Of a DNA stretch of 64,000 nt, positions 1 to 64,000 are shown piece after piece. How positions within the stretch are numbered: position 1 is the first letter of the stretch; the number at the start of each line of letters is the position of its first letter. The notes beneath the pieces are model-generated. The model was not told the origin of the DNA, ran no database searches, and worked only from the letters and a program-made list of their open reading frames with translations. Made by a program: the position numbers and the translations under genes. This DNA is from Actinomycetota bacterium (lineage in GTDB: Bacteria > Actinomycetota > Actinomycetes > Nanopelagicales > Nanopelagicaceae), in NCBI GenBank assembly GCA_009698615.1, contig WLPU01000001.1:62001-126000 (forward strand), written 5' to 3'.

Positions 1-84
1 CCTTCAACCTCAAAGGGGTGAATGTGCGCTGGGTGAGGTAGGGGGTGGAATCCACATGGCGGTAAGACAGAAGCAATAGATAGG

Positions 85-90
85 TATAAC
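85..90 (+). promoter_or_regulatory. possible -10 box of hppA
   Basis: TATAAC lies about 94 bases before the preferred hppA start and would give a leader carrying the Shine-Dalgarno at 175-183. I see no convincing -35 hexamer at the expected spacing, so this is a weak call. The rest of 1-174 shows no gene I can support. Confidence 0.3.
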
Positions 91-183
91 GAGCGCGGAT
101 TTGGGGGTAAGGGCTCTTGTGTGCGTACACTCACGCTGTTCTTTGCCCCGCATCCTGGGGCCCCGATCTCCAATGGAGGAGAA

Positions 184-2460
184 ATGCGAGCTGCCAGCTC
201 TCTCGTGCACGTGACCGGAAATAACATCAATATCGTCTACATCGTCCTTGCCATCTCGTTAGGCGCGCTCGCCGTTGCTTGGGCGCTTCGCGCTCAGGTC
301 CTGGCCGCGGATGAAGGCACTGAAAAGATGCGTGAAATTGCAGGCGCCGTTCAAGAAGGTGCCGCCGCATACCTTGCGCGCCAATTTCGCACACTTTCCT
401 ATTTCGTTGCGATCGTCTTTTTACTACTTTTCGCGCTACCCGGCGCAACCGATATCCGTATCGGCCGTTCAATCTTTTTCTTACTAGGGGCTGGATTTAG
501 CGCCCTGGTTGGCTATAACGGAATGTGGCTTGCAGTTCGCGCAAACGTGCGTGTTGCAGAAGCCGCTCGTCAAAACTCTTCAGAGCGCGCAGTGCAGATT
601 GCTTTCCGCACTGGCGGCGTTGTGGGTATGACAACAGTGGGCCTTGGCCTTGTTGGCGCATCCCTTGTTGTGATTATCTATCGCGAAAATGCGCCCTCTG
701 TTTTGGAAGGCTTCGGCTTTGGCGCCGCGATGCTCGCAATGTTCATGCGCGTTGGTGGAGGTATCTTCACAAAGGCAGCAGATGTTGGAGCTGACCTTGT
801 CGGTAAAGTTGAAAAGAATATTCCAGAAGATGACCCACGTAACGCTGCAACAATTGCAGATAACGTAGGCGATAACGTCGGTGACTGCGCTGGTATGGCT
901 GCTGACTTATTTGAGTCCTACGCTGTGACACTGGTTGCAGCTTTGATTCTTGGCAAGGCAGGCTTCGGAGATTCTGGTTTGATTTTTCCATTGATCATTC
1001 CAGCAATAGGAACAGTTACCGCAGTCCTTGGAATCTTCTTGACGAAGGTCCGAAAGAGCGATGCAACTGCAATGAATGCAATCAACCGCTCGTTCTTTTT
1101 GTCTGCAGTGATCAGCGCAGTGCTTTCTGGTCTTGCAACCTACGTTTATCTTCCAAGTGATTTCAAGTTGCTCACAGGGTTATCTCCTGAGGCAGTTGCT
1201 GCGGCTGGAAATACAAACCCACGCGTACTTGCACTTGGCGCAGTATTAATCGGAATCGTCCTTGCTGCTGCAATTCAAGTCCTTACCGGTTTCTTTACAG
1301 CAACTGGCAAGCGTCCAGTCAATGATGTTGCAGCTTCTTCACAAACAGGTGCGGCAACAGTACTTCTTTCCGGTATCTCAATCGGATTTGAATCTGCTGT
1401 TTATTCCGCGATTTTGATTGCAACAGCAGTATTTGGTGCGTTTTTATTGGGCGGCGGAAGCATTGTGCTCTCCCTGCTTGCAATTGCTCTTGCTGGTACT
1501 GGTTTATTAACCACAGTCGGCGTCATTGTTGCGATGGATACATTCGGTCCCATCTCTGATAATGCCCAAGGCATTGCAGAGATGTCAGGCGATGTTCACG
1601 GAGAAGGCTCAAAGATTCTTACTTCACTTGACGCAGTTGGAAATACAACTAAGGCAATCACTAAAGGAATCGCAATTGCTACTGCAGTATTGGCAGCAAC
1701 CGCGCTCTTTGGTGCATTTACTGATGCAATTCGCAAGGCCGTGGAGGATGCTGGCAAAGTTGCCGGCGATCTTGCTTGGCAATACCAAGGCATCTTGGAT
1801 GTTGCTAATCCACGCAACCTTGTCGGACTCATCATCGGCGCTGCTGTGGTATTCCTCTTCTCAGGTCTTGCAATCAATGCAGTATCTCGCGCAGCTGGTG
1901 CGGTTGTTGTTGAAGTGCGTAAGCAATTCATCGAACACCCTGGCATCATGGCTGGAACTGAAAAGCCAGAGTACGGTCGCGTTGTAGATATCTGCACACG
2001 AGATTCACTCCGCGAACTCGCAACACCTGGTTTGCTCGCCGTTATGGCACCAATCGCTGTTGGCTTTGGTCTTGGCGTTGGTTCACTCGGCGCATACCTT
2101 GCTGGTGCAATCGGAACCGGAACTCTCATGGCAGTCTTTCTTGCTAACTCAGGCGGCGCCTGGGATAACGCGAAGAAGATGGTCGAAGATGGTCACTACG
2201 GTGGCAAGGGATCTGATGCACATGCTGCAACGATTATTGGCGACACGGTTGGAGATCCATTTAAAGACACTGCAGGTCCTGCAATCAACCCACTGATCAA
2301 GGTAATGAACTTGGTTGGTCTATTGATTACTCCTGCAATTGTCTCTATGGCACTGGGCGGCCACACTGCAATCAGTACCGTCATTGGTTTGTTTGCATTC
2401 GCTGTCATTATCGGAGCACTCATCCATAATCGCCGTAAATCAACTGCTATCGAGTACTAA
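184..2460 (+). CDS. hppA: K+-independent membrane H+-translocating pyrophosphatase
   Basis: Integral membrane pump that couples hydrolysis of pyrophosphate to H+ export across the cell membrane, recovering energy from biosynthetic PPi. The sequence shows many hydrophobic helices, the substrate-binding stretch KAADVGADLVGKVE, the acidic DNVGDNVGDCAGMAADLFE block, and a second acidic block near the C-terminus (GDTVGDPFKDTAGP). The motif GNTTKA carries Lys (residue 490), where K+-dependent enzymes have Ala, so it should be K+-independent. ATG 184 (758 aa) is chosen because GGAGGAGAA at 175-183 sits directly before it; an in-frame GTG at 121 would add 21 residues without an RBS. It lies 25 nt before topA on the same strand. 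Confidence 0.95.
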   Translation: MRAASSLVHVTGNNINIVYIVLAISLGALAVAWALRAQVLAADEGTEKMREIAGAVQEGAAAYLARQFRTLSYFVAIVFLLLFALPGATDIRIGRSIFFLLGAGFSALVGYNGMWLAVRANVRVAEAARQNSSERAVQIAFRTGGVVGMTTVGLGLVGASLVVIIYRENAPSVLEGFGFGAAMLAMFMRVGGGIFTKAADVGADLVGKVEKNIPEDDPRNAATIADNVGDNVGDCAGMAADLFESYAVTLVAALILGKAGFGDSGLIFPLIIPAIGTVTAVLGIFLTKVRKSDATAMNAINRSFFLSAVISAVLSGLATYVYLPSDFKLLTGLSPEAVAAAGNTNPRVLALGAVLIGIVLAAAIQVLTGFFTATGKRPVNDVAASSQTGAATVLLSGISIGFESAVYSAILIATAVFGAFLLGGGSIVLSLLAIALAGTGLLTTVGVIVAMDTFGPISDNAQGIAEMSGDVHGEGSKILTSLDAVGNTTKAITKGIAIATAVLAATALFGAFTDAIRKAVEDAGKVAGDLAWQYQGILDVANPRNLVGLIIGAAVVFLFSGLAINAVSRAAGAVVVEVRKQFIEHPGIMAGTEKPEYGRVVDICTRDSLRELATPGLLAVMAPIAVGFGLGVGSLGAYLAGAIGTGTLMAVFLANSGGAWDNAKKMVEDGHYGGKGSDAHAATIIGDTVGDPFKDTAGPAINPLIKVMNLVGLLITPAIVSMALGGHTAISTVIGLFAFAVIIGALIHNRRKSTAIEY

Positions 2461-2485
2461 GCGATAGCTTTCCCCAAAGGCGGAT

Positions 2486-5284
2486 ATGGCTAAAGACTTC
2501 AAAAAGCTGGTGATTGTTGAATCACCAGCTAAGGCTCGAAAAATTGGCGGCTACCTCGGCGATGACTACATCGTCGAGGCTAGCGTCGGCCATATTCGAG
2601 ATTTGCCCCAGAGGGCTGCCGATATTCCTAAAGAATATAAAGGCATCGCTTGGGCAAAAGAAGGCGTAGACATTGAAAATGATTTTGCTCCGCTCTATGT
2701 CATTAATCCTGATAAGAAGGCGAAAGTTGCCGAGTTAAAGGAGTTAATGAAGGGGGCAGATGAGCTCATTCTCGCAACTGACGAAGACCGTGAAGGTGAA
2801 GCAATTGCATGGCACCTTGTTGAAGTCCTTAAACCAAAGATTCCGATTAAACGAATGGTCTTTAACGAGATCACCCAAGAGGCAATCCAGAAAGCCGTTA
2901 ACGAAACGCGCGATCTTGATTATCACCTGATCGATGCTCAAGAAACTCGTCGGGTATTAGATCGTCTCTTTGGGTATCGCTTATCGCCGGTGCTCTGGAA
3001 GAAAGTAATGCCACGCATCTCTGCAGGTCGGGTGCAATCTGTGGCAACTCGATTGATTGTTGAAAAAGAGCGCGAACGCATGGCTTTTATTTCCTCATCG
3101 TGGTGGGACCTCAACGCTAAGTGTGAACTTGGATTTAACGCACGGCTCATCGGTGTCGATGGCAAGAAAGTCGCTGCGACCAGTGATTTTGGTGCAGATG
3201 GCGCAGTCAAAGAGAAATCTCTTGCAAACATTCTTTTATTGGATGAAGCAGCAGCAAAGCATCTTGTTGAATCCCTAAAAGCTTCTTCCCTAACAGTTAA
3301 ATCAATTGAAGATTCGCCTCGCACCGAGCGTCCAAAACCGCCTTTCACAACGTCGACCTTGCAACAAGATGCAGGCGGGCGCTTAGGTTGGGGTGCGCAA
3401 ATTACAATGCGCATTGCTCAGAGATTATATGAAAATGGATACATCACATATATGCGAACCGACTCGGTTAATTTATCGGCGCAAGCAATTAGCGCAGCGA
3501 GGGCAAGTGCTAAATCCCTCTACGGAGCCGATCATGTTTCAGAAACTCCTCGCGTATATGCAAGCAAAACTAAAAACGCCCAAGAAGCGCACGAAGCAAT
3601 TCGACCAGCAGGGGATGCATTTAGAACACCTGGTGAACTCGCTCCTGAACTTTCACGTGATGAATTTTCCCTCTATGACCTAATCTGGAAGCGCACTGTT
3701 GCATCTCAAATGGCTGATGCTAAGAAAATGCAGATGCGAGTTGATTTTGATGCAACAACTAATGATGGCAAGTCAGCGTCATTTCGTGCCAATGGATCTG
3801 TGCTGACATTTCCAGGATTTCTTGCAGCATATGAAGAGATTGCCGATGAAAAAGGTGATGAAGAGTCAGAGGATCGACGCCTGCCTGCAATGAGCGTTGG
3901 GCAATCAATAAAGGTGAGTGAGTATTCGTGCGAAGGCCATGACACCAAGCCTCCTGCGCGTTATACCGAACCTACATTGGTCAAAAAGTTGGAAGAACTT
4001 GGTATCGGTCGCCCTTCTACTTTTGCATCCATTATCCAAACGATTCAAGATCGCGGATATGTATATAAGCGCGGTCGAGCTCTGGTGCCAGCATTTCTCG
4101 CGTTTTCTGTGACCGGACTTCTGGAAACGCACTTTACAAAACTTGTTGATTATGAATTTACAGCAAGCATGGAAGAGGATTTGGACAAGATCGCATCTGG
4201 TGATGCGGGCCGAGTGGACTGGTTGCGCGATTTCTTCTATGGCGTTGACGGGCAACCCGGACTTAACGAATTGTCAGCCGACCTTGGCGTCATCGATGCG
4301 CGCGCGACAAACACCATGAATCTCTCTGACACGATTGAAATTCGCGTCGGTCGCTACGGCGCTTATCTACAACAGAATTTACCTAATGAAGAGCGTAAGT
4401 TGGCGAATATTCCGGAATCACTTGCCCCAGATGAACTCACCCTTGCAATTGCAATTGAATTACTGGCACAACCCTCAGGAGAGCGCGAACTTGGAATTGA
4501 TCCTGCGACTAACTTACCGATCATTGCGAAATCTGGAAGATTTGGTCCGTACGTTACTGAAGTTTTTCCAGAAGTTGTATTAGCAGAGGGTGAAAAGAAA
4601 AAGAAGAAGAAAGCAGATGCTCCAAAGCCAAAGACGGCGTCGCTTCTATCAACGATGACCCTGGACACCATTACATATGAAGATGCGTTGCGATTGCTTT
4701 CACTTCCTAGAACTTTAGGTACGGATTCTCAAACTGGCGAAGATATAACTGTGCAAAATGGACGGTATGGTCCTTATTTAAAACGCGGTGTGGATTCGCG
4801 CACACTGACAAGTGAGGATCAACTATTTTCATTGTCAATGGAAGAGGCGCTGGAGATTTATTCAAAACCAAAGGAGCGCCGTCGTGGAGTTGCCAAGCCC
4901 CCATTGAAAGATTTAGGTGTTGACCCGGCGACACAGAAACCATTACTTGTGAAAGATGGTCGCTTCGGCATGTATGTCAGTGATGGTGAAACCAATGCAA
5001 CGCTACGACGTGGTGACACCATTGAAGGCTTAACTTTGGAGCGAGGATTGGAACTTCTTGCCGGGCGGCGCGCATGGGAGGCAGAAAATGGCGGAGCCTC
5101 TCGTGTGAAGAAATCATCACGCAAGAAAGCTGCCTCATCACCCGCAGCTAAATCTAAGGCGCCATCACGAGCCAAGAAGAGCGCTCCAACGCTAACTAAG
5201 AACACCATTAAAAAGGGCACAGCCAAGAAAGCTGCCAAGAAAACAGCCACTGGTAAGGCCAAACCCGCCGTGGCATCTGAATAA
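2486..5284 (+). CDS. topA: DNA topoisomerase I (type IA)
   Basis: Relaxes negatively supercoiled DNA by a 5'-phosphotyrosine cleavage mechanism. The N-terminal Toprim domain is visible (KLVIVESPAKARKI near residues 6-19 and ATDEDREGEAIAWHL near 98-112). The catalytic tyrosine is Tyr322 in YMRTDS. After the core come three or more C-terminal repeats of the form GRYGPY/GRFGMY, replacing zinc fingers as in actinobacterial enzymes, and then a tail of roughly 75 residues rich in Lys, Ala and Ser (from about 855). The 932-aa length fits actinobacterial TopA. ATG 2486 is preceded by AAAGGCGG. The lysine-rich tail is shared in style with the next gene. Confidence 0.97.
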   Translation: MAKDFKKLVIVESPAKARKIGGYLGDDYIVEASVGHIRDLPQRAADIPKEYKGIAWAKEGVDIENDFAPLYVINPDKKAKVAELKELMKGADELILATDEDREGEAIAWHLVEVLKPKIPIKRMVFNEITQEAIQKAVNETRDLDYHLIDAQETRRVLDRLFGYRLSPVLWKKVMPRISAGRVQSVATRLIVEKERERMAFISSSWWDLNAKCELGFNARLIGVDGKKVAATSDFGADGAVKEKSLANILLLDEAAAKHLVESLKASSLTVKSIEDSPRTERPKPPFTTSTLQQDAGGRLGWGAQITMRIAQRLYENGYITYMRTDSVNLSAQAISAARASAKSLYGADHVSETPRVYASKTKNAQEAHEAIRPAGDAFRTPGELAPELSRDEFSLYDLIWKRTVASQMADAKKMQMRVDFDATTNDGKSASFRANGSVLTFPGFLAAYEEIADEKGDEESEDRRLPAMSVGQSIKVSEYSCEGHDTKPPARYTEPTLVKKLEELGIGRPSTFASIIQTIQDRGYVYKRGRALVPAFLAFSVTGLLETHFTKLVDYEFTASMEEDLDKIASGDAGRVDWLRDFFYGVDGQPGLNELSADLGVIDARATNTMNLSDTIEIRVGRYGAYLQQNLPNEERKLANIPESLAPDELTLAIAIELLAQPSGERELGIDPATNLPIIAKSGRFGPYVTEVFPEVVLAEGEKKKKKKADAPKPKTASLLSTMTLDTITYEDALRLLSLPRTLGTDSQTGEDITVQNGRYGPYLKRGVDSRTLTSEDQLFSLSMEEALEIYSKPKERRRGVAKPPLKDLGVDPATQKPLLVKDGRFGMYVSDGETNATLRRGDTIEGLTLERGLELLAGRRAWEAENGGASRVKKSSRKKAASSPAAKSKAPSRAKKSAPTLTKNTIKKGTAKKAAKKTATGKAKPAVASE

Positions 5285-5293
5285 CCCTCTAGA

Positions 5294-5299
5294 TACCCT
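5294..5299 (+). promoter_or_regulatory. candidate leaderless -10 box (TACCCT) for MFS-tmk
   Basis: TACCCT ends 6 nt before the GTG start at 5306 and no Shine-Dalgarno is present in the 21-base gap after topA, so the message may begin at or next to the start codon. A TAnnnT match is easily found by chance; TAGATA at 5290-5295 is an alternative. Confidence 0.35.
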
Positions 5300-5305
5300 T
5301 ATCTC

Positions 5306-7609
5306 GTGTCGCGTTCCCTACCAACTCCCGCAGCCCCTGCGCAAGATCAAACCCGTGGGGTCATGGCCATTCCTGCATTTCGCAGGCTCTGGCGCGCGAT
5401 GGCCTTTTCTTCTTTGGGTGATTGGCTGGGACTGCTCGCAACAACTGCAATGGCGCAACAACTTTCATCTGGAAACTATGCCAAAGCTAACTTTGCCATC
5501 GCCGGTGTCTTTATTGCGCGGCTCTTGCCCTCGGTATTTCTTGGACCGCTAGCTGGAGTAATTGCAGATCGTTTCGATCGCCGCCGATTGATGGTGGTGT
5601 GCGACATTATGCGGGCTGGTCTTTATGTTTCTATCCCTATAGTTGGAAATTATTTCTGGCTTTATGCAGCAACAATCTTGGTTGAATGCATCACGCTCTT
5701 TTGGTCGCCCGCAAAAGAGGCAAGTGTTCCGAACCTAGTTCCTAAGGATAAATTAGAAGGCGCAAACCAAGTTTCTCTTTTGGCAGCCTATGGCACCGCA
5801 CCGATTGCCGCTGCGCTTTTTTCCTTTCTTGCTTTGATCGCAGGTTCACTTGCGGGTCACGTTCCATTCTTTGCAAGTAATTCTGTAGACCTCGCTCTCT
5901 ACATTAACGCCACGAGTTTTGCATTTTGTGCATGGACCGTGTGGGGCTTACATGAAATTCCTAAGGGTGCAGCAGCCAAGAGTGATAGCGATGCTGGTGT
6001 TGCCAAATCACTTCTTGAAGGGTGGCGCTTTGTAAGCAAGTCCAAGATTGTTCGCGGCCTCATAGTTGGAATGGTCGGCGCGTTTATCGCAGCAGGTGCC
6101 GTCATTGGCTTAGCGCGCACCTTTGTTGGTGACCTTGGCGGCGGTGATGCGGCCTACGGAGTCCTCTTCGGATCCGTCTTCACAGGTCTTGCACTTGGAA
6201 TCGCATTCGGGCCCAAGGTGTTTGCACAGTTTTCACGCCGTAGATTATTCGGGGCTTCTTTAGCGGTCGCCGGCTTATTTTTAGTTATTTTGGCAGCGAT
6301 CCCCAACTTAGTTATTGCAGTCTTTGTTGTTGTACTTCTTGGCGGGTTTTCTGGCATCTGCTGGGTCACTGGCTTCACGATGTTAGGGATGGAAGTGCAA
6401 GATGAGGTGCGCGGGCGCACCTTCGCATTTATGCAATCACTCATTCGCGTAACCCTGGTTGGCGTTTTAGCGATCTCGCCACTGATCGCTGCAGCAGTCG
6501 GAAAACACACCTTCAAATTCCAAAATACTCAAGTGAGCTATAACGGTGCTGCAATCACAATCTTAGTTGCCGGGTTAGTTGCATCTCTGATCGGCATAGT
6601 TTCATATCGCCAAATGAAGGATCGTCCCAATGTTTCACTTTGGAGTGACATCTCGAATGCTCTTAAGGGCGAACTTGGATCTATGACTGGCGCAACGACC
6701 AAAGGACTTTTTATTGCTTTCGAAGGTGGCGAAGGATCGGGCAAGTCGACTCAAACAAAATTGTTAAAAGAATGGTTGGAACACTCCGGACATAATGTCG
6801 TTTTAAGTCGCGAACCTGGTGGGACTCCGCTTGGAAATGATTTGCGAGATATTTTGCTCTCCCATAGAACGGGAGCAATTTCTCCACGAGCCGAAGCGCT
6901 GCTCTATGCAGCAGATCGCGCACACCATGTTTATTCAGTGATCCGCCCAGCGCTAGAGGTGGGCGAAATAGTTATTACAGATCGCTATTTTGATTCATCT
7001 ATTGCCTATCAAGGAGCTGGACGAATATTGGAACCGGGCGAGGTGGCGCGCATATCGCGATGGGCAACCGAATCACTCTTTCCAACCCTGACAATTATTT
7101 TGGATTTGCCTGCAGATATTGGCTTGAGTCGCCTCAAGAAGTTCGATCGCCTTGAATCTGAACCACTAGCTTTTCATGAACGAATCCGCCAAGAGTATTT
7201 ACAGTTAGCTCTGTTGGATCCTGAGCGCTATCTCGTTGTGAATGGACAGATGAGCGTTGAAGAAATTCATCGCAGGATTATCACTCGAATTGCCGATTTG
7301 CCTGCGTTGAGCAAAGTTCCTAAGAAGGAAAAAATGAGCAGAAGGCCGCACCCTCTAAAAACTATTGCTCAATCAACGGCCCGCGTGCAAGCAAAGACGC
7401 GCGCCACCACAAGTGCGGCCAAGAGAGCCTCAAAAGATGCTACAGCAAGGGCGTCTAAGAAAGTTTCTTCAAACCAAACTTTAAGTAAACTACGCAGTTC
7501 AGGTAAAAAAGCTTCGTCACCCAAAAAATCGAGCGAGTTACGTAGCCAGGCTAAAAAATCTGTAGCTAAGCGTGGGAACTCCTCAAAGAATAAAAGCACA
7601 AAGAAATAA
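5306..7609 (+). CDS. tmk: MFS transporter / thymidylate kinase fusion
   Basis: Residues 1 to about 450 form a 12-helix major facilitator domain with the loop DRFDRRRLM after helix 2. Residues about 468-680 form a dTMP kinase, which makes dTDP from dTMP and ATP: P-loop EGGEGSGKST, the REPGGTPLG motif, and DRYFDSSIAYQG. About 85 residues of Lys/Ala/Ser-rich tail follow. Bifunctional MFS/dTMP kinase proteins are known in actinobacteria, so the fusion is probably genuine; no stop or frameshift lies at the junction (about 6680-6710). The transported substrate is unknown. holB follows within 6 nt, a tmk-holB pairing common in bacteria. Start is GTG without an SD. Confidence 0.9.
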   Translation: MSRSLPTPAAPAQDQTRGVMAIPAFRRLWRAMAFSSLGDWLGLLATTAMAQQLSSGNYAKANFAIAGVFIARLLPSVFLGPLAGVIADRFDRRRLMVVCDIMRAGLYVSIPIVGNYFWLYAATILVECITLFWSPAKEASVPNLVPKDKLEGANQVSLLAAYGTAPIAAALFSFLALIAGSLAGHVPFFASNSVDLALYINATSFAFCAWTVWGLHEIPKGAAAKSDSDAGVAKSLLEGWRFVSKSKIVRGLIVGMVGAFIAAGAVIGLARTFVGDLGGGDAAYGVLFGSVFTGLALGIAFGPKVFAQFSRRRLFGASLAVAGLFLVILAAIPNLVIAVFVVVLLGGFSGICWVTGFTMLGMEVQDEVRGRTFAFMQSLIRVTLVGVLAISPLIAAAVGKHTFKFQNTQVSYNGAAITILVAGLVASLIGIVSYRQMKDRPNVSLWSDISNALKGELGSMTGATTKGLFIAFEGGEGSGKSTQTKLLKEWLEHSGHNVVLSREPGGTPLGNDLRDILLSHRTGAISPRAEALLYAADRAHHVYSVIRPALEVGEIVITDRYFDSSIAYQGAGRILEPGEVARISRWATESLFPTLTIILDLPADIGLSRLKKFDRLESEPLAFHERIRQEYLQLALLDPERYLVVNGQMSVEEIHRRIITRIADLPALSKVPKKEKMSRRPHPLKTIAQSTARVQAKTRATTSAAKRASKDATARASKKVSSNQTLSKLRSSGKKASSPKKSSELRSQAKKSVAKRGNSSKNKSTKK

Positions 7610-7614
7610 TTGTG

Positions 7615-8763
7615 ATGAGTGTTTTCGATGAATTAGTTGGCCAACAACACATCATCACTTCACTGCAGTCAGCCGTTGCAGCTGCTGCCTCCGGTGAAGA
7701 ATCCCAAGAGATGACGCACGCATGGGTTTTCACGGGCCCACCTGGTAGTGGACGATCAAGAGCCGCAGTTGCGTTTGCAGCTGCACTTATTTGCCCCAGT
7801 GGCGGATGTGGCACCTGTGTCGATTGCCGCACCGCAATCGCTGGCGGTCATGCTGATGTCGAAATAATTGCAACTGAAGGTTTATCCATAAAAATAGATG
7901 AAGTGCGCGACCTCCTAGCACGGGTGTCATGGGCACCAAGCGTTGGTGGTTGGCGAGTAGTTGTGATGGAAGATGCTGATCGATTAACAGAATCGGCAGC
8001 CAATGCATTGCTCAAGGCGATCGAAGAGCCTGGCACGCGCACCGTCTGGTTGCTGTGTGCTCCAACTTTGCATGACGTGCTGCCAACAATTCGTTCGCGT
8101 TGTCGTCATTTGCAACTGCGTACTCCTAGCGCTGCCGATGTAGCCGCCGTACTTGCACGCCGCGATGGCATTTCCCCTGCAATGGCAGATTTCGCTGCTC
8201 GTGCCAGTCAAGGGCATATCGGTAGGGCTCGTCACTTAGCGTTGGATGAATCAATCCGAAGTCGGCGCAGCACAATAATGAAATTGCCATTCACCTTGGC
8301 GGATACGGCATCAGCATTCAAGGCTGCTGCGACGCTGGTTGATTTAGCTGCTGAAGAGGCTAAGGCGCAAGCAGAAGTCAAAGATGAATCCGAATCCACC
8401 GAGTTAGCTCAAGCGTGGGGTCAAGGAGCAACAGGTCGCGGAATGGCTACAGGCGGCTCGAAGGCGCTTAAAGAGTTAGAGAAGGAACAAAAATCTCGTA
8501 CAACGCGAATGATTCGTGATTCGCTCGATGGCGCACTATTGGATCTTGCTACTTTGTATCGAGATGTCATGATGGTGCAATCAGGGATTACGGACATCCT
8601 CATTAATCAGGACTGTATAAATGAAATCAGTGCTCTCGCACAGAGAATTGCTCCAGAGGCGACGGTAGAGAAGATTAATTCAATTATGTCTGCACGCACG
8701 AATTTAAGTTACAACGCAGCGCCCTTATTAACGATCGAAGCACTTATGTGCGCTCTAGCCTAA
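7615..8763 (+). CDS. holB: DNA polymerase III delta' subunit
   Basis: Clamp-loader subunit of the replicative polymerase. AAA+ fold is evident: GPPGSGRS at about residues 43-50 (Arg replaces the usual Walker A Lys, compatible with delta' not hydrolysing ATP), a four-cysteine zinc module (CPSGGCGTCVDC), the EDADRLTESAANALLKAIEEP block, and the SRC-type motif in RSRCRHLQLR. 382 aa from ATG 7615; GTG 7612 directly before it is an alternative start. It is 5 nt behind the tmk stop, and its last codons overlap the start of the next gene, so co-transcription is likely. Confidence 0.93.
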   Translation: MSVFDELVGQQHIITSLQSAVAAAASGEESQEMTHAWVFTGPPGSGRSRAAVAFAAALICPSGGCGTCVDCRTAIAGGHADVEIIATEGLSIKIDEVRDLLARVSWAPSVGGWRVVVMEDADRLTESAANALLKAIEEPGTRTVWLLCAPTLHDVLPTIRSRCRHLQLRTPSAADVAAVLARRDGISPAMADFAARASQGHIGRARHLALDESIRSRRSTIMKLPFTLADTASAFKAAATLVDLAAEEAKAQAEVKDESESTELAQAWGQGATGRGMATGGSKALKELEKEQKSRTTRMIRDSLDGALLDLATLYRDVMMVQSGITDILINQDCINEISALAQRIAPEATVEKINSIMSARTNLSYNAAPLLTIEALMCALA

Positions 8764-10340
8764 GAGATAATTTTACATTGGCCTCCAGGCGGAGAGCACT
8801 TCTTCTAGCTCTAATCCTTCTGATCGGCGCAGGGGCGAGTGCCGTAAAAGTCACCCAACCACGTTTCAAGACACTTGTAGATTACCAATCTCAAAAACTT
8901 ACTTGGCAGCAGTGCTATGACAATTTCGAATGCTCAACACTGCGGGTGCCCATTGACTACAGCAATCTGAAATTAGGGATATTCAAACTTGCCCTCCTGC
9001 GTTACAAAGCAACAGACCAGAAACATCGCATAGGGTCTCTGGTGGTAAATCCTGGGGGACCCGGAGCATCTGGTAAGGATTATGCATACAACGCAGAATC
9101 AATACTGAATCCGGATATATTGTCTAATTACGACATAGTCGGCTTTGATCCACGTGGAGTTGGAGATAGTGCGCCGATACATTGCCTCAATGATGCAGAG
9201 ACTGATGCAAGTTATGCAGCAGATAGTAAGCCGGATAACCCTGCCGAGTTAGTGGCGCTGGAAAAACAGGGCCGTGAATATGCAGCAAAATGTTTAGCCA
9301 AGACAAAATTCTTAGATCACTACGGCACGGTGAATTCAGCCCGAGATATGGATATTTTGCGCTTAGCGCTAGGTGATAAAAAGCTTAATTTTCTCGGGAA
9401 AAGCTACGGCACCTACCTTGGCACCTTGTATGCGTCACTATTCCCTAGCAACGTGGGGCGGATGGTTCTAGACGGGGCGGTAGATCCAAGTATTTCTGCT
9501 GTGCAGCAAAGCATTTCGCAAGCGGTTGGGTTTGATAAAGCCCTTGATTCCTTCATCACAGATTGCTTCACACGTTCTGATTGCCCATTAGAAAAGCAGA
9601 GCTCGAAAGATGTTAGCCGCCACGAACTTGCAGTGAAACAGATTATTGGAATTTTCCATCAAGCCGCAGTAAGTCCGCTCCTTGACAAAATAGACAATAG
9701 CGATGCGACAAAGAAGAAATTTCTAACAGGTCAACACGCTCGGATGGCTACCGAATCCCTTGTTGTCTTAGGCACGGCATCTGCTCTATACGACAATGAA
9801 TCTGGGTGGCCACAACTTCGGACTGCAATCCAAGAATCCGTAGCTGGTTACGGTGCAACATTTCTAGCCTTAGGTGACGAATACAGCCAACGTAATACTC
9901 AGGGTCGTTATGCTAATAATGAAACCGATGCTGGATTTGTGATTGATTGCTTGGATTGGCCAGAGAACCGAACGGTTAGCCAGATTACTAAAGATGCAAA
10001 AGTTTTTACAACCAAGGCGCCAGTTTTCGGCCCCTATTTAGCCTACGGATCTCTCGCTTGCAAAAACTTTGCGAGTAAAAGTGATACCGCTAAGTTAATT
10101 AGTATGAGTAGAACTATAGATACAAACCCGGTAGTGATTATCGGAACAACTCGTGACCCTGCTACTCCATATACATGGGCGGAAGGACTTCACTCAAAGA
10201 TTCACAATTCGCGTTTAATTTCCTTGAGCGCGGATGGCCATACTGGACAGGGCCGTGGTTCAACCTGCGTGGATTCCGCGGTAGATAGTTATTACTTATC
10301 GGGGAAGTTGCCAATAGCAGACCTTCAGTGTGCTCTCTAG
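8748..10340 (+). CDS. secreted alpha/beta hydrolase, TAP/SlpD-type peptidase
   Basis: Probable exported serine hydrolase of the tripeptidyl-aminopeptidase-like family. An N-terminal RRRALLLALILLIGAGASA segment looks like a signal peptide or anchor. The core has the oxyanion region NPGGPGASG, the GFDPRGVGDS strand turn and nucleophile Ser219 in GKSYG. The C-terminal TAP-like domain supplies an Asp in TTRDPATPY and a His in SADGHTGQG. It has the usual ~530-aa size. GTG 8748 overlaps the end of holB by 16 nt; TTG 8778, right before the basic n-region, is a plausible alternative start. Substrate unknown; peptides are likely. Confidence 0.85.
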   Translation: MRSSLRDNFTLASRRRALLLALILLIGAGASAVKVTQPRFKTLVDYQSQKLTWQQCYDNFECSTLRVPIDYSNLKLGIFKLALLRYKATDQKHRIGSLVVNPGGPGASGKDYAYNAESILNPDILSNYDIVGFDPRGVGDSAPIHCLNDAETDASYAADSKPDNPAELVALEKQGREYAAKCLAKTKFLDHYGTVNSARDMDILRLALGDKKLNFLGKSYGTYLGTLYASLFPSNVGRMVLDGAVDPSISAVQQSISQAVGFDKALDSFITDCFTRSDCPLEKQSSKDVSRHELAVKQIIGIFHQAAVSPLLDKIDNSDATKKKFLTGQHARMATESLVVLGTASALYDNESGWPQLRTAIQESVAGYGATFLALGDEYSQRNTQGRYANNETDAGFVIDCLDWPENRTVSQITKDAKVFTTKAPVFGPYLAYGSLACKNFASKSDTAKLISMSRTIDTNPVVIIGTTRDPATPYTWAEGLHSKIHNSRLISLSADGHTGQGRGSTCVDSAVDSYYLSGKLPIADLQCAL

Positions 10341-10504
10341 GGTACCTACGGCACAGCCCAAGGAAAACCCTCCCAATTGGCTGGAAAACCAAGGCTTCAT
10401 GCCTCCAAAACCCATCATCTACAAGGTGAAGTTGCAGCCGCAATTGGGAATTCTAAGACCGACTAATGGTAAAAAGTACCCAAAAGATGAGGCATTATTT
10501 CCCT

Positions 10505-11152
10505 ATGCGCTTAGACCATGTCTCATATGTGACCTCCCATGACCAACTTGCTGACACCGTGCAACGTCTTGGATCTCGCCTTGGTTCAACTTTTGTCGAT
10601 GGTGGAATACACCCACGCTTTGGCACAAGAAACTTTACGTTGCCATTGCAAGATGGACATTATCTTGAAGTTGTTTGCCCATTAGATCATCCAGCATCCG
10701 ATTCATCCGCATTTGGTAAAGCAGTTTCTCTTCGCGCAGCAGAAGGCGGAGGGTGGCTCACATGGGTTGTCTCAGTTGATGATGTTGCACCGATTGAAGC
10801 AAGACTTGGGCGCTCTGCCGTTGATGGACACCGCGTCAAGCCAGATGGAACTGATTTAAGTTGGAAGCAGATTGGTGTTCTCGGAACACTTGAAGATCGC
10901 CAACTCCCCTTCTTTATTCAATGGATCGCAAATCATCACCCATCGACTGATGGAAAAGCGATTGCCAAGATCGTTAAAGTGGAGATTGCTGGTGACGAAA
11001 CAACTATTGCGACGTGGTTGGGTTCTGACCTTTCTTCTGCAGTCGGCAACGATGTTGTTATCGAGTGGGTTTCGCCAACAACTAACGATGGCGAAAACGG
11101 AATTGTCGCAGTTCATTTACAAACTCCAACAGGAGTCGTAAGAGTCGATTAA
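10505..11152 (+). CDS. VOC-superfamily (glyoxalase-like domain) protein
   Basis: Cytosolic protein with one clear vicinal-oxygen-chelate domain: it opens RLDHVSYVTS, followed by a short helix, the FTLPLQDGHYLEVV strand and a central HHPSTDG loop. The family includes glyoxalases, dioxygenases and resistance proteins; the substrate cannot be told here. I choose ATG 10505 (215 aa) because VOC proteins begin at this strand; ATG 10466 and 10487 in frame would add an unrelated extension. No SD precedes 10505, and CATTAT ends 6 nt upstream, compatible with a leaderless start. The gap 10341-10504 shows nothing else. Confidence 0.75.
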   Translation: MRLDHVSYVTSHDQLADTVQRLGSRLGSTFVDGGIHPRFGTRNFTLPLQDGHYLEVVCPLDHPASDSSAFGKAVSLRAAEGGGWLTWVVSVDDVAPIEARLGRSAVDGHRVKPDGTDLSWKQIGVLGTLEDRQLPFFIQWIANHHPSTDGKAIAKIVKVEIAGDETTIATWLGSDLSSAVGNDVVIEWVSPTTNDGENGIVAVHLQTPTGVVRVD

Positions 11153-11205
11153 TCGCAAATAAGGAAATGATTACGGCCTTAAAATTCTTTTATTCGATAA
11201 AGTTT

Positions 11206-11277
11206 GCCGCCTTAGCTCAGGGGTAGAGCAACGCACTCGTAATGCGTAGGTCCCGGGTTCAAATCCCGGAGGCGGCT
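11206..11277 (+). tRNA. tRNA-Thr (anticodon CGU)
   Basis: A full cloverleaf can be drawn: acceptor GCCGCCT pairs with AGGCGGC (11270-11276), D arm GCTC..GAGC, anticodon stem ACGCA/TGCGT with loop CTCGTAA and anticodon CGT at 11238-11240, and T arm CCGGG-TTCAAAT-CCCGG. The discriminator is T; CCA is not encoded. It marks the left edge of the glycan island, a common position for variable regions, although I find no repeat of its 3' end at the right edge. Confidence 0.97.
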
Positions 11278-11461
11278 CCGATTAGATTTCAATGAGGTTG
11301 CCTCGTAATTGGAGGAAAGTGGTATCAAGATATTTAGGAACTCATAGGTGCTTAGTTTGGGAAACTATGTAAGCGCTTGTTAACTGCATGGAATTTGACC
11401 CTAATTTCTGCTAGTGCGCGAACATTTGTGAGCACACGCACCATTTGTAATCGCCGTCTAC

Positions 11462-11467
11462 TATCAT
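11462..11467 (+). promoter_or_regulatory. -10 box (TATCAT) of a leaderless promoter
   Basis: TATCAT ends 7 nt before ATG 11475, and there is no Shine-Dalgarno in between, so transcription would start at or beside the start codon. The rest of 11278-11461 holds no gene I can support. Confidence 0.5.
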
Positions 11468-11474
11468 CGCACTT

Positions 11475-12752
11475 ATGTTTAGTTCAAAATTCTTACAAAA
11501 AACTCAAGGTCCGCTTGCGCTGGGCGTATTTGGCGCAGCCATTGCTTTGACCGCATCGTTGATTAGAGGAATCGAAACCCTAAATTTCCCAGATGCAGTG
11601 CATTTCCTCGAACAGGCTTCAGCTATCCATAAAGGTTGGAATTTTATGGAAGCTAACCCATTTCAACTTCAGTTTCCATTCGGACTACCTTTCTTAATTG
11701 CATTTACATACCTCCTCACTAGCGGCACATCCTTATTTATGATAAAACTTTTCTTAGCAGTGGCTCACGGCTTGTCAACGTACCTAGTTGCAAAAATTGG
11801 TATCAAAATTGGTTTGAGGACTTGGTGGTGGATCGTTGCTGCTTTGCTTTTTTGCCTTGACCCCTTCGTACTATCGGCCGCGACCGCATTGCAATCGGAG
11901 AGCATCACAACGCTATTTGTACTCTGGTGGGCCTATCTCTACATATCGCCACCTACCTCGAAGCACGAATTCTTTATTGCAAGTGTCCTATTTCCAATTT
12001 CCGGCTTCTTAGCAATTTTAGTGCGGCCAAACATACTAATCCCATTTATTGGAGTCGCCTTCCTGATGTTTTGGAAATCTCCCCGCGAGGATAATGTAAA
12101 ACGTAAAATGTTCAGCTCAGTGGGCGTACTTCTCTTACTTCTAGGAAGTTTTGAGTTATTCCTTATGAAACTTTATCGAGGGCTTGTATTCCTTGCGCCA
12201 AATGGGGGAATCAATTCCGTCTTAACTTGTAGATCTGAATTCCTATCTCAATATTTCGGTTTTGCGAGTGTCTCTGAGAATTCACGAATAAATCGTTGGT
12301 ATTTTCAATACTTGGACACGCTAACCACTAATATACTTTCAAAGCAGTCACATACTTCAATTCCCAAATTAAATAACGAGTTGTATTCAGTCGGAATAAA
12401 TAATTGCCTAGACCATGCTGGACAAAGTACCTTTTTGTTAATTGCTAAAACGTTTGCGTTATGGCGCCCATCCACTGTTTTAGGCGCTTATGGTGTCAAA
12501 ATGTTCGCGCTAAGTCTCTTAATTTGGATACCGCTGACGGCACTTACAATGTGGTTTATAGCGCACAAGCAAATACCTGAGATCCCCTCTAGGCTTAAGT
12601 GGTATTTCATGGTCTTGGCAATCGGTTTTTCGATATCTCTTTTGCCGTCAGCAACCCAAATCCGTCACCGAGTCGCTTTTGCTGAGCCATTCTATTGGCT
12701 ATTCACGGCATATTTTTTTAATCTGAAGTTGAAAACGAAAATTAAAATCTAA
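11475..12752 (+). CDS. polytopic membrane protein, GT-C/PMT-like glycosyltransferase
   Basis: 425 aa with about ten hydrophobic helices. The first periplasmic loop carries an acidic residue after helix 1 (NFPDAVHFLEQA), and a hydrophilic loop of about 100 residues lies between about 235 and 330, both fitting GT-C enzymes of the ArnT/PMT type that use polyprenyl-phosphate sugars. No family signature is strong enough to name a substrate. It is the first gene of the island and is followed directly (0 nt) by an SDR gene and then an ArnC/DPM1-like GT2 that could supply its lipid-linked donor. Confidence 0.55.
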   Translation: MFSSKFLQKTQGPLALGVFGAAIALTASLIRGIETLNFPDAVHFLEQASAIHKGWNFMEANPFQLQFPFGLPFLIAFTYLLTSGTSLFMIKLFLAVAHGLSTYLVAKIGIKIGLRTWWWIVAALLFCLDPFVLSAATALQSESITTLFVLWWAYLYISPPTSKHEFFIASVLFPISGFLAILVRPNILIPFIGVAFLMFWKSPREDNVKRKMFSSVGVLLLLLGSFELFLMKLYRGLVFLAPNGGINSVLTCRSEFLSQYFGFASVSENSRINRWYFQYLDTLTTNILSKQSHTSIPKLNNELYSVGINNCLDHAGQSTFLLIAKTFALWRPSTVLGAYGVKMFALSLLIWIPLTALTMWFIAHKQIPEIPSRLKWYFMVLAIGFSISLLPSATQIRHRVAFAEPFYWLFTAYFFNLKLKTKIKI

Positions 12753-13604
12753 ATGATCGTCATCATGGGAAATTCTGGAAATTTAGGAAGTGCTTTAATT
12801 TCGCATTTTGGCGAGTCAGCGTTAGGTATTGGGCATTTGTTCTTCAAAGATTGGTGGAAAGTGAACGAGAAGAAAGAAATCGAGAGATTTCTCACCGGAT
12901 TTAGATCACCCAACAATTCAATCCTTATCGCATCCGGTTTGCTTGATCCAAAATTTACAGAAGAAGAAATGCTACGAGTCAACTTTTTTTTGCCCAGAAA
13001 TGTGATCGAAGTGGCTCGCGAACTAAATTGGAGAGTGGTTACATTTGGGACAATAAGTGAAACTTTTCAAGGACATGTGAGTCCGTATCTACGGAGCAAG
13101 CAAGCTCTAGGAGAGTATTTACTTTCTTCGACTACGGTAGGCGACGTAGCGACTCACGTAAGATTACATACACTCTATGGAGGAGGGCGCCCTAAGCCAT
13201 ACATGTTCCTGGGACAAATATTGAACTCTCTGCTCTCACGAGAACCATTGAAAATGACTCAAGGTAAACAACTGAGGGAGTATCATGATGTTAATGATGA
13301 TGCACTCGCAATCGACCATATACTCAATTCGGGTCGCAAAGGAGTCATTGATCTAAGTCACGGGCAACCAATAACACTAAGGAAATTAGCTGAACATGTC
13401 TTCTTACGATTCGACAGCAGTGAACTCCTTTCTGTTGGTTTATTACCCGAACCAATTGCAGAGAATTATGATCGCATATTCCAAAAAGAGGCTCCGTACC
13501 TTGATGTTGAATTTAGAACGTCTTTAGAAGCAATCGGTGACTACCTTGAACTTATTATGAAGAAGGGATTTGAGTCTAAAGATGAATCGCAAACTAAGTT
13601 CTAG
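12753..13604 (+). CDS. NAD(P)-dependent sugar epimerase/reductase (SDR family)
   Basis: 283 aa extended-type SDR. A dinucleotide-binding motif GNSGNLGSA sits near residues 6-14, and the catalytic pair is probably YLRSK (Tyr and Lys spaced by three). The middle has the LYGGGRPKP substrate loop and the HDVNDDA segment typical of nucleotide-sugar SDRs. The protein is shorter than most 4,6-dehydratases, so a 4-reductase or epimerase role is more likely. ATG follows the preceding stop directly; ATG 12765 is an alternative. It overlaps the next gene by 23 nt from ATG 13582, implying one operon. Confidence 0.7.
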   Translation: MIVIMGNSGNLGSALISHFGESALGIGHLFFKDWWKVNEKKEIERFLTGFRSPNNSILIASGLLDPKFTEEEMLRVNFFLPRNVIEVARELNWRVVTFGTISETFQGHVSPYLRSKQALGEYLLSSTTVGDVATHVRLHTLYGGGRPKPYMFLGQILNSLLSREPLKMTQGKQLREYHDVNDDALAIDHILNSGRKGVIDLSHGQPITLRKLAEHVFLRFDSSELLSVGLLPEPIAENYDRIFQKEAPYLDVEFRTSLEAIGDYLELIMKKGFESKDESQTKF

Positions 13605-14556
13605 AAAACCCCTAGCTTCAATTTGTATTCCAACCCTTAATGAGGCTGGCAATATAGAAGCATTGCATATTCGACTAACTAACCTGGCACAATCAATGAA
13701 GAACCAGTGTGATTTTGAATTTATATTTTCAGACAATCATTCTGATGATAATACTTGGGAATTATTGGAAGCCATTGCAAAAAATGACTCGAGAGTTAAG
13801 GTTATTCGATTTTCCAGAAACTTTGGTTTCCAACGATCAATATTTGCCAATTATTTGCATGCTAAGGGCGAAATAGTGATGCAGATAGATGCCGACCTGC
13901 AAGATCCACCAGAAATGTTTGTTGATTTTTTTCAAAAATGGCATGAAGGATTCGATGTAATTTATGGAGTAAGAGTGACCAGACCCGAGAATTGGTTTTT
14001 AAGTCGCTCACGAAAATTGGGCTATTGGGCAATCGATAAATTGAGCACGGACGCAATGCCGAAAAATGCTGGGGATTTCCGCTTAATTGATCGGAAAGTT
14101 GTTGATGCGCTTCTGAAAAACAAGTCGCCGGATCCCTATATCCGAGGAATTATTGCGACTCTAGGGTTTAATCAAATTGGAATCCCATATTCTAGAAGTT
14201 CGCGATCCGCAGGTAAAAGCAAATTCAACTTCAGTCGTTTAATTAGGCTTGGAGTTACTGCTGTGCTGCATCACTCCACTTTGCCATTGCGTTTTGCAAC
14301 GTATTTGGGATCTACAATATTGTTTTCAACAATTCTTGGGTCCGCCTATTATGTCTTTCTTCGGATATCAAACCCACATTTGCCCCAGGGAATGGCAAGT
14401 CTTCATATAATCGTGTTATTGGGTATCGGGATCGTTTCATTTCTTCTTGGAATTATTGGCGAGTATCTGCTTCGAATCTACAAAATACTTGTCTCAGAGC
14501 CAATAGCGGTGGTGGAGAAGAGCTTAAATTTCACCCCAAGCGATCTAAAGTTATGA
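13582..14556 (+). CDS. GT2 glycosyltransferase, ArnC/DPM1-like
   Basis: Membrane-attached GT-A transferase that probably moves a sugar from a nucleotide to polyprenyl phosphate. The N-terminal domain shows SICIPTLNEAGNIEAL, SDNHSDD, the FSRNFGFQRS signature and QIDADLQDPPE with its DxD-type metal site, all diagnostic of the DPM1/ArnC/GtrB group. Two transmembrane helices lie at about 230-310, as in GtrB. ATG 13582 (324 aa) is preferred to the upstream TTG 13570. Together with the flippase-like and GT-C proteins beside it, it suggests a lipid-linked sugar route: load, flip, transfer outside. Confidence 0.85.
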   Translation: MNRKLSSRKPLASICIPTLNEAGNIEALHIRLTNLAQSMKNQCDFEFIFSDNHSDDNTWELLEAIAKNDSRVKVIRFSRNFGFQRSIFANYLHAKGEIVMQIDADLQDPPEMFVDFFQKWHEGFDVIYGVRVTRPENWFLSRSRKLGYWAIDKLSTDAMPKNAGDFRLIDRKVVDALLKNKSPDPYIRGIIATLGFNQIGIPYSRSSRSAGKSKFNFSRLIRLGVTAVLHHSTLPLRFATYLGSTILFSTILGSAYYVFLRISNPHLPQGMASLHIIVLLGIGIVSFLLGIIGEYLLRIYKILVSEPIAVVEKSLNFTPSDLKL

Positions 14557-14623
14557 TATCAGCGAGGAAAAATGGGTTTTTCGAGAAAACAAAACTCTTA
14601 AGTCCCATCGAGGATACTAACGA

Positions 14624-15631
14624 GTGAAATTTCTCAAAAATAGAAAAGTTATACAACTATGGATTGGCTTTTTAGTAACACTTCTCTGCTTTTATGCGAT
14701 AAGTCGTCAGATCCGAATCCGAGAGGTCCAACTAGCATTCCAGAGTTTCAACTATATTTACTTGCTATATGGAGTGGCATTTTTGACATTGGATTACATA
14801 ATTCGTATCTACCGATGGTCCTACATCCTTAGGGCCATCGGAGCCCAAATAACAACTAAAGCCTGCGCAGGGCCATTTATGGGTTCTATCGCTTTGAATA
14901 ATTTGCTCCCATTTAGGGCGGGAGATGGTATTCGAGCCTTCTTTTATCCGAAAAAAATGAAAATTGATCGTTCAATGGGTGTAAGTAGCCTCGTAATGGA
15001 GAAAATATCCGATCTTTCTGTATTGGGGCTGATGTTACTTGTGGGCGTCGTAGAGTTTAAAGGTTTGAGATTGCCGAGAAGTCTTATAAATTCAACCTGG
15101 TTCCTCATCGTAATTTTGTTACTGTTTTCGGTTTTCGCTATCGCTACTCAATCTTCTTTCATTGCTTCTATAATCGCCTCATTCTGGGTTTTTAAAAGCG
15201 CTTCCTTGGTGCGAATAAGGAAATACCTGGCTCGGTTTCAAAAGGATATGGCGGTACTCTTAAAATTTAAGCCCCTATTTTCAATCTTCCTGATTTCATC
15301 TGCTGTTTGGATTACAGAATCATTTTTAGGGTATTTCATTTTGCGTGGTTTTGGACTTCTAGTTTCACCCGCGGGCGCCCTGCTATTTATGTCATTGGTG
15401 TCGATATCAACGCTGGTTCCGTCGTCACCAGGCTATGTTGGACCCTTTGATCTAGCTGTCATAACTTCAGTTGGCCTCCTAGGGGGAACTGCTGGACAGG
15501 GCATAAGCGTCGCAATCGTCTTACATTTGAGTCTCTGGTTTCCCACCACTGTGGCGGGGGCATTTGCAATCTTGAAAGATGCACCCTTCTTTCGTGAAGC
15601 AAGAATAGAATTGCAAAGTGCAAAAAGATGA
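14624..15631 (+). CDS. flippase-like integral membrane protein (LPG-synthase TM / UPF0104 family)
   Basis: 335 aa with seven or eight hydrophobic helices. It shows the family's conserved pieces: YRWSYILRA in the first third, NNLLPFRAGDGIRAF, and near the C-terminus VPSSPGYVGPFDLA. Members include the transmembrane domain of MprF and AglD-like proteins and are often proposed to flip or handle polyprenyl-linked sugars; that role is inferred. GTG 14624 has GATACT at 14613-14618, 5 nt upstream, and no clear SD. Its end is separated by 7 nt from the FAD oxidoreductase start. Confidence 0.75.
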   Translation: MKFLKNRKVIQLWIGFLVTLLCFYAISRQIRIREVQLAFQSFNYIYLLYGVAFLTLDYIIRIYRWSYILRAIGAQITTKACAGPFMGSIALNNLLPFRAGDGIRAFFYPKKMKIDRSMGVSSLVMEKISDLSVLGLMLLVGVVEFKGLRLPRSLINSTWFLIVILLLFSVFAIATQSSFIASIIASFWVFKSASLVRIRKYLARFQKDMAVLLKFKPLFSIFLISSAVWITESFLGYFILRGFGLLVSPAGALLFMSLVSISTLVPSSPGYVGPFDLAVITSVGLLGGTAGQGISVAIVLHLSLWFPTTVAGAFAILKDAPFFREARIELQSAKR

Positions 15632-15638
15632 GTTGGTT

Positions 15639-16949
15639 ATGAAAACGTACGATGTAGTAATTGTTGGCGGGGGCTTTACCGGACTGACTGCTGCTTACGT
15701 TTTAGCCAAAAATGGTAAAAGCGTAAAACTCTTGGAATCCGAAGGGGAACCGGGTGGACTTGCCGGCACGTTCCAGTTCGCAGACCATGTGAAAGTCGAG
15801 AAGTTTTATCATCATTGGTTCAATAACGATTTATTCGTCCCGGAACTTGTGAAAGAACTTGGCCTAGAAGGTGATATCACCCTTCACGCAACTCAGACCG
15901 GTATGTATTTCAATGGAAGAATCTGGAAGCTTTCCAGCCCTCTAGATGTCTTGAGATTTGAAGCCCTTTCATTAGTCGATCGAATTAGATTAGGGCTATT
16001 AGTTTTTCAAGTACGTAAAGTAAAAGATTGGAAAAAAATTGAACACCTTTCAGTTCGTGAATGGCTTGAACCGCTTTGCGGAAGTAAAGTCTATAAGGTG
16101 GTTTGGGAGCCACTCTTAAAAGCAAAATTTTCCATTTATTCGGAGGAAATTAATGCAGTATGGATGTGGAAGAAATTAGCACTGCGCGGCAGCACCCGAA
16201 ATCGTAAAGGCGGCGAGCAGTTGGCATACTTCAAAGGTGGTTTTGGTAGATTATCGCAAGTTTTAGTAAATGCTATTGAAGATTTGGGCGGATCTGTCGA
16301 ACTAAACCAGAAAGTAGTTTCAGTAAAAACGGACGGGGATAGGATTCAATCTCTTGAAACCAAGGATAAGTCGATTGCGGGAGTTCAATTCATCTTTACA
16401 CCGGCACTTCCGATAATCGCCGATATCTTAGAAGGGGTCGTTGATTCTGCATCGCTTTCTAAGCTGAGAAGAGTTAACTATTTAGGGAATATTTGTTTAG
16501 TTGTACGTCTTAATCGCAGCCTTTCTAGCACATACTGGTTGAATGTAAATGATCCAGGATTTCCCTTTGTCGGCGTGATTGAACATACAAATTTTGATTC
16601 ACCAGCAAATTACGAGGGGCTTCATGTGGTGTACCTATCGCGATATGTGGCCCCTGAAGACGAGGTCTGGAAGCTAAATGATGAAGCCTATTTTAATGAT
16701 GCCATAATGCATCTAAAGAAAATGTTTCCAACCCTGGAGCAAAATTGGATTGTCGACTATAGAATTTGGCGTGCTGAATTTGCTCAACCAATCACCGAAA
16801 AGGGTTATTCAGGCTACGTTCCTTCGCAAGATACGCCATTCGCCAACGCTTGGATTTCAACGATGGCGCAAATTTATCCCGAGGACCGCGGAACCAATTA
16901 TGCGATTCGTGACGGCTATCGGATTGCGGAGAGAGTAACAAAAATTTAG
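15639..16949 (+). CDS. FAD-dependent oxidoreductase (amine-oxidase / UDP-galactopyranose mutase-like fold)
   Basis: 436 aa. The N-terminus is a textbook FAD-binding Rossmann strand, VVIVGGGFTGLTAAYVL, followed by the Glu that binds ribose and GGLAGT. Later features are KFYHHWF, the GGFGRLSQVL segment and a C-terminal IYPEDRGTNYAIRDG that contacts flavin. Similar proteins occur beside GT2 and flippase-like genes in polysaccharide loci; the substrate is not known, and carotenoid or protoporphyrinogen substrates seem unlikely in this context. ATG 15639 is preferred to an upstream in-frame TTG-type start at 15618 because the fold begins at residue 3. Confidence 0.75.
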   Translation: MKTYDVVIVGGGFTGLTAAYVLAKNGKSVKLLESEGEPGGLAGTFQFADHVKVEKFYHHWFNNDLFVPELVKELGLEGDITLHATQTGMYFNGRIWKLSSPLDVLRFEALSLVDRIRLGLLVFQVRKVKDWKKIEHLSVREWLEPLCGSKVYKVVWEPLLKAKFSIYSEEINAVWMWKKLALRGSTRNRKGGEQLAYFKGGFGRLSQVLVNAIEDLGGSVELNQKVVSVKTDGDRIQSLETKDKSIAGVQFIFTPALPIIADILEGVVDSASLSKLRRVNYLGNICLVVRLNRSLSSTYWLNVNDPGFPFVGVIEHTNFDSPANYEGLHVVYLSRYVAPEDEVWKLNDEAYFNDAIMHLKKMFPTLEQNWIVDYRIWRAEFAQPITEKGYSGYVPSQDTPFANAWISTMAQIYPEDRGTNYAIRDGYRIAERVTKI

Positions 16950-17068
16950 GAGTTAGAACGGGGTGAAAAATTGTCAAGTTTTCGATCCAAGATAAAAAGA
17001 ATAAATTCAGATCCCGGATTTTTATCGCGAATCTTGGTAGATTTGCTAAACGTGAACTTAATCTGAGC

Positions 17069-17074
17069 TAGAAT
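17069..17074 (+). promoter_or_regulatory. -10 box (TAGAAT) for the methyltransferase gene
   Basis: TAGAAT ends 9 nt before ATG 17084 (6 nt before the alternative TTG 17081) in the gap 16950-17083. No Shine-Dalgarno is visible, so a leaderless or nearly leaderless start is likely. Confidence 0.45.
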
Positions 17075-17083
17075 CGGGATTTG

Positions 17084-18217
17084 ATGAATGTCACAGAGCG
17101 GAATAGATGCTGCATTTGCAATTCCGAAAAACTCATTAATGAGATAACAATCTCCAATTTTCCAATCTTAATGGGAACTACTTCGGCTTCGGCAGCAGAT
17201 GACCTATATTATGATCAATCATGGGTAGTTTGCCAAAGTTGTGGGTGCCTGCAGTTAAGTAAATTGATTCCACTTGAAATCCTCTATTCTGTACAACACT
17301 CTGCCGGTACTGAAGGTCAAATTTGGCATAATCATCACCAGCAATTTGCAGAATTCATTCTCGAGGATAGCCCTTCGGACATTTGCGAGATTGGAGCAGC
17401 ACATGGTGAACTTTCGAGAATCATTTTAAATAGAAAGCCGAACACCGAATATTCAATAATTGAGCCGTCTCCCATTGATATCCCAGAGCAAGTTAAAGTG
17501 ATAGTTGGCTACGCAGAGGATCATTTAAAGGAAATCTCTGATCATTCAAATATCGTACATTCGCATGTACTGGAGCATTTGTATAACCCTACAAATTTCT
17601 TATCAAAAATTGCGGAATCCATGGCTGTCAACAGCATTATGTACATTTCATTCCCTAATATTGAACGTCTCATCGCAACAAGAGGGACAAATTCACTCAA
17701 TTTTGAGCACAGTTATTTTCTGCACCAAGATCAAATAGCGAGTGTGTTGAAAAGTTTGGGATTAAATATTTTGCGGCAAAAGAAATATATAGAGCACAGC
17801 TATTTTTTAAAAGTGGGTAAAATCAAGAATCTTCCGCTCAATGAGAAAATAGAAATTTTAAACATATCTCATTCCATTAAGCCCTTTAGGGAGATGTGGA
17901 ACGAACTTAATAGTTTTGTTGAATCTACAAATCATGGATTAAGATCAAAGAAGGTCCCTACTTATGTATTCGGCGCTCACGTATTCTCTCAATCATTGAT
18001 TTCCCTCGGACTCGAAATTGGTTTGATTGAAGGAATATTGGATAACGCGAAAGCAAAGCAGGGACAGCGTCTATACGGAACAAACCTCACAGTTTCGAAC
18101 CCTTCCATCATTCAAGGAAAAAATGCAGTAAGGGTAATTCTCAAGGCTTCTCATTATCAGGAGGAGATTCGAAATCAACTTTTAGGGCTCAATCCGCTTG
18201 TAGAAATCATTGAGTAG
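17084..18217 (+). CDS. SAM-dependent C-methyltransferase-like protein with N-terminal zinc site
   Basis: 377 aa with the three-part layout of sugar C-methyltransferases such as TylC3: an N-terminal zinc-binding part (RCCICNSEKL with two usable Cys, then CQSCGC), a Rossmann methyltransferase domain whose SAM motif is CEIGAAHGEL, a HVLEHLY motif, and a C-terminal domain ending in a second Rossmann-like fold (TYVFGAHVFSQSL). Family members methylate keto-sugars on nucleotide carriers; this exact substrate is unknown. Start ATG 17084. Confidence 0.7.
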   Translation: MNVTERNRCCICNSEKLINEITISNFPILMGTTSASAADDLYYDQSWVVCQSCGCLQLSKLIPLEILYSVQHSAGTEGQIWHNHHQQFAEFILEDSPSDICEIGAAHGELSRIILNRKPNTEYSIIEPSPIDIPEQVKVIVGYAEDHLKEISDHSNIVHSHVLEHLYNPTNFLSKIAESMAVNSIMYISFPNIERLIATRGTNSLNFEHSYFLHQDQIASVLKSLGLNILRQKKYIEHSYFLKVGKIKNLPLNEKIEILNISHSIKPFREMWNELNSFVESTNHGLRSKKVPTYVFGAHVFSQSLISLGLEIGLIEGILDNAKAKQGQRLYGTNLTVSNPSIIQGKNAVRVILKASHYQEEIRNQLLGLNPLVEIIE

Positions 18218-18271
18218 TTACAAAGGCAATCTGGTAGTTAAAGGAGATATTAACGACATTCAAAGGTTTCT

Positions 18272-18277
18272 GATAAA
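18272..18277 (+). promoter_or_regulatory. -10-like box (GATAAA) for the aldolase-like gene set
   Basis: TGATAAAG (18271-18278) ends about 8 nt before GTG 18286, with no Shine-Dalgarno between. It would drive the overlapping genes 18286-22705 as a leaderless message. Weak match, supported mainly by position. Confidence 0.35.
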
Positions 18278-18285
18278 GTGCGCAC

Positions 18286-18822
18286 GTGCGCTTTAAATAC
18301 AGATTGCAAGAATTAGCAATGAAGAAGTTGCTTCTCAATAGTATCTTGCCCTGGCATGTTATTTTCGATGTTGACGGTGTTTTAACCGATGGCACTTTTA
18401 CTTATTCTGCAAATGGAAAAATTTACAAGGTTTTTGGGTCACATGACTCTGATGCACTCAATATCCTAAAAGATTTTTGTGAGATATCATTTGTAAGTGC
18501 TGATAAGCGAGGTTTCGAAATTTCTAAAAAACGAGTTCTAGATATGGGTTTTGATCTTCAACTCGCTGATGCTTCAGATCGATTAAAGCTAATCCGCAAT
18601 CTTCAATCAAAAAGCAGGATCATTTTTGTTGCAGATAGCTTTACCGATGTGAGCGCTTTACAGTGTGCCGACATCTCAGCGGTACCAAGAAATGCACATT
18701 CGCAAGCGAAAAAAGTAGCCAATATTGTTTTAAAAGCAAACGGTGGCCAAGGCGCAGTAAGCGAAGTAAGTTTTCTCATCATGAATACCTTGCGGAAAAA
18801 GGATATTCAAAATGAGCAATGA
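18286..18822 (+). CDS. KdsC-like HAD phosphatase (C0-type, no cap)
   Basis: 178-aa HAD hydrolase of the KdsC / YrbI family. The nucleophile block is FDVDGVLTDG (around residues 26-35, two Asp spaced by two), followed by KVFGSHDSDALN, and motif IV FVADSFTDVSAL. Known members dephosphorylate KDO-8-phosphate, N-acylneuraminate-9-phosphate and related long-chain sugar acids. Here it overlaps by 11 nt a GatZ-like aldolase gene, so it probably dephosphorylates that step's product or a related intermediate (inference). GTG 18286 is used; ATG 18319 would still keep the motif. Confidence 0.8.
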   Translation: MRFKYRLQELAMKKLLLNSILPWHVIFDVDGVLTDGTFTYSANGKIYKVFGSHDSDALNILKDFCEISFVSADKRGFEISKKRVLDMGFDLQLADASDRLKLIRNLQSKSRIIFVADSFTDVSALQCADISAVPRNAHSQAKKVANIVLKANGGQGAVSEVSFLIMNTLRKKDIQNEQ

Positions 18823-19981
18823 ATTCCGAAGGGTCATGGGTGAGGACTTCGCAAACCGAAGAATTACATTTTTAGGTGCAGGTCCAATGTCTCCAGTTTC
18901 AGTAACGGCAATTATAGATTTGGCTAATCGATACAAAAAACCGATTGCACTTATCCCAAGCCGGCGGCAAGTTGAAGCAGCATCGCTTGGCGGCGGCTAT
19001 TCCAATAACTGGACAACTGAGGTATTCACGAAATTTGTGAGAAGTAGAGATTCAGGTGGCTTTGTTAAATTATCACGCGATCATTCGGGCCCGTGGCAAT
19101 TGAATGAAAGAGATCAGTTGGGTGAAGTTCACTCTCACAGTCAAGCGATGGAGGAGGTGAAGGAGTCTTTGGCGGTTGACTTAAAATGTGGGTTCGATTT
19201 AATTCACCTCGACCCAAGCAAGGGATTACTTTTTGGTAGAAGTCAGTTGGAAGTCGAAGAAGACATATACGAACTCCTTGATTTTTGCGTCAAGAACGGT
19301 AAGCAGCAATTTGAATTTGAAATTGGAGCGGACGATCAATCGTATGTTCCCGATTTAGTAAGCCGGGCTGAAGATTCCCTGAACCGAGTGCTTCAGGAAA
19401 TCAAAAACCTGGGACTTCCATCCCCTCTATTTTATGTTTTGCAAACTGGTACAAAGGTAATGGAGTTGAGAAATGTTGGGTCATTTGATTCCAAACTACC
19501 AGTTGCAGGCATGTTGCCCTCTTCAGTTCAGTTACCGGAAATGTTAAAGATGTGTCGGCGTTATGGTGTCTTCCTAAAAGAACACAACGCGGATTACTTA
19601 TCTACTACAGCCTTGAAATGGCACCGAAGGTTCGGGATCCACGCAGCAAATGTTGCGCCAGAGTTCGGAGTTGCAGAAACCAAGGCTTTGCTGCAGGTTG
19701 CACAAGAGAATCAAATGAAAAGTTTTATTGATGAATTCTCAAATATTGTGTTAGCAGGACAAAAATGGAAAAAGTGGCTGGTAGTTAATGGAAGTTGTAC
19801 CGAAGATGAAAAAATTCAAATAGCTGGCCATTATCACTTTTCTGAAGAGAGAGTTCTGGAACTTAGAAATAAATTGCGACAAGATTTAATGAAAAAGAGC
19901 CTTGATTTAGAAGCGTTAGTGAGCAAACAAGTTGAAGAATCAATCGATCGTTATTTAAGGTGGTTTGGTTATGCCGACTGA
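18812..19981 (+). CDS. GatZ/KbaZ-like class II aldolase-family protein
   Basis: 389 aa. From memory of E. coli GatZ, the order of motifs matches: PIALIPSRRQVEAASLGGGYSNN near residues 50-70 (sugar-binding loop region), LSRDHSGPWQ corresponding to GGDHLGPNCWQ, HLDPSKG, EIGADDQS for the GTE block, VLQTGTKV, and LKEHNADYLSTTALKWH corresponding to EAHSTDYQTRTAYW. GatZ/KbaZ proteins are the non-catalytic or regulatory subunits of tagatose-bisphosphate aldolase, but no GatY/KbaY partner is present. A free-standing aldol or condensation enzyme of a sugar pathway is the inference. It overlaps both neighbours (11 nt each). Confidence 0.65.
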   Translation: MSNEFRRVMGEDFANRRITFLGAGPMSPVSVTAIIDLANRYKKPIALIPSRRQVEAASLGGGYSNNWTTEVFTKFVRSRDSGGFVKLSRDHSGPWQLNERDQLGEVHSHSQAMEEVKESLAVDLKCGFDLIHLDPSKGLLFGRSQLEVEEDIYELLDFCVKNGKQQFEFEIGADDQSYVPDLVSRAEDSLNRVLQEIKNLGLPSPLFYVLQTGTKVMELRNVGSFDSKLPVAGMLPSSVQLPEMLKMCRRYGVFLKEHNADYLSTTALKWHRRFGIHAANVAPEFGVAETKALLQVAQENQMKSFIDEFSNIVLAGQKWKKWLVVNGSCTEDEKIQIAGHYHFSEERVLELRNKLRQDLMKKSLDLEALVSKQVEESIDRYLRWFGYAD

Positions 19982-20774
19982 AATTGATGTGTTGATTTTA
20001 AATCGAAACCTGAAGTCGGTAACTGAAAAACTCGTCGAGGCACTAGAAACATTACCCCGCGTGAGCCTTTGCGGCGTCATAGACAGCGGATCTAGGGACG
20101 CGGAGATTAGTTCTCATACAGTTGTACGCGATTCATCCGATTTTGCAATTTTGCACGGCCTCAGACCAAATAAGGGCTATGACCTAGGAATTAAATGGTG
20201 GTTGCAAGCAGAGAAGAAATCTGAGTGGTTATTACTGTTGCCAAACGATAGTGAACTAGTCAATTTTGAGTCGGCTGAGTTGCTAGATGAATTAGAGAAA
20301 TTTCCGTTGGTAGTTGGTGTCGTCCCTCTTTCGCAAGGAAATCCTTACACCGAACTTCTAGACCCTTCCCGAATTGGACTTGTTTGGAATACTCATGAGG
20401 GGCCGCTATTGCTTCGGAGAAGTTTCCTAGAAGAACGCTTTAGCCGTCAAGGGTATCTTTTGGATCCGATGAATTATCGAGGGTATCTTTCATTCCTCGA
20501 GTTGGCACTCCAAGTATATGCAAATAATAGAGCTCTTGTTGTAACAGATCTAATCTCGTTTCGCGAAAATCAAACGCATGTATTTAACAGCTACCAACTG
20601 ATCGGTACCGAGGCTCACTCTGAGAATTTACGACTGCTGGTTTCGGAAGGGGAGACTTGGCTTGCGTCTAAATATGGCGTTGAAGATCGTTGGACATTTG
20701 AAATGATTGTTCGACTCGTTTTTGAGGAATTTATAAAAGTAAACCCCGATATTGGCCTGCTTCCTTTGGTGTAA
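19971..20774 (+). CDS. GT-A-like glycosyltransferase (GT2-related), specificity unknown
   Basis: 267 aa. It opens with a strand DVLILNRNLKSVTEKL, then VIDSGSRD, and LLLLPNDSEL, where NDS stands in the place of the DxD metal motif, as in some rhamnosyltransferase-like GT2 proteins; LLLRRSFLEERF resembles the conserved acceptor-domain helix. Overall similarity to GT2 is loose. ATG 19971 overlaps the aldolase-like gene by 11 nt, so it belongs to that operon and may transfer its product or be an accessory protein. Confidence 0.5.
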   Translation: MPTEIDVLILNRNLKSVTEKLVEALETLPRVSLCGVIDSGSRDAEISSHTVVRDSSDFAILHGLRPNKGYDLGIKWWLQAEKKSEWLLLLPNDSELVNFESAELLDELEKFPLVVGVVPLSQGNPYTELLDPSRIGLVWNTHEGPLLLRRSFLEERFSRQGYLLDPMNYRGYLSFLELALQVYANNRALVVTDLISFRENQTHVFNSYQLIGTEAHSENLRLLVSEGETWLASKYGVEDRWTFEMIVRLVFEEFIKVNPDIGLLPLV

Positions 20775-20783
20775 AGTTGCATC

Positions 20784-21131
20784 ATGGAGATTACAACTAA
20801 TAAACCCTGGGGCCGTGAAGTTTTGCTTTATCAAGGAAGCGGCTACGCAGTGAAAAGAATTCACTTGAATGAGTCGAACCAGACCTCCTTGCACTATCAT
20901 GAAGTGAAACATGAAACGATCTTGATGTTAAAAGGGAAGCTTAGGATTGAAATTCAAGAATCTGGAAAAGTGGCTTCGGAAATATTTTTAGCTTCTGGGG
21001 AACATTTCTGCATCTCCCCGAAAATAATCCACCGTATGCGAAGCATCGGAGAGGACTCAATTTATTTCGAAGCTCAAACCGACCACCTAGATGATGTAAT
21101 TAGAATCTCTGATGATTTCGGAAGAAATTGA
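20784..21131 (+). CDS. small cupin, mannose-6-phosphate isomerase type II-like
   Basis: 115-aa single cupin domain. KPWGREVLL at the N-terminus and the metal-binding cupin motif 1 region SLHYHEVKHETILMLKG match the C-terminal isomerase domain of bifunctional GMP/PMI enzymes; motif 2 is around FCISPKIIHRM. Such domains isomerise hexose 6-phosphates or epimerise sugars. Its stop overlaps the TTG start of the next gene (TTGA, 4 nt), which is itself a nucleotidyltransferase, so the pair recalls a split and rearranged PMI/GMP arrangement. Confidence 0.7.
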   Translation: MEITTNKPWGREVLLYQGSGYAVKRIHLNESNQTSLHYHEVKHETILMLKGKLRIEIQESGKVASEIFLASGEHFCISPKIIHRMRSIGEDSIYFEAQTDHLDDVIRISDDFGRN

Positions 21132-22705
21132 TTTCTCGGAGTAGAGTTTTTATCCCAGCGGCCGGGTTAGGTTCGCGAATTGATGGTGGAGGTAGTTTGC
21201 TTCCAAAACCACTGCGATCTATTGGGTCAAAACCATTACTGACTAGAGTGATGGACCTATACCCCAACGGAACGTCTTTTGTGATTGGATTGGGATTTAA
21301 GGCATCTTGGGTCAAGCAAGTGGCGATGATAACGGCGAAGGCAAATAACCAGGAAGTTGATTTTTTTGAAACTGATTCGTGGGAAGTCCCTGGGAAGGGA
21401 CTAACTGACACCGTTTTAGGAGCGCAACATTTTCTACAAGAACGATTCATTTTCCATGCTGTCGACACTCTCGTTTCGCCGAAAACCTTAGCCTCGCTCT
21501 TCTTGAGTGAGCAAGACACAATAGTTGTGGGCCAACCTACGACAAATGGAAGTTATAGAGCACTTTCTAACGGACAATGGAAAAAAGTATCTTTTGAGCC
21601 AAGTTCAAGACAATTGGCTTATACAGGAGTTGCCCTAATTCAAGACTATGAGACATTTTGGAAGAAACTCTCGGAAAGAAAACGTTTGGAAGAAAATGAA
21701 GGGGAAGTATTGGGAATAGACCCAGAAACATGCTTGTCTTTCGAGATTCAAGGAGGCGAATGGGTAGATTGTGGAAATCTTGCCGGTTTAGCCGCCGCGC
21801 AAGCGAACAATGTCAGAGAGGATATTGTTTTAGAGAGAAACAATGAAGCTATTTGGCACATAGGGTCCGAAATGATCAAATTTCATGTGGATGAGATTTT
21901 TATACGAAATAGGGCTTTGAGGGCTACCCAACTTCGGCCTTTTGTCCCGGAAATTCATGTGAGAGGGCCAAACACCTATTCATACCCGAGAGAGAATGGC
22001 ATAACCCTTTCTGCAGGTGAAATTGGAGCCTTCCACCAATTCCTGAAATTCTTAGAAGATTTCTGGGACTTAACGCCTTCCTTGACTAAGGCTAATTCAG
22101 TTGTCAATGTAGATTCTAGGTACTTAGACTTCTACCAGAAGAAGACCTATGTTCGCGTTAAAGAATTTCTAGAGAAATATCCCGCATATGATGTCACTTC
22201 CATAAACGATCGCACTACTTCTAGAATTCTCGAACTATTAAAAACTGTAAACTGGGACCATCTCGCTCGCGTTAAACTTACACGGGCACATGGAGACTTG
22301 CATCCCGACAACATATTGATCGTTAATTCTTCACTGGGCTTCACATTGTTGGATTGGCGCCAAGATATTGCGGGAAGCTCGGGGAAAGAAGGCGATATTT
22401 ATTATGACTTGGCAAAGATTAAACATGGTCTCATAGTTGATCATGGATTGGTAGCAAAAGGTAAGTTTACGGTTGCTATTGAAAGTAAGAAGGCAAAATA
22501 TGAAATGCAACAAACAAGCAAAAAGAAACAGTGGCAGAGCGAACTTGAGGATTTCATTTCAAGGTCAGAACTAGATTCTCAAAAAGTAGACTTAATCACC
22601 TCTCTTATTTTTCTCAACATCGCTTGTCTACATCATTCGCCTTATGATGAGTTTCTCTTCGTGCTCGGCCACGATCTCCTTCAGAAAAGTCTGAAAAATC
22701 TCTAG
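21128..22705 (+). CDS. sugar nucleotidyltransferase fused to aminoglycoside-phosphotransferase-type kinase
   Basis: 525 aa. Residues 1 to about 215 are a nucleotidyltransferase of the RmlA/GalU fold: VFIPAAGLGSRI, LLPKPLRSIGSKPLLTRVM, and FHAVDTL where the metal Asp sits. Residues about 310-510 are a protein-kinase-like phosphotransferase: RAHGDLHPDNILI (catalytic loop, Asp and Asn) and LLDWRQD (the metal-binding DFG-equivalent). One polypeptide could therefore phosphorylate a sugar or sugar acid and activate it with a nucleotide, analogous in logic but not in fold to HldE. The start is TTG, translationally coupled to the cupin gene. Confidence 0.75.
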   Translation: MISRSRVFIPAAGLGSRIDGGGSLLPKPLRSIGSKPLLTRVMDLYPNGTSFVIGLGFKASWVKQVAMITAKANNQEVDFFETDSWEVPGKGLTDTVLGAQHFLQERFIFHAVDTLVSPKTLASLFLSEQDTIVVGQPTTNGSYRALSNGQWKKVSFEPSSRQLAYTGVALIQDYETFWKKLSERKRLEENEGEVLGIDPETCLSFEIQGGEWVDCGNLAGLAAAQANNVREDIVLERNNEAIWHIGSEMIKFHVDEIFIRNRALRATQLRPFVPEIHVRGPNTYSYPRENGITLSAGEIGAFHQFLKFLEDFWDLTPSLTKANSVVNVDSRYLDFYQKKTYVRVKEFLEKYPAYDVTSINDRTTSRILELLKTVNWDHLARVKLTRAHGDLHPDNILIVNSSLGFTLLDWRQDIAGSSGKEGDIYYDLAKIKHGLIVDHGLVAKGKFTVAIESKKAKYEMQQTSKKKQWQSELEDFISRSELDSQKVDLITSLIFLNIACLHHSPYDEFLFVLGHDLLQKSLKNL

Positions 22706-22727
22706 AGTTAATCCTCAAAAGGAAAAC

Positions 22728-23711
22728 CTATATATCAATCGTTTCCATTCTTCTTCTTGTTAGCGAATCCATAAATTTTAACACTAGGAATTGAATTGAA
22801 TATGAAAAATATGTTGGCCAAGATATAAAGCGAGTAAGAAACATTTTTAGACTCAATGGAATGAACGGGATTGAAGATTTACCGTAAAGTTTTTCTTTCC
22901 CTTTCCAGGCGAGACTCATCAAAGATGCCTTCGCGTGGTGATTTTCCCCTCGCGGCGAGCGGTCACCTAAGTACAATCCTCTTGAGATAGCACTTGAACC
23001 TGCAATCGTATTATCATCATCAATGCATATTCCAAGTTCGGATTTACTTACACCGAAAACTATCGGTAGGTACCAAGTAGATTCCGGTTTCTGTTCTAAG
23101 GAATATGGAGCACGGGGATCTAGTTTCCTCACGAAGGGCCGTGAAGATTTTAAGATTCTTAAAAAGAAATCTACTTCGAATACTGAAGTCATTGAAATAA
23201 AGCAACGCGTATCAATTTTCAAAATCTCGTTGCGATTTTGTCGACTAAGTGGAAGATAAACTCCGAGATCGTTAGTTGATCCAAGAGCATCTTGAACGTA
23301 ACGCGAGATTTTCTGATATTGTGCGTTCCAGGAATACTGGAAAACTTTAACCTCGTGTGCGACTAATTCTTGCAGGAGAACCGAGCTATCTGGGGGAGAT
23401 TTCGCGAGCATGTGATCTTCCAAGAAGAGCATTACAAAGCGACTATCTTTTCTTCTCAAATCCCACCATGTCTGCATCCTCCATTGACGATATGCTGCTC
23501 CTTGGACGCATTCAACGTTTTCCATATTTGCACAAAAATCAGCAACCGCTTCCGAATATTCTCCTCGGACGCGCAAGAAAACGGGCGACTTCCAGTAGTT
23601 TGCCCATTGAGGCAAAGTATATTTCAGTGTTTCGAACTTAAGTTGGTCATTAATCAAAATATTTCCATAGACCAAAAATGAAGAATTTTGCGGAACAGAA
23701 TTTATCGTCAT
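22728..23711 (-). CDS. hypothetical protein in glycan locus, possible GT-A-like enzyme
   Basis: 327 aa not recognised. The N-terminus FLVYGNILINDQLKFETLKYTL and VMLFLEDHML (a possible acidic metal motif at about residue 95) give a weak impression of a GT-A transferase, followed by FISMTSVFEVDFFLRIL and a C-terminal part with a hydrophobic stretch near 290-315. No catalytic signature is certain. ATG at 23711 has AAGGATGGGAA directly upstream on this strand. It runs opposite to its neighbours and its end is 23 nt from the end of the nucleotidyltransferase-kinase gene, so it looks like a separately inserted unit. Confidence 0.45.
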   Translation of the reverse strand: MTINSVPQNSSFLVYGNILINDQLKFETLKYTLPQWANYWKSPVFLRVRGEYSEAVADFCANMENVECVQGAAYRQWRMQTWWDLRRKDSRFVMLFLEDHMLAKSPPDSSVLLQELVAHEVKVFQYSWNAQYQKISRYVQDALGSTNDLGVYLPLSRQNRNEILKIDTRCFISMTSVFEVDFFLRILKSSRPFVRKLDPRAPYSLEQKPESTWYLPIVFGVSKSELGICIDDDNTIAGSSAISRGLYLGDRSPRGENHHAKASLMSLAWKGKEKLYGKSSIPFIPLSLKMFLTRFISWPTYFSYSIQFLVLKFMDSLTRRRMETIDI

Positions 23712-24002
23712 TTCCCATCCTTCCGCAAAGATTTACCTTTGGATTTTAACCAATAGTACCCGATGGGTTAAGTCGGCATAAAATTATCACGAGCCTGACG
23801 GATTATATTTTGCGAGAGTTACGATGCCCTGAATATCTTAGGAGTTTTACAGATAAATGTGGGTTGTGAAGGACAGTGATTAAGAAAAAGTTTTAGGGAA
23901 GGAGAGACAAAGAGACCACCTTTACCATCTTGTAATGATAAAGTTCTATGCTTGGGTACGGATTACAGGAACCAAGCACCTAATCCAAACTAGGAGACTA
24001 AA

Positions 24003-25010
24003 TTGGGTTATTCAAAAATTGACACTCTAGAAGGTGTCATTCCAACCATTGTGATATCGATGAGTTCAGCAAGATTGCACCCATTAATGCAACAACTAGA
24101 GAATTCTCAAATATTTCAAGTCCACATTCAAGAAGGCATTGTCGGAAGCAAGATTATTGATAATCCGAGGCTAATAAACCGCCAAGTTTTCAAATTCCTG
24201 AATGGAAGAGAAATGACTCCAGGCGAAGCTGGGGCAGCTTTAGCGCATTTCTTGGTCTACCTAAAGATTTACCAGCAGCAATGGCCATGGACTCTTGTAC
24301 TCGAAGACAATGCACGACTACTCCCTGGAGCAGAACGGAAAATCGCAGAATTGGTTGGCACTCTAAGGTCACTCCAAAATTTGACTTCACAACCGATGCT
24401 AATCCACTTGAACTTGAATAATGCAAGAATGATTGCCAGAAAATCAAACATTCAAGAAAAAATAAACTTGTATGAGGCTTTGACAATTCTTAGAACTTCT
24501 AAAGCATATTTAATCAATTACGATGCCGCAGTGATTGCGCTACGCGATGGTTTACCGCTATTGGATGAACCTGACTGGCCGCACTGGATACATGAAGTTA
24601 AGTTTCTGGTAACACCCAACGATCAGGTGACCGTTGATAGAAGTTTCCCTTCCGAGATTGGTAAGCGCCCAACCCCTGCCATTGCACGAGAGAGAACTTC
24701 CAGTCGGATTAAGACAGCGATACTCTTCTGTTTAGGAATAGAGGGTATTCGCTACAAAGTGCGGACTGGTTTGCAAGACTATTTTTTATGGGTTGTGTTC
24801 GATCGAATTTATCGCGTTGCAGCGAGATTCTATGGGAAAGCTGAATTAGAACATCCAAGCGTAGTTCTTTTAGAGGTGCCAAGTATTCAACTCTTCCGGC
24901 GCTGCCTGGTTGGCCGGTATGTAAGGAAGAGAAGAATTCTGCGTTCAAAGCAGGACAATACCTTCAGGTTTCTTAGCTACGATGAAGTAACTAGTATGAT
25001 CGATTTATGA
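24003..25010 (+). CDS. glycosyltransferase family 25 (LPS-type galactosyltransferase-like)
   Basis: 335 aa with the GT25 layout: an N-terminal VISMSSARLHPLMQQL block (strand, then Arg), GREMTPGEAGAALAHFLVYLKI, and PWTLVLEDNARLLPG where EDNA replaces the usual EDDA metal motif. GT25 enzymes add galactose or glucose to surface glycans. The C-terminal 130 residues are basic and less conserved. The start is TTG with a good SD (AGGAG at 23992-23996, 6 nt spacing). It overlaps the following GT10 gene by 4 nt (ATGA). The 291-base gap before it holds only divergent leaders, with no gene I can support. Confidence 0.78.
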   Translation: MGYSKIDTLEGVIPTIVISMSSARLHPLMQQLENSQIFQVHIQEGIVGSKIIDNPRLINRQVFKFLNGREMTPGEAGAALAHFLVYLKIYQQQWPWTLVLEDNARLLPGAERKIAELVGTLRSLQNLTSQPMLIHLNLNNARMIARKSNIQEKINLYEALTILRTSKAYLINYDAAVIALRDGLPLLDEPDWPHWIHEVKFLVTPNDQVTVDRSFPSEIGKRPTPAIARERTSSRIKTAILFCLGIEGIRYKVRTGLQDYFLWVVFDRIYRVAARFYGKAELEHPSVVLLEVPSIQLFRRCLVGRYVRKRRILRSKQDNTFRFLSYDEVTSMIDL

Positions 25011-25924
25011 GAGTAAGGTTCGAATGGTTTTGGCCGACATTTGACCGTCAAAATAATTTTTTCGTTGACGCGCTTAAAATACTGCATGGCGAAGTTGAGG
25101 TTGTCACCGATAGATTGGAACATTGCGACCTCGAAGTGGTTTCAGTTTTTTCTCCCCAAAAGAATTCAAATCTAAACCGTCTATCTAACCTAAGAAAGAA
25201 AATTCCCCACGGTCAGCCCGACACAAATTTACTTTACCCAACAAAATTTGACCCCGACACGAAGAACTTCTCGCGAAGAATTTGGTATGGAGTTGAAAAC
25301 GTTAGAGCCCCTTACCAACTGGACATAGATGGCTATATTTCCTTTGATCAAGACACCCTAGACGGCTACAACGCCTATTTTGCCACTTGGTATGAGCTCT
25401 CCGGAATTCAACTTCCGTTTACAAACAATAGAGTCGGTCTAACTACCTCTGCCTCAGAGTTACTTGAAAAAAGAAGTTTTTTCGGAAGAAAATCCAAGTT
25501 CGCTTGCGCTTTCATCGGTAAACCAGACCAAATGCGCTTTCGAGCCATTAATGAATTGCGAAAGATTGGCGAAGTAGACGTATTCGGACCCATGGTTGGA
25601 AAACCTATTTCGAACAAACCTGAAATTGCGAAAGATTACAAGTATATGGTTTGTTTGGAGAATGATAATTATCCTGGATACGTCACCGAGAAACTTTTAG
25701 AGGCATATCTTTCGGATACAGTTCCACTCTATTGGGGGAATTTAGGTAACGATTCGTCAATAAATAGAAAAGGTTTTTCTAATCTTCTTGATTTCGAATC
25801 AATGAGTGAGTGGATTGAATATGTACGAAATATCGATGAATATGCTTACGTTAACATGTACGAGCAAGCGCATCTCAACAATGTTCCCGACTTGACTCCC
25901 ATCTACAATGTTCTCGTAGGTTAG
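25007..25924 (+). CDS. alpha-1,3/4-fucosyltransferase family protein (GT10)
   Basis: 305 aa. The GT10 hallmark is clear: YKYMVCLENDNYPGYVTEKL followed by AYLSDTVPLYWG, which binds GDP-fucose in known members; earlier are RRIWYGVENVRAP and FDQDTLDGYNAYFATWY. GDP-fucose should be available from gmd and fcl encoded just downstream. It begins MRVRFEWFWPTFD and overlaps the GT25 stop. A diverged paralogue lies at 31751-32674, at the other side of the GDP-fucose operon. The gap 25925-26028 shows nothing further. Confidence 0.85.
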   Translation: MRVRFEWFWPTFDRQNNFFVDALKILHGEVEVVTDRLEHCDLEVVSVFSPQKNSNLNRLSNLRKKIPHGQPDTNLLYPTKFDPDTKNFSRRIWYGVENVRAPYQLDIDGYISFDQDTLDGYNAYFATWYELSGIQLPFTNNRVGLTTSASELLEKRSFFGRKSKFACAFIGKPDQMRFRAINELRKIGEVDVFGPMVGKPISNKPEIAKDYKYMVCLENDNYPGYVTEKLLEAYLSDTVPLYWGNLGNDSSINRKGFSNLLDFESMSEWIEYVRNIDEYAYVNMYEQAHLNNVPDLTPIYNVLVG

Positions 25925-26028
25925 TATGAACATCCAGGGAATTCTGTTTTATAACTTTTGAAAGCATCTGAGTTAAACATTAATTGCAACCGAAAATAAA
26001 TTTTTTTGGGAATGCTAGGTCTTGAATC

Positions 26029-27015
26029 CTAGTGATTCAATGCTGCTATGTCCGATTTCAACATAATCTCTATGAGTGAGTTAACATCTGTATCCGGTTT
26101 CCAGCCGAGAGACTTTTCTGCTTTCCGAAAGTTTCCTAAAAGGTTTTCTACTTCAGTTGGTCGTAATTGATTCTCATCAATCACGACGAAATCCTCATAG
26201 TTTTTGCCAATTAACGAAAAAGTTCTTTCGCAAAACTCGCGAACGGTTGTGCCAACGCCTGTGGCTAAAATAAAGTCATCTGGACGATCGTGCTGCATCA
26301 TTTTCCACATTCCTTCGACGTATTCAGGAGCATAGCCCCAGTCGCGAATCGCCGAAAGGTTTCCAAGGTAAAGCTTCTCAATCGAACCCTTCGCGATTCT
26401 TGCTGCCGTTGAAGTTATTTTACGAGTGACAAAACGCTCACTTCGTCTTGGTGACTCATGGTTGAAAAGTATTCCGTTGGCAGCAAAGAGACCGTAAGCT
26501 TCTCGATAATTACGAGTCATAAAGTAACTGTAAAGTTTCGCGATTGCATAAGGACTCCTTGGCTCCAAAATTGAATCTTCGTTTTGTGGGGGAGGAGTGT
26601 TCCCAAACAATTCGGAAGTCGATGCTTGATAAAACTTAGAATCAAGCTTTAACCTAAATACACTATCTAGTAGGGCGGCCGTAGCAATGCCGGTTATTTC
26701 ACCAGTTAAGATTGGTTGATCGAAAGAGATCCCAACGTGAGATTGAGCTGCCAGATTATAAATCTCATCTGGACGAGTCTCAATGAGTAATGCGAGAAGT
26801 CTGGAATGATCACTAAGATCGCAAAAGTGAAGTTGTACATTTTCATGGCTTTTGCGTGGATATTTCAAGAGATGATCGATCCTAGAAGTATTTAAGGTGC
26901 TTGAGGGCCTGACCACACCATGAACTTCGTAATTCTTTTTTAACAAAAATTCGCTTAGATAGGAACCATCTTGACCCGTAATGCCTGTGATTAAGGCACG
27001 TTTCTTGACGCCCAT
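26029..27015 (-). CDS. gmd: GDP-mannose 4,6-dehydratase
   Basis: First step to GDP-L-fucose: GDP-mannose to GDP-4-keto-6-deoxymannose. 328 aa, extended SDR with TGITGQDGSYLSEFL (NADP site, residues about 10-24), the NLAAQSHVGISFDQP block, QASTSELFGNTP carrying the catalytic Ser/Thr and Glu, YAIAK for the Tyr-Lys pair, and FNHESPRRSERFVTRKI, all typical of Gmd. It is the last gene of a minus-strand operon (31559 down to 26029), 19 nt behind a methyltransferase gene. Confidence 0.95.
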   Translation of the reverse strand: MGVKKRALITGITGQDGSYLSEFLLKKNYEVHGVVRPSSTLNTSRIDHLLKYPRKSHENVQLHFCDLSDHSRLLALLIETRPDEIYNLAAQSHVGISFDQPILTGEITGIATAALLDSVFRLKLDSKFYQASTSELFGNTPPPQNEDSILEPRSPYAIAKLYSYFMTRNYREAYGLFAANGILFNHESPRRSERFVTRKITSTAARIAKGSIEKLYLGNLSAIRDWGYAPEYVEGMWKMMQHDRPDDFILATGVGTTVREFCERTFSLIGKNYEDFVVIDENQLRPTEVENLLGNFRKAEKSLGWKPDTDVNSLIEIMLKSDIAALNH

Positions 27016-27034
27016 TATGTATTTCTTCGGATCA

Positions 27035-27949
27035 TTAGATTGGGCGCCAAGCTATAATCGTATACCCGTCTAAGAAGAGCGAACCTACCCAACTTCGCTG
27101 TACTTGGAATATTTCTATCAACCCTGCAGACTCTAATTCTTGCAAATATTTCAACATCCCGTTCAAGTACCTCCTCTTTTCCATGTATTGAATGGACAGG
27201 TTATCAAGTAAATTATCAGATTCCAACACTTCAATTATAGGCTCGATGTGCAAAACAATTTTCACATTTTTTAGCATCAAAAAATCGAGAAAAAATTGAT
27301 ATGAGTCCCCAACTTGCTCTAAGGCGGCTATAGTAACCACACCGTCACCTCTGCCGAGGTCCAAATTGTAATCTGGTTCGAAGAAATTAAACTTGCGTCC
27401 CAATAGTTTGTCGTCGTTGGTATCGAACGCTAACTTAGTTATGCATTTTTGAGAACTAGTCGCCCAATCTAATCCCATGAGGTTGGCTTCTGGGAAGATT
27501 TGCCTCAAACGCAGGAGGTTATGTCCAGTGCCAGCACCGAATTCGAATATGCTGCCAACTGAAGCAAAATATTTACAAGCGAGCCAATCGGTCAGCAAAC
27601 ATAATAAGTTGTACTCGAGCATTGGATCGTGTGGGCGAATCCATTGTTGCCTATATCGACTAATTTGGTATTTCCCAAAATATTTCGGGATAAGGTTTCC
27701 AAGTGCCCCTGATTTTGAAAATTCAAGGAGATTCTCTCCCCAGCCCTGCTCCCAACTAGCAACGCGATGTGAACCACTTTCAGTCAGATCTGATGAAAGA
27801 ACTGCAAGAGTCTTAGAAAGTATTTCGGCTTGATCACGCTCACTGAGAAATTCATAACGGAAATCAAAATTTCGTGCTCGTTCCTTTGTAGCAGTAAAAA
27901 ATTCTGTTTTCCAGAGGGACTCTAATTCTTCCAATCGTATTTCATTCAT
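27035..27949 (-). CDS. class I SAM-dependent methyltransferase
   Basis: 304 aa. After about 120 residues of unknown N-terminal helices comes a Rossmann methyltransferase core with SAM motif SIFEFGAGTGHNLLRL and the acidic LMGLDWA end of strand 2; the C-terminal part ends in a strand pair. I cannot name a subfamily. Its place between gmd and fcl suggests it methylates a sugar or lipid intermediate of the same pathway (inference). The stop of fcl is 18 nt upstream. Confidence 0.65.
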   Translation of the reverse strand: MNEIRLEELESLWKTEFFTATKERARNFDFRYEFLSERDQAEILSKTLAVLSSDLTESGSHRVASWEQGWGENLLEFSKSGALGNLIPKYFGKYQISRYRQQWIRPHDPMLEYNLLCLLTDWLACKYFASVGSIFEFGAGTGHNLLRLRQIFPEANLMGLDWATSSQKCITKLAFDTNDDKLLGRKFNFFEPDYNLDLGRGDGVVTIAALEQVGDSYQFFLDFLMLKNVKIVLHIEPIIEVLESDNLLDNLSIQYMEKRRYLNGMLKYLQELESAGLIEIFQVQRSWVGSLFLDGYTIIAWRPI

Positions 27950-27967
27950 TTAGATAAATCATCGCCT

Positions 27968-28891
27968 TCAAAATCGGACAGTAGGGTAATTGTCGAGGAA
28001 CCATTCAATCGTAGAGGAAATTCCATCTTCAATAGGCGTAAACTCAAAGTTTCGGTGCAATGTTGCAATTTTAGAAGAGTCCGAAGGTTTCCTAAATTGA
28101 CCACTTGGTTTGGTATTATCAAAAACCAACCTATCTTCAATTTTAAACTTTGTTGATATCAAGTCGGCAATTTTAGCAATGCTAACTTCACCAATACCAG
28201 ATAGGAATAAAGGCTCATTTTCAAAATAATTTTCTAGTGACCAGAGAATTAACGATGCAACATCTTTAGAATAAATGAATTCCCGCAGTGCCTCACCATT
28301 TCCCCAGACAATGAGATTTTCATCTCGTTCACGTGCTAAATGTGCCCTATGAATCAGCGATGGAATTACATGACCATTGTCCATATTCCAATTGTCTCCA
28401 GGGCCGTAGATGCTCGCAGGAATTAGATTGAAATAGGGTAACTGGTACTGATTTTGGTAGGCGAGCGTTTGAACATGTAACATCCTTTTGGCGTAGGCGT
28501 ATCCAAAGTTAGAATGGTGCGGTGGCCCTGAGTGCAGTGAATCAATTTTAAGCGGGTACGGACCTGCTTCCGGAAAAACACAGGTAGATATTAAGGAAAC
28601 TAAACGTTCCACTTTTGAAACCCTAGCTGCCTCAAGTACGTTTAAATTGATTTTCATATTTGTTGTGAAAAAATCCGAAGGACTCTTCATATTTGCTTGC
28701 ACTCCACCAACGAGTGCTGCAAGGTGAATAATTCGCGTTGGCTGGATTCTTTTTAATAGATTCAAGGTTTCTGCATAGTTTTCGAGATTTGCGTCGTTGC
28801 GATTGACAAATACTAAGTCTTCGCTCTTTACCGACTTTAAAGCGTGTGCAACCAGACCATCTCCACCGGTAACGAGCGTTAAAGTCTTCAA
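27968..28891 (-). CDS. fcl: GDP-L-fucose synthase
   Basis: Epimerase/reductase that turns GDP-4-keto-6-deoxymannose into GDP-L-fucose with NADPH. 307 aa with LVTGGDGLVAHAL, HLAALVGGVQANMKSPSDFF (the family's AAxVGGIxAN block), STCVFPEAGPYP with the catalytic Cys-type loop, YAYAK, and the GPGDNWNMDNGHVIPSLI and WGNGEALREFIYSKD segments typical of WcaG/Fcl. It overlaps the upstream SDR by 4 nt. Together with gmd it completes GDP-fucose synthesis, matching the two GT10 genes nearby. Confidence 0.9.
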   Translation of the reverse strand: MKTLTLVTGGDGLVAHALKSVKSEDLVFVNRNDANLENYAETLNLLKRIQPTRIIHLAALVGGVQANMKSPSDFFTTNMKINLNVLEAARVSKVERLVSLISTCVFPEAGPYPLKIDSLHSGPPHHSNFGYAYAKRMLHVQTLAYQNQYQLPYFNLIPASIYGPGDNWNMDNGHVIPSLIHRAHLARERDENLIVWGNGEALREFIYSKDVASLILWSLENYFENEPLFLSGIGEVSIAKIADLISTKFKIEDRLVFDNTKPSGQFRKPSDSSKIATLHRNFEFTPIEDGISSTIEWFLDNYPTVRF

Positions 28892-29901
28892 TGAGCACCC
28901 GCCAAAAGCTCTCTATACCAATGAATAGTTTGATCGAGGCCCTCATTAAAGGGTATAAAGGAATCCTTTCTAGATTCTTCAATAATTTTGGTTAGGTCCA
29001 GCTGGACATCCGCCGGAGCCGTGACATCTTTGTTTGTACTTGCCCCAAGTGAAAACGGAACCTCTAACTTAGAGGCAATCAGTTCAGCTAGATTGGAAAT
29101 AGATACCCTAGAAGTACCTCCAACGTTATAAACATCACTCGTTCCATGAAGTAAGATCCAGAAGATAAGATCAATTGCATCATCTACGTAGCAATATGTT
29201 CGCATCGCCTCCCCCAAATCCTTTACATTGATAAATCCATTCCTTAACCCAGATATTATAAATTCATTTAATACTCGAACATCGTTAACTTGCCCTCCCG
29301 GGCCATAAGCCAATGCCACTCGCGCTGATCTTCCAAATCGATTCCCAGATTGATTCAAAGAATACATTATTGCCTCGCCGCATCGCTTGGCTTCAATATA
29401 TGGACTTCTATCCGAATTCGTAGAGTAAGTGCCGAGGCGATCCTCGCTACTTGGGATCTCACAACTACCAGAATAAACCTCGGAAGTACTCAAAAAAACT
29501 GCCTTTCCATTCATGTTTAACTTTCCAGCTAGATGTAAAAGTACGCTGGTGTTGAGCTTTATGGTTTTTAAAGGATCCAATTTGAATTTTCCAGGCTGTC
29601 CGTAACCTGCAGCATGGAATAGGAAATCAAAGGGCGGAATTTCAGCCAAGAAAATGTCATTTGATAAATCTCCGTGAAATTCCGTAATCCAAGTCTTATT
29701 TTGTAGACAATCCGGAAGTGAGTTCGAGTTGGTCACGGCAAGTAGCCGAAAATTTAGACCTCTTGCCGCGAGTAAATCGAAATAGGACAGGAGGTTCGTA
29801 CCGATCAGCCCAGAGGCGCCAGTTATAAGTATCGTCTTATTGCTAAACTGATGAAAATCAATTTTGTCTAGTGCAAATTTAGAAAACTTTTTGTCAAGCA
29901 T
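28888..29901 (-). CDS. NAD-dependent nucleotide-sugar epimerase/dehydratase (SDR)
   Basis: 337 aa extended SDR: ILITGASGLIGTNLLSYF near residues 23-40, FHAAGYGQPG, the STSEVYSG catalytic segment, YIEAK for Tyr-Lys, YGPGGQVND and RTYCYVDDA. It resembles UDP-glucuronate decarboxylases and dTDP-glucose dehydratases, but the exact reaction is not clear. It overlaps the transketolase C-subunit gene by 8 nt, which links it to that unusual step; it may act on a two-carbon-extended or keto sugar (inference). Confidence 0.7.
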   Translation of the reverse strand: MLDKKFSKFALDKIDFHQFSNKTILITGASGLIGTNLLSYFDLLAARGLNFRLLAVTNSNSLPDCLQNKTWITEFHGDLSNDIFLAEIPPFDFLFHAAGYGQPGKFKLDPLKTIKLNTSVLLHLAGKLNMNGKAVFLSTSEVYSGSCEIPSSEDRLGTYSTNSDRSPYIEAKRCGEAIMYSLNQSGNRFGRSARVALAYGPGGQVNDVRVLNEFIISGLRNGFINVKDLGEAMRTYCYVDDAIDLIFWILLHGTSDVYNVGGTSRVSISNLAELIASKLEVPFSLGASTNKDVTAPADVQLDLTKIIEESRKDSFIPFNEGLDQTIHWYRELLAGAH

Positions 29902-30775
29902 TTAGCAACTCACTCACTTTAGTATGGAGATCTGCCTGGGTTAATCCAAGTTGCTCCTCAATGTCTTCCATGGAACCGTAATCTCTAATAAATTCACGCT
30001 TGACTCCATGAAAATGAACTTCAAATTCAGGTGAAGACGACAAGTCCATCACTAGTGGTGCTGTTGTTCCGACGTAGAACGGTTCAAGGACTAGCAATTT
30101 TGGAGTCGAAATTAAGGATTTCAAAGGGCTCGCCCCATCAATATTTAAAGAGTTAGTGTAAAGTATTTGTACATCAAATTCTTGCTTAAGTGCAAGAGCC
30201 GCATCTAATGTCGGACCGATCGCTAAAACTGTTAAATCTGATCCTGCAGAAATCTCTAAAATCTCCCCTGGCAGAATTATATGGGAGTTCGAATTTTCCT
30301 TTTCAGATAACCTGAAGTAATTTATTTTGTCGTTGGCGTACGCGTTGCGAAAAAGCGCTTCAAATTCTTTTGAAGTTCCAGGGATAAAAATTTGAATGCC
30401 TGGGATATTCAACAGAATTCCAACATCACCAGGAGCATGATGAGTAGCACCTAACGCTGAATAATCAAACGATGCTCCCACAGAAACCAAGTTGCCTCGA
30501 AGTCGTTGATATCCGAAATCTATTTTGATCTGTTCTAAACTCCTTTCGATTAGAAATGGGGCTATACTGTGAATTATTGGAATAAAACCCTCCATTGCAA
30601 GACCAGCGGCCATGCCGATCATAGATTGTTCTAAAATCCCCACATTCAGCACTCGATCGGGGAATCGGGTCATAGGGTCGTTAAACGAATAGACACCAAT
30701 ATCTCCTAAAAGAACAATCACCCTCGGATCTTCTTCAATAAGTTTGGCTGTTACTTGGGAAAAACTACTCCTCAT
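29894..30775 (-). CDS. transketolase C-terminal-type subunit (split transketolase)
   Basis: 293 aa covering the pyrimidine-binding and C-terminal domains of transketolase. The ThDP-activating Glu is in NVGILEQSMIGMAAGLA; SVGASFDYSALGATHHAPGDVG matches the second block. ATG 30775 is chosen because AGGTGA lies 5 nt before it; GTG 30784 would also read. It overlaps the N-subunit gene. Split transketolases in sugar loci can make heptulose or related phosphates or act on unusual acceptors; the central-metabolism enzyme is normally one chain, so this pair is probably pathway-specific. Confidence 0.82.
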   Translation of the reverse strand: MRSSFSQVTAKLIEEDPRVIVLLGDIGVYSFNDPMTRFPDRVLNVGILEQSMIGMAAGLAMEGFIPIIHSIAPFLIERSLEQIKIDFGYQRLRGNLVSVGASFDYSALGATHHAPGDVGILLNIPGIQIFIPGTSKEFEALFRNAYANDKINYFRLSEKENSNSHIILPGEILEISAGSDLTVLAIGPTLDAALALKQEFDVQILYTNSLNIDGASPLKSLISTPKLLVLEPFYVGTTAPLVMDLSSSPEFEVHFHGVKREFIRDYGSMEDIEEQLGLTQADLHTKVSELLNA

Positions 30776-31559
30776 CGAGCTCACCTAAAAATTCTTGCAC
30801 CTGACTAGGGGTGGGAAACTTATGATGCCACTCAGGATTATTTTCCATTGCTCGCAAACCCTTACCTTTAATGGTATTAGCTACAATTACAAGTGGCTTC
30901 ACCCTTCGAGTTTTAAGGGCACCTAAAATTTCCGAATGATTGTGACCGTCAATTTCAATACTCTGCCACCCAAACGCAATGAATTTTTCACTAATATCAT
31001 TTAGCTTTAGGGCCCTACTTGATGAGAGATTATTATCAACAATACAGATCAAATTCATAAGCTGATGTTGATTGGCGAGCAAAGCTGATTCCCAGATGGT
31101 CCCTTCGTTTAGTTCACCATCTCCCAAAAGAACGATAACTGGAGCTTCAACCTTCGTTAACTTTCGTGCGTATGCCACCCCTATGGCAATTGGGAATCCA
31201 TGACCGAGGGAACCGGTCGATGCCATGACCCCAGGCACCTTATTCTTGTCAGGATGTCCGCCTAAGGCGCTCCCTTTCCTGCAATAAGAATTGAAGGTTT
31301 GCTCATCAATAAATCCAAAATTAAAAAGTATTGCATAAAGTCCGATTGAGGCATGACCCTTGGACAGAATAAAGTATGCACCTTGCGACTCACTACGAGA
31401 AACTTTTAGTTCGAAATTTTCAAATATATTCCAAAGAAGATCCAAGATTGAAAAAGAACTTGGAATGTGCCCCTCACGAACTTCTGATGCAACTCGAAGG
31501 ATCTTCATTTTGAGCAAGTTAATCTCACGGTTGGCGACATTCATGAGCACCGGCTCCAT
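30765..31559 (-). CDS. transketolase N-terminal-type subunit (split transketolase)
   Basis: 264 aa, the ThDP pyrophosphate-binding half: EVREGHIPSSFSILDLLW, LSKGHASIGLYAIL, GSLGHGFPIAIGVAYA and the GDG...N motif LLGDGELNEGTIWESALLAN ending in VDNN. It pairs with the C-subunit (11-nt overlap from ATG 30775). ATG 31559 is used; the Met six residues in (31544) has TGGAG at fair spacing and is an alternative. The 76-base region just upstream has no recognisable -10 I trust. Confidence 0.85.
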   Translation of the reverse strand: MEPVLMNVANREINLLKMKILRVASEVREGHIPSSFSILDLLWNIFENFELKVSRSESQGAYFILSKGHASIGLYAILFNFGFIDEQTFNSYCRKGSALGGHPDKNKVPGVMASTGSLGHGFPIAIGVAYARKLTKVEAPVIVLLGDGELNEGTIWESALLANQHQLMNLICIVDNNLSSSRALKLNDISEKFIAFGWQSIEIDGHNHSEILGALKTRRVKPLVIVANTIKGKGLRAMENNPEWHHKFPTPSQVQEFLGELDEE

Positions 31560-31750
31560 TCGACTCTCGATTCCTTACGATAACACAACCTGCGAGTTAA
31601 GAGCTAAGAATAGCCAAAATTATGTCGTAGCAAAACTTGTTATAGAAGGTGAAACTCCAAAATCCTCTTCCGAATTCAATTTAGCCTCAGGAGTCAGTAG
31701 TCAATAATAAGACAGATTCTAATCGATTTTAGAACTCATGCAGATTCGAA

Positions 31751-32674
31751 TTAATCCCCTAAAATGAAATTTCTGATTTTACCTATATCGGGAAGTGAAT
31801 TCAAAAATGGTTGTTCATAAATTAATCGGTAAGACTCTACATCCAATTTTTGCAAGTATGAAATGAACTCCCTTAGTGTGGGGAAGTCCAATATATTAAT
31901 AAACGAATTACGATTTATATGTGGATCTTTCCCTAAATCGCCTAAATATAATGGAATGCCTCCTGCAAGATACGCCTTGATGAGCACATTGGTCACATAG
32001 CCTGGATAAATATCATTTTCTGAGCAAAGTATGAATCTGTACTTTCCGGAAATTTTGTCGTTAGAGGTTCCAACCGAACTAATTCCTTTAGTTAGCAAAT
32101 CAAGGCGACCCAATTCTTTTAGTCGAGAAATAGTATGGAAATGAAAAGAGTTAAGGTGGGTTGCGTCTGCGGAGCAAAAACTGGGTTGCGCTTCGATAAA
32201 CTTTCTAGGCAACAATAAATTTTGTGCAGTTTGTTTTCCTAATAAATTCATACTAAGTATATTTTCAGAATGTGCAATCTCGCTGTACCATGAAGGACAG
32301 TAAAGATTGGTACCGAGAAATTCATCTTGATCAAATGAAAGTAATGCATCAAGACCCTCGTGAACCGGCGGCCTTAGATTTTCAGATGTGTACCAAATCC
32401 TGCGCCGAAAATTTCTCGAGTGCGGACTATACTCTCTTAATTTCATCCTACTTTCCGGACCACCGATTTGGGATTCTACTAATTTGAATCTATTTAATCG
32501 ATCTTTCCCTTTTTCAATGAGGGGCTTATAGACTCCCACAAATTCGATATCACAAAAGGAATTTCTATTCGAGACTACGACAATATCATCATCAGTGCGT
32601 CTCAAAATATTGATTAAGAGATTATCTGAAGAATCAAAGTTTGGATGAAACCATTGGAACCTAACTTTAAGAAT
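31751..32674 (-). CDS. GT10 fucosyltransferase-like protein, probable AUU start
   Basis: GT10 signature YRFILCSENDIYPGYVTNVL then AYLAGGIPLYLG; earlier RRIWYTSENLRPP and FDQDEFLGTNLY. The first ordinary start in frame is TTG 32605, giving 284 aa, but translation upstream continues with KVRFQWFHPNFDSSDN, which aligns with the start VRFEWFWPTFD of the paralogue at 25007. The upstream frame is open only from a TAA 24 nt further back and has no ATG, GTG or TTG; an ATT at 32672-32674 follows a strong SD. Using it gives 307 aa, near the paralogue's 305. Note TNVL in place of TEKL in the signature. Confidence 0.7.
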   Translation of the reverse strand: MLKVRFQWFHPNFDSSDNLLINILRRTDDDIVVVSNRNSFCDIEFVGVYKPLIEKGKDRLNRFKLVESQIGGPESRMKLREYSPHSRNFRRRIWYTSENLRPPVHEGLDALLSFDQDEFLGTNLYCPSWYSEIAHSENILSMNLLGKQTAQNLLLPRKFIEAQPSFCSADATHLNSFHFHTISRLKELGRLDLLTKGISSVGTSNDKISGKYRFILCSENDIYPGYVTNVLIKAYLAGGIPLYLGDLGKDPHINRNSFINILDFPTLREFISYLQKLDVESYRLIYEQPFLNSLPDIGKIRNFILGD

Positions 32675-32680
32675 TCTTCT

Positions 32681-32689
32681 CTCCTCCTC
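32681..32689 (-). promoter_or_regulatory. strong Shine-Dalgarno before the AUU codon
   Basis: Read on the minus strand this is GAGGAGGAG; its AGGAGG core ends 8 nt before the ATT at 32674. It decides the non-canonical start of the GT10 gene, because no usual start codon follows within reach. Confidence 0.6.
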
Positions 32690-32818
32690 ACTTTCGACTT
32701 AGGTCAATTTCTGTGTCTTATCGGATGCAGAGGAGCTTTTCGACACCTAATGAATTATATTCAGATATTATTTACATAGTGTAGCGTTCAATAATTAAAA
32801 CCTTGGGAGGGCGATCAC

Positions 32819-33475
32819 TTGACGTTCAAAGATGCAGCTTTGAAGTTTCGCTTGCAAATCTTACAACGTAGATTTCCTGGCTCAGCAGAATTTTGGACTT
32901 CAGTTTATCGAGACGGCGGAAATTCAGGCGAGGGGTCGTATGGACAACTTGCGATGTTCAAGGCGGAGATTATTAATGGATTTATGGAAGAAAATGCCGC
33001 CCAATCGGTAATTGAATTTGGGTGCGGTGATGGAAATCAATTGTCCTTAATGGCCTACCCTCGGTACTTAGGCTTAGATGTTGCACCGGGAGCGATAGAA
33101 TTATGCTCTCATAGATTTCGCGATGACTTTACTAAAAGTTTCATATTACTTGACCCTAAGCACTTCAAACCTGGCCTAGGACTTTCTGCGGACTTAACGC
33201 TCTCCCTAGATGTCATTTTTCATTTAGTTGAATTAGAAACATACGAAACTCACTTGCGACAACTTTTCGCGACTAGCAATAAATGGGTAATCATTTATGG
33301 CTACGATTCGGACGTGTTTTTTCCAGAACCTTACTCTTACCCAAGAAGGTTTACAAAATGGATCGACATAAATATCCCTAACTGGAAACTTTTAAAAGTA
33401 ATTAAAAATAAGTTTCCGTTGGGAAGTTCCGGCGAATCAAGTTGGTCCGATTTTTACGTTTACGAGAAGATGTAA
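32819..33475 (+). CDS. class I SAM-dependent methyltransferase
   Basis: 218 aa. SAM-binding motif I is VIEFGCGDGNQLSL (residues about 62-75), then YLGLDVAPGAIELC and a late SLDVIFHLVE; the C-terminal strand ends WSDFYVYEK. The family resembles small-molecule or sugar methyltransferases found in polysaccharide loci. The start is TTG with GGGAGG 8 nt before it (32805-32810). It is divergent from the AUU-start GT10 gene and is followed by another methyltransferase after 104 nt. Confidence 0.72.
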   Translation: MTFKDAALKFRLQILQRRFPGSAEFWTSVYRDGGNSGEGSYGQLAMFKAEIINGFMEENAAQSVIEFGCGDGNQLSLMAYPRYLGLDVAPGAIELCSHRFRDDFTKSFILLDPKHFKPGLGLSADLTLSLDVIFHLVELETYETHLRQLFATSNKWVIIYGYDSDVFFPEPYSYPRRFTKWIDINIPNWKLLKVIKNKFPLGSSGESSWSDFYVYEKM

Positions 33476-33579
33476 GGCGGTCCTGAATGCTACATTGCAG
33501 TGCAAAGTGGAGTCTTTTCGAATATGAGCACGTTTCAAGCTTCTTGAATTATTTTGCCGGTAGAATTGGAGAATAGGAA

Positions 33580-34626
33580 GTGAAAGTCAACATAAATGAT
33601 CCAATGGCTAGGTCTGTCACCGGATCAGATTCTGAGTGGCGAGATGCTTGTGAAGCTGCGGGCAGTAGCATCCAATCTCTAAGTCAATTTCGCCGCTGGC
33701 CAGTCTTTGTTTTCCATGTTGAAGGTACTCCACGGATTGGAGGAGAATTACTTGCCCAACGCCTTTTGCGAAATCCAATGTTCACTAAATCCTTGCCGAC
33801 TATCTCGAAAACTGAAGAATTTGGTTCACCACTTAACCTGATTTCGATTCCGTTTGAAAGCAAAACATTCAAATTGTCACCAACTACCTTGCGCTATTCG
33901 AATAATTGCCTAAATGCCATTGCGTTATTCGGCCTCCAAATTTTTCAAAATCAAATAATTGAAATTGGTGGAGGATACGGGGGCGAGTGCAAAGTTTTCA
34001 ACGACATATCTAGAAGTATCACTAAAGAAGATAAGGATTTAAACTGGACAGTTTATGATTTACCTTCTAGTACAGCATTAATTAGAAAATGGGTCGAGTT
34101 TTCGAGTTATAAAGTGCAATTTGGTTCAATTTACGCTGAACCGAAAAAGATATCCCACGATTCTATGATTATTAGCAACGGTGCCATTAGTGAAATGAGG
34201 GATGAACTCCTAGAGGACTATTTTACAAATCTAATTCTTCCAGCAAAGTATGGATATTTTATAACAAATTTTGAAACACACTCGTCGCCATATGGTGGAT
34301 GGACGACAGAGATGTTCTTAAATAGGTTGATTGCTGCAGGTAAAAAAGATGCAAAGGTTTTACCGTCCCATAAGTATTTAAGTTTCACAGATTCTGGTAA
34401 TTCAACTTTGGTAGTTTTTGGAATGGACGACCAGCGCCCCCCAAAGAATCGATTAGGAGATCCAATTCGGTATAAGGCGATTTCTTCAAGCCAACAAATG
34501 ACGTCTCGATTGGAGAAGTGGATTATAAAGGCCGCCTTCCTTGACTCATCGTTAGGCGTTTTACTGGAATTCTTGGAGAGAATTCTTCTTCGAGATAAAT
34601 ATAGAAAGTTGTACAAGAGAAAGTAG
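33580..34626 (+). CDS. putative sugar O-methyltransferase
   Basis: 348 aa of the family annotated as putative sugar O-methyltransferase: a helical N-terminal third with TTLRYSNNCLNAIALFG, then the motif QIIEIGGGYGGECKVFND (residues about 125-142), WTVYDLPSST for the acidic ribose contact, and IISNGAISEM. The GTG start follows ATAGGAA; TAGAAT at 33561-33566 is a possible -10. After the stop, 34627-34839 contains a 62-codon open frame that I do not consider a gene, and no other feature. Confidence 0.78.
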   Translation: MKVNINDPMARSVTGSDSEWRDACEAAGSSIQSLSQFRRWPVFVFHVEGTPRIGGELLAQRLLRNPMFTKSLPTISKTEEFGSPLNLISIPFESKTFKLSPTTLRYSNNCLNAIALFGLQIFQNQIIEIGGGYGGECKVFNDISRSITKEDKDLNWTVYDLPSSTALIRKWVEFSSYKVQFGSIYAEPKKISHDSMIISNGAISEMRDELLEDYFTNLILPAKYGYFITNFETHSSPYGGWTTEMFLNRLIAAGKKDAKVLPSHKYLSFTDSGNSTLVVFGMDDQRPPKNRLGDPIRYKAISSSQQMTSRLEKWIIKAAFLDSSLGVLLEFLERILLRDKYRKLYKRK

Positions 34627-34839
34627 CTTGCACTGAACTAGTTTGAAGAATCCATATTACGTCAAAATTTTGATTGTGAAACACCTAATCTGGATTTGTA
34701 ATCTGAATATGCGAATGACCTGTCAGAAACCTCTGGGTAAATCTTCATCCTCGAAATTTGCCTATCTTACAAACTCGATCAATTTTCTTGGTAATGTTGC
34801 CTCATTCACTATTCATAGACGGTCGAGGTAAAGACACAA

Positions 34840-36699
34840 ATGTGTGGAATTGCTGGGCGCGTTGGATCACATGCCGGAAACACCGATTCATTAAAGCGTA
34901 TGACCGATTCCATAATGCATCGAGGACCCGATGACGAGGGTCATTTTGTGGCGCCAGGTATCGAGTTAGGAATGCGGCGTTTGGCGATTATCGATGTTGC
35001 CGGAAGTAAACAGCCATTAAGTATTAATGAAAGAGCAATTACACTTGTTTTCAACGGCGAAATTTATAACTTCCAAGAAATTCGTCAGTTTCTTTTATCA
35101 CGCGGATTTAATCTCCAGACTCAAGGAGATACCGAAGTCATAGCACATCTTTACTTGCTCGAAGGTTTAGAGTTCGTGCACCGACTACGTGGGATGTTTG
35201 CCATTGCAATTTGGGATGCCAAGGCCCGCAAACTAATACTTGTCAGAGATCGCCTTGGGAAAAAACCTTTAATGTATCGCTTTACTGGCGACAACGGTAT
35301 AGATTTTGGATCAGAAGTAAGAGCTCTGTTACAAAATAGTGAAAAACGTGAACCTGACCTAGAGGCGATCAATTTTGTTTTAGCATTTGGATACGCGCCT
35401 GCTCCGATGACTGGCTTCAGAGGCATCATTTCGCTGCCTCCGGGTCACCTACTAACATGGCAAGATGGAAAGAGTGAAGTTCGTAGGTATTGGAAGTTTG
35501 ATTCAAGTAAAAAAACTATTAAGACGCTACCCGAGGCCATCGAGCAAACTAGAAGCGTTTTGGATGAAGCAGTGCAAGTGCGACTTATTTCAGAAAGACC
35601 CCTTGGAGTTTTATTAAGCGGTGGCATAGATTCAACATTGGTCACCGCTATGGCAGCTCAACATTTGACCACACCGCTGAAGACCTATTCATTGGGATTT
35701 AAGGATCAACAATACGACGAATCTAGTTTTGCGAGAAAAGTTGCGGCTCACCTGCAGACCGATCATCACGAGTTGATTATGGAGCCAGATCCGGAGCTCT
35801 TGGTGAGAACCCTCGCCCAAACTCTCGATAGGCCGTTTGCAGATTCTTCAATCCTGCCAACTTATTTAGTGAGCCAGTTTGCTCACAGCGAAGTTGTGGT
35901 TGCCTTAGGCGGCGATGGCGGAGATGAAGTTTTTGGAGGGTATCGCCGATATCTCCTCGTCGACAAACTTCAAAGAATGAATTGGTTGTTCAAGGGAGTT
36001 CGGCCATTTACTCCTCTGCTAGAAAATATCGCTCGCATTAGTGGGAATCGAAACGCCTCCAGGATTGTAGGAGCGATGCGACCCTATTCTGATAGGCAAG
36101 AGAGGTATATGTCCCTTGTTTCACTTGTTCATAGAAACGAAAGGGATCGGCTCTGGTCTGATAATCAACGCAAAGGCGCTAACGGAAACGAAGTAGAGGA
36201 TTGGTTCAGGAATGTATGGGGCAGTGCGCTTGCCAGTGAGTCCATCGGCCGCCCATTAGCGGTTGATATTGAAACTTATCTCCCTGAAGATCTTAATTTT
36301 AAAGTCGATATCGCATCGATGGCTAATAGTCTTGAAATGCGATCGCCGTTTCAAGATCACAAAGTAGTTGAACTTGGCGGACAAATCCCAGATCACCTTA
36401 AATTTCATAAGGGTGAAACAAAATATATTCTGAAACAATTAGCCAAGGAATTCGTGCCGGCGGATTTAGTCGATAGACCAAAGATGGGATTCGGAATTCC
36501 AAGAGCAAGTTGGATGCGCAACGATCTCAAGCATTTGGTTTCTGATGTACTTCTTGGCTCGAGCGCAAGAAACCGTGGATGGTTTGATCTGGCTAATGTG
36601 TCCCAACAGATTTCCTTGCACAACCAAGGAGTAGATCGCGACCGAATTCTTTGGCCACTTTTCGCAATTGAGCTTTGGGCTCAGAATTGGCTCGACTAA
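34840..36699 (+). CDS. asnB: asparagine synthase-type glutamine amidotransferase
   Basis: 619 aa. Class II glutaminase domain begins at Cys2 (MCGIAG), with SIMHRGPDDEG and NGEIYNFQE; the synthetase domain has the ATP pyrophosphatase loop LLSGGIDSTLV at about residue 260 and YSLGFKDQQYDES. It converts Asp to Asn using Gln and ATP in classic members. In polysaccharide islands, relatives such as WbpS-type proteins are thought to amidate sugar uronic acids, so the role here may be glycan modification (inference). GAGG lies 11 nt before ATG. Confidence 0.88.
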   Translation: MCGIAGRVGSHAGNTDSLKRMTDSIMHRGPDDEGHFVAPGIELGMRRLAIIDVAGSKQPLSINERAITLVFNGEIYNFQEIRQFLLSRGFNLQTQGDTEVIAHLYLLEGLEFVHRLRGMFAIAIWDAKARKLILVRDRLGKKPLMYRFTGDNGIDFGSEVRALLQNSEKREPDLEAINFVLAFGYAPAPMTGFRGIISLPPGHLLTWQDGKSEVRRYWKFDSSKKTIKTLPEAIEQTRSVLDEAVQVRLISERPLGVLLSGGIDSTLVTAMAAQHLTTPLKTYSLGFKDQQYDESSFARKVAAHLQTDHHELIMEPDPELLVRTLAQTLDRPFADSSILPTYLVSQFAHSEVVVALGGDGGDEVFGGYRRYLLVDKLQRMNWLFKGVRPFTPLLENIARISGNRNASRIVGAMRPYSDRQERYMSLVSLVHRNERDRLWSDNQRKGANGNEVEDWFRNVWGSALASESIGRPLAVDIETYLPEDLNFKVDIASMANSLEMRSPFQDHKVVELGGQIPDHLKFHKGETKYILKQLAKEFVPADLVDRPKMGFGIPRASWMRNDLKHLVSDVLLGSSARNRGWFDLANVSQQISLHNQGVDRDRILWPLFAIELWAQNWLD

Positions 36700-36764
36700 C
36701 GACCAAGATAGAGAGTGTTCGGGCTAAATCTGCTGTCATCAAATGAGAGAAGGATTAAGAGTCA

Positions 36765-36770
36765 TATAGT
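36765..36770 (+). promoter_or_regulatory. -10 box (TATAGT) for the CDP-sugar operon
   Basis: TATAGT would give a start near 36777 and a leader of about 36 nt that includes the rfbF Shine-Dalgarno GAGG (36804-36807). No convincing -35 is seen. Confidence 0.45.
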
Positions 36771-36812
36771 AGATTTACCCTAAGGTTTCCAATTGAGGCA
36801 AGCGAGGTTCAA

Positions 36813-37574
36813 ATGCAAGTTGTTATTCTCGCTGGTGGTCTTGGAACACGTTTGTCCGAAGAAACGGTAAGCATCCCTAAACCAATGGTCACTATTGGAA
36901 ACGATCCAATAATTGTGCACTTGATGCGTTATTTTGCTTCTTTTGGTCATAATCGATTTTTGATTGCGCTCGGCTATAAGGGGTATGTAATCAAGGAATT
37001 CTTCGCAAATTATGCTCTGCATAACTCCGACTTGCGCATTGATATTTCAGAAAAAAAGATCGAAATTATTAAGAGCGGGGTTGAAAATTGGATCGTGGAG
37101 CTTGTTGATACCGGGCAAGACACGTTAACAGGCGGCCGAATTTTGCGATTAAAAGATCACCTTGATTCGGAGTTCTTAATGACTTATGGCGATGGGCTGG
37201 CTGATGTTGACCTAGATGCGCTTGTGCGCCATCACAAAGATCAAGGTCGACTGGCCACGGTTACAGCGATTCGACCCCCTTCACGGTTTGGCTCATTAGA
37301 AATTAAAGATGGCCAGGTAATGAAATTTGGGGAAAAGATTCCCGAAGATGCCGGATGGATAAATGGTGGATTCTTTTATTTGACCAAAAGTTTCTGCAAT
37401 TACCTCGAAAATGATTCCACGATACTCGAGGGTGCTCCTCTTGAAAAATTAGTTAGCGAAGGGCAGCTTTCAGCTTTTGTCCATAATGGATTTTGGCAAC
37501 CAATGGATACGATACGAGATCGAAAAATATTGGAAACTATTTGGAATGAAGGCAAAGCTCCTTGGAAAAGATAG
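36813..37574 (+). CDS. rfbF: glucose-1-phosphate cytidylyltransferase
   Basis: Makes CDP-glucose from CTP and glucose 1-phosphate, entry step of CDP-6-deoxyhexose pathways. 253 aa with VVILAGGLGTRLSEET, IPKPMVTIGNDPII, the YGDGLADVD metal site and GWINGGFF, the last being typical of RfbF. GAGG at 36804-36807 provides the RBS. Its end overlaps the next gene by 13 nt. Confidence 0.95.
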   Translation: MQVVILAGGLGTRLSEETVSIPKPMVTIGNDPIIVHLMRYFASFGHNRFLIALGYKGYVIKEFFANYALHNSDLRIDISEKKIEIIKSGVENWIVELVDTGQDTLTGGRILRLKDHLDSEFLMTYGDGLADVDLDALVRHHKDQGRLATVTAIRPPSRFGSLEIKDGQVMKFGEKIPEDAGWINGGFFYLTKSFCNYLENDSTILEGAPLEKLVSEGQLSAFVHNGFWQPMDTIRDRKILETIWNEGKAPWKR

Positions 37575-38641
37575 CCGTAAGATTCCCAGATAAGAATTTT
37601 TGGAATAATAAGCGCGTATTAGTAACAGGTCACACTGGCTTTAAAGGTGCATGGCTCACTCAATGGCTAACCCAACTTGGTGCCAAAGTATGCGGTGTTT
37701 CTCTAGATCCAATTACAGATCCAGATTTATGGACTGAGATGAATATGGATATGCAGGGGTTCGATTTCAGAGTCGATATTCGTAGTGATGCATGGCAAAG
37801 GCGTGTGGATACATTTAAACCAGAAATTGCCTTTCACTTGGCTGCCCAACCCTTGGTTGTTACTGGATGGAAAGATCCAAAACTTACGTTTGACACAAAT
37901 CTTGGTGGGATGGTGCAGTTTCTCTCGTGGATTAATACCTCCTCATCGCTTTCTGCAGGTGTCCTTGTAACATCCGACAAGGTATATCGTTTAGACGGCA
38001 AAAAAACTGCGAGAATTGAATCAGATCCACTGGGCGGAGCTGATCCTTATTCAGCAAGCAAAGCCGCATCTGAACTAATTGCACAAACGTGGCCCATGAA
38101 TCCCGACAAGAAAGTTGCCACCGCTCGTTCGGGGAATGTTATTGGCGGGGGTGATTGGGCAGAAGATCGTTTGATCCCCGACTTAATAAGAGCTTGGAGG
38201 TCACCCGAGAAATTTACGGCACGAAATCCGAACTCAATTCGTCCTTGGCAACATGTTTTAGAACCTTTAAGCGGTTACATCCTGATGGCTGAGGATCTAT
38301 TTCAACGAAAAATTAAAGTAGATGCAATCAATTTTGGTCCTATAATCAAAGATCAAGTGTCAGTAAGTGAAGTTGTTAAAGAAGTTCAAAACAAATTGCA
38401 GCCGCCTAATTCATTGAGAATTGATGAATCTCCTCAAGAGCTCAAGTATGAGGAAAGTGAATTCCTCTTACTTGATTCAACCCTAGCCGAAAGTGAACTA
38501 GGTTGGAGGAGTGTGCTCAATTGGAAAGAGTCAATTGATATGACACTAAGTTGGTATTCGGATTTTTACAATGGTATTCCAGCACTGAAACTCGTACAGC
38601 GAGACATTGAATTGTTTGGTCAAATAAGTAAATCTCGTTGA
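37562..38641 (+). CDS. rfbG: CDP-glucose 4,6-dehydratase
   Basis: Extended SDR that turns CDP-glucose into CDP-4-keto-6-deoxyglucose. 359 aa: VLVTGHTGFKGAWLTQWL (NAD site), FHLAAQPLV, VTSDKVYR (catalytic Ser/Thr and Lys region), YSASKAASEL for Tyr-Lys, and SGNVIGGGDWAEDRLIPD, all typical of RfbG. The start is TTG 37562 inside the end of rfbF. No rfbH (3-dehydrase) follows, so the 3-OH is probably kept. Confidence 0.94.
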   Translation: MEKIAVRFPDKNFWNNKRVLVTGHTGFKGAWLTQWLTQLGAKVCGVSLDPITDPDLWTEMNMDMQGFDFRVDIRSDAWQRRVDTFKPEIAFHLAAQPLVVTGWKDPKLTFDTNLGGMVQFLSWINTSSSLSAGVLVTSDKVYRLDGKKTARIESDPLGGADPYSASKAASELIAQTWPMNPDKKVATARSGNVIGGGDWAEDRLIPDLIRAWRSPEKFTARNPNSIRPWQHVLEPLSGYILMAEDLFQRKIKVDAINFGPIIKDQVSVSEVVKEVQNKLQPPNSLRIDESPQELKYEESEFLLLDSTLAESELGWRSVLNWKESIDMTLSWYSDFYNGIPALKLVQRDIELFGQISKSR

Positions 38642-38668
38642 ATCACACCTCTAAATAAGCAATTCGGG

Positions 38669-38674
38669 TAGACT
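38669..38674 (+). promoter_or_regulatory. -10 box (TAGACT) of a leaderless promoter
   Basis: TAGACT ends 6 nt before GTG 38681 and no Shine-Dalgarno is present, so the following glycosyltransferase operon is probably read from a leaderless message. Confidence 0.45.
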
Positions 38675-38680
38675 TTTCAA

Positions 38681-39718
38681 GTGAGTAAACTTCGAATCGG
38701 ATACGTGCCTATTACCTCCGACTTAAATCACCCTGGAGATAGGCGTCGACTAGTTTATTGGGCTCGCAAGCGCGGTCACACGATTACTTTGGACAAAGAA
38801 GAGAAAGTTGATGTAGTTGTGCTCACTGAGCGAGCGGATTTTTTTGCTCCCCGCAGAAACTGGTCTGGTTCACCCCTAGTTCTTGATCTAATAGATGGAT
38901 ATTTAGGAGATGAAAGAATTTGGAAGGACCTTGCAAGAGGAGTTGGGAAAGTACTAGTAGGCCAGATGTCCGGACCCCCCAGAGGGTATAAAGAATTACT
39001 AATTCGTGCATGTGAGGATTCACAGGCGGTTATTTGTGAAACTCCCGAACAGCGGCAGACAATTCTCAAACATTGTAAAAATACTCATGCAATTCTGAGT
39101 ATCCATGAAGAGTTCCCAATGCTTGGACCTCAACAACTTAAGACTCACGCTTTGATGTGGGAAGGACTACCTTTTACCGCAAGCGGATTAAAGCTTCTAG
39201 AAAAGGCATTAGTAAAGTTGACTCCCAGTTTTTCTCCAACTCTAAATGTTGTTACCGATCTAAAGTACCCGCAAATCTTAGGCGCATACCGATATCGCGA
39301 TACAGGAAAAGTTTTGGGAAAAATCCCAAAAATCCTTGGGGGCAAATTACGGATTACCGAATGGAGCCTTAGCTCAGTCGTAGAAACCGCAAAAAATTCG
39401 CAAATTGCACTTTTGCCTCTAGATCCGAGAGGAAAGCTTAATTCTCTAAAGGCCGAAAACCGTTTGCTAATAATGTGGCGACTGGGCTTACCAACCCTTA
39501 CTTCACCTTCGCTTGCCTACAATCGAGTTATGCATGCCGTTGGACTTAACGAAGTATGCACTTCCCCAGATGGATGGACTTCAAAGTTACAGCAACTATT
39601 TGAGTCGCAATCCCTGCGAAATGAAGTAGTAACTCGAGGTCAACAATACATTCGGGATACACATTCGGAGAAAATTGTTCTAGATGCTTGGGATCGAGCA
39701 ATAGAGAGCGTCTTATGA
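38681..39718 (+). CDS. GT-B-like glycosyltransferase, weakly related to GT4
   Basis: 345 aa. IGYVPITSDLNHPGDRRRLVYWA resembles the first strand and helix of GT-B enzymes; the second half has ALLPLDPRGKLNSLKAENRLLIMW, the place where GT4 proteins keep their E-x7-E donor site, here KAENR, and GQQYIRDTHS near the end. No nucleotide-sugar specificity can be read. It includes a C6 run (38975-38980), not disruptive. The stop overlaps the next start (ATGA). Confidence 0.6.
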   Translation: MSKLRIGYVPITSDLNHPGDRRRLVYWARKRGHTITLDKEEKVDVVVLTERADFFAPRRNWSGSPLVLDLIDGYLGDERIWKDLARGVGKVLVGQMSGPPRGYKELLIRACEDSQAVICETPEQRQTILKHCKNTHAILSIHEEFPMLGPQQLKTHALMWEGLPFTASGLKLLEKALVKLTPSFSPTLNVVTDLKYPQILGAYRYRDTGKVLGKIPKILGGKLRITEWSLSSVVETAKNSQIALLPLDPRGKLNSLKAENRLLIMWRLGLPTLTSPSLAYNRVMHAVGLNEVCTSPDGWTSKLQQLFESQSLRNEVVTRGQQYIRDTHSEKIVLDAWDRAIESVL

Positions 39719-40845
39719 AAAGAGAAGTATTCGATGTCACCTACCTTTCTATCGATTCGATTCAGGAAGGCGTGGGAGCCAGTCAGATACTTCCACTTGT
39801 TCTTGGATTATCTAAAAATAAAAGAAAGGTATCACTCATAACTTTTGAAAAGAGTGCACCAAGTCCGACACTAGAGAACCTCATACGAGAACATGGAGTC
39901 ATTTGGACCCCACAACAATTTGGAAGGACAGGTGCGATTGCTGGTTTTCAACGGCTAAATACGCTTCGCAAGGTTATTCCAGAGTCTTCTGTGATTCATG
40001 GGCGAAGTGATATTCCAACGGCAGCAGCAGTATTTGGTAATTTGGATGCTCCAATCTTGTGGGACGTAAGGAGTTTGTGGTCAGATCAACGAAGGCAGAT
40101 TGGCACGTCAGGCTGGAATGCTCTAACTACACGTGCGGCCCGAAGTCTTGAGGACATATCCGCAAAACGTTCCTCTGCAATGTCAACGTTAACTTCCGCC
40201 GTAGTTCCTATTCTGGAAAAACGTCACCACAATCTTCCGACTTTGCGAGAAGTGATACCGACATGTGTTCAAACCTCAAAATTCTTACCTTCGCCAATGC
40301 CAACAGGGCCGATTACCTGCCTATTATCTGGAACTTTCAACAATTATTATGATTTAGAACGAACAAGAAGAATCTTCCTTAACATTAGAAAAAGTATGAA
40401 CTTACGTATTATTTGGGCTCGGGGGACTGAATCGCCAAATCACAATTTAGGAGTGGGGGAAGATGAGGTTATAACGGCAACCCATGAACAAATGCCTTCA
40501 ATCGTGGCAAAATCCCATTTTGGAATCGCGATTTGCAAGAGCAATCAACAAGTAAGTCTGGCTGCAGCAGTACCTACTAAAATCGGAGAGTTTTTAGCCT
40601 CAGGAAGACCCGTCATCGTAAGTGAAGGAATTGGAGATTTTGACACCTTATTTTCTGACTCTAATGCGGGGCTCGTACTCTCGGAGAAGGAATCAATGTC
40701 AACCACCGTGCTGCGCTTGCAAAATCTGCTTTCAGATCCCACTACTCCTGATAAGTGTAGGGAGCTGGCGATCAGCCACTTTGACATGGAGAAGGCAATC
40801 ACAAAATACTCAACGCTATATTCGAAAATGATACAAAATGATTAA
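39715..40845 (+). CDS. glycosyltransferase family 4-like
   Basis: 376 aa GT-B protein. The N-terminal half opens VTYLSIDSIQEGVGASQILPLVLGL (glycine-rich acceptor loop) and has IHGRSDIPTAAAVFG; the C-terminal half has SLAAAVPTKIGEFLASGRPVIVS with the conserved Glu-Phe-Leu-Ala-Ser-Gly-Arg-Pro donor motif. Typical of capsule and O-antigen GT4 enzymes. ATG 39715 overlaps the previous stop by 4 nt, so both are translated together. Confidence 0.8.
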   Translation: MKREVFDVTYLSIDSIQEGVGASQILPLVLGLSKNKRKVSLITFEKSAPSPTLENLIREHGVIWTPQQFGRTGAIAGFQRLNTLRKVIPESSVIHGRSDIPTAAAVFGNLDAPILWDVRSLWSDQRRQIGTSGWNALTTRAARSLEDISAKRSSAMSTLTSAVVPILEKRHHNLPTLREVIPTCVQTSKFLPSPMPTGPITCLLSGTFNNYYDLERTRRIFLNIRKSMNLRIIWARGTESPNHNLGVGEDEVITATHEQMPSIVAKSHFGIAICKSNQQVSLAAAVPTKIGEFLASGRPVIVSEGIGDFDTLFSDSNAGLVLSEKESMSTTVLRLQNLLSDPTTPDKCRELAISHFDMEKAITKYSTLYSKMIQND

Positions 40846-40890
40846 GATTCAAAGCACTCACCAAAGATATTCGGGTTGACGGGAGAATCA

Positions 40891-41466
40891 ATGCCAAGAG
40901 AATTTGAAGATACTAAGGTAATCATAGGTGCCATCGATGGGGTCCATGTGTGGCCGGTATCTAACCATAAAGACCTGCGAGGACGACTTTTTAAAGTTTA
41001 TACAGATGGCCCACACCCGTCTTTCCCAGAGAATTTTGAAACTTTTGAACATTTCTTCACAGAATCCAAAGAAGGCGTATTTCGAGGAATGCATTTTCAA
41101 GGGGCTCCTCATGCTGCCACAAAGGTAATATCGATTGTTAGGGGGGAAGCGTTAGATTTTCTCTTGGATACTCGTAAAGACTCAAAAACTTTTGCTCATG
41201 TACAAACACAGGCACTAAATCAGGATTCGCCCGTTTCAATATATATTCCCGAAGGCGTTGCGCATGGATATATAGCACTTCGGGAAGGAACGATAGTTTC
41301 TTACCGACAGAATGTAGCTTTCTGCGAAAGTTGTGACGGGGGGATTAACGGAAGTATTGTTGAGAATCTATTACCAATTCCGCTTAAGGAGACTATCCGC
41401 TCGGAAAGGGATCTTCATCTGAAGGAATTTGCTAGTTTTTCTTATACCTCGAAATGCTCTCAATGA
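40891..41466 (+). CDS. RmlC-like nucleotide-sugar epimerase (cupin), probably for a CDP-sugar
   Basis: 191 aa with RmlC-fold landmarks: DLRGRLFKVY, VFRGMHFQGAPHAATKVISIVRGEALDFLLDTR and IPEGVAHGYIAL, including the catalytic His of RGMHFQ. It follows rfbF and rfbG and two GTs, so CDP-4-keto-6-deoxyglucose is the likely substrate (3- and/or 5-epimerisation); dTDP sugars have their own RmlC at 48091. ATG 40891 is preferred over TTG 40876 because GGGAG lies 5 nt before it. Confidence 0.8.
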   Translation: MPREFEDTKVIIGAIDGVHVWPVSNHKDLRGRLFKVYTDGPHPSFPENFETFEHFFTESKEGVFRGMHFQGAPHAATKVISIVRGEALDFLLDTRKDSKTFAHVQTQALNQDSPVSIYIPEGVAHGYIALREGTIVSYRQNVAFCESCDGGINGSIVENLLPIPLKETIRSERDLHLKEFASFSYTSKCSQ

Positions 41467-42338
41467 AGGTAGCGATTCTCGGTGCTAAGGGCTTTTTGGG
41501 TAGAAACTTAGCTCACCTATTGGTCGAACAAGGCGCCGAAGTCACCGGTTGGGTACTCGGCGATCCCAAGGGCGAGGCCCTAGGCTTTGAATGTCGAGAT
41601 GTCACTGAGATACTTGATGGTAGAACTTCACACAAAAATGATTTCGATGTAACAATCAATCTAGCCGCGAGACGTTCTACTAAGGAAAGTCCAATCAGCG
41701 ATGAACGAATTGAAGAATTTTGCTTTGAAATTCCTAAGAATTTTCTAGCTGCTACAACTTCCGAGAAAACTCTTGTGATCAATACATCCACTTATATCCA
41801 AAATTTTGCTGGAATTGAGGGAAATACAGTCGATAGCTACGGAAAAGCTAAAGAAAAGTTGTCCGTATACCTTAAAGAATTCTCGGTAAAGAAAAATATG
41901 AAAGTCATCGATTTATACTTATTCACTCTTTACGGGATAGGCGACAGGCCAGGTCACCTCGTACCGCTCTTACTCAATGCAGCACGCTCCGGAGAAGAAA
42001 TTTCCCTTTCCCCCGGTGAGCAATTGATGAATCTACTTTACGTCAAAGATGCGGCACTTAATATTATTCAAGCAATAAATAGTAAATCAAAGGATTTGTA
42101 TCGTAAGCACTTCTTGTGGGAAGAGTCTTATTTTTCGGTTCGTGATTTGGTTTCGCAAATTGAACTTTCGGTTCAAAAAAAGATCAATTGCTCATGGGGC
42201 GGTAGGCCCTATGCTGGTCATGAAATGATGAATGCTTGGCCGATACCGATGTCCCAACTGCCAAGCTTTGAGACTCACATGTCGCTAGATGATGGAATCA
42301 AGGAGATTTGGGCGTCTTTAAATCCGTCCACGGATTAA
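41463..42338 (+). CDS. NAD(P)-dependent nucleotide-sugar reductase (SDR)
   Basis: 291 aa. VAILGAKGFLGRNLAHLL is the cofactor site, INLAARRSTKES the central block, YGKAKEKL the Tyr-Lys pair, LYGIGDRPGHLVP the substrate loop and LLYVKDAA a late motif. After epimerisation by the gene it overlaps (ATGA, 4 nt), a C4 ketoreductase would finish a CDP-6-deoxyhexose, e.g. a 6-deoxyaltrose or 6-deoxygulose type sugar (inference). Its 3' end overlaps a convergent GT2 gene by 41 nt. Confidence 0.72.
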   Translation: MKVAILGAKGFLGRNLAHLLVEQGAEVTGWVLGDPKGEALGFECRDVTEILDGRTSHKNDFDVTINLAARRSTKESPISDERIEEFCFEIPKNFLAATTSEKTLVINTSTYIQNFAGIEGNTVDSYGKAKEKLSVYLKEFSVKKNMKVIDLYLFTLYGIGDRPGHLVPLLLNAARSGEEISLSPGEQLMNLLYVKDAALNIIQAINSKSKDLYRKHFLWEESYFSVRDLVSQIELSVQKKINCSWGGRPYAGHEMMNAWPIPMSQLPSFETHMSLDDGIKEIWASLNPSTD

Positions 42339-43164
42339 ACTTTAGTAGCTTCAGGACGCTAGCGAAAGCAAGTCTAAAATTGAATTCCCTTAGATATGTC
42401 TTCAGAAATGAAAATTCTAGAGTTCTAGTTATCTTCCTTATCTGCTTCGAACTGACACTCCAATTCTCATCAGAAAAGGTTTTCGTATAAGCCTTTCTAA
42501 TGTCAATAATTGTTTTGTTGCTAGAATTACTCATATTAGAACTATGCAGCCGATAGTGAGTTAAAGGTTCGGGAACAAAGTCAAAGTTCGTATATTTTGA
42601 GCATCGTCTAAAGAAGTCCCAACCTGCAGCCCCGTTGAGGTTTTCATCAAAATCGCCAACCTTCCGTAATAACGAGCGGGTGAATAGGGCAGTACTTTCG
42701 CCACTAAGCACGATACTCACACCCGGACAAGTTAGGAAAAACTGGCTGCAATCTCCGCGAAACGCGGGCTCGACTACTGAGCGAACTCGACGATCATCGT
42801 CTTTGAATCTGGAAATGCCAGAATAGATGAGTTGATTATCGTCACCTATAAGCTCAATTTGTTTCTCAAGCTTGTCCGCTATCCAATAATCGTCAGCGTC
42901 TAAGAAAGCGATGAAATCTCCCTGAGCCTTACGAAGGCCAGCGTTTCGTGCTCCAGATTGCCCTAGGTTGGGTTGGTCTATCAGGATAATCTGATCTTTT
43001 AGTGGTGCCAAAATCTCAAGGGAATTATCGGTTGAACCATTGTTAACAACTATTAACTCTATGTTCCGGTAGCTTTGTTGAAGAACGCTTTCAATTGTCT
43101 CCGTAAGAAAGCGAGCGTAATTAAAATTTGGAATGATGACCGAAATTTTTCCCTTGTTGGCCAT
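42298..43164 (-). CDS. glycosyltransferase family 2
   Basis: 288 aa GT-A enzyme: ISVIIPNFNYARFLTETIESVLQQSY at the N-terminus, VVNNGSTDNSLEIL, GQSGARNAGLRKAQGDFIAFLDADDYW with the DxDD metal site, and a C-terminal acceptor part with GAAGWDFFRRC. Catalytic core complete. It lies 7 nt behind a GT4 gene on the same strand and runs into the end of the SDR gene on the other strand. Confidence 0.9.
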   Translation of the reverse strand: MANKGKISVIIPNFNYARFLTETIESVLQQSYRNIELIVVNNGSTDNSLEILAPLKDQIILIDQPNLGQSGARNAGLRKAQGDFIAFLDADDYWIADKLEKQIELIGDDNQLIYSGISRFKDDDRRVRSVVEPAFRGDCSQFFLTCPGVSIVLSGESTALFTRSLLRKVGDFDENLNGAAGWDFFRRCSKYTNFDFVPEPLTHYRLHSSNMSNSSNKTIIDIRKAYTKTFSDENWSVSSKQIRKITRTLEFSFLKTYLREFNFRLAFASVLKLLKFNPWTDLKTPKSP

Positions 43165-43171
43165 ATGACAC

Positions 43172-44296
43172 TTACCCTAAGATCAATTCCGAATATTTTG
43201 AAGCCATGAAAGATAATGAGAATTGCTCCAACCATGGCCGCGGGACCTCAATTTTTGGTATTGAAACTCCCTTGATTTGATCAGACAGACCTCTATAAAT
43301 CGCCTCTGGGTCACGATAAGGGACGATCGTTGCGTAACTGCCAGCATTAGGCAATTCATTTAAGATCCCAGAAACTGTAAAAATTGATGGAACTGCTGCG
43401 GCGAGAGCTTCTATATATACAAGTCCGAAAGACTCATCTTCGGGACCATTCGGGACGTGCACGAAAGCGTCTAATCCCCATAGAAAATCAGGAATTGAAT
43501 TGTTTGACTCCTCTATAACAAAAGCGTCGCTTTCTATAGAATTGAGAATGTTGAAAACTGAATCATAAGAATCTGAATGCGCTCCGACGATGTGTAATCT
43601 GGTTTGTGGAAACTCTCCGTGCAGTCGTACGAATGCTTGAGCTATGTATTCAATTCCCTTCAGCTCAGTCATCCGTGAAATCACGCCAATCCGGAACACC
43701 TTGACTCTCGTTTGAATTTCTTCCCTAGGAATTTCATTTGATACAGCTATGCGTTGAAATCGTTTTAGATCAATTCCATTGTAGATGACTCGAATCTTTT
43801 CTGATCTTGCATTTTCATCCTCGATTAAAACTTTCTTAACAAGGAGTGAAACGGCAACAATGTCTGTTGCTAGAAAATTAACAGCTCGGTCGAGAAGATT
43901 TCCTAGTCTCTTTTTGTACTTTATGTGAAAATTTGAGTAATGACGAATAAAGATTCTTTTCTTAACTCGAAGTACCTTGGCGCAAAATATCCCAATTATT
44001 GTTGCAAATTGCCCGCTGGTAAAAACGGTCGATGGCTTGGCTTTAAATATATAAAAAAATAGTAAAAGAAATAGAGGAAGACTTCCGTACTTCCCTCGTG
44101 ATCGCAGATTGATGGGTCGAACTCCCAGAGATTCCAGTTCAGAAAGAATTTTTGACTTGTTTGACCCTATGACAATTACCTCTATAACTCCGCCCCCCGC
44201 TTTGACCTTCGCAAGAATCGAAACCAATTGAGGACTTGCATCCACCTCTGACAGGATCGCGAGAATGCGCGGATTCCCGCTGATTTGCTTCCTCAT
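43172..44296 (-). CDS. glycosyltransferase family 4
   Basis: 374 aa. The N-terminal GT-B domain includes SGQFATIIGIFCAKVL and IRHYSNFHIKYKKRLGNL; the C-terminal donor domain has VIYNGIDLKRF, FRIGVISRMTELKGIEYIAQAF and the GPEDESFGLVYIEALAAAVPS stretch with the E-x7-E pair. ATG 44296 follows GGGGGA at good spacing; TTG 44299 is a weaker option. TAATCT at 44309-44314 is a plausible -10. The gene is divergent from the ABC exporter. Confidence 0.87.
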   Translation of the reverse strand: MRKQISGNPRILAILSEVDASPQLVSILAKVKAGGGVIEVIVIGSNKSKILSELESLGVRPINLRSRGKYGSLPLFLLLFFYIFKAKPSTVFTSGQFATIIGIFCAKVLRVKKRIFIRHYSNFHIKYKKRLGNLLDRAVNFLATDIVAVSLLVKKVLIEDENARSEKIRVIYNGIDLKRFQRIAVSNEIPREEIQTRVKVFRIGVISRMTELKGIEYIAQAFVRLHGEFPQTRLHIVGAHSDSYDSVFNILNSIESDAFVIEESNNSIPDFLWGLDAFVHVPNGPEDESFGLVYIEALAAAVPSIFTVSGILNELPNAGSYATIVPYRDPEAIYRGLSDQIKGVSIPKIEVPRPWLEQFSLSFMASKYSELILG

Positions 44297-44393
44297 CAAT
44301 TTCCCCCAAGATTAGGCGAATGATCTACCAAAGATAATTCAATATTCTACTCGTTGAACGTTCTGGATTTGCTGAATCTTTGAAAAAGATCAG

Positions 44394-44399
44394 TAGAAT
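44394..44399 (+). promoter_or_regulatory. -10 box (TAGAAT) before a leaderless mini-ORF
   Basis: TAGAAT ends 7 nt before ATG 44407, the same spacing seen for several leaderless genes in this window. The ABC exporter start itself lies 30 nt after the box, which is too far for a leaderless start and has no Shine-Dalgarno. Confidence 0.5.
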
Positions 44400-44406
44400 T
44401 GCTCAT

Positions 44407-44433
44407 ATGAGATTGAAACTTGCTGTTGTATGA
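44407..44433 (+). CDS. putative 8-codon leader ORF coupled to the ABC exporter
   Basis: ATG 44407 opens an eight-residue frame (MRLKLAVV) that ends in TGA 44431-44433. The ABC exporter ATG is 44430-44432, so the two overlap as ATGA. The mini-ORF start has a good leaderless -10, whereas the exporter start has no SD, so ribosomes could enter at the mini-ORF and restart. Too short for any homology test by eye; chance remains possible. Confidence 0.4.
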   Translation: MRLKLAVV

Positions 44434-46265
44434 GAAGTATTCGACAACACTGGAAACTTAGTACTCTAGGACGCGCCGCGAGCGTTCTAGATTCCCTTGA
44501 CCGACGAAAAATGTATTTTGTAACCTTAATTCAAATCTTACTAAGCTTGTTGGATTTGCTTGGTGTTGTGTTGATCGGAGTGCTAGGAGCATTGGCTGTT
44601 AGCGGAGTTCAATCTCTTCACCCCGGAACGAGAGTTGGATACGTATTAACTTTCTTTCACATAACTCACTTTTCGTTTACTCAACAGATCGCGTTCATTG
44701 GAGCAATTGCAGTCACATCGCTTGTCGGAAGAACCATTTTCTCAATTATCTTTACACGCAAAATACTTTTCTTTCTAAGTCGGCGCGGCGCAAAAATTTC
44801 AGCAAATTTGGTATCACGTTTACTTTCGCAACCCATGTTGCTTGTTCAAAAACTAACAAGTCAAGAAACTCTTTATTCTGTAACCAACGGCGTAGAGGTC
44901 ATAACTTTAAATATTCTCGCTGTAGCTGTTAGCCTAGTCTCAGATTTCGCCTCTCTCGTAATTCTCTTAATTGGACTATTTGTCGTGGATCCGATTATTT
45001 CTATAGGAACATTGTTAGTTTTTGGAGTCATCGGCACAGTGCTGTATTTCTTTATGCATGTACGTGCACGCATAATTGGTTTACGCAGTTCTGAGCTACG
45101 AATTCGCAGTAACGAAAAGATTATCGAAGTATTTAGCTCTTACCGTGAGTCTGTTGTTAGAAACCGACGAGACTTCTACGCACGGGAAATTGGAAGGATG
45201 CGGTTCGATTTGGCGGATGTACTCGCCGAGGGAAGTTTTATGCCGTATGTCGGAAAGTATGTAATTGAGACGACAGTTGTTTTAGGTGCAGTTTTGCTGG
45301 GTGCCGCCCAGTTTATTTTACAAGACGCTACCCATGCGGTCGGCACGCTAGCGGTCTTTCTAGCAGCTGGTAGCAGAATTGCACCAGCTGTTTTGAGATT
45401 ACAGCAAGGCGCTGTCACTATTCGATCAAATTCCGGTGCAGCGAATGTGACTTTAGAAATGATCGAAAATTTAAGTGAGGTAAAGCATTTACCAAACGTT
45501 GACGACACTGTAGATATTATTCATGAAGGATTTGATGCGTCGGTGAATATGGCTTCAGTATCATTTAAGTACTCCGGGCGAGACGAAAGTGCGATCTCAG
45601 ATGTTTCGCTTAGAATTCCTGCTGGTGCCTCTGTCGCAATTGTGGGACCTTCGGGATCTGGAAAAACAACTCTTATCGATAACTTACTTGGGGTAATAGA
45701 TCCAGATGAGGGTCACGTTTCAATATCGGGTCAATGCCCAAACGAAGCAATTTCTAGATGGCCTGGAGCAATTGCATATGTTTCGCAAGATGTAGTAATT
45801 TCGAATGGGACGATCCGGGAAAATGTAGCCTTAGGGTATCCAATCGAAGTGGCCACTGAAGAATTGGTTCTCCGTGCCTTAGAAGTTGCGCATTTAGATC
45901 AATTTGTTTCCGAGTTACCTTTTGGTATCGACACACCTGTTGGTGAAAGGGGGACACAAATTAGTGGGGGGCAACGCCAGAGGTTGGGCATTGCTAGAGC
46001 CATGTTCACTCGTCCTCATTTGTTGGTATTAGATGAAGCTACGAGTTCCCTAGACGGGGAGACCGAAGCAGCGATTTCTTCTGCCATACATGCCTTGCGT
46101 GGTTCAACGACTGTTGTCATGATTGCACATCGTCTATCCACCGTGAGAGAAGCGGATGTCGTTGTTTATTTGGATCGTGGAAAAGTAATTGCGACAGGTT
46201 CATTTACGGAAGTTAGAAATCGAGTTCCAGATTTTGACCGGCAAGCAAAATTGATGGGAATTTAG
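44430..46265 (+). CDS. ABC exporter, fused permease and ATPase (MsbA/PglK type)
   Basis: 611 aa. About six transmembrane helices fill residues 20-320; the nucleotide-binding domain follows with Walker A GPSGSGKTTL (about 406-415), the Q-loop YVSQDVV, signature ISGGQRQRLGIARAMF, Walker B LLVLDEATSSLDG and the H-loop AHRLS. Half-transporters of this type work as dimers and flip lipid-linked oligosaccharides or lipids. As the only complete exporter in the island it is the best candidate to move the glycan across the membrane (inference). Confidence 0.88.
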   Translation: MRSIRQHWKLSTLGRAASVLDSLDRRKMYFVTLIQILLSLLDLLGVVLIGVLGALAVSGVQSLHPGTRVGYVLTFFHITHFSFTQQIAFIGAIAVTSLVGRTIFSIIFTRKILFFLSRRGAKISANLVSRLLSQPMLLVQKLTSQETLYSVTNGVEVITLNILAVAVSLVSDFASLVILLIGLFVVDPIISIGTLLVFGVIGTVLYFFMHVRARIIGLRSSELRIRSNEKIIEVFSSYRESVVRNRRDFYAREIGRMRFDLADVLAEGSFMPYVGKYVIETTVVLGAVLLGAAQFILQDATHAVGTLAVFLAAGSRIAPAVLRLQQGAVTIRSNSGAANVTLEMIENLSEVKHLPNVDDTVDIIHEGFDASVNMASVSFKYSGRDESAISDVSLRIPAGASVAIVGPSGSGKTTLIDNLLGVIDPDEGHVSISGQCPNEAISRWPGAIAYVSQDVVISNGTIRENVALGYPIEVATEELVLRALEVAHLDQFVSELPFGIDTPVGERGTQISGGQRQRLGIARAMFTRPHLLVLDEATSSLDGETEAAISSAIHALRGSTTVVMIAHRLSTVREADVVVYLDRGKVIATGSFTEVRNRVPDFDRQAKLMGI

Positions 46266-46267
46266 CG

Positions 46268-47128
46268 CTAGATTAAAGTGAGAAGCTTTTTCCCATAGTC
46301 GGATCCTTTTAGCGCCATTGCGTTTTCTGAAAGTTTTTCAGAGTTTATTAGCCCTAAGCGCCAAGCAACCTCATCAGGACTTCCGATGAGAAGCCCTTGG
46401 CGTTCTTGCAAGATTTGAACAAAACTACCTGCCTCGAGAAGGCGATGAGGTGTTCCGGTATCTAACCAAGCAGTTCCGCGAGACCAAAATCGAGTGATAA
46501 GTCTACCTTCAGGGATATATGAATTAAGGAGATCGACAATCTCCAATTCTCCTCGCACAGAAGGAACTATTTTCTTCACGATTTTGAATACATCATTGGG
46601 AAACATATAAAGCCCAGATAACGCCACATTGCTAATGAAATCCTTAGGTTTCTCAATTATTCTTAAAGTTAAACCTTTCGAGTCCAATTCCACGACACCA
46701 AATTCGGAGGGATTAGATACCTCTGAAACGAAACAGATTGCATTTTTGCTGTCAGGGGTGAATAACACTTCTTGATCAAAATCAGGCCCATAGAAAAAAT
46801 TATCTCCTAGAATTAGGACTACACCCTTGGAGGTGTCTAGCAAACCTTCAGCAACATTGAAGGCATCAGGAATCCCCTTTGGTTCATTTTGAACTGCATA
46901 AGAAATATTGATTCCCCATTGGGAACCATCTTTCAATAAGTTTTGGTGGGCCGCCGCAGAATTTGGAGTCGTAATTACCACAATATCTCGCACACCACTC
47001 AGCATCAGGGTCGACAACGGGTAATACACAAGCGGTTTGTCGTATACTGGTAATAATTGTTTGCTGGTGGCGATCGTCATTGGCCACAGGCGAGTGCCAT
47101 TTCCACCCGATAAGAGGATTCCTTGCAT
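46268..47128 (-). CDS. rmlA: glucose-1-phosphate thymidylyltransferase
   Basis: 286 aa; makes dTDP-glucose from dTTP and glucose 1-phosphate. GILLSGGNGTRLWPMT (RmlA has LAGGxGTRL, here LSGG), SKQLLPVYDKPLVYYPLSTLM, LILGDNFFYG metal site and EKPKDFISNVALSGLYMF are all characteristic. The start codon at 47126-47128 directly abuts the ATG of rmlB on the other strand. The C-terminus ends 3 nt from the stop of the convergent ABC gene. Confidence 0.95.
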   Translation of the reverse strand: MQGILLSGGNGTRLWPMTIATSKQLLPVYDKPLVYYPLSTLMLSGVRDIVVITTPNSAAAHQNLLKDGSQWGINISYAVQNEPKGIPDAFNVAEGLLDTSKGVVLILGDNFFYGPDFDQEVLFTPDSKNAICFVSEVSNPSEFGVVELDSKGLTLRIIEKPKDFISNVALSGLYMFPNDVFKIVKKIVPSVRGELEIVDLLNSYIPEGRLITRFWSRGTAWLDTGTPHRLLEAGSFVQILQERQGLLIGSPDEVAWRLGLINSEKLSENAMALKGSDYGKKLLTLI

Positions 47129-48094
47129 ATGGAAGACAATAGCAAGTTTAAGCGCCTTTTAGTAACGGGCGGAGCGGGATTTATTGGTTCAGAATATGTT
47201 CGATCGAGTTTAAGTGGGACTTTGTACGGTGGGAAACCAGAAAAGATCACTGTCGTAGATTCCCTTACATATGCTGGAAACAAGAAACGACTTTCTGAAG
47301 TTTGGGACAACAAGGAATTTGCTTTTGTACAGGCGGATGTCCGCGATCAAGGCGTTATTTCTGAATTAATTGATGCGCATGATGTGGTCATACACTTTGC
47401 TGCAGAATCTCATGTGGATAGGAGCATTGAAAATAGCCAGGATTTCATCGAGACAAATGTCCTAGGTACGCATCGCGTGCTTCATGCAGCACGTGAATTC
47501 AATAAAACCGTAGTCCTGATTTCGACCGATGAAGTTTACGGATCCATAAATGAGGGTGCTGCGAACGAACAGACAATTCTAAATCCATCCTCTCCCTATT
47601 CTGCAAGCAAGGCATCAGCGGACTTACTTGCATTGTCGTTTGTCACAACTTACGGCCTTGATGTGCGAGTAACGCGCTGTGTAAATAATTACGGGAAATA
47701 TCAAGATCTAGAGAAGTTAATTCCTAAGATTGTTCACAACCTCAGAAGTGGGCTGAAAATTCCTTTGTATGGGACCGGACTCAACGTCCGAGATTGGATT
47801 CACACGAAAGATCACTGCGATGCGATAGCTCGCGTTCTTCATATTGGGGCTCCCGGCGAGATCTACAACATTGGCGGGGATGAAAGCTATAGCAATATTG
47901 AACTTGCTTATATTTTGTTATCTTATTTCAATCTAGAAAAAGATCAAATTGAATTTGTTCAAGATCGCCTAGGCCATGATATGCGGTATGCCGTAGATTC
48001 AAGTAAAATAAAATCGCAACTGGATTGGAAACCACGTCATAGACTTACCGATTCAATTTCTGAAATCGAAAAAGGAATTGTTTTTTTATCCTAA
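47129..48094 (+). CDS. rmlB: dTDP-glucose 4,6-dehydratase
   Basis: 321 aa; converts dTDP-glucose to dTDP-4-keto-6-deoxyglucose using bound NAD. LLVTGGAGFIGSEYVR, FAAESHVDRSIENSQDFIETN, STDEVYGSI with catalytic Thr-Asp-Glu, YSASKASADLL, RCVNNYGKYQDLEKLIP and GTGLNVRDWIHTKDHC are the RmlB signatures. ATG 47129 is chosen over TTG 47123, which would overlap rmlA; AGAGGA at 47113-47118 is a possible RBS within rmlA. Ends with a 4-nt tail overlap with rmlC. Confidence 0.95.
   Translation: MEDNSKFKRLLVTGGAGFIGSEYVRSSLSGTLYGGKPEKITVVDSLTYAGNKKRLSEVWDNKEFAFVQADVRDQGVISELIDAHDVVIHFAAESHVDRSIENSQDFIETNVLGTHRVLHAAREFNKTVVLISTDEVYGSINEGAANEQTILNPSSPYSASKASADLLALSFVTTYGLDVRVTRCVNNYGKYQDLEKLIPKIVHNLRSGLKIPLYGTGLNVRDWIHTKDHCDAIARVLHIGAPGEIYNIGGDESYSNIELAYILLSYFNLEKDQIEFVQDRLGHDMRYAVDSSKIKSQLDWKPRHRLTDSISEIEKGIVFLS
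47136..47141 (-). promoter_or_regulatory. -10 box (TATTGT, minus strand) of rmlA inside rmlB
   Basis: On the minus strand TATTGT ends 7 nt before the rmlA ATG. With no gap between rmlA and rmlB, this promoter has to lie within the first codons of rmlB. Confidence 0.4.
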
Positions 48095-48642
48095 AGTTCT
48101 GCTAGGGGGTAAGAATTAAGATTAGGTGCGTCCGCATCCTTGTCAGATAGCACTAAAGGCTCTTCCCACTCGATTCCTAACGTTTCATCTAACGGATTGA
48201 TTCCTAGTTCGTCTGCAGGATTGTAGGAGCGATCGAAGCAATAGAGAACCGAACTGTCGCCGCCTAAACTCTGCATACCATGCCCAACACCTGCTGGAAT
48301 CAAAATGAGTGTGGGATTAGCCCCATCTAACTCAATCCTTGTGATATTTCTAAAAGTAGAAGAATCTGGCCTTAGATCGACTAAAACATCTAAGACTCGA
48401 CCTGCAATACAGGTAAGCACTTTTCTTTGCGGTGAATTTTTCTTGGTCCGATGGATCCCTCGGACTGACCCAGATTTCGACACCACGAAATTGATTTGAA
48501 CTGGTGAAAAATTAGCCCATTCCTCAACGCCTTGGACTGATGCTTTATTCCAAAGCTCCACAAGAAATCCGCGCGCATCTTCGTGAGGAGTGAGCTGTAA
48601 AGTAAATGCCCCGTCTATTTTAGGAACCGGCACAAAATTCAT
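48091..48642 (-). CDS. rmlC: dTDP-4-dehydrorhamnose 3,5-epimerase
   Basis: 183-aa cupin. Landmarks are ARGFLVELWNK, SVRGIHRTKKNSPQRKVLTCIAGRVLDVLVDLR with the catalytic His in RGIH, LILIPAGVGHGMQSL and the C-terminal YNPADELGINPLDETLGIEW. It epimerises C3 and C5 of dTDP-4-keto-6-deoxyglucose. No rmlD follows; instead it overlaps by 4 nt the DegT aminotransferase, which suggests that a 4-amino sugar rather than rhamnose may be the end product, unless rmlD lies elsewhere. Confidence 0.88.
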   Translation of the reverse strand: MNFVPVPKIDGAFTLQLTPHEDARGFLVELWNKASVQGVEEWANFSPVQINFVVSKSGSVRGIHRTKKNSPQRKVLTCIAGRVLDVLVDLRPDSSTFRNITRIELDGANPTLILIPAGVGHGMQSLGGDSSVLYCFDRSYNPADELGINPLDETLGIEWEEPLVLSDKDADAPNLNSYPLAEL

Positions 48643-49784
48643 TGAATGCCTCCAGACATCGCTTGAACTACGACCCCTGCTACAAATTCGACATCTTCAA
48701 TGACAAGCCCGACATGCTGAGGCAATAGGAGAGTAGTTGCGGCAAATTCATCAGAATTTAAGAATTCTAGATTTTGCGCCCCGTAAAGTGGCACTCGATT
48801 CAAGGGGAAATAGCGAAAAGTTGTATAAATTCCATGATCGTTTAGATACTCTGCAAGGTCATCTCGTTTGGATGCAGGCACAGAAACTGGAAAGAAATAG
48901 TGAGAGAGGTTATCCGTAAAATCTTCTAGAGGCATTCCGATCGAGGGGACATCCTTTAACAGTTTGAAGTAAAGCTCCGCATTTCGTTTGCGAATTTTCA
49001 AATTTTCATTTAGTTTACGCAGCTGAACTCTTGCTATGGCCGCAGATATATCGTTCATAATGGACCTACGTCCCGGATAGGAAACATCAAACTCCCACCA
49101 TCGTTTTTGCTGTCCAGCCGAAGACGCGCCAGATACATTCGAAAGCCCCATATACATCCGTTCGCGCAGTGCTGCAGCCTTCTCGGTAGATTTCGCAAAG
49201 ATAACTCCACCATCTCCTGCTACAACCATCTTCATCGCATCCAACGACCAAACCCCAAAATCTCCAAAGGTTCCGCAAGGTTGATCCTGGTAAACCGAAC
49301 CCATCGCGCCTGCGGCATCTTCGATCAAGACGATCTCCCTCTCGGAAGCCCAACTAGCGATCTTGTGTATTTCAGCAGGCAGACCGCCGAAATGCTGGAT
49401 TAAAATTGCCTTAGTTTTAGGAGTTACTACAGCCTTGATCCTTTCGAGTGTTGCATTTCCAGTTTTTGAATCCACATCACAGAAAACGGCCTTCATTCCC
49501 TGTCCGACGATCGCATTTGCTGCCCCTACGAAACTGATTGTTGGAAGGATCACCTCATCTCCCGCTTTGGCAACTAAATTAAGAATTTGGAACATCGCCT
49601 CAGTGCAGGAATTTGTTGTTAAAACGTTTTGTGGTAGCACACCTAGGAACCCCGCGAATTCCTTCTCAAAGGAATCTACTTCCTGTCCCCGGCCCGGCCA
49701 ATTTCGTTCAAAAACCCCAGAAATCGCGGCGAGTTCATCTTCGCCCAACCTTGGCTGGAAGACCTGGATCATTCGCTTCTCCAT
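48639..49784 (-). CDS. DegT/DnrJ/EryC1/StrS-family sugar aminotransferase
   Basis: 381 aa PLP enzyme that aminates keto-sugars on nucleotides. NSCTEAMFQILNLVAKAGDEVILPTISFVG (N-terminal block), EDAAGAMGSVYQDQPCGTFGDFGVWSLDAMKMVVAGDGGVI with the Schiff-base Lys after SLDAM, and RRSIMNDISAAIARVQL are typical. Some relatives use Lys to His changes as dehydratases; here Lys is present. Likely substrates are dTDP-4-keto or 3-keto-6-deoxyhexoses from RmlA-C. Confidence 0.88.
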   Translation of the reverse strand: MEKRMIQVFQPRLGEDELAAISGVFERNWPGRGQEVDSFEKEFAGFLGVLPQNVLTTNSCTEAMFQILNLVAKAGDEVILPTISFVGAANAIVGQGMKAVFCDVDSKTGNATLERIKAVVTPKTKAILIQHFGGLPAEIHKIASWASEREIVLIEDAAGAMGSVYQDQPCGTFGDFGVWSLDAMKMVVAGDGGVIFAKSTEKAAALRERMYMGLSNVSGASSAGQQKRWWEFDVSYPGRRSIMNDISAAIARVQLRKLNENLKIRKRNAELYFKLLKDVPSIGMPLEDFTDNLSHYFFPVSVPASKRDDLAEYLNDHGIYTTFRYFPLNRVPLYGAQNLEFLNSDEFAATTLLLPQHVGLVIEDVEFVAGVVVQAMSGGIQ

Positions 49785-49857
49785 TTGACTACCCTATTGC
49801 ATTCATTGCCCATCTCAACTTACATAGCGAACCCGGAGAAAAAGTCTCAAGCAAACT

Positions 49858-50690
49858 TCAAATTCTTCCGCTGGCCATGTATTCAGTCCCTCGATCTTCT
49901 AAAACTTCTGGTAGGAGGTACCAAGCGTCCCAGGAGAATTGAGAGTTGATCGGATCGAGGATATAGCCTTCACCTTCGAGGAGTCTTCTGACGGAGACTC
50001 TGTCACTCCGAAAATTATGGTTTACTGAAATCAATTTTGGCTTAAATCGTAACCAATCATTGGTTTTTAGCACTTCTAGTTCGTCACCCTCGCAATCGAT
50101 CGATAAATATTCGAAGTCATCTGGCACACAATTCATTACAAAGACTTTGGAGAGCGTAGAACCCTCAACTCGAATAGTCCTACCAGAAGTTTTGAAAAGT
50201 CTGTGGTGCTTTTGATCCGCAGCGTTTGTTGTGTTGAATTCAGGTTCAATTGCGATTTCAAGCTTTACGCTACTTTTACTGCTGATGGCAACTGGAATAA
50301 CTGCACATTTTCTAAATTTTCGAAGGAGTTGGACGGATTCAGGGGAAGGTTCAATTAATAATCCATTCCAACCAAAGTCAGTTTCTAGCAGGAATGTATT
50401 ACTCAAATATTTTGGATTACAAGCGCCTACGTCGACAAACCACCCCCCCCGAGACCTTTAAGCCGATAAAGGACCCATAAGTCTTGTTGAAGTTGCGCTA
50501 CAGACCTTCCTTGATTTAAGAGACAGTAACCCTGCCACCGAAGCTGCTCAGAAGTTGGCCCTTTCGAAAATGCAGAATCAAGTCCAGAATTCAAAACTAA
50601 TCGAAACATCATAAACTTTACAAATTTCAAAGAAAAAAATGCATAAAGGATTCTACCGAAAACTAATTCAAAAAATTTCTGAATCCTCAC
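49858..50690 (-). pseudogene. FkbM-family methyltransferase split by a G8 tract (possible phase-off gene)
   Basis: Two frames read as one FkbM methyltransferase. From GTG 50690 the first part runs to QQDLWVLYRLKGLGGGG and then leaves frame; the other frame supplies WFVDVGACNPKYLSNTFLLE, EPSPESVQLL, EYLSIDCEGDELEVL and GYILDPIN, the classical SAM core. The switch occurs exactly at eight G residues (minus strand, 50443-50450). Nine or six G would restore one frame of about 277 residues. This may be slipped-strand phase variation, a recent mutation, or a sequencing error; the core without the first 95 residues (TTG 50406) would lack motif I. GATACT (50697-50702) is 6 nt before the GTG. Confidence 0.75.
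50443..50450 (-). repeat. homopolymer tract (G8 on the coding strand)
   Basis: Eight consecutive C on the plus strand, inside the FkbM gene. It is the longest G/C homopolymer I noticed; other G/C runs (at 34437, 38975, 41338, 45966) reach six and do not break frames. Confidence 0.9.
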
Positions 50691-50721
50691 AATCTAAGTA
50701 TCTTGGATTGTCCACAATAAG

Positions 50722-51675
50722 TCAATGGCTACCAAGCAAAAAGAATTTACCAGCTCTTTTAAAGTCCCTGAAAACTAAGCACTTTGCACATTCATAAAAT
50801 ATATAAAGTCGCGTCGAGATTCTAATTCGACTTAAAATGCGGGCAAGCATTAGTTTTCGAACTTTGAATAGCGATGACATTTCATTGTAAGTAGCAGATT
50901 CTTCTATAAGTCGACTTAATTTCGCCTCAGGGTTCTCAGAAAGGCTCTTGTGATGCCGTCTGTATTGGCCAAGCTCCTCATCCACCAACAAGAGATCACC
51001 CTTGAGAAGGAAGATCTGAAACAAGATTTCAATGTCTGATGTCACTAATAGATCCATCCTGAATGGTGATTGCAGCAGAAAATCTCTTTTCCACATTATC
51101 AAGGGAAAGTATAAGAAATCACCAATTGCGATCATATTTATCGCAATCTTCCAATTAATGAGAGTCGTTACTGGGTCATGCTTGGCATTCCCCCCTCTTG
51201 TCGATTGAAGAGTACTTGCCCTCCAGATTAGGTCCTTTGTTTTGTCAGGTAATGGACGAAAAATAAGGCCATTGCTGTCGATAACTTGTGTTCTTGATTG
51301 GATAAGTGCTGCCGTTGGATACTTCTGGCTCACCGCCAATAATCTCTCCAAATATCCAGGCAGAAGGCGATCATCATGTCCTAAGAAGATAGTCCACTTG
51401 GCATTAGAAAGGGTCTTTGCGATTTCTAAAGTCTTGTTTAGACCCAAATTCCTAGGATTAGAAACATAAGAAATCCTCGGATCTTTTAAAGATTCGATAA
51501 ATCCTCGGGCGATTAAGTCATTCGGACTATCATCGATTACTAAAAGCCGAAAATTTGTGAAAGTTTGCGCACGAACACTTTCTACGGCTTCGCACAGATA
51601 ATCAAATGCACGGTAATAAGGAATAATGATGTCCACGGCTGTTGGAACATTAATGCTGTCCGCGAAATCATTCAC
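50722..51675 (-). CDS. glycosyltransferase family 2
   Basis: 317 aa. VDIIIPYYRAFDYLCEAVESVRAQTF starts the GT-A fold, then VIDDSPND, NLGLNKTLEIAKTLSNAKWTIFLGHDDRLLPGY with the DD metal motif, and an acceptor half with FPLIMWKRDFLL. The final 40 residues are hydrophobic and basic, perhaps membrane-binding. GTG 51675 has TAATCT 6 nt upstream. This is the last gene of the island before the helicase flank. Confidence 0.87.
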   Translation of the reverse strand: MNDFADSINVPTAVDIIIPYYRAFDYLCEAVESVRAQTFTNFRLLVIDDSPNDLIARGFIESLKDPRISYVSNPRNLGLNKTLEIAKTLSNAKWTIFLGHDDRLLPGYLERLLAVSQKYPTAALIQSRTQVIDSNGLIFRPLPDKTKDLIWRASTLQSTRGGNAKHDPVTTLINWKIAINMIAIGDFLYFPLIMWKRDFLLQSPFRMDLLVTSDIEILFQIFLLKGDLLLVDEELGQYRRHHKSLSENPEAKLSRLIEESATYNEMSSLFKVRKLMLARILSRIRISTRLYIFYECAKCLVFRDFKRAGKFFLLGSH

Positions 51676-51681
51676 ACGGCG

Positions 51682-51687
51682 AGATTA
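51682..51687 (-). promoter_or_regulatory. -10 box (TGC-TAATCT, minus strand) of a leaderless promoter
   Basis: On the minus strand TAATCT, preceded by TGC (extended -10), ends 6 nt before GTG 51675. No Shine-Dalgarno lies between. Confidence 0.45.
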
Positions 51688-51733
51688 GCAGTTAGGAAAA
51701 CAAACCCACATTTCCCGCTTTATTTGGATAGAT

Positions 51734-54250
51734 CTACCTAGGCCTTCTCCGCCTTTGGTCACTTCTTGGACGTGGCTTGCCACTTCGGCGAGGACCATCA
51801 CTAGCCATCACGGGAGCAACGTAGGCAATTCCGCTGGGCTCGCGAGAGCCAGTAATCGAGACCAACTCTGCATGATGCGGACGAACATCAACAAACTTGG
51901 GATAGACGCCTGCGCGAGAAGTTAATCCTCGCACCGCACTTTGCTGCTTTGAGGTTGCCAATGTAACAACAACTCCGGCTTCTCCGGCTCGGGCAGTTCG
52001 TCCCGCACGGTGCAGATAATCCTTGTGATCTGTCGGTGCATCAACGTGCACGACAAGTGAAATACCGTCCACGTGAATTCCGCGTGCTGCAACATCTGTT
52101 GCAACTAGCGCAGCGGTTGTGCTGGCCTTGAAGTGCGCAAGAGTCCGAGTGCGAACTGCCTGTGACTTTCCGCCATGGAGTGCTCCAACTGGAACTCCAA
52201 CGCTGGCTAATTTGTCAGCTAAGCGATCTGCTCCACGTTGAGTCTTCACGAACAAAATTGTGCGTCCATCACGAGATGCAATTTGTGCAGTGATCTCATC
52301 TTTGTCGCCAGCATGCATGACAAGCACGTGGTGTTCCATAGTGCTGACTGATGCGCGATCATTTTGCAACGAGTGAGTCTTGGGGTTGTTGAGGTATTTC
52401 TTGACTAAAGAATCAACGCCACGATCGAGTGTTGCGCTAAAGAGTAAGCGCTGACCGTTGGGACGTGCTTGATCAAGAATTTCCTTAACTACAGGCAAGA
52501 AGCCCATATCTGCCATTTGGTCGGCTTCATCCAGCACAGTGATTTGAAGATCATCGAGTTGTACTTCGCCTTTATCGAGCAAATCAATCAAGCGACCAGG
52601 AGTTGCGACCAGAATTGGACAACTCTTACGCATTGCTGTGATCTGTTTGCCATAAGGCATACCGCCAGCAATAACAACAGAGTCAAGACGAATCGCGCGA
52701 GCAAGAGGCGTGATGACATCATTAATCTGTAGCGCTAATTCGCGAGTTGGTGTCAAGATCAAACCGAGTGGACGATGTGGCGCAGCTTGTTTGCCTTCAA
52801 GATTTGTCAGCAGTGCAAGCCCAAATGCGAGAGTTTTTCCAGAACCAGTTTGTCCACGGCCCAAGATGTCATGACCCTTAATCGCATCAGGAAGCGTTGC
52901 GACCTGAATTGGGAATGGAGAAGTAATCCCTTGCGAAGTCAGAGCCGAAACTAGGGCTGGTGCGATGCCGAGTTCGGCCCACGTCTTTCCAGTGCCTTCG
53001 GTTGGCTTATGGTGCAAAGCAACTTCAGTTGTCTCTTGCTCTACATCGTTGATGTAGTTGTCATCGGCACCAAAATCTTCAACGAATTCATTGTTGGAGT
53101 AATTGTTGCCAGATTTTCCACGACTGTTGTGTGAGCGAGGACCAGAGTTATTGCTTCCCATGTGATCGGTGTTGCGAGATGAACTTGGACGAAAAGTTGA
53201 ACCCTTGTGAGGGGTCGCGATGCCACTGTGAGCGCTACGAGTTGTTGGGCGTGAGCCTTCGCGATTTGCCGACGTGCGGAAATTTTCGCGACTTGATGAG
53301 CCAGCACTAGAGCCTTCACGATTTGAAGTTGTACGTGAATCATCACGAGTAGCAGCCCCGCGAGCTCCGTCGCGATTAAACGATGAGCGAGCACCGGTGC
53401 GATCGGATGAATCCGATCCACGTGCAGGTGCGCCAGTGCGCTTTCCTCCAGGGATAAATTTGGTGCGTTTTTGTGGTTCAAAGTTAGGACGACCATCACC
53501 ACGTGCAACTTCGGCGATACGTGCATCGCGACGAGTTGTTGGGCGGGTGTCATTGGAGCGTGCATCAGCGCTACGTGGCGCTCGGCGAGAATCACCACGA
53601 GATCCTCCGCGCGAATCAGAGCGCGTATCTACTCGTGTATCAACGCGACGAGCTGGTGCAAACTTGGTGGTGCGTGGTGCGCGACTATCACTTTGTGAAT
53701 CGCCATGCGAATCACGAGGCGAGCCAGGCGAAAGACTTTGATTTTCATCGCGTGAATCGCGACTGCGCAATTGCACATCGCCAACGCCGCGAGTATCTGC
53801 AAAACGCTTTGCGCGTTCTTGAGATCGAGCGCTGTTCTTCTCGCGCTTTGCTGGAGTGTTTGATGAGCCCTTACCTGATTTAAAAGTTGATTTGCTAGAT
53901 GGCTTGCTTCCAGCGCGTACCGATGTCTTACCCGTTAACTTGCCAGCCTTTGGTGTTCCTTTAACCCACGTGGACTTACCTAATTGCGGTGCGGATTCAG
54001 AAGATGAATGAAATTCACTTCGCGCACGTGACATTTCTTTTGCGGCGGTTCCTCTGCGAGCTGGTTTTCCAGACTTAACGCGAGAAGGAGCATCGCTGAA
54101 TTTTCCTGACTTAGCAGCACCGAACTTGCCGGCCTTTGCGCGACTAGATGGCGCAGCGGATTTTGCGGCTTTGGCGCGGCCAGCTTTGGCGGGTTTGCCA
54201 GATGCCGAGCGAGCAGGAGCAGCAGATTTAGAGCGTGGTTGCACAGACAT
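51734..54250 (-). CDS. DEAD-box RNA helicase with long disordered N-terminus
   Basis: 838 aa. Residues 1 to about 420 are low-complexity: first Lys/Ser/Ala-rich, then Arg/Asp/Ser-rich with repeated RDSR, DTRVDTR and NREGS-like units. The helicase core (about 422-800) has the Q motif with FPIQ, GRGQTGSGKT, PTRELALQ, ATPGRL, VLDEADQMADMGF, FSATLD, and HRAGRTARAGEAG, so it should unwind RNA with ATP. A short basic tail (RPRSDQRRRRPR) ends it. Such tails bind RNA and can drive condensates; relatives work in cold adaptation and ribosome assembly. ATG 54250 is used; TATGTA ends 5 nt upstream. Confidence 0.93.
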   Translation of the reverse strand: MSVQPRSKSAAPARSASGKPAKAGRAKAAKSAAPSSRAKAGKFGAAKSGKFSDAPSRVKSGKPARRGTAAKEMSRARSEFHSSSESAPQLGKSTWVKGTPKAGKLTGKTSVRAGSKPSSKSTFKSGKGSSNTPAKREKNSARSQERAKRFADTRGVGDVQLRSRDSRDENQSLSPGSPRDSHGDSQSDSRAPRTTKFAPARRVDTRVDTRSDSRGGSRGDSRRAPRSADARSNDTRPTTRRDARIAEVARGDGRPNFEPQKRTKFIPGGKRTGAPARGSDSSDRTGARSSFNRDGARGAATRDDSRTTSNREGSSAGSSSRENFRTSANREGSRPTTRSAHSGIATPHKGSTFRPSSSRNTDHMGSNNSGPRSHNSRGKSGNNYSNNEFVEDFGADDNYINDVEQETTEVALHHKPTEGTGKTWAELGIAPALVSALTSQGITSPFPIQVATLPDAIKGHDILGRGQTGSGKTLAFGLALLTNLEGKQAAPHRPLGLILTPTRELALQINDVITPLARAIRLDSVVIAGGMPYGKQITAMRKSCPILVATPGRLIDLLDKGEVQLDDLQITVLDEADQMADMGFLPVVKEILDQARPNGQRLLFSATLDRGVDSLVKKYLNNPKTHSLQNDRASVSTMEHHVLVMHAGDKDEITAQIASRDGRTILFVKTQRGADRLADKLASVGVPVGALHGGKSQAVRTRTLAHFKASTTAALVATDVAARGIHVDGISLVVHVDAPTDHKDYLHRAGRTARAGEAGVVVTLATSKQQSAVRGLTSRAGVYPKFVDVRPHHAELVSITGSREPSGIAYVAPVMASDGPRRSGKPRPRSDQRRRRPR

Positions 54251-54572
54251 GTTTTTACATACCAATCGAGACGACAAGCGCGTCTCGGTGTGACTTGGCC
54301 ATGGTTCCCAGTTGTACTGGGGCTAACCATCTACTTCGGTTAGCGGTGGTGCTGGTTCGCATTCGAACTGCGATCCGGTCGTTCTGGGCCTGTCAGGTGG
54401 TGATAAGACTCGCATGTAAGCGCGGCATCTTGTGTCGCACTTTGGGGGAAGTGATCACTGCTTCGGTTGAAGCAACGTGGGGAAGTCTACCGTGGATTTT
54501 TCGCACTAAATACCAACGATGCTCGCACGAAATACCATCGATCTTCGCATAAATCTTGCCGCTAATGAAGCC
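54251..54572. other. 322-base intergenic region with several hairpins
   Basis: No gene is supported here. It holds hairpins at 54307-54321 (CCCAG/CTGGG), 54322-54344 (GCTAACC/GGTTAGC) and 54459-54474 (TGCTTC/GAAGCA), and a short tandem repeat at 54501-54554. ATGGTT (54301-54306) can also pair with AACCAT (54325-54330), which excludes the second hairpin. It may be the helicase leader or encode a small RNA; neither is proven. Confidence 0.5.
54501..54554. repeat. 22-nt tandem repeat, about 2.5 copies
   Basis: Unit 1 at 54501-54522 and unit 2 at 54523-54544 both start TCGCAC and share AAATACCA-CGAT (18 of 22 positions match by eye); a third partial unit (TCGCATAAAT) follows. It lies between the small membrane protein gene and the helicase. 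Confidence 0.7.
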
Positions 54573-54965
54573 CTATTTCTTCTCGCTGTCGGATTCGTCA
54601 TCGGATAGTTTGGCAAGAGCAGCCAAATCAGGACGTGGAATTTTCGGAACATCTCCGCGCATTAAACGGCGAAATAAATAGATTGCAATGGCGCCAAAGA
54701 AGGGCCATTCAAATGTGTAGACCCAAGCGCGCCAATTGCCACTTTGGGCCCGCCCGAATTCAAACCATCCTGCCCACATGCAAAATGGAAAGACTACGAC
54801 CAAAGTAATGATCAGCACTAGACGTTGCTTCTGTGTGAGTTCACCAGAGGGAGCAGGGACGTTGGGATCGTTCTCGTCTTGAATCCATTGCGGGGCGCTA
54901 AATTCTGCCGCAATGTTTTTTCGTTGAGGTGTCACACTCTTGGCCAGCTTATCTTTCTTAACCAT
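54573..54965 (-). CDS. small two-helix membrane protein of unknown function
   Basis: 130 aa. After a charged N-terminal 50 residues comes LVLIITLVVVFPFCMWAGWF (helix 1), a short outside loop with EFGRAQSGNWRAWVYTFEWP, then FFGAIAIYLFRRLM (helix 2) and an acidic tail. I do not recognise a named family. It lies 23 nt behind ctaG on the same strand, so it may assist oxidase assembly or belong to the same operon (inference). ATG 54965 is chosen over an upstream GTG 54977. Confidence 0.65.
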   Translation of the reverse strand: MVKKDKLAKSVTPQRKNIAAEFSAPQWIQDENDPNVPAPSGELTQKQRLVLIITLVVVFPFCMWAGWFEFGRAQSGNWRAWVYTFEWPFFGAIAIYLFRRLMRGDVPKIPRPDLAALAKLSDDESDSEKK

Positions 54966-54988
54966 TCCAACCACCACTCACACATTTC

Positions 54989-55783
54989 TCAAGCACTCGC
55001 TCCACCATCTCGCTCATCTGCAATTGCGGCATCGACTTCATCGGATTTTCGTTCCTCGCTTTGTAGCCAATGGTGCACCGCAAATGCAATCCACACCGCA
55101 TCGATAATCATTCCACCTGACCACATGATTGATCCGCCACGCCTTTGATCATCGAGTGTAAACATGCCTTGGTAAAGAGAGCTCGGGGAGGCGTAAATAA
55201 AGAACCCCGTCAGCGTTTCTGGCACCATCATCAAAAAGAGCGAGATCACAGCCATGGCAGGAGAAATCCGGCGCCTGACAAGATTGCGATCTAAGAGATT
55301 GAAATAAAAAAAGTACGCAACAATAAAATATGCAGGAACTTCAACGTAATTGTGAACCCACGCCCGCTCCATGATAAAAACGTGCGGGCCGGGCAGATGC
55401 ACGCCGATCATCAGCGTTGCGTAAACAAACCAACTCGCCATGGGTTGAGTTAATGCGCGAAAAATCCGATTCTGCAGATGAAAACTAGAAGGGGTACCCA
55501 ACACCAACAACGGCCCAGTGATCATCATCAGCGTGATGTGCTGGACCATGTGACACCAGAAATAATCACCAGCTCTCACACCAAATGGGGTACAAACAAC
55601 GAAGGCGATTGTGGCAAGCCCCGATAAAAAGAATCGACGTTGACGTTGCGCCTGCCGATCACCCGCGCTGATCCCCGCGTGAGCAAAGCGTAAATAGAGG
55701 TATTCGATGACAAGTAAAGGAATGGTAATTTCGGGCGCTAATTGCCAGCTGCTCCACAAACTCACTCCGTTACTCATATCCAT
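54989..55783 (-). CDS. ctaG: CtaG-like cytochrome c oxidase assembly protein (caa3 type)
   Basis: 264 aa with about seven transmembrane helices. Conserved His motifs HMVQHITLMMITGPLLVLG and GGMIIDAVW, plus the FWCHM segment, are those of the CtaG_caa3 family, needed for copper-containing oxidase assembly in Bacillus and actinobacteria. The oxidase subunits start 280 nt away on the opposite strand, consistent with this role. ATG 55783 follows TAACCT by 8 nt without an SD. Confidence 0.88.
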   Translation of the reverse strand: MDMSNGVSLWSSWQLAPEITIPLLVIEYLYLRFAHAGISAGDRQAQRQRRFFLSGLATIAFVVCTPFGVRAGDYFWCHMVQHITLMMITGPLLVLGTPSSFHLQNRIFRALTQPMASWFVYATLMIGVHLPGPHVFIMERAWVHNYVEVPAYFIVAYFFYFNLLDRNLVRRRISPAMAVISLFLMMVPETLTGFFIYASPSSLYQGMFTLDDQRRGGSIMWSGGMIIDAVWIAFAVHHWLQSEERKSDEVDAAIADERDGGASA

Positions 55784-55791
55784 AATCGGGC

Positions 55792-55797
55792 AGGTTA
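55792..55797 (-). promoter_or_regulatory. -10 box (TAACCT, minus strand) of ctaG
   Basis: On the minus strand TAACCT ends 8 nt before ATG 55783, with no Shine-Dalgarno between; a leaderless start is likely. The rest of 55798-56062 holds no gene I can support. Confidence 0.4.
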
Positions 55798-56062
55798 GTC
55801 CTCAAAGTCGAGAGGCGACTAGTTGCGCATCTGCGTGCGCCATATTTATCCAAGCCTTTAAAAAGGGGTAGTCACCAGCCGGAAGACTAGGGTCATCCCG
55901 CACACTGCTTGAACCTTACGTATGAGGGTTCAAAAGTGAGCGCGCCTTGAGTGTCAGCCCCAAAGAAAGCCTCGGAATGGTCTTGGAAACCAATCAGTAA
56001 GCCCCTACCCTGTTCAAATTGAGCGCACGCTCCCGTGTCGTGGCTCACTACTGGGGGTCTGA

Positions 56063-56749
56063 ATGAATAAGCGGTTCTTCGCCGCACTCGGCACGGTCAT
56101 TCTTGGCGCAGCGGTAATCGCTGGCATCGGCACATATGTTGCAGCTGCAAAGAATGATTCACGAGTGCTTGCTGCCACAGCTGCAGGAACGATGGATACA
56201 CCGCAAGGAAACTTGCCTCACTACACGCTAGATCTTTCCGTTTACCCCGATGCGATGTTTGGCGGACACGGTAATGGCGGCGGTCACCCTGATTGGGTGA
56301 GTTATGGCCCTGTAACTAATTTTGAAGTACCAGCGCATTCAGCCATCACCATCACCGTTACAAATTACGACGGTGGCGAAACTCTCAACAATGATTTCTT
56401 CGGAAAGATTCGCGGAACAATTGATGGAAGCGCAACTCTCAACGGAACGCGAATAACCTCCGTTGCTCCAGATCACGTCGGCCACACATTTACCGTGCAC
56501 GGTGTTGCAAGCAAGCAGACCGAACTTTTCTTTAGCGTTCCAATGAAGGCGGTACCAGAAGAGGCGATGCCTGAAGAGGGATACACAAAGACTCCTAACG
56601 TCACTGTTTTTACAGTCATCACGGGTGATGCTGGTGAGTACATCTGGAACTGCGAATATCCATGCGGCGATGGCACGATTGCCAAATTTGGCAATGCGAT
56701 GTCAGCGATGGGTTATATGTCCGGTCACTTTAACGTCGTGAAGGGATAG
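56063..56749 (+). CDS. membrane-anchored cupredoxin-like protein beside the oxidase operon
   Basis: 228 aa. One N-terminal hydrophobic helix (about residues 6-27) looks like an uncleaved anchor or signal peptide; the rest is a beta-rich outside domain with an HGNGGGH stretch and, near the end, WNCEYPCGDG and MGYMSGHF. Cys197 and Cys201 are spaced as in the CuA site, with Met219 and His222 further on, so a type 1-like or CuA-like copper centre is plausible. It is 11 nt before ctaC, suggesting electron donation to, or copper delivery for, the oxidase (inference). GGGGGT precedes ATG. Confidence 0.65.
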   Translation: MNKRFFAALGTVILGAAVIAGIGTYVAAAKNDSRVLAATAAGTMDTPQGNLPHYTLDLSVYPDAMFGGHGNGGGHPDWVSYGPVTNFEVPAHSAITITVTNYDGGETLNNDFFGKIRGTIDGSATLNGTRITSVAPDHVGHTFTVHGVASKQTELFFSVPMKAVPEEAMPEEGYTKTPNVTVFTVITGDAGEYIWNCEYPCGDGTIAKFGNAMSAMGYMSGHFNVVKG

Positions 56750-56760
56750 GGCCAACGCAT

Positions 56761-57537
56761 ATGTCAACTACTCAAAATTCGCAAAAAACAAGATGGTGGA
56801 AGAGTCCAGATGTAAAGAAGACTTTTATTCTCTGGTTAATAGTTACTCCAATTATTGGTTACGTGGCAACCACCGTTCAAGTTCGCGCAATGGGAGCTCC
56901 GGCATCAGAGGTAATGGCATCTGTTAAATCGCTGATGGCGATTTTCACTTGGGCGGCATCTCCTGTAGCAGGGCTCGTTGCTGCAATGGCGTTAACCTCT
57001 TTGCTTGGCAAGCGTCACTACGGTGATAATCCGCCAGCCGAGTCAGAGCACGAAATTGCTGAAAGCGCTAAGGCGGCCTCGGTATGGGTGATCGTCTCTA
57101 CTTTGTTGTGTTTGTTTGCCTTGGTTGTTGGCCTCGTCGTTTTCCAGAAAGATTCCGCATCGTTACTCGATGCAAAGGCAATGAATATCAATGCCACAGG
57201 TCAGCAATGGGTCTGGAATTTTGACTACCCAGATAGCCCTGGTGTGCGCAGCGCGGCACTTTATTTGCCAGTTGATAAGCCAGTTGTATTCCATGTCACG
57301 AGCAAGGATGTCAAGCACTCATTCTGGATTGTTCAAATGGGTGTCAAGATAGATGCAAACCCTGGTTATGTTACTGAAGCAGCTGTAACGCCAAACAAGA
57401 TCGGTGTTTTCGATATTCGATGCGCCGAACTCTGCGGTCTGTTGCACGCATATATGCAAACAAAAGTTCACGTCGTGAGCCAAGCCGATTATGACGCGTG
57501 GCTTAAAACACAAGCAGCACTCGAGGGAGCAGCCTGA
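56761..57537 (+). CDS. ctaC: cytochrome c oxidase subunit II
   Basis: 258 aa. Two transmembrane helices (about residues 20-42 and 100-125) precede an outside cupredoxin domain with QQWVWNFDYPD (the electron-entry tryptophan region) and the full CuA motif CAELCGLLHAYM near residues 222-233; the upstream ligand His is in KHSFWI. Receives electrons from cytochrome c or from the neighbouring cupredoxin. One-base overlap with ctaD. Confidence 0.93.
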   Translation: MSTTQNSQKTRWWKSPDVKKTFILWLIVTPIIGYVATTVQVRAMGAPASEVMASVKSLMAIFTWAASPVAGLVAAMALTSLLGKRHYGDNPPAESEHEIAESAKAASVWVIVSTLLCLFALVVGLVVFQKDSASLLDAKAMNINATGQQWVWNFDYPDSPGVRSAALYLPVDKPVVFHVTSKDVKHSFWIVQMGVKIDANPGYVTEAAVTPNKIGVFDIRCAELCGLLHAYMQTKVHVVSQADYDAWLKTQAALEGAA

Positions 57538-59417
57538 TGACAACAATGATGAATCGTCCAGCATCAGCACCCGGCCATTCGGCAGGCAAGAAAGGTCTTA
57601 TTGAAAGACTGAATATTGTTACCGCATTTGCTCTCGGCACAGTCAGTGCTGTCGTGGTGTGGCAACTCGCCCTCAAATTCATGCCAGAGAATGCAGAGAC
57701 TGCATTCTTCTTTAACCGCGAAGACAAGATTATGCTCCTGAGCTTGATTGCTTGGTTTGTAGGTTTTATGACCGGCATCGGCGCACTTATTGGGCCATTT
57801 CGTTGGGCGATGGGTAAGGATCTCAACCATGACGAGAACATGTTCTTGGCAGGTAAAGATCAAGGCCTCAAGCGCTACTTCCGTTACACAACAGACCATA
57901 AAGTCGTAGGAATTCAATATCTCGTCACAACGATAATCATCTTCTTTGTCGGTGGAACGCTTGCGATGTTGATTCGTACCAACTTGGGACATGCAACAGG
58001 CGGATGGTTACAACCACAGACTTACAACGCCGTTGTGGGATGGCACGGCATCATCATGATCGTTGCAACGATCATCATGGTTACAGGGCCATTTGGTAAC
58101 TTCATAATGCCAATCATGATTGGCGCTCGCGATATGGCTTTCCCTCGTCTCAACGCTCTGAGCTTTTGGCTCATCGTTGCTGCAATTCCACCTGTATTCA
58201 TCTCATTTTTTACAGGCGGAATTACTACTGGCTGGACTGCATATAACCCACTTGCTTCGCAATCAGCCCTTGGAATGAACGGCTACATTGCATTCATTTG
58301 CATCTTCGCCATTTCAACAATGGTCGCTGGTGCAAACATCACTACAACCGTCATCAAGATGCGCGCTAAGGGAATGACCTGGACTCGCACACCGATCTTT
58401 ATCTATGGCGTTGTTGCATCAGTTGCGTTGGCACTGCCAGCGTTTCCGGTTTTCTTCTTGTCACAGATTATGTCTGGAATGGATCGCGCATTTGCGACCT
58501 CTTTCTATGACACTGCCCATGGCGGAAGTGGCTGGCTCTATGAGAACTTGTTCTGGATCATGGGCCATCCTGAGGTTTATGTAATTTTGATTCCTGCAGT
58601 TGCCGCCTTGATGGAGATGGCGCCAGTGTTTACTCGGCGCCCTCTCTTTAGCTTCAAGTTGGCAGTTATTGGTATTGCCGGAATCTCTGGACTATCAATT
58701 CTTGTGTGGGCACACCACATGTATATGAGTGGTTGGGCCCCATTACTCAACGCACCATTTATGTTGACAACCGAATTAATTTCGATCCCAACTGGAATGT
58801 TGTTCTTGGTGCTTATTGGCACGCTGTGGCGTGGTCGCCTTTGGATGACAATGCCCCTGATGTCGATCTTTGCGCTTTTATGGAACTTTATGATCGGTGG
58901 GATCACAGGTATTTATCTATCTGACGTTCCTGCCGATGCGTTTTTACATGGCTCGATGTATGTAACAGCACATTTCCATTACACCTTGATGGGCGCCGGA
59001 CTCACTGGCGCAATTGCATCTCTGGTCTATTGGTTCCCAAAGATGACTGGGCGTATGTTTGATAAGAAACTCAGCTGGGTTTCATTCTGGCTCGTTCAAA
59101 TCGGGTTCAACATCGCCTTCATGGGAATGTTCCTCGTTGGTCTTGCTGGTCAACCACGTCGCGTTGAGTCATACGCTGAGGTCTTTAGCAAAGGTAACTT
59201 AATTACCACCATGGGTGCGTACACAATTATGGCCGGCATGCTGGTCTTGCTCCACGGTGTAATCGTTTCATGGCGCAGCGGAGTGAAGGCTCCAATGAAT
59301 CCATGGCAAGCAAAGACACTCGAGTGGACAGTCCCAAATCCAATTCCGCTAGAGAACTTTGATGTGCTCCCAGTTGTTACATCGGATCCTTACGGCTACG
59401 GAAAGGCAAAGTCATGA
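57537..59417 (+). CDS. ctaD: cytochrome c oxidase subunit I
   Basis: 626 aa, twelve or more transmembrane helices, catalytic subunit of the proton-pumping terminal oxidase. Heme ligand His is in VVGWHGIIM; CuB site has GHPEVYV (His-Tyr cross-link pair) and HHMYMSG; heme a and a3 ligands are in AHFHYTLMG. An extra N-terminal helix (about 20-45) resembles part of subunit IV, as in some actinobacterial fusions. ATG overlaps the ctaC stop by one base. Confidence 0.95.
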   Translation: MTTMMNRPASAPGHSAGKKGLIERLNIVTAFALGTVSAVVVWQLALKFMPENAETAFFFNREDKIMLLSLIAWFVGFMTGIGALIGPFRWAMGKDLNHDENMFLAGKDQGLKRYFRYTTDHKVVGIQYLVTTIIIFFVGGTLAMLIRTNLGHATGGWLQPQTYNAVVGWHGIIMIVATIIMVTGPFGNFIMPIMIGARDMAFPRLNALSFWLIVAAIPPVFISFFTGGITTGWTAYNPLASQSALGMNGYIAFICIFAISTMVAGANITTTVIKMRAKGMTWTRTPIFIYGVVASVALALPAFPVFFLSQIMSGMDRAFATSFYDTAHGGSGWLYENLFWIMGHPEVYVILIPAVAALMEMAPVFTRRPLFSFKLAVIGIAGISGLSILVWAHHMYMSGWAPLLNAPFMLTTELISIPTGMLFLVLIGTLWRGRLWMTMPLMSIFALLWNFMIGGITGIYLSDVPADAFLHGSMYVTAHFHYTLMGAGLTGAIASLVYWFPKMTGRMFDKKLSWVSFWLVQIGFNIAFMGMFLVGLAGQPRRVESYAEVFSKGNLITTMGAYTIMAGMLVLLHGVIVSWRSGVKAPMNPWQAKTLEWTVPNPIPLENFDVLPVVTSDPYGYGKAKS

Positions 59418-60016
59418 GCGTCGAAACACATGCACATCACGAACATCCTGATGTAGTTGGAAGCCGCAATCGTCTTGGGCTAATCCTCATACTCGTTGCA
59501 GATATTGCGATGGCGCTGAGCGTTTTGTTTGTCTTCTTCTACCTCAAAGGACAAAACGTAAACAACATGTGGTTGCCTGCTGCAACTGAGGACACGCCAG
59601 CAACGCTCGCGCTGTCCAGCAAGGGAACTTGGTATGTGACAACACTTGCAGCTCTTGGTTTGCTGACACATTTCTACGGCCTCAAGGGAGTTCGTGCTAA
59701 GAATCAAACTCAATTGGTTCTCGGCGGCGGACTCGCCTTGCTCTTTAGCGCGATCGCACTGGTCTATCAGTTCATTCAAGTCAGTGGCGCTCCATTCACT
59801 GCTACATCCGGTGCTTATGCATCTTGTTATTTCTTGATTGCCGGACTTAACACGCTGCACTTAGTGCTCACCGTATTTATTGCACTTGGCAACTGGAACC
59901 GCTCACGCCTAGGTGTTTACAAGTCAGATCACTGGCATGTAGATATCGTGAACATCTGGTGGATCTGGATGACTATCTCATCATTACTAGGAGCATTTGC
60001 ACTTTCATTTGCTTAA
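59414..60016 (+). CDS. ctaE: cytochrome c oxidase subunit III
   Basis: 200 aa with five predicted helices, in the 180-200 residue range of bacterial short-form subunit III. LGLILILVADIAMALSVLFVFFYLKGQ opens the fold, and HLVLTVFIALGNW plus DIVNIWWIWMTISSLLGAFALSFA close it. It overlaps ctaD by 4 nt and ends the oxidase operon, followed by a strong hairpin. Confidence 0.88.
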   Translation: MSVETHAHHEHPDVVGSRNRLGLILILVADIAMALSVLFVFFYLKGQNVNNMWLPAATEDTPATLALSSKGTWYVTTLAALGLLTHFYGLKGVRAKNQTQLVLGGGLALLFSAIALVYQFIQVSGAPFTATSGAYASCYFLIAGLNTLHLVLTVFIALGNWNRSRLGVYKSDHWHVDIVNIWWIWMTISSLLGAFALSFA

Positions 60017-60029
60017 GTAAAACTTTGAA

Positions 60030-60068
60030 GAAGAAGGCACTGCGCTAGTCTTGCGTAGTGCCTTCTTC
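60030..60068. terminator. 16-bp hairpin after ctaE
   Basis: GAAGAAGGCACTGCGC (60030-60045) pairs fully with GCGTAGTGCCTTCTTC (60053-60068), including one G-U pair, around a 7-base loop. Placement right after the oxidase operon suggests a terminator, possibly bidirectional, although only a weak U stretch follows. Its right arm contains the GTG at 60058 that would otherwise be the next gene's longest start. Confidence 0.7.
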
Positions 60069-60069
60069 A

Positions 60070-60978
60070 TTGAGCAAATCAAATAGGTCTTGGCTCCCCG
60101 CCTATATTGCACTAGGCACCGTGTGGGGATGTTCTTTCATTTTCATTAAGTTGGGCCTTGAATTTCTCACTCCTGTCGGTGTCGCTTTCGGTCGTACCTC
60201 TCTAGGGGCGATGGCGCTATTAATCATCGCTAAATCGCGCAAGGTCTCACTTCCTACTGATAAAAGAATTTGGATGCACTTGTGGGTCGTGGCGCTGTTG
60301 CTTAACGTCATGCCGGGAGTTCTTTTTGCGTTTGCTGAAACTAAAGTTACTTCTGTGTTGGCGGGAATAATCAACGCTGTCACACCACTGATGACCCTTA
60401 TAGCGATCATGATTGTTTTTCGCCAAGAGAAGATCAAGTTCTATCAAGTGGTGGGGTTATTTATTGGATTCATTGGCGTACTTACAGTGTTGGGGGCTTG
60501 GCATGGGCTTGGCTCTAACCCACTTATTGCTGTCTTGTCACTACTTGGCGCCGTGCTCTGCTACGGGATTTCTTATCCGTATAGTCACAAATTTGTTCTT
60601 CCCTACAAGTTACAACCGACCGCGGTGGCAGCAACGCAACTGACACTAGCAGCTGGCACACTTTTGCCTTTCTACCTTATGGATGGAATCGCTAAGGACG
60701 AATACCGTCCAGGACCAGTATTGGCAATGTTGGCACTTGGAATTCTTGGAAGTGGATATGCATATATCTGGAATTTTCAAATATTGGCAGCAGCAGGAAG
60801 TGCGATTGCAAGTTCTGTCACTTATGTAACTCCAGTTGTAGCCGTAGTTGTCGGAATTGTATTTTTAGGTGAATCAGTAGCATGGAATGAACCCGTCGGC
60901 GCTGTTATCGTCTTGCTAGGGGCGGCGATTAGCCAAAACAGATTGCGTCTTAATCGAGCTGAAAAGCCTCGCGGATAG
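60070..60978 (+). CDS. EamA/DMT-family transporter
   Basis: 302 aa with ten transmembrane helices in two EamA repeats (LPAYIALGTVWGCSFIFIKLGLEFL at the start; AVLSLLGAVLCYGISYPYSHKF at the second repeat). DMT family members export amino acids or metabolites, or take up sugars; substrate unknown. I place the start at TTG 60070, just outside the terminator hairpin; GTG 60058 lies inside its right arm. The 3' end overlaps the convergent NiCoT gene by 29 nt. Confidence 0.83.
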   Translation: MSKSNRSWLPAYIALGTVWGCSFIFIKLGLEFLTPVGVAFGRTSLGAMALLIIAKSRKVSLPTDKRIWMHLWVVALLLNVMPGVLFAFAETKVTSVLAGIINAVTPLMTLIAIMIVFRQEKIKFYQVVGLFIGFIGVLTVLGAWHGLGSNPLIAVLSLLGAVLCYGISYPYSHKFVLPYKLQPTAVAATQLTLAAGTLLPFYLMDGIAKDEYRPGPVLAMLALGILGSGYAYIWNFQILAAAGSAIASSVTYVTPVVAVVVGIVFLGESVAWNEPVGAVIVLLGAAISQNRLRLNRAEKPRG

Positions 60979-62137
60979 GGCCTAATTCGATTCCGGCCTT
61001 TGTGTGGTCAGAATTTTCTCCACGTTCCAATTGTGAAGCATGCGCTTTATCGTGCCAGCGCTCTTCAATCTTCCCGTAGCGCCACAGCGCAAGGGCAACA
61101 ATCCACACTGCACCAAAGGTTGCCACGATGATGTAGCCAGCCGAATTCAAGTTAAAACTCAAGGCATAATTCCAAAACCCACCAGAGAGATTTAACTGTT
61201 TAGCTAGCACTTGCAGTAGTTCTAGACCACCAACAAAGAGAGCAACAGCAACAGATAGCGAAGTGATGACGATGTTGTAATAGACCTTACGCACCGGCTT
61301 TGAAAATGCCCACCCGTAAGCAAAGTTCATAAAAGAGCCATCGATTGTGTCGAGCAAACTCATCCCACCTGCGAAAAAGAGTGGCAGCGAAAGAATTGCC
61401 CACCAAGGCAATCCGGCTATGACAGATGACCCGGCAAGTACGAGCAATCCAATTTCTGTTGCAGTATCAAATCCCAAGCCAAAAAGAATTCCTAGCGGAT
61501 ACATTTTCCAGCTGGCATCGATTCGTCGAGCGATTGGCCCAAAGAATCTCATGAGCAGGCCCCGAGAATTAAGATGCTTTTCTAACTCTTCTTCGTTGTA
61601 CATACCTTTGCGCATGTCGATAAAGACTCGGACTATCGAAAAAAGAATCACAAGGTTCAAGATTGCGATGAGCATTAAGAAAGTGCCACTCACTGTTGTG
61701 CCAATAAGGCCGGTGTAATGGTGGAGCGAAGAGTTTTGATCTTTGAGTTGTACGCCTAGCGCTTTTATTCCGAAGTTGAGCAAGATTGCTAAGGTCGCAA
61801 CAACGGATGAATGTCCTAGCGAAAAGAAAAAACCGACCGCTAGCGGACGCTTGCCTTCACTCATCAATTTGCGAGTGGTGTTATCAATGGCTGAAATGTG
61901 GTCGGCATCAAAGGCGTGACGCATTCCTAAGGTGTATGCAAGAGCTGCAGTGCCCCAACCAAAGAGAGAGCCATCGGAAAGTTGGTAGTGACCGCTTGTT
62001 GCTGCGAACATTAAGAGCGCCCCTGCAACGTGCAGGAAAGCAATAAAGCCAAACATTGCGTAGAGGCGTCGCCATTCATCCCGGGTCAGGCGCTGGCGCA
62101 GAGGGATATTGACCTTTTGCGCGATGATGAGGTTCAA
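60950..62137 (-). CDS. NiCoT-family nickel/cobalt transporter
   Basis: 395 aa, eight transmembrane helices. The family signature GMRHAFDADHISAIDNTTR (helix 2) and FSLGHSSVV (helix 3), plus GLGFDTATEIGLL, identify a secondary importer of Ni2+ or Co2+. Likely physiological metal here is cobalt or nickel for a cofactor or enzyme not encoded in this window. The start is TTG 62137 with GGGGGA only 3 nt upstream; no better start is present before the first helix. Confidence 0.9.
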   Translation of the reverse strand: MNLIIAQKVNIPLRQRLTRDEWRRLYAMFGFIAFLHVAGALLMFAATSGHYQLSDGSLFGWGTAALAYTLGMRHAFDADHISAIDNTTRKLMSEGKRPLAVGFFFSLGHSSVVATLAILLNFGIKALGVQLKDQNSSLHHYTGLIGTTVSGTFLMLIAILNLVILFSIVRVFIDMRKGMYNEEELEKHLNSRGLLMRFFGPIARRIDASWKMYPLGILFGLGFDTATEIGLLVLAGSSVIAGLPWWAILSLPLFFAGGMSLLDTIDGSFMNFAYGWAFSKPVRKVYYNIVITSLSVAVALFVGGLELLQVLAKQLNLSGGFWNYALSFNLNSAGYIIVATFGAVWIVALALWRYGKIEERWHDKAHASQLERGENSDHTKAGIELGPIREAFQLD

Positions 62138-62226
62138 ATTTCCCCCGAAATGCTAGATGCGAATGATTTGCAAGTAGAAAGGGTAAAGGAGCCTGTTACA
62201 CGTGTCCACTTGAAATTGAGCACGAC

Positions 62227-62232
62227 TATCTT
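62227..62232 (+). promoter_or_regulatory. -10 box (TATCTT) of a leaderless promoter
   Basis: TATCTT ends 7 nt before the preferred GTG 62240, and no Shine-Dalgarno is present. Confidence 0.4.
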
Positions 62233-62239
62233 GTACCCC

Positions 62240-63811
62240 GTGAGATCTCGTGCCTACTTAGCCAGCCTTGGACTCTTGGCTGGATTGTGCTTTGGACCCA
62301 TTGCCTCCCCTTCGCCAGCCGTAGCGAAGGACTCTTGTCATTGGGATACCGCCCCTGGATGGGTTGCGCGGGAAAACCAGAAGACCGGGGAGCCGTCGTG
62401 GGATGCGGGTATTGCTATGGAATTCGCCGGTGACTTCAGCGCTCAGACAAAAGTCAAAGGAATTCGTAAGTGGTTAGTCAGATCGCTCGGACCAAAAACG
62501 GTGGAAGGTTGGCTTGATTCCACTACCGCCTCGTGTGGTGATCACGTGGGGTTGCACTTATCGGGCAATGCTGCGCCGATCACCATCAAGGTTTATCGCA
62601 TGGGGTTTTACGGGGGAGCAAGCGCTCGACTTATTGAGCAGAGTGTTACAAAACCAATTCCTCAATATCCATCGCCAACAATTTCTTCGCCTCCATTGTC
62701 AACGGTATCCACTAAATGGCCTGTTGCATGGGTTTTCGAAATTACGAGAGAAACTTTGCCGGGGCAGTATTTGATTCGCTTGGATGATCATGAAGGCAAA
62801 TCTACTTTTGTTCCCATTACCGTGACCGATCCAGAAGCGAAAAGTGATATTACTGTTATTTCCTCCGTTTTAACATGGCAGGCATATAACCAGTGGGGCG
62901 GGTATTCCCTCTATAAGGGCCCTAATTTGAAGCGGGTCTCGCGTAGTGCCGTGGTTTCTTTTAACCGTCCTTATGACGGCGACGGATCAGGGCAATTTCG
63001 TTATATGGAGTTGCCCGTATTGCGGTTAGCTGAAAAATTAGGTCTAGATTTAAATTACATCACCGATCTAGAACTCAATAGCGATGCAAATTCGCTTCGA
63101 AATACTAAATCTATTCTCTATGGTGGACATGGAGAATATTGGACTTCTGAAATGCGATTGTATTTACAGAACGCGATCAATCGAGGGGTGAATTTAGTTT
63201 CACTAGGTGGCAATGCTGGATATAACAGGCCACGACTTCAATCTAACGATCGCGAAATGGTGATGTGGCGAGGCGCTCAAGCAGATCCCAAGCGAACCGA
63301 TCCAATCCTTGCAACGGTCTCGTGGCGTTCGAGCCCCATTAATAAGTCTGAATCCCTTCTCCTAGGTTCCCAATATGTGGGTCTTGGCGTTGACGGGGAT
63401 TACACAATTGCTCATTCCACCCGATGGCCATTTAATGTGATGAAGCATCCAGAATTACTAAAAAACATCGTTGGCCGAGAAGTAGATTCACCCTTATATG
63501 CCCCAGGCCCTGCTGTGGAAGAACTTGCGCGTTCATCCATCAACCTTCATGGGAGAGCAATTACAACAATGGCTACCTATTACACCAACGCCAAGGGTGC
63601 CGGAATTCTAGATATTGGAACTAATGGTTGGACGTGTGCGATGGATGACATCTGCCCGTGGCACCCGAATATTTCCAAAGAAACGCAATTAGATGCGCGC
63701 TTAGTGACTGAGGAGATCTTGATCGGCATTGCTAAGGGCCCCCTAGGGCTCTGGCGCCCAGCCATCACTGATATTCCAGCAAGAACTGCCTTACTTTCAG
63801 TAGCTCATTAA
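62240..63811 (+). CDS. secreted protein with N,N-dimethylformamidase beta-subunit-like domain
   Basis: 523 aa. Starting at GTG 62240 gives a signal peptide (VRSRAYLASLGLLAGLCFGPIASPSPAVA). After it, the protein resembles the C-terminal domain of the DMF hydrolase large subunit: YRMGFYGGASARL, TWQAYNQWGGYSLY, VSFNRPYDGDGSGQFRYMELPVLRLAEKLG, LYGGHGEYWTSEMR and VSLGGNAGYNR, a glutaminase-like alpha/beta fold. Secreted members of unknown substrate are common in actinobacteria. Upstream in-frame codons back to 62030 overlap the NiCoT gene and have no signal-peptide sense. Confidence 0.75.
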   Translation: MRSRAYLASLGLLAGLCFGPIASPSPAVAKDSCHWDTAPGWVARENQKTGEPSWDAGIAMEFAGDFSAQTKVKGIRKWLVRSLGPKTVEGWLDSTTASCGDHVGLHLSGNAAPITIKVYRMGFYGGASARLIEQSVTKPIPQYPSPTISSPPLSTVSTKWPVAWVFEITRETLPGQYLIRLDDHEGKSTFVPITVTDPEAKSDITVISSVLTWQAYNQWGGYSLYKGPNLKRVSRSAVVSFNRPYDGDGSGQFRYMELPVLRLAEKLGLDLNYITDLELNSDANSLRNTKSILYGGHGEYWTSEMRLYLQNAINRGVNLVSLGGNAGYNRPRLQSNDREMVMWRGAQADPKRTDPILATVSWRSSPINKSESLLLGSQYVGLGVDGDYTIAHSTRWPFNVMKHPELLKNIVGREVDSPLYAPGPAVEELARSSINLHGRAITTMATYYTNAKGAGILDIGTNGWTCAMDDICPWHPNISKETQLDARLVTEEILIGIAKGPLGLWRPAITDIPARTALLSVAH

Positions 63812-63921
63812 TTTTATTCTCGGAAAATTCTCAGGTTAGCGCGTGTGTTTCCCATGAATTCTTCATAGTCATTTGTCACTATTCCGCATCTAGAAACCCC
63901 GCCCATCATCAAGGAGAAATT

Positions 63922-64000
63922 ATGAAAAAGAAATTAGCTGCAATCTTTATCGCATCTGCAATGACGGTTGCAGGCACTGCCGCTGCAACTGCAGCAACCC
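63922..64000 (+). CDS. 5' end of a secreted protein (cut by the window)
   Basis: ATG 63922 with a good Shine-Dalgarno (AAGGAG, 63911-63916, 5 nt spacing) opens a frame that runs off the window. The 26 residues seen are a signal peptide: two lysines after Met, then a hydrophobic core with AIFIASAMTVAG and an Ala-rich end. The mature protein cannot be judged. Confidence 0.7.
   Translation, partial: MKKKLAAIFIASAMTVAGTAAATAAT

Follow-up and report, generated by a model that had tools for sequence, protein, structure and literature searches.

In Campylobacter and Neisseria, surface-glycan genes are phase-variable through poly-G tracts; each genome has many of them, they recur at the same sites of orthologous genes, and their switching has been demonstrated. 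Among Actinobacteria, on/off slippage at poly-G has been described for the sortase-pilus genes bbr_0113ab and bbr_1889ab of Bifidobacterium breve: the G11 tract occurs in length mixtures while G10 is far less variable, the mixtures were measured (37% G11, 59% G12), and pili were seen in the in-frame strains (PMC9187656). In Propionibacterium (Cutibacterium) acnes, 54 variable tracts were reported, almost all of them G/C, and their variation is mostly clade-specific, which suggests a slow accumulation of changes and not active switching (PMC4746626). Here we consider a G8 tract in a glycan locus of a streamlined aquatic actinobacterium (Nanopelagicaceae), located in the 64,000-nucleotide stretch of DNA that was analysed (the “window”).

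On the coding minus strand the tract reads G8, on the plus strand C8, and two reading frames of an FkbM methyltransferase gene meet in it (Table 1). From its GTG start the upstream frame reads ...SVAQLQQDLWVLYRLKGLGGGGLST and ends SVAQLQQDLWVLYRLKGL; at the G8 it departs from the frame of the gene and runs into a stop only a few codons further on, so that it reads ...DLWVLYRLKGLGGGGLST followed by the stop. The frame of the FkbM core begins GGWFVDVGACNP... and reads GGWFVDVGACNPKYLSNTFLLE... down to its own stop. The frame carrying WFVDVGACNPK is offset from the upstream one by -1 or +2 nt. Both parts of the sequence-only reading of this break, namely that the N-terminal part and the SAM core meet exactly at eight G and that adding one G or removing two would merge them, are therefore borne out by the alignment described below and by the frame arithmetic. 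In the catalytic frame a stop stands three codons before the tract and the first start codon (TTG, 50406) lies beyond motif I; thus, the full core cannot be made from the catalytic part alone, and an internal start for it is ruled out.

Table 1. The interrupted gene and the surrounding glycan genes (positions in the window)
Feature	Position	Strand	Remarks
Glycosyltransferase family 4-like	43172..44299	-	
MsbA/PglK-type ABC exporter	44430..46265	+	
Glucose-1-phosphate thymidylyltransferase (RmlA-like)	46268..47128	-	TIGR01207 E 7.8e-100, under cut-off
dTDP-glucose 4,6-dehydratase (RmlB)	47123..48094	+	TIGR01181 above cut-off
dTDP-4-dehydrorhamnose 3,5-epimerase-like (RmlC/FdtA type)	48091..48642	-	PF00908 E 2.6e-46
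DegT/DnrJ/EryC1 sugar aminotransferase, PseC/WecE-like	48639..49784	-	Downstream neighbour; PF01041 E 1.2e-77; NCBIfam PseC under cut-off
FkbM methyltransferase, SAM-binding/catalytic part	49858..50449	-	Different frame; PF05050 E 1.2e-16
FkbM methyltransferase, N-terminal part	50427..50690	-	ORF, GTG start 50690, 87 codons, stop at 50427
G8 homopolymer	50443..50450	-	Junction of the two reading frames
Family 2 glycosyltransferase	50722..51675	-	Upstream neighbour; PF00535 E 5.1e-20

The FkbM identity proposed earlier is supported by a PF05050 match over the SAM-binding core (61.8 bits against a gathering score of 22.7), and TIGR01444 reaches 37.6 bits, 0.1 under its cut-off. The window gene shares with this family motif I (FVDVGA), the DxEG motif, the length and the order of motifs, and differs from it by the break of the frame at the loop before motif I. 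PF05050 matches occur in 18 of the 296 genomes of the order, the window genome included, and the other matches are 26-37% identical. Homologs were reached only by alignment-based search: scanning the proteins of IMG/VR and of GTDB contigs with the single sequence found no relative, the 20 further genomes of the genus contain no ortholog, and when 150 related genomes were searched at the DNA level the window gene itself was the sole result.

For comparison, 94 relatives were drawn from the order and from genomes of GTDB, 88 of them scorable, and the two halves were added separately, as fragments, to an alignment of relatives. The Gly of the family motif G-[FY]-F-V-[ED] is where the halves join: the upstream one ends with S-x-x-Q-x-x-Q-D-x-[FW]-V-L-x-x-L (the family motif SQxxQDxFVLxxL immediately ahead of the junction), and the downstream one starts at G-[FYW]-F-V-[ED]. 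The frame is open across this point in all 88 scorable relatives, whereas that of the window gene is not continuous through motif I. In 71 of 80 relatives a spacing of 14 residues separates Gln-Asp from Gly, a value which the window gene would match with nine Gs; the family spacing thus corresponds to the nine-G state and the sequenced allele is one G short. Judged by this alignment and by the codon usage given below, the locus is one FkbM gene, broken once and lacking one base. The longest G/C run at the break point is 2-5 in the 88 relatives, so the tract is not conserved. The comparison of tract lengths suggested by the sequence-only reading accordingly yielded intact genes with no G/C run above five, although at about 30-37% identity, and with no ortholog in the genus, the absence of the tract from these relatives is weak evidence against a conserved contingency locus.

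A single G8 is in itself unremarkable, 0.87 being expected by chance in the 64-kb window (dinucleotide shuffles). The window has no other tract of G8 or longer, and within the 1.5-Mb genome no other lies internally, so that long G tracts are rare in it; contig C8 of the same assembly (L010:1-20, G000:C8) starts at a C20 that probably stems from poly-G read ends, an artefact of two-colour sequencing. The window holds about 266 homopolymers of at least five, and only the G8 breaks a gene, the other candidate breaks being gene boundaries or antisense noise. The unexpected point is that the only tract of G8 or longer coincides exactly with the only real gene break among these homopolymers.

A consensus or assembly error, with an in-frame tract in the true genome and an ordinary gene, appears to us an improbable source of this break. 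Homopolymers are the commonest site of such errors, and the artefact-like C20 makes the G calls of this dataset suspect; nevertheless, the other homopolymers of the window, A7, T7 and T8 included, break no gene, which indicates that the assembly is not generally indel-ridden. Moreover, the G8 tracts in housekeeping genes of the relatives are in frame, which indicates that G8 is as a rule called correctly in assemblies from this group.

We give even chances to the interpretation that the sequenced copy is an OFF allele of a glycan O-methyltransferase, made by slippage and mechanically able to revert. In this view the locus encodes a single SAM-dependent O-methyltransferase of the FkbM family, about 275-280 residues long, in which the linker before SAM motif I would be Gly-Gly-Gly written in GGG codons, giving G9 when in frame. 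Replication slippage, in a lineage without mismatch repair of the MutS or NucS type, would drop one G and leave a G8 allele that is OFF, with an 87-residue stub and a catalytic part devoid of a start codon before motif I. The same slippage may restore the G, so that the gene would be able to switch, giving cells with and without the methyl group. Both slippage as the cause and its reversibility we infer from the sequence of one allele.

The repair background is consistent with such slippage. None of the 21 genomes in the genus has MutS (control genomes were positive in 11 of 14 cases), and NucS is above the cut-off in only one of the 21, the window genome having a sub-cut-off match and the control Corynebacterium being positive. 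Mismatch repair therefore seems to be lost or replaced in the genus, and with no MutS and no convincing NucS slippage would go largely uncorrected.

With regard to the features expected of contingency loci, a long homopolymer lies inside the coding sequence and a one-base change toggles the frame, while the gene is otherwise intact: no further stop or shift interrupts its 833 bp, and codon use is gene-like in each half in its own frame only (0.152 bits/codon in the N half and 0.100 in the C half, the other frames being negative, against 0.188 +/- 0.052 in reference genes). Conservation of the tract was not found. G8 is also short for a switch tract, since in B. breve G10 is much less variable than G11 (PMC9187656). 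The earlier proposal of phase-variable glycan methylation is thus supported in part, by the FkbM gene in a glycan locus, the slippage-prone tract and a lineage with no MutS and no convincing NucS, and reversible phase variation of this candidate locus is plausible but unproven.

The same slippage might instead have killed a dispensable, probably horizontally acquired glycan gene, leaving a fixed pseudogene whose OFF state drifts or is selected as a loss. We hold this to be possible, though not probable. Such an outcome agrees with the accessory character of the gene, which has no ortholog elsewhere in the genus (20 further genomes), and with P. acnes, where the variable tracts mostly follow clades (PMC4746626); yet the lack of a second lesion and the gene-like codon usage of both halves indicate that the event is recent at most.

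Far less probable, in our opinion, is recoding, in which ribosomes (by a -1 shift) or RNA polymerase would slip on the G8 and produce some full-length enzyme with no change of DNA. In the upstream frame, G-GGG-GGT can be read as a slippery heptamer for a -1 shift, but no stable structure is predicted at the usual spacer of 5-9 nt, the predicted fold pairs the G tract with distant Cs and places a separate hairpin about 40 nt farther downstream, and the relatives have no conserved slippery site. A programmed frameshift was rejected for want of a fitting predicted structure.

Judging from the annotation of its genes, the locus is of the rhamnose/amino-sugar glycan type (Table 1). We attribute a surface-glycan role to the methyltransferase because of these glycan neighbours, and its substrate is most likely a sugar of a surface glycan.

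The pattern H-G8 was searched in 296 genomes of the order, giving about 149 tracts in 96 genomes. We examined 139 distinct tracts, of which 87 are G8 and most of the others G9-G10. By coding score, 19 tracts lie inside genes in frame (including housekeeping ones, e.g., a GltB-like protein) versus three true breaks, so that poly-G tracts which break a frame are not a common feature of the family. The automatic breaks L042 and L111, as well as the first-pass ones L087 and L091, proved on inspection to be gene boundaries.

The two further breaks both affect sugar-type methyltransferases. In another species of the same genus, G8 breaks the frame of a TIGR04325-type methyltransferase (L046/L272, G008:C12:1692-1699) that lies in one cluster with NeuB, cytidylyltransferase and aminotransferase genes; no close second copy of this gene was found for comparison of tract length. 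In another genus of the family, G8 breaks the frame in the LKVGG-FYVIED loop of a gene (L179/L271, G336:C28:10661) which resembles in sequence the solved methyltransferase 3ssm and demethylmacrocin O-methyltransferase; 3ssm we take to be MycE, and the gene would thus be a MycE-like sugar O-methyltransferase. All three breaks fall in glycine-rich loops (DIGGG, KVGG, and GGG before FVDVGA), and their recurrence in three unrelated sugar-type methyltransferases has a simple reason on offer, the proneness of glycine loops coded by GGG. Three being a small number, they suggest either contingency or simply genes that are dispensable and rich in glycine. Tracts of G8-G9 that stay in frame are found in further glycan genes: NeuB (L164/L277), an acyltransferase (L107/L278), a methyltransferase (L187/L273) and a Gfo/Idh gene (L141/L274). 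The L274 locus belongs to a complete genome (G228:C1:40000-59000), in which a C8 in the Gfo/Idh oxidoreductase gene and a G12 5.4 kb away are found in a nonulosonic-acid-like glycan cluster.

Another position of the tracts is in front of genes. When ORFs of at least 110 codons are counted, about 31 of the 139 are followed at a distance of 1-10 nt by a start codon on the G strand, versus two on the opposite strand; examples are L079, L080, L099, L100, L110, L149 and L187. Such a leader poly-G may act in a Shine-Dalgarno-like manner, and its length could tune translation. Leader length differs among species in the MSFSDRQI... gene family (L099 G11, L100 G9, L110 G9, L111 G10, L183 G9), in the membrane protein MVLSPLW... 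(L079 G10, L080 G13, L116 G9) and in the acyltransferase MFS[ED]TKYRRD... (L149 G8, L187 G10). That this streamlined family, poor in mismatch repair, uses poly-G as contingency elements, both inside sugar methyltransferases, whose glycine-rich loops would supply the tract, and next to start codons, where its length would tune translation, so that cell surfaces would differ between sister cells, e.g., against phages, is a tentative generalisation which we regard as doubtful.

In abundant streamlined aquatic bacteria, variation of surface glycans is attributed mainly to the exchange of whole gene islands. A poly-G switch, if it operates here, would be a second and much faster route of this variation. 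The sequence-only reading considered such a switch unusual in a streamlined actinobacterium, which calls for some qualification for Actinobacteria as a whole, where poly-G slippage is documented (PMC9187656, PMC4746626); for the streamlined aquatic lineage, a literature search for Nanopelagicales and phase variation found no report.

The likeness to Campylobacter and Neisseria consists in a G8-G9 tract inside a surface-glycan gene whose frame shifts by one base, but the window genome has one tract and it is not conserved. P. acnes is likewise an actinobacterium, with variable tracts that are nearly only G/C, some of them gene-breaking and many located upstream of genes; there the variation is seen among clades, whereas the window locus is known from one allele. 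The B. breve genes also represent an actinobacterial gene split at a G tract, in which one G added or omitted joins the frames and the downstream part has no proper start; the difference is that they encode a pilin and carry G10-G11 tracts of measured lengths, while the window gene encodes a methyltransferase, carries G8 and is known from one sequence. The locus is a plausible, though unproven, new candidate for the poly-G switching already known in Actinobacteria.
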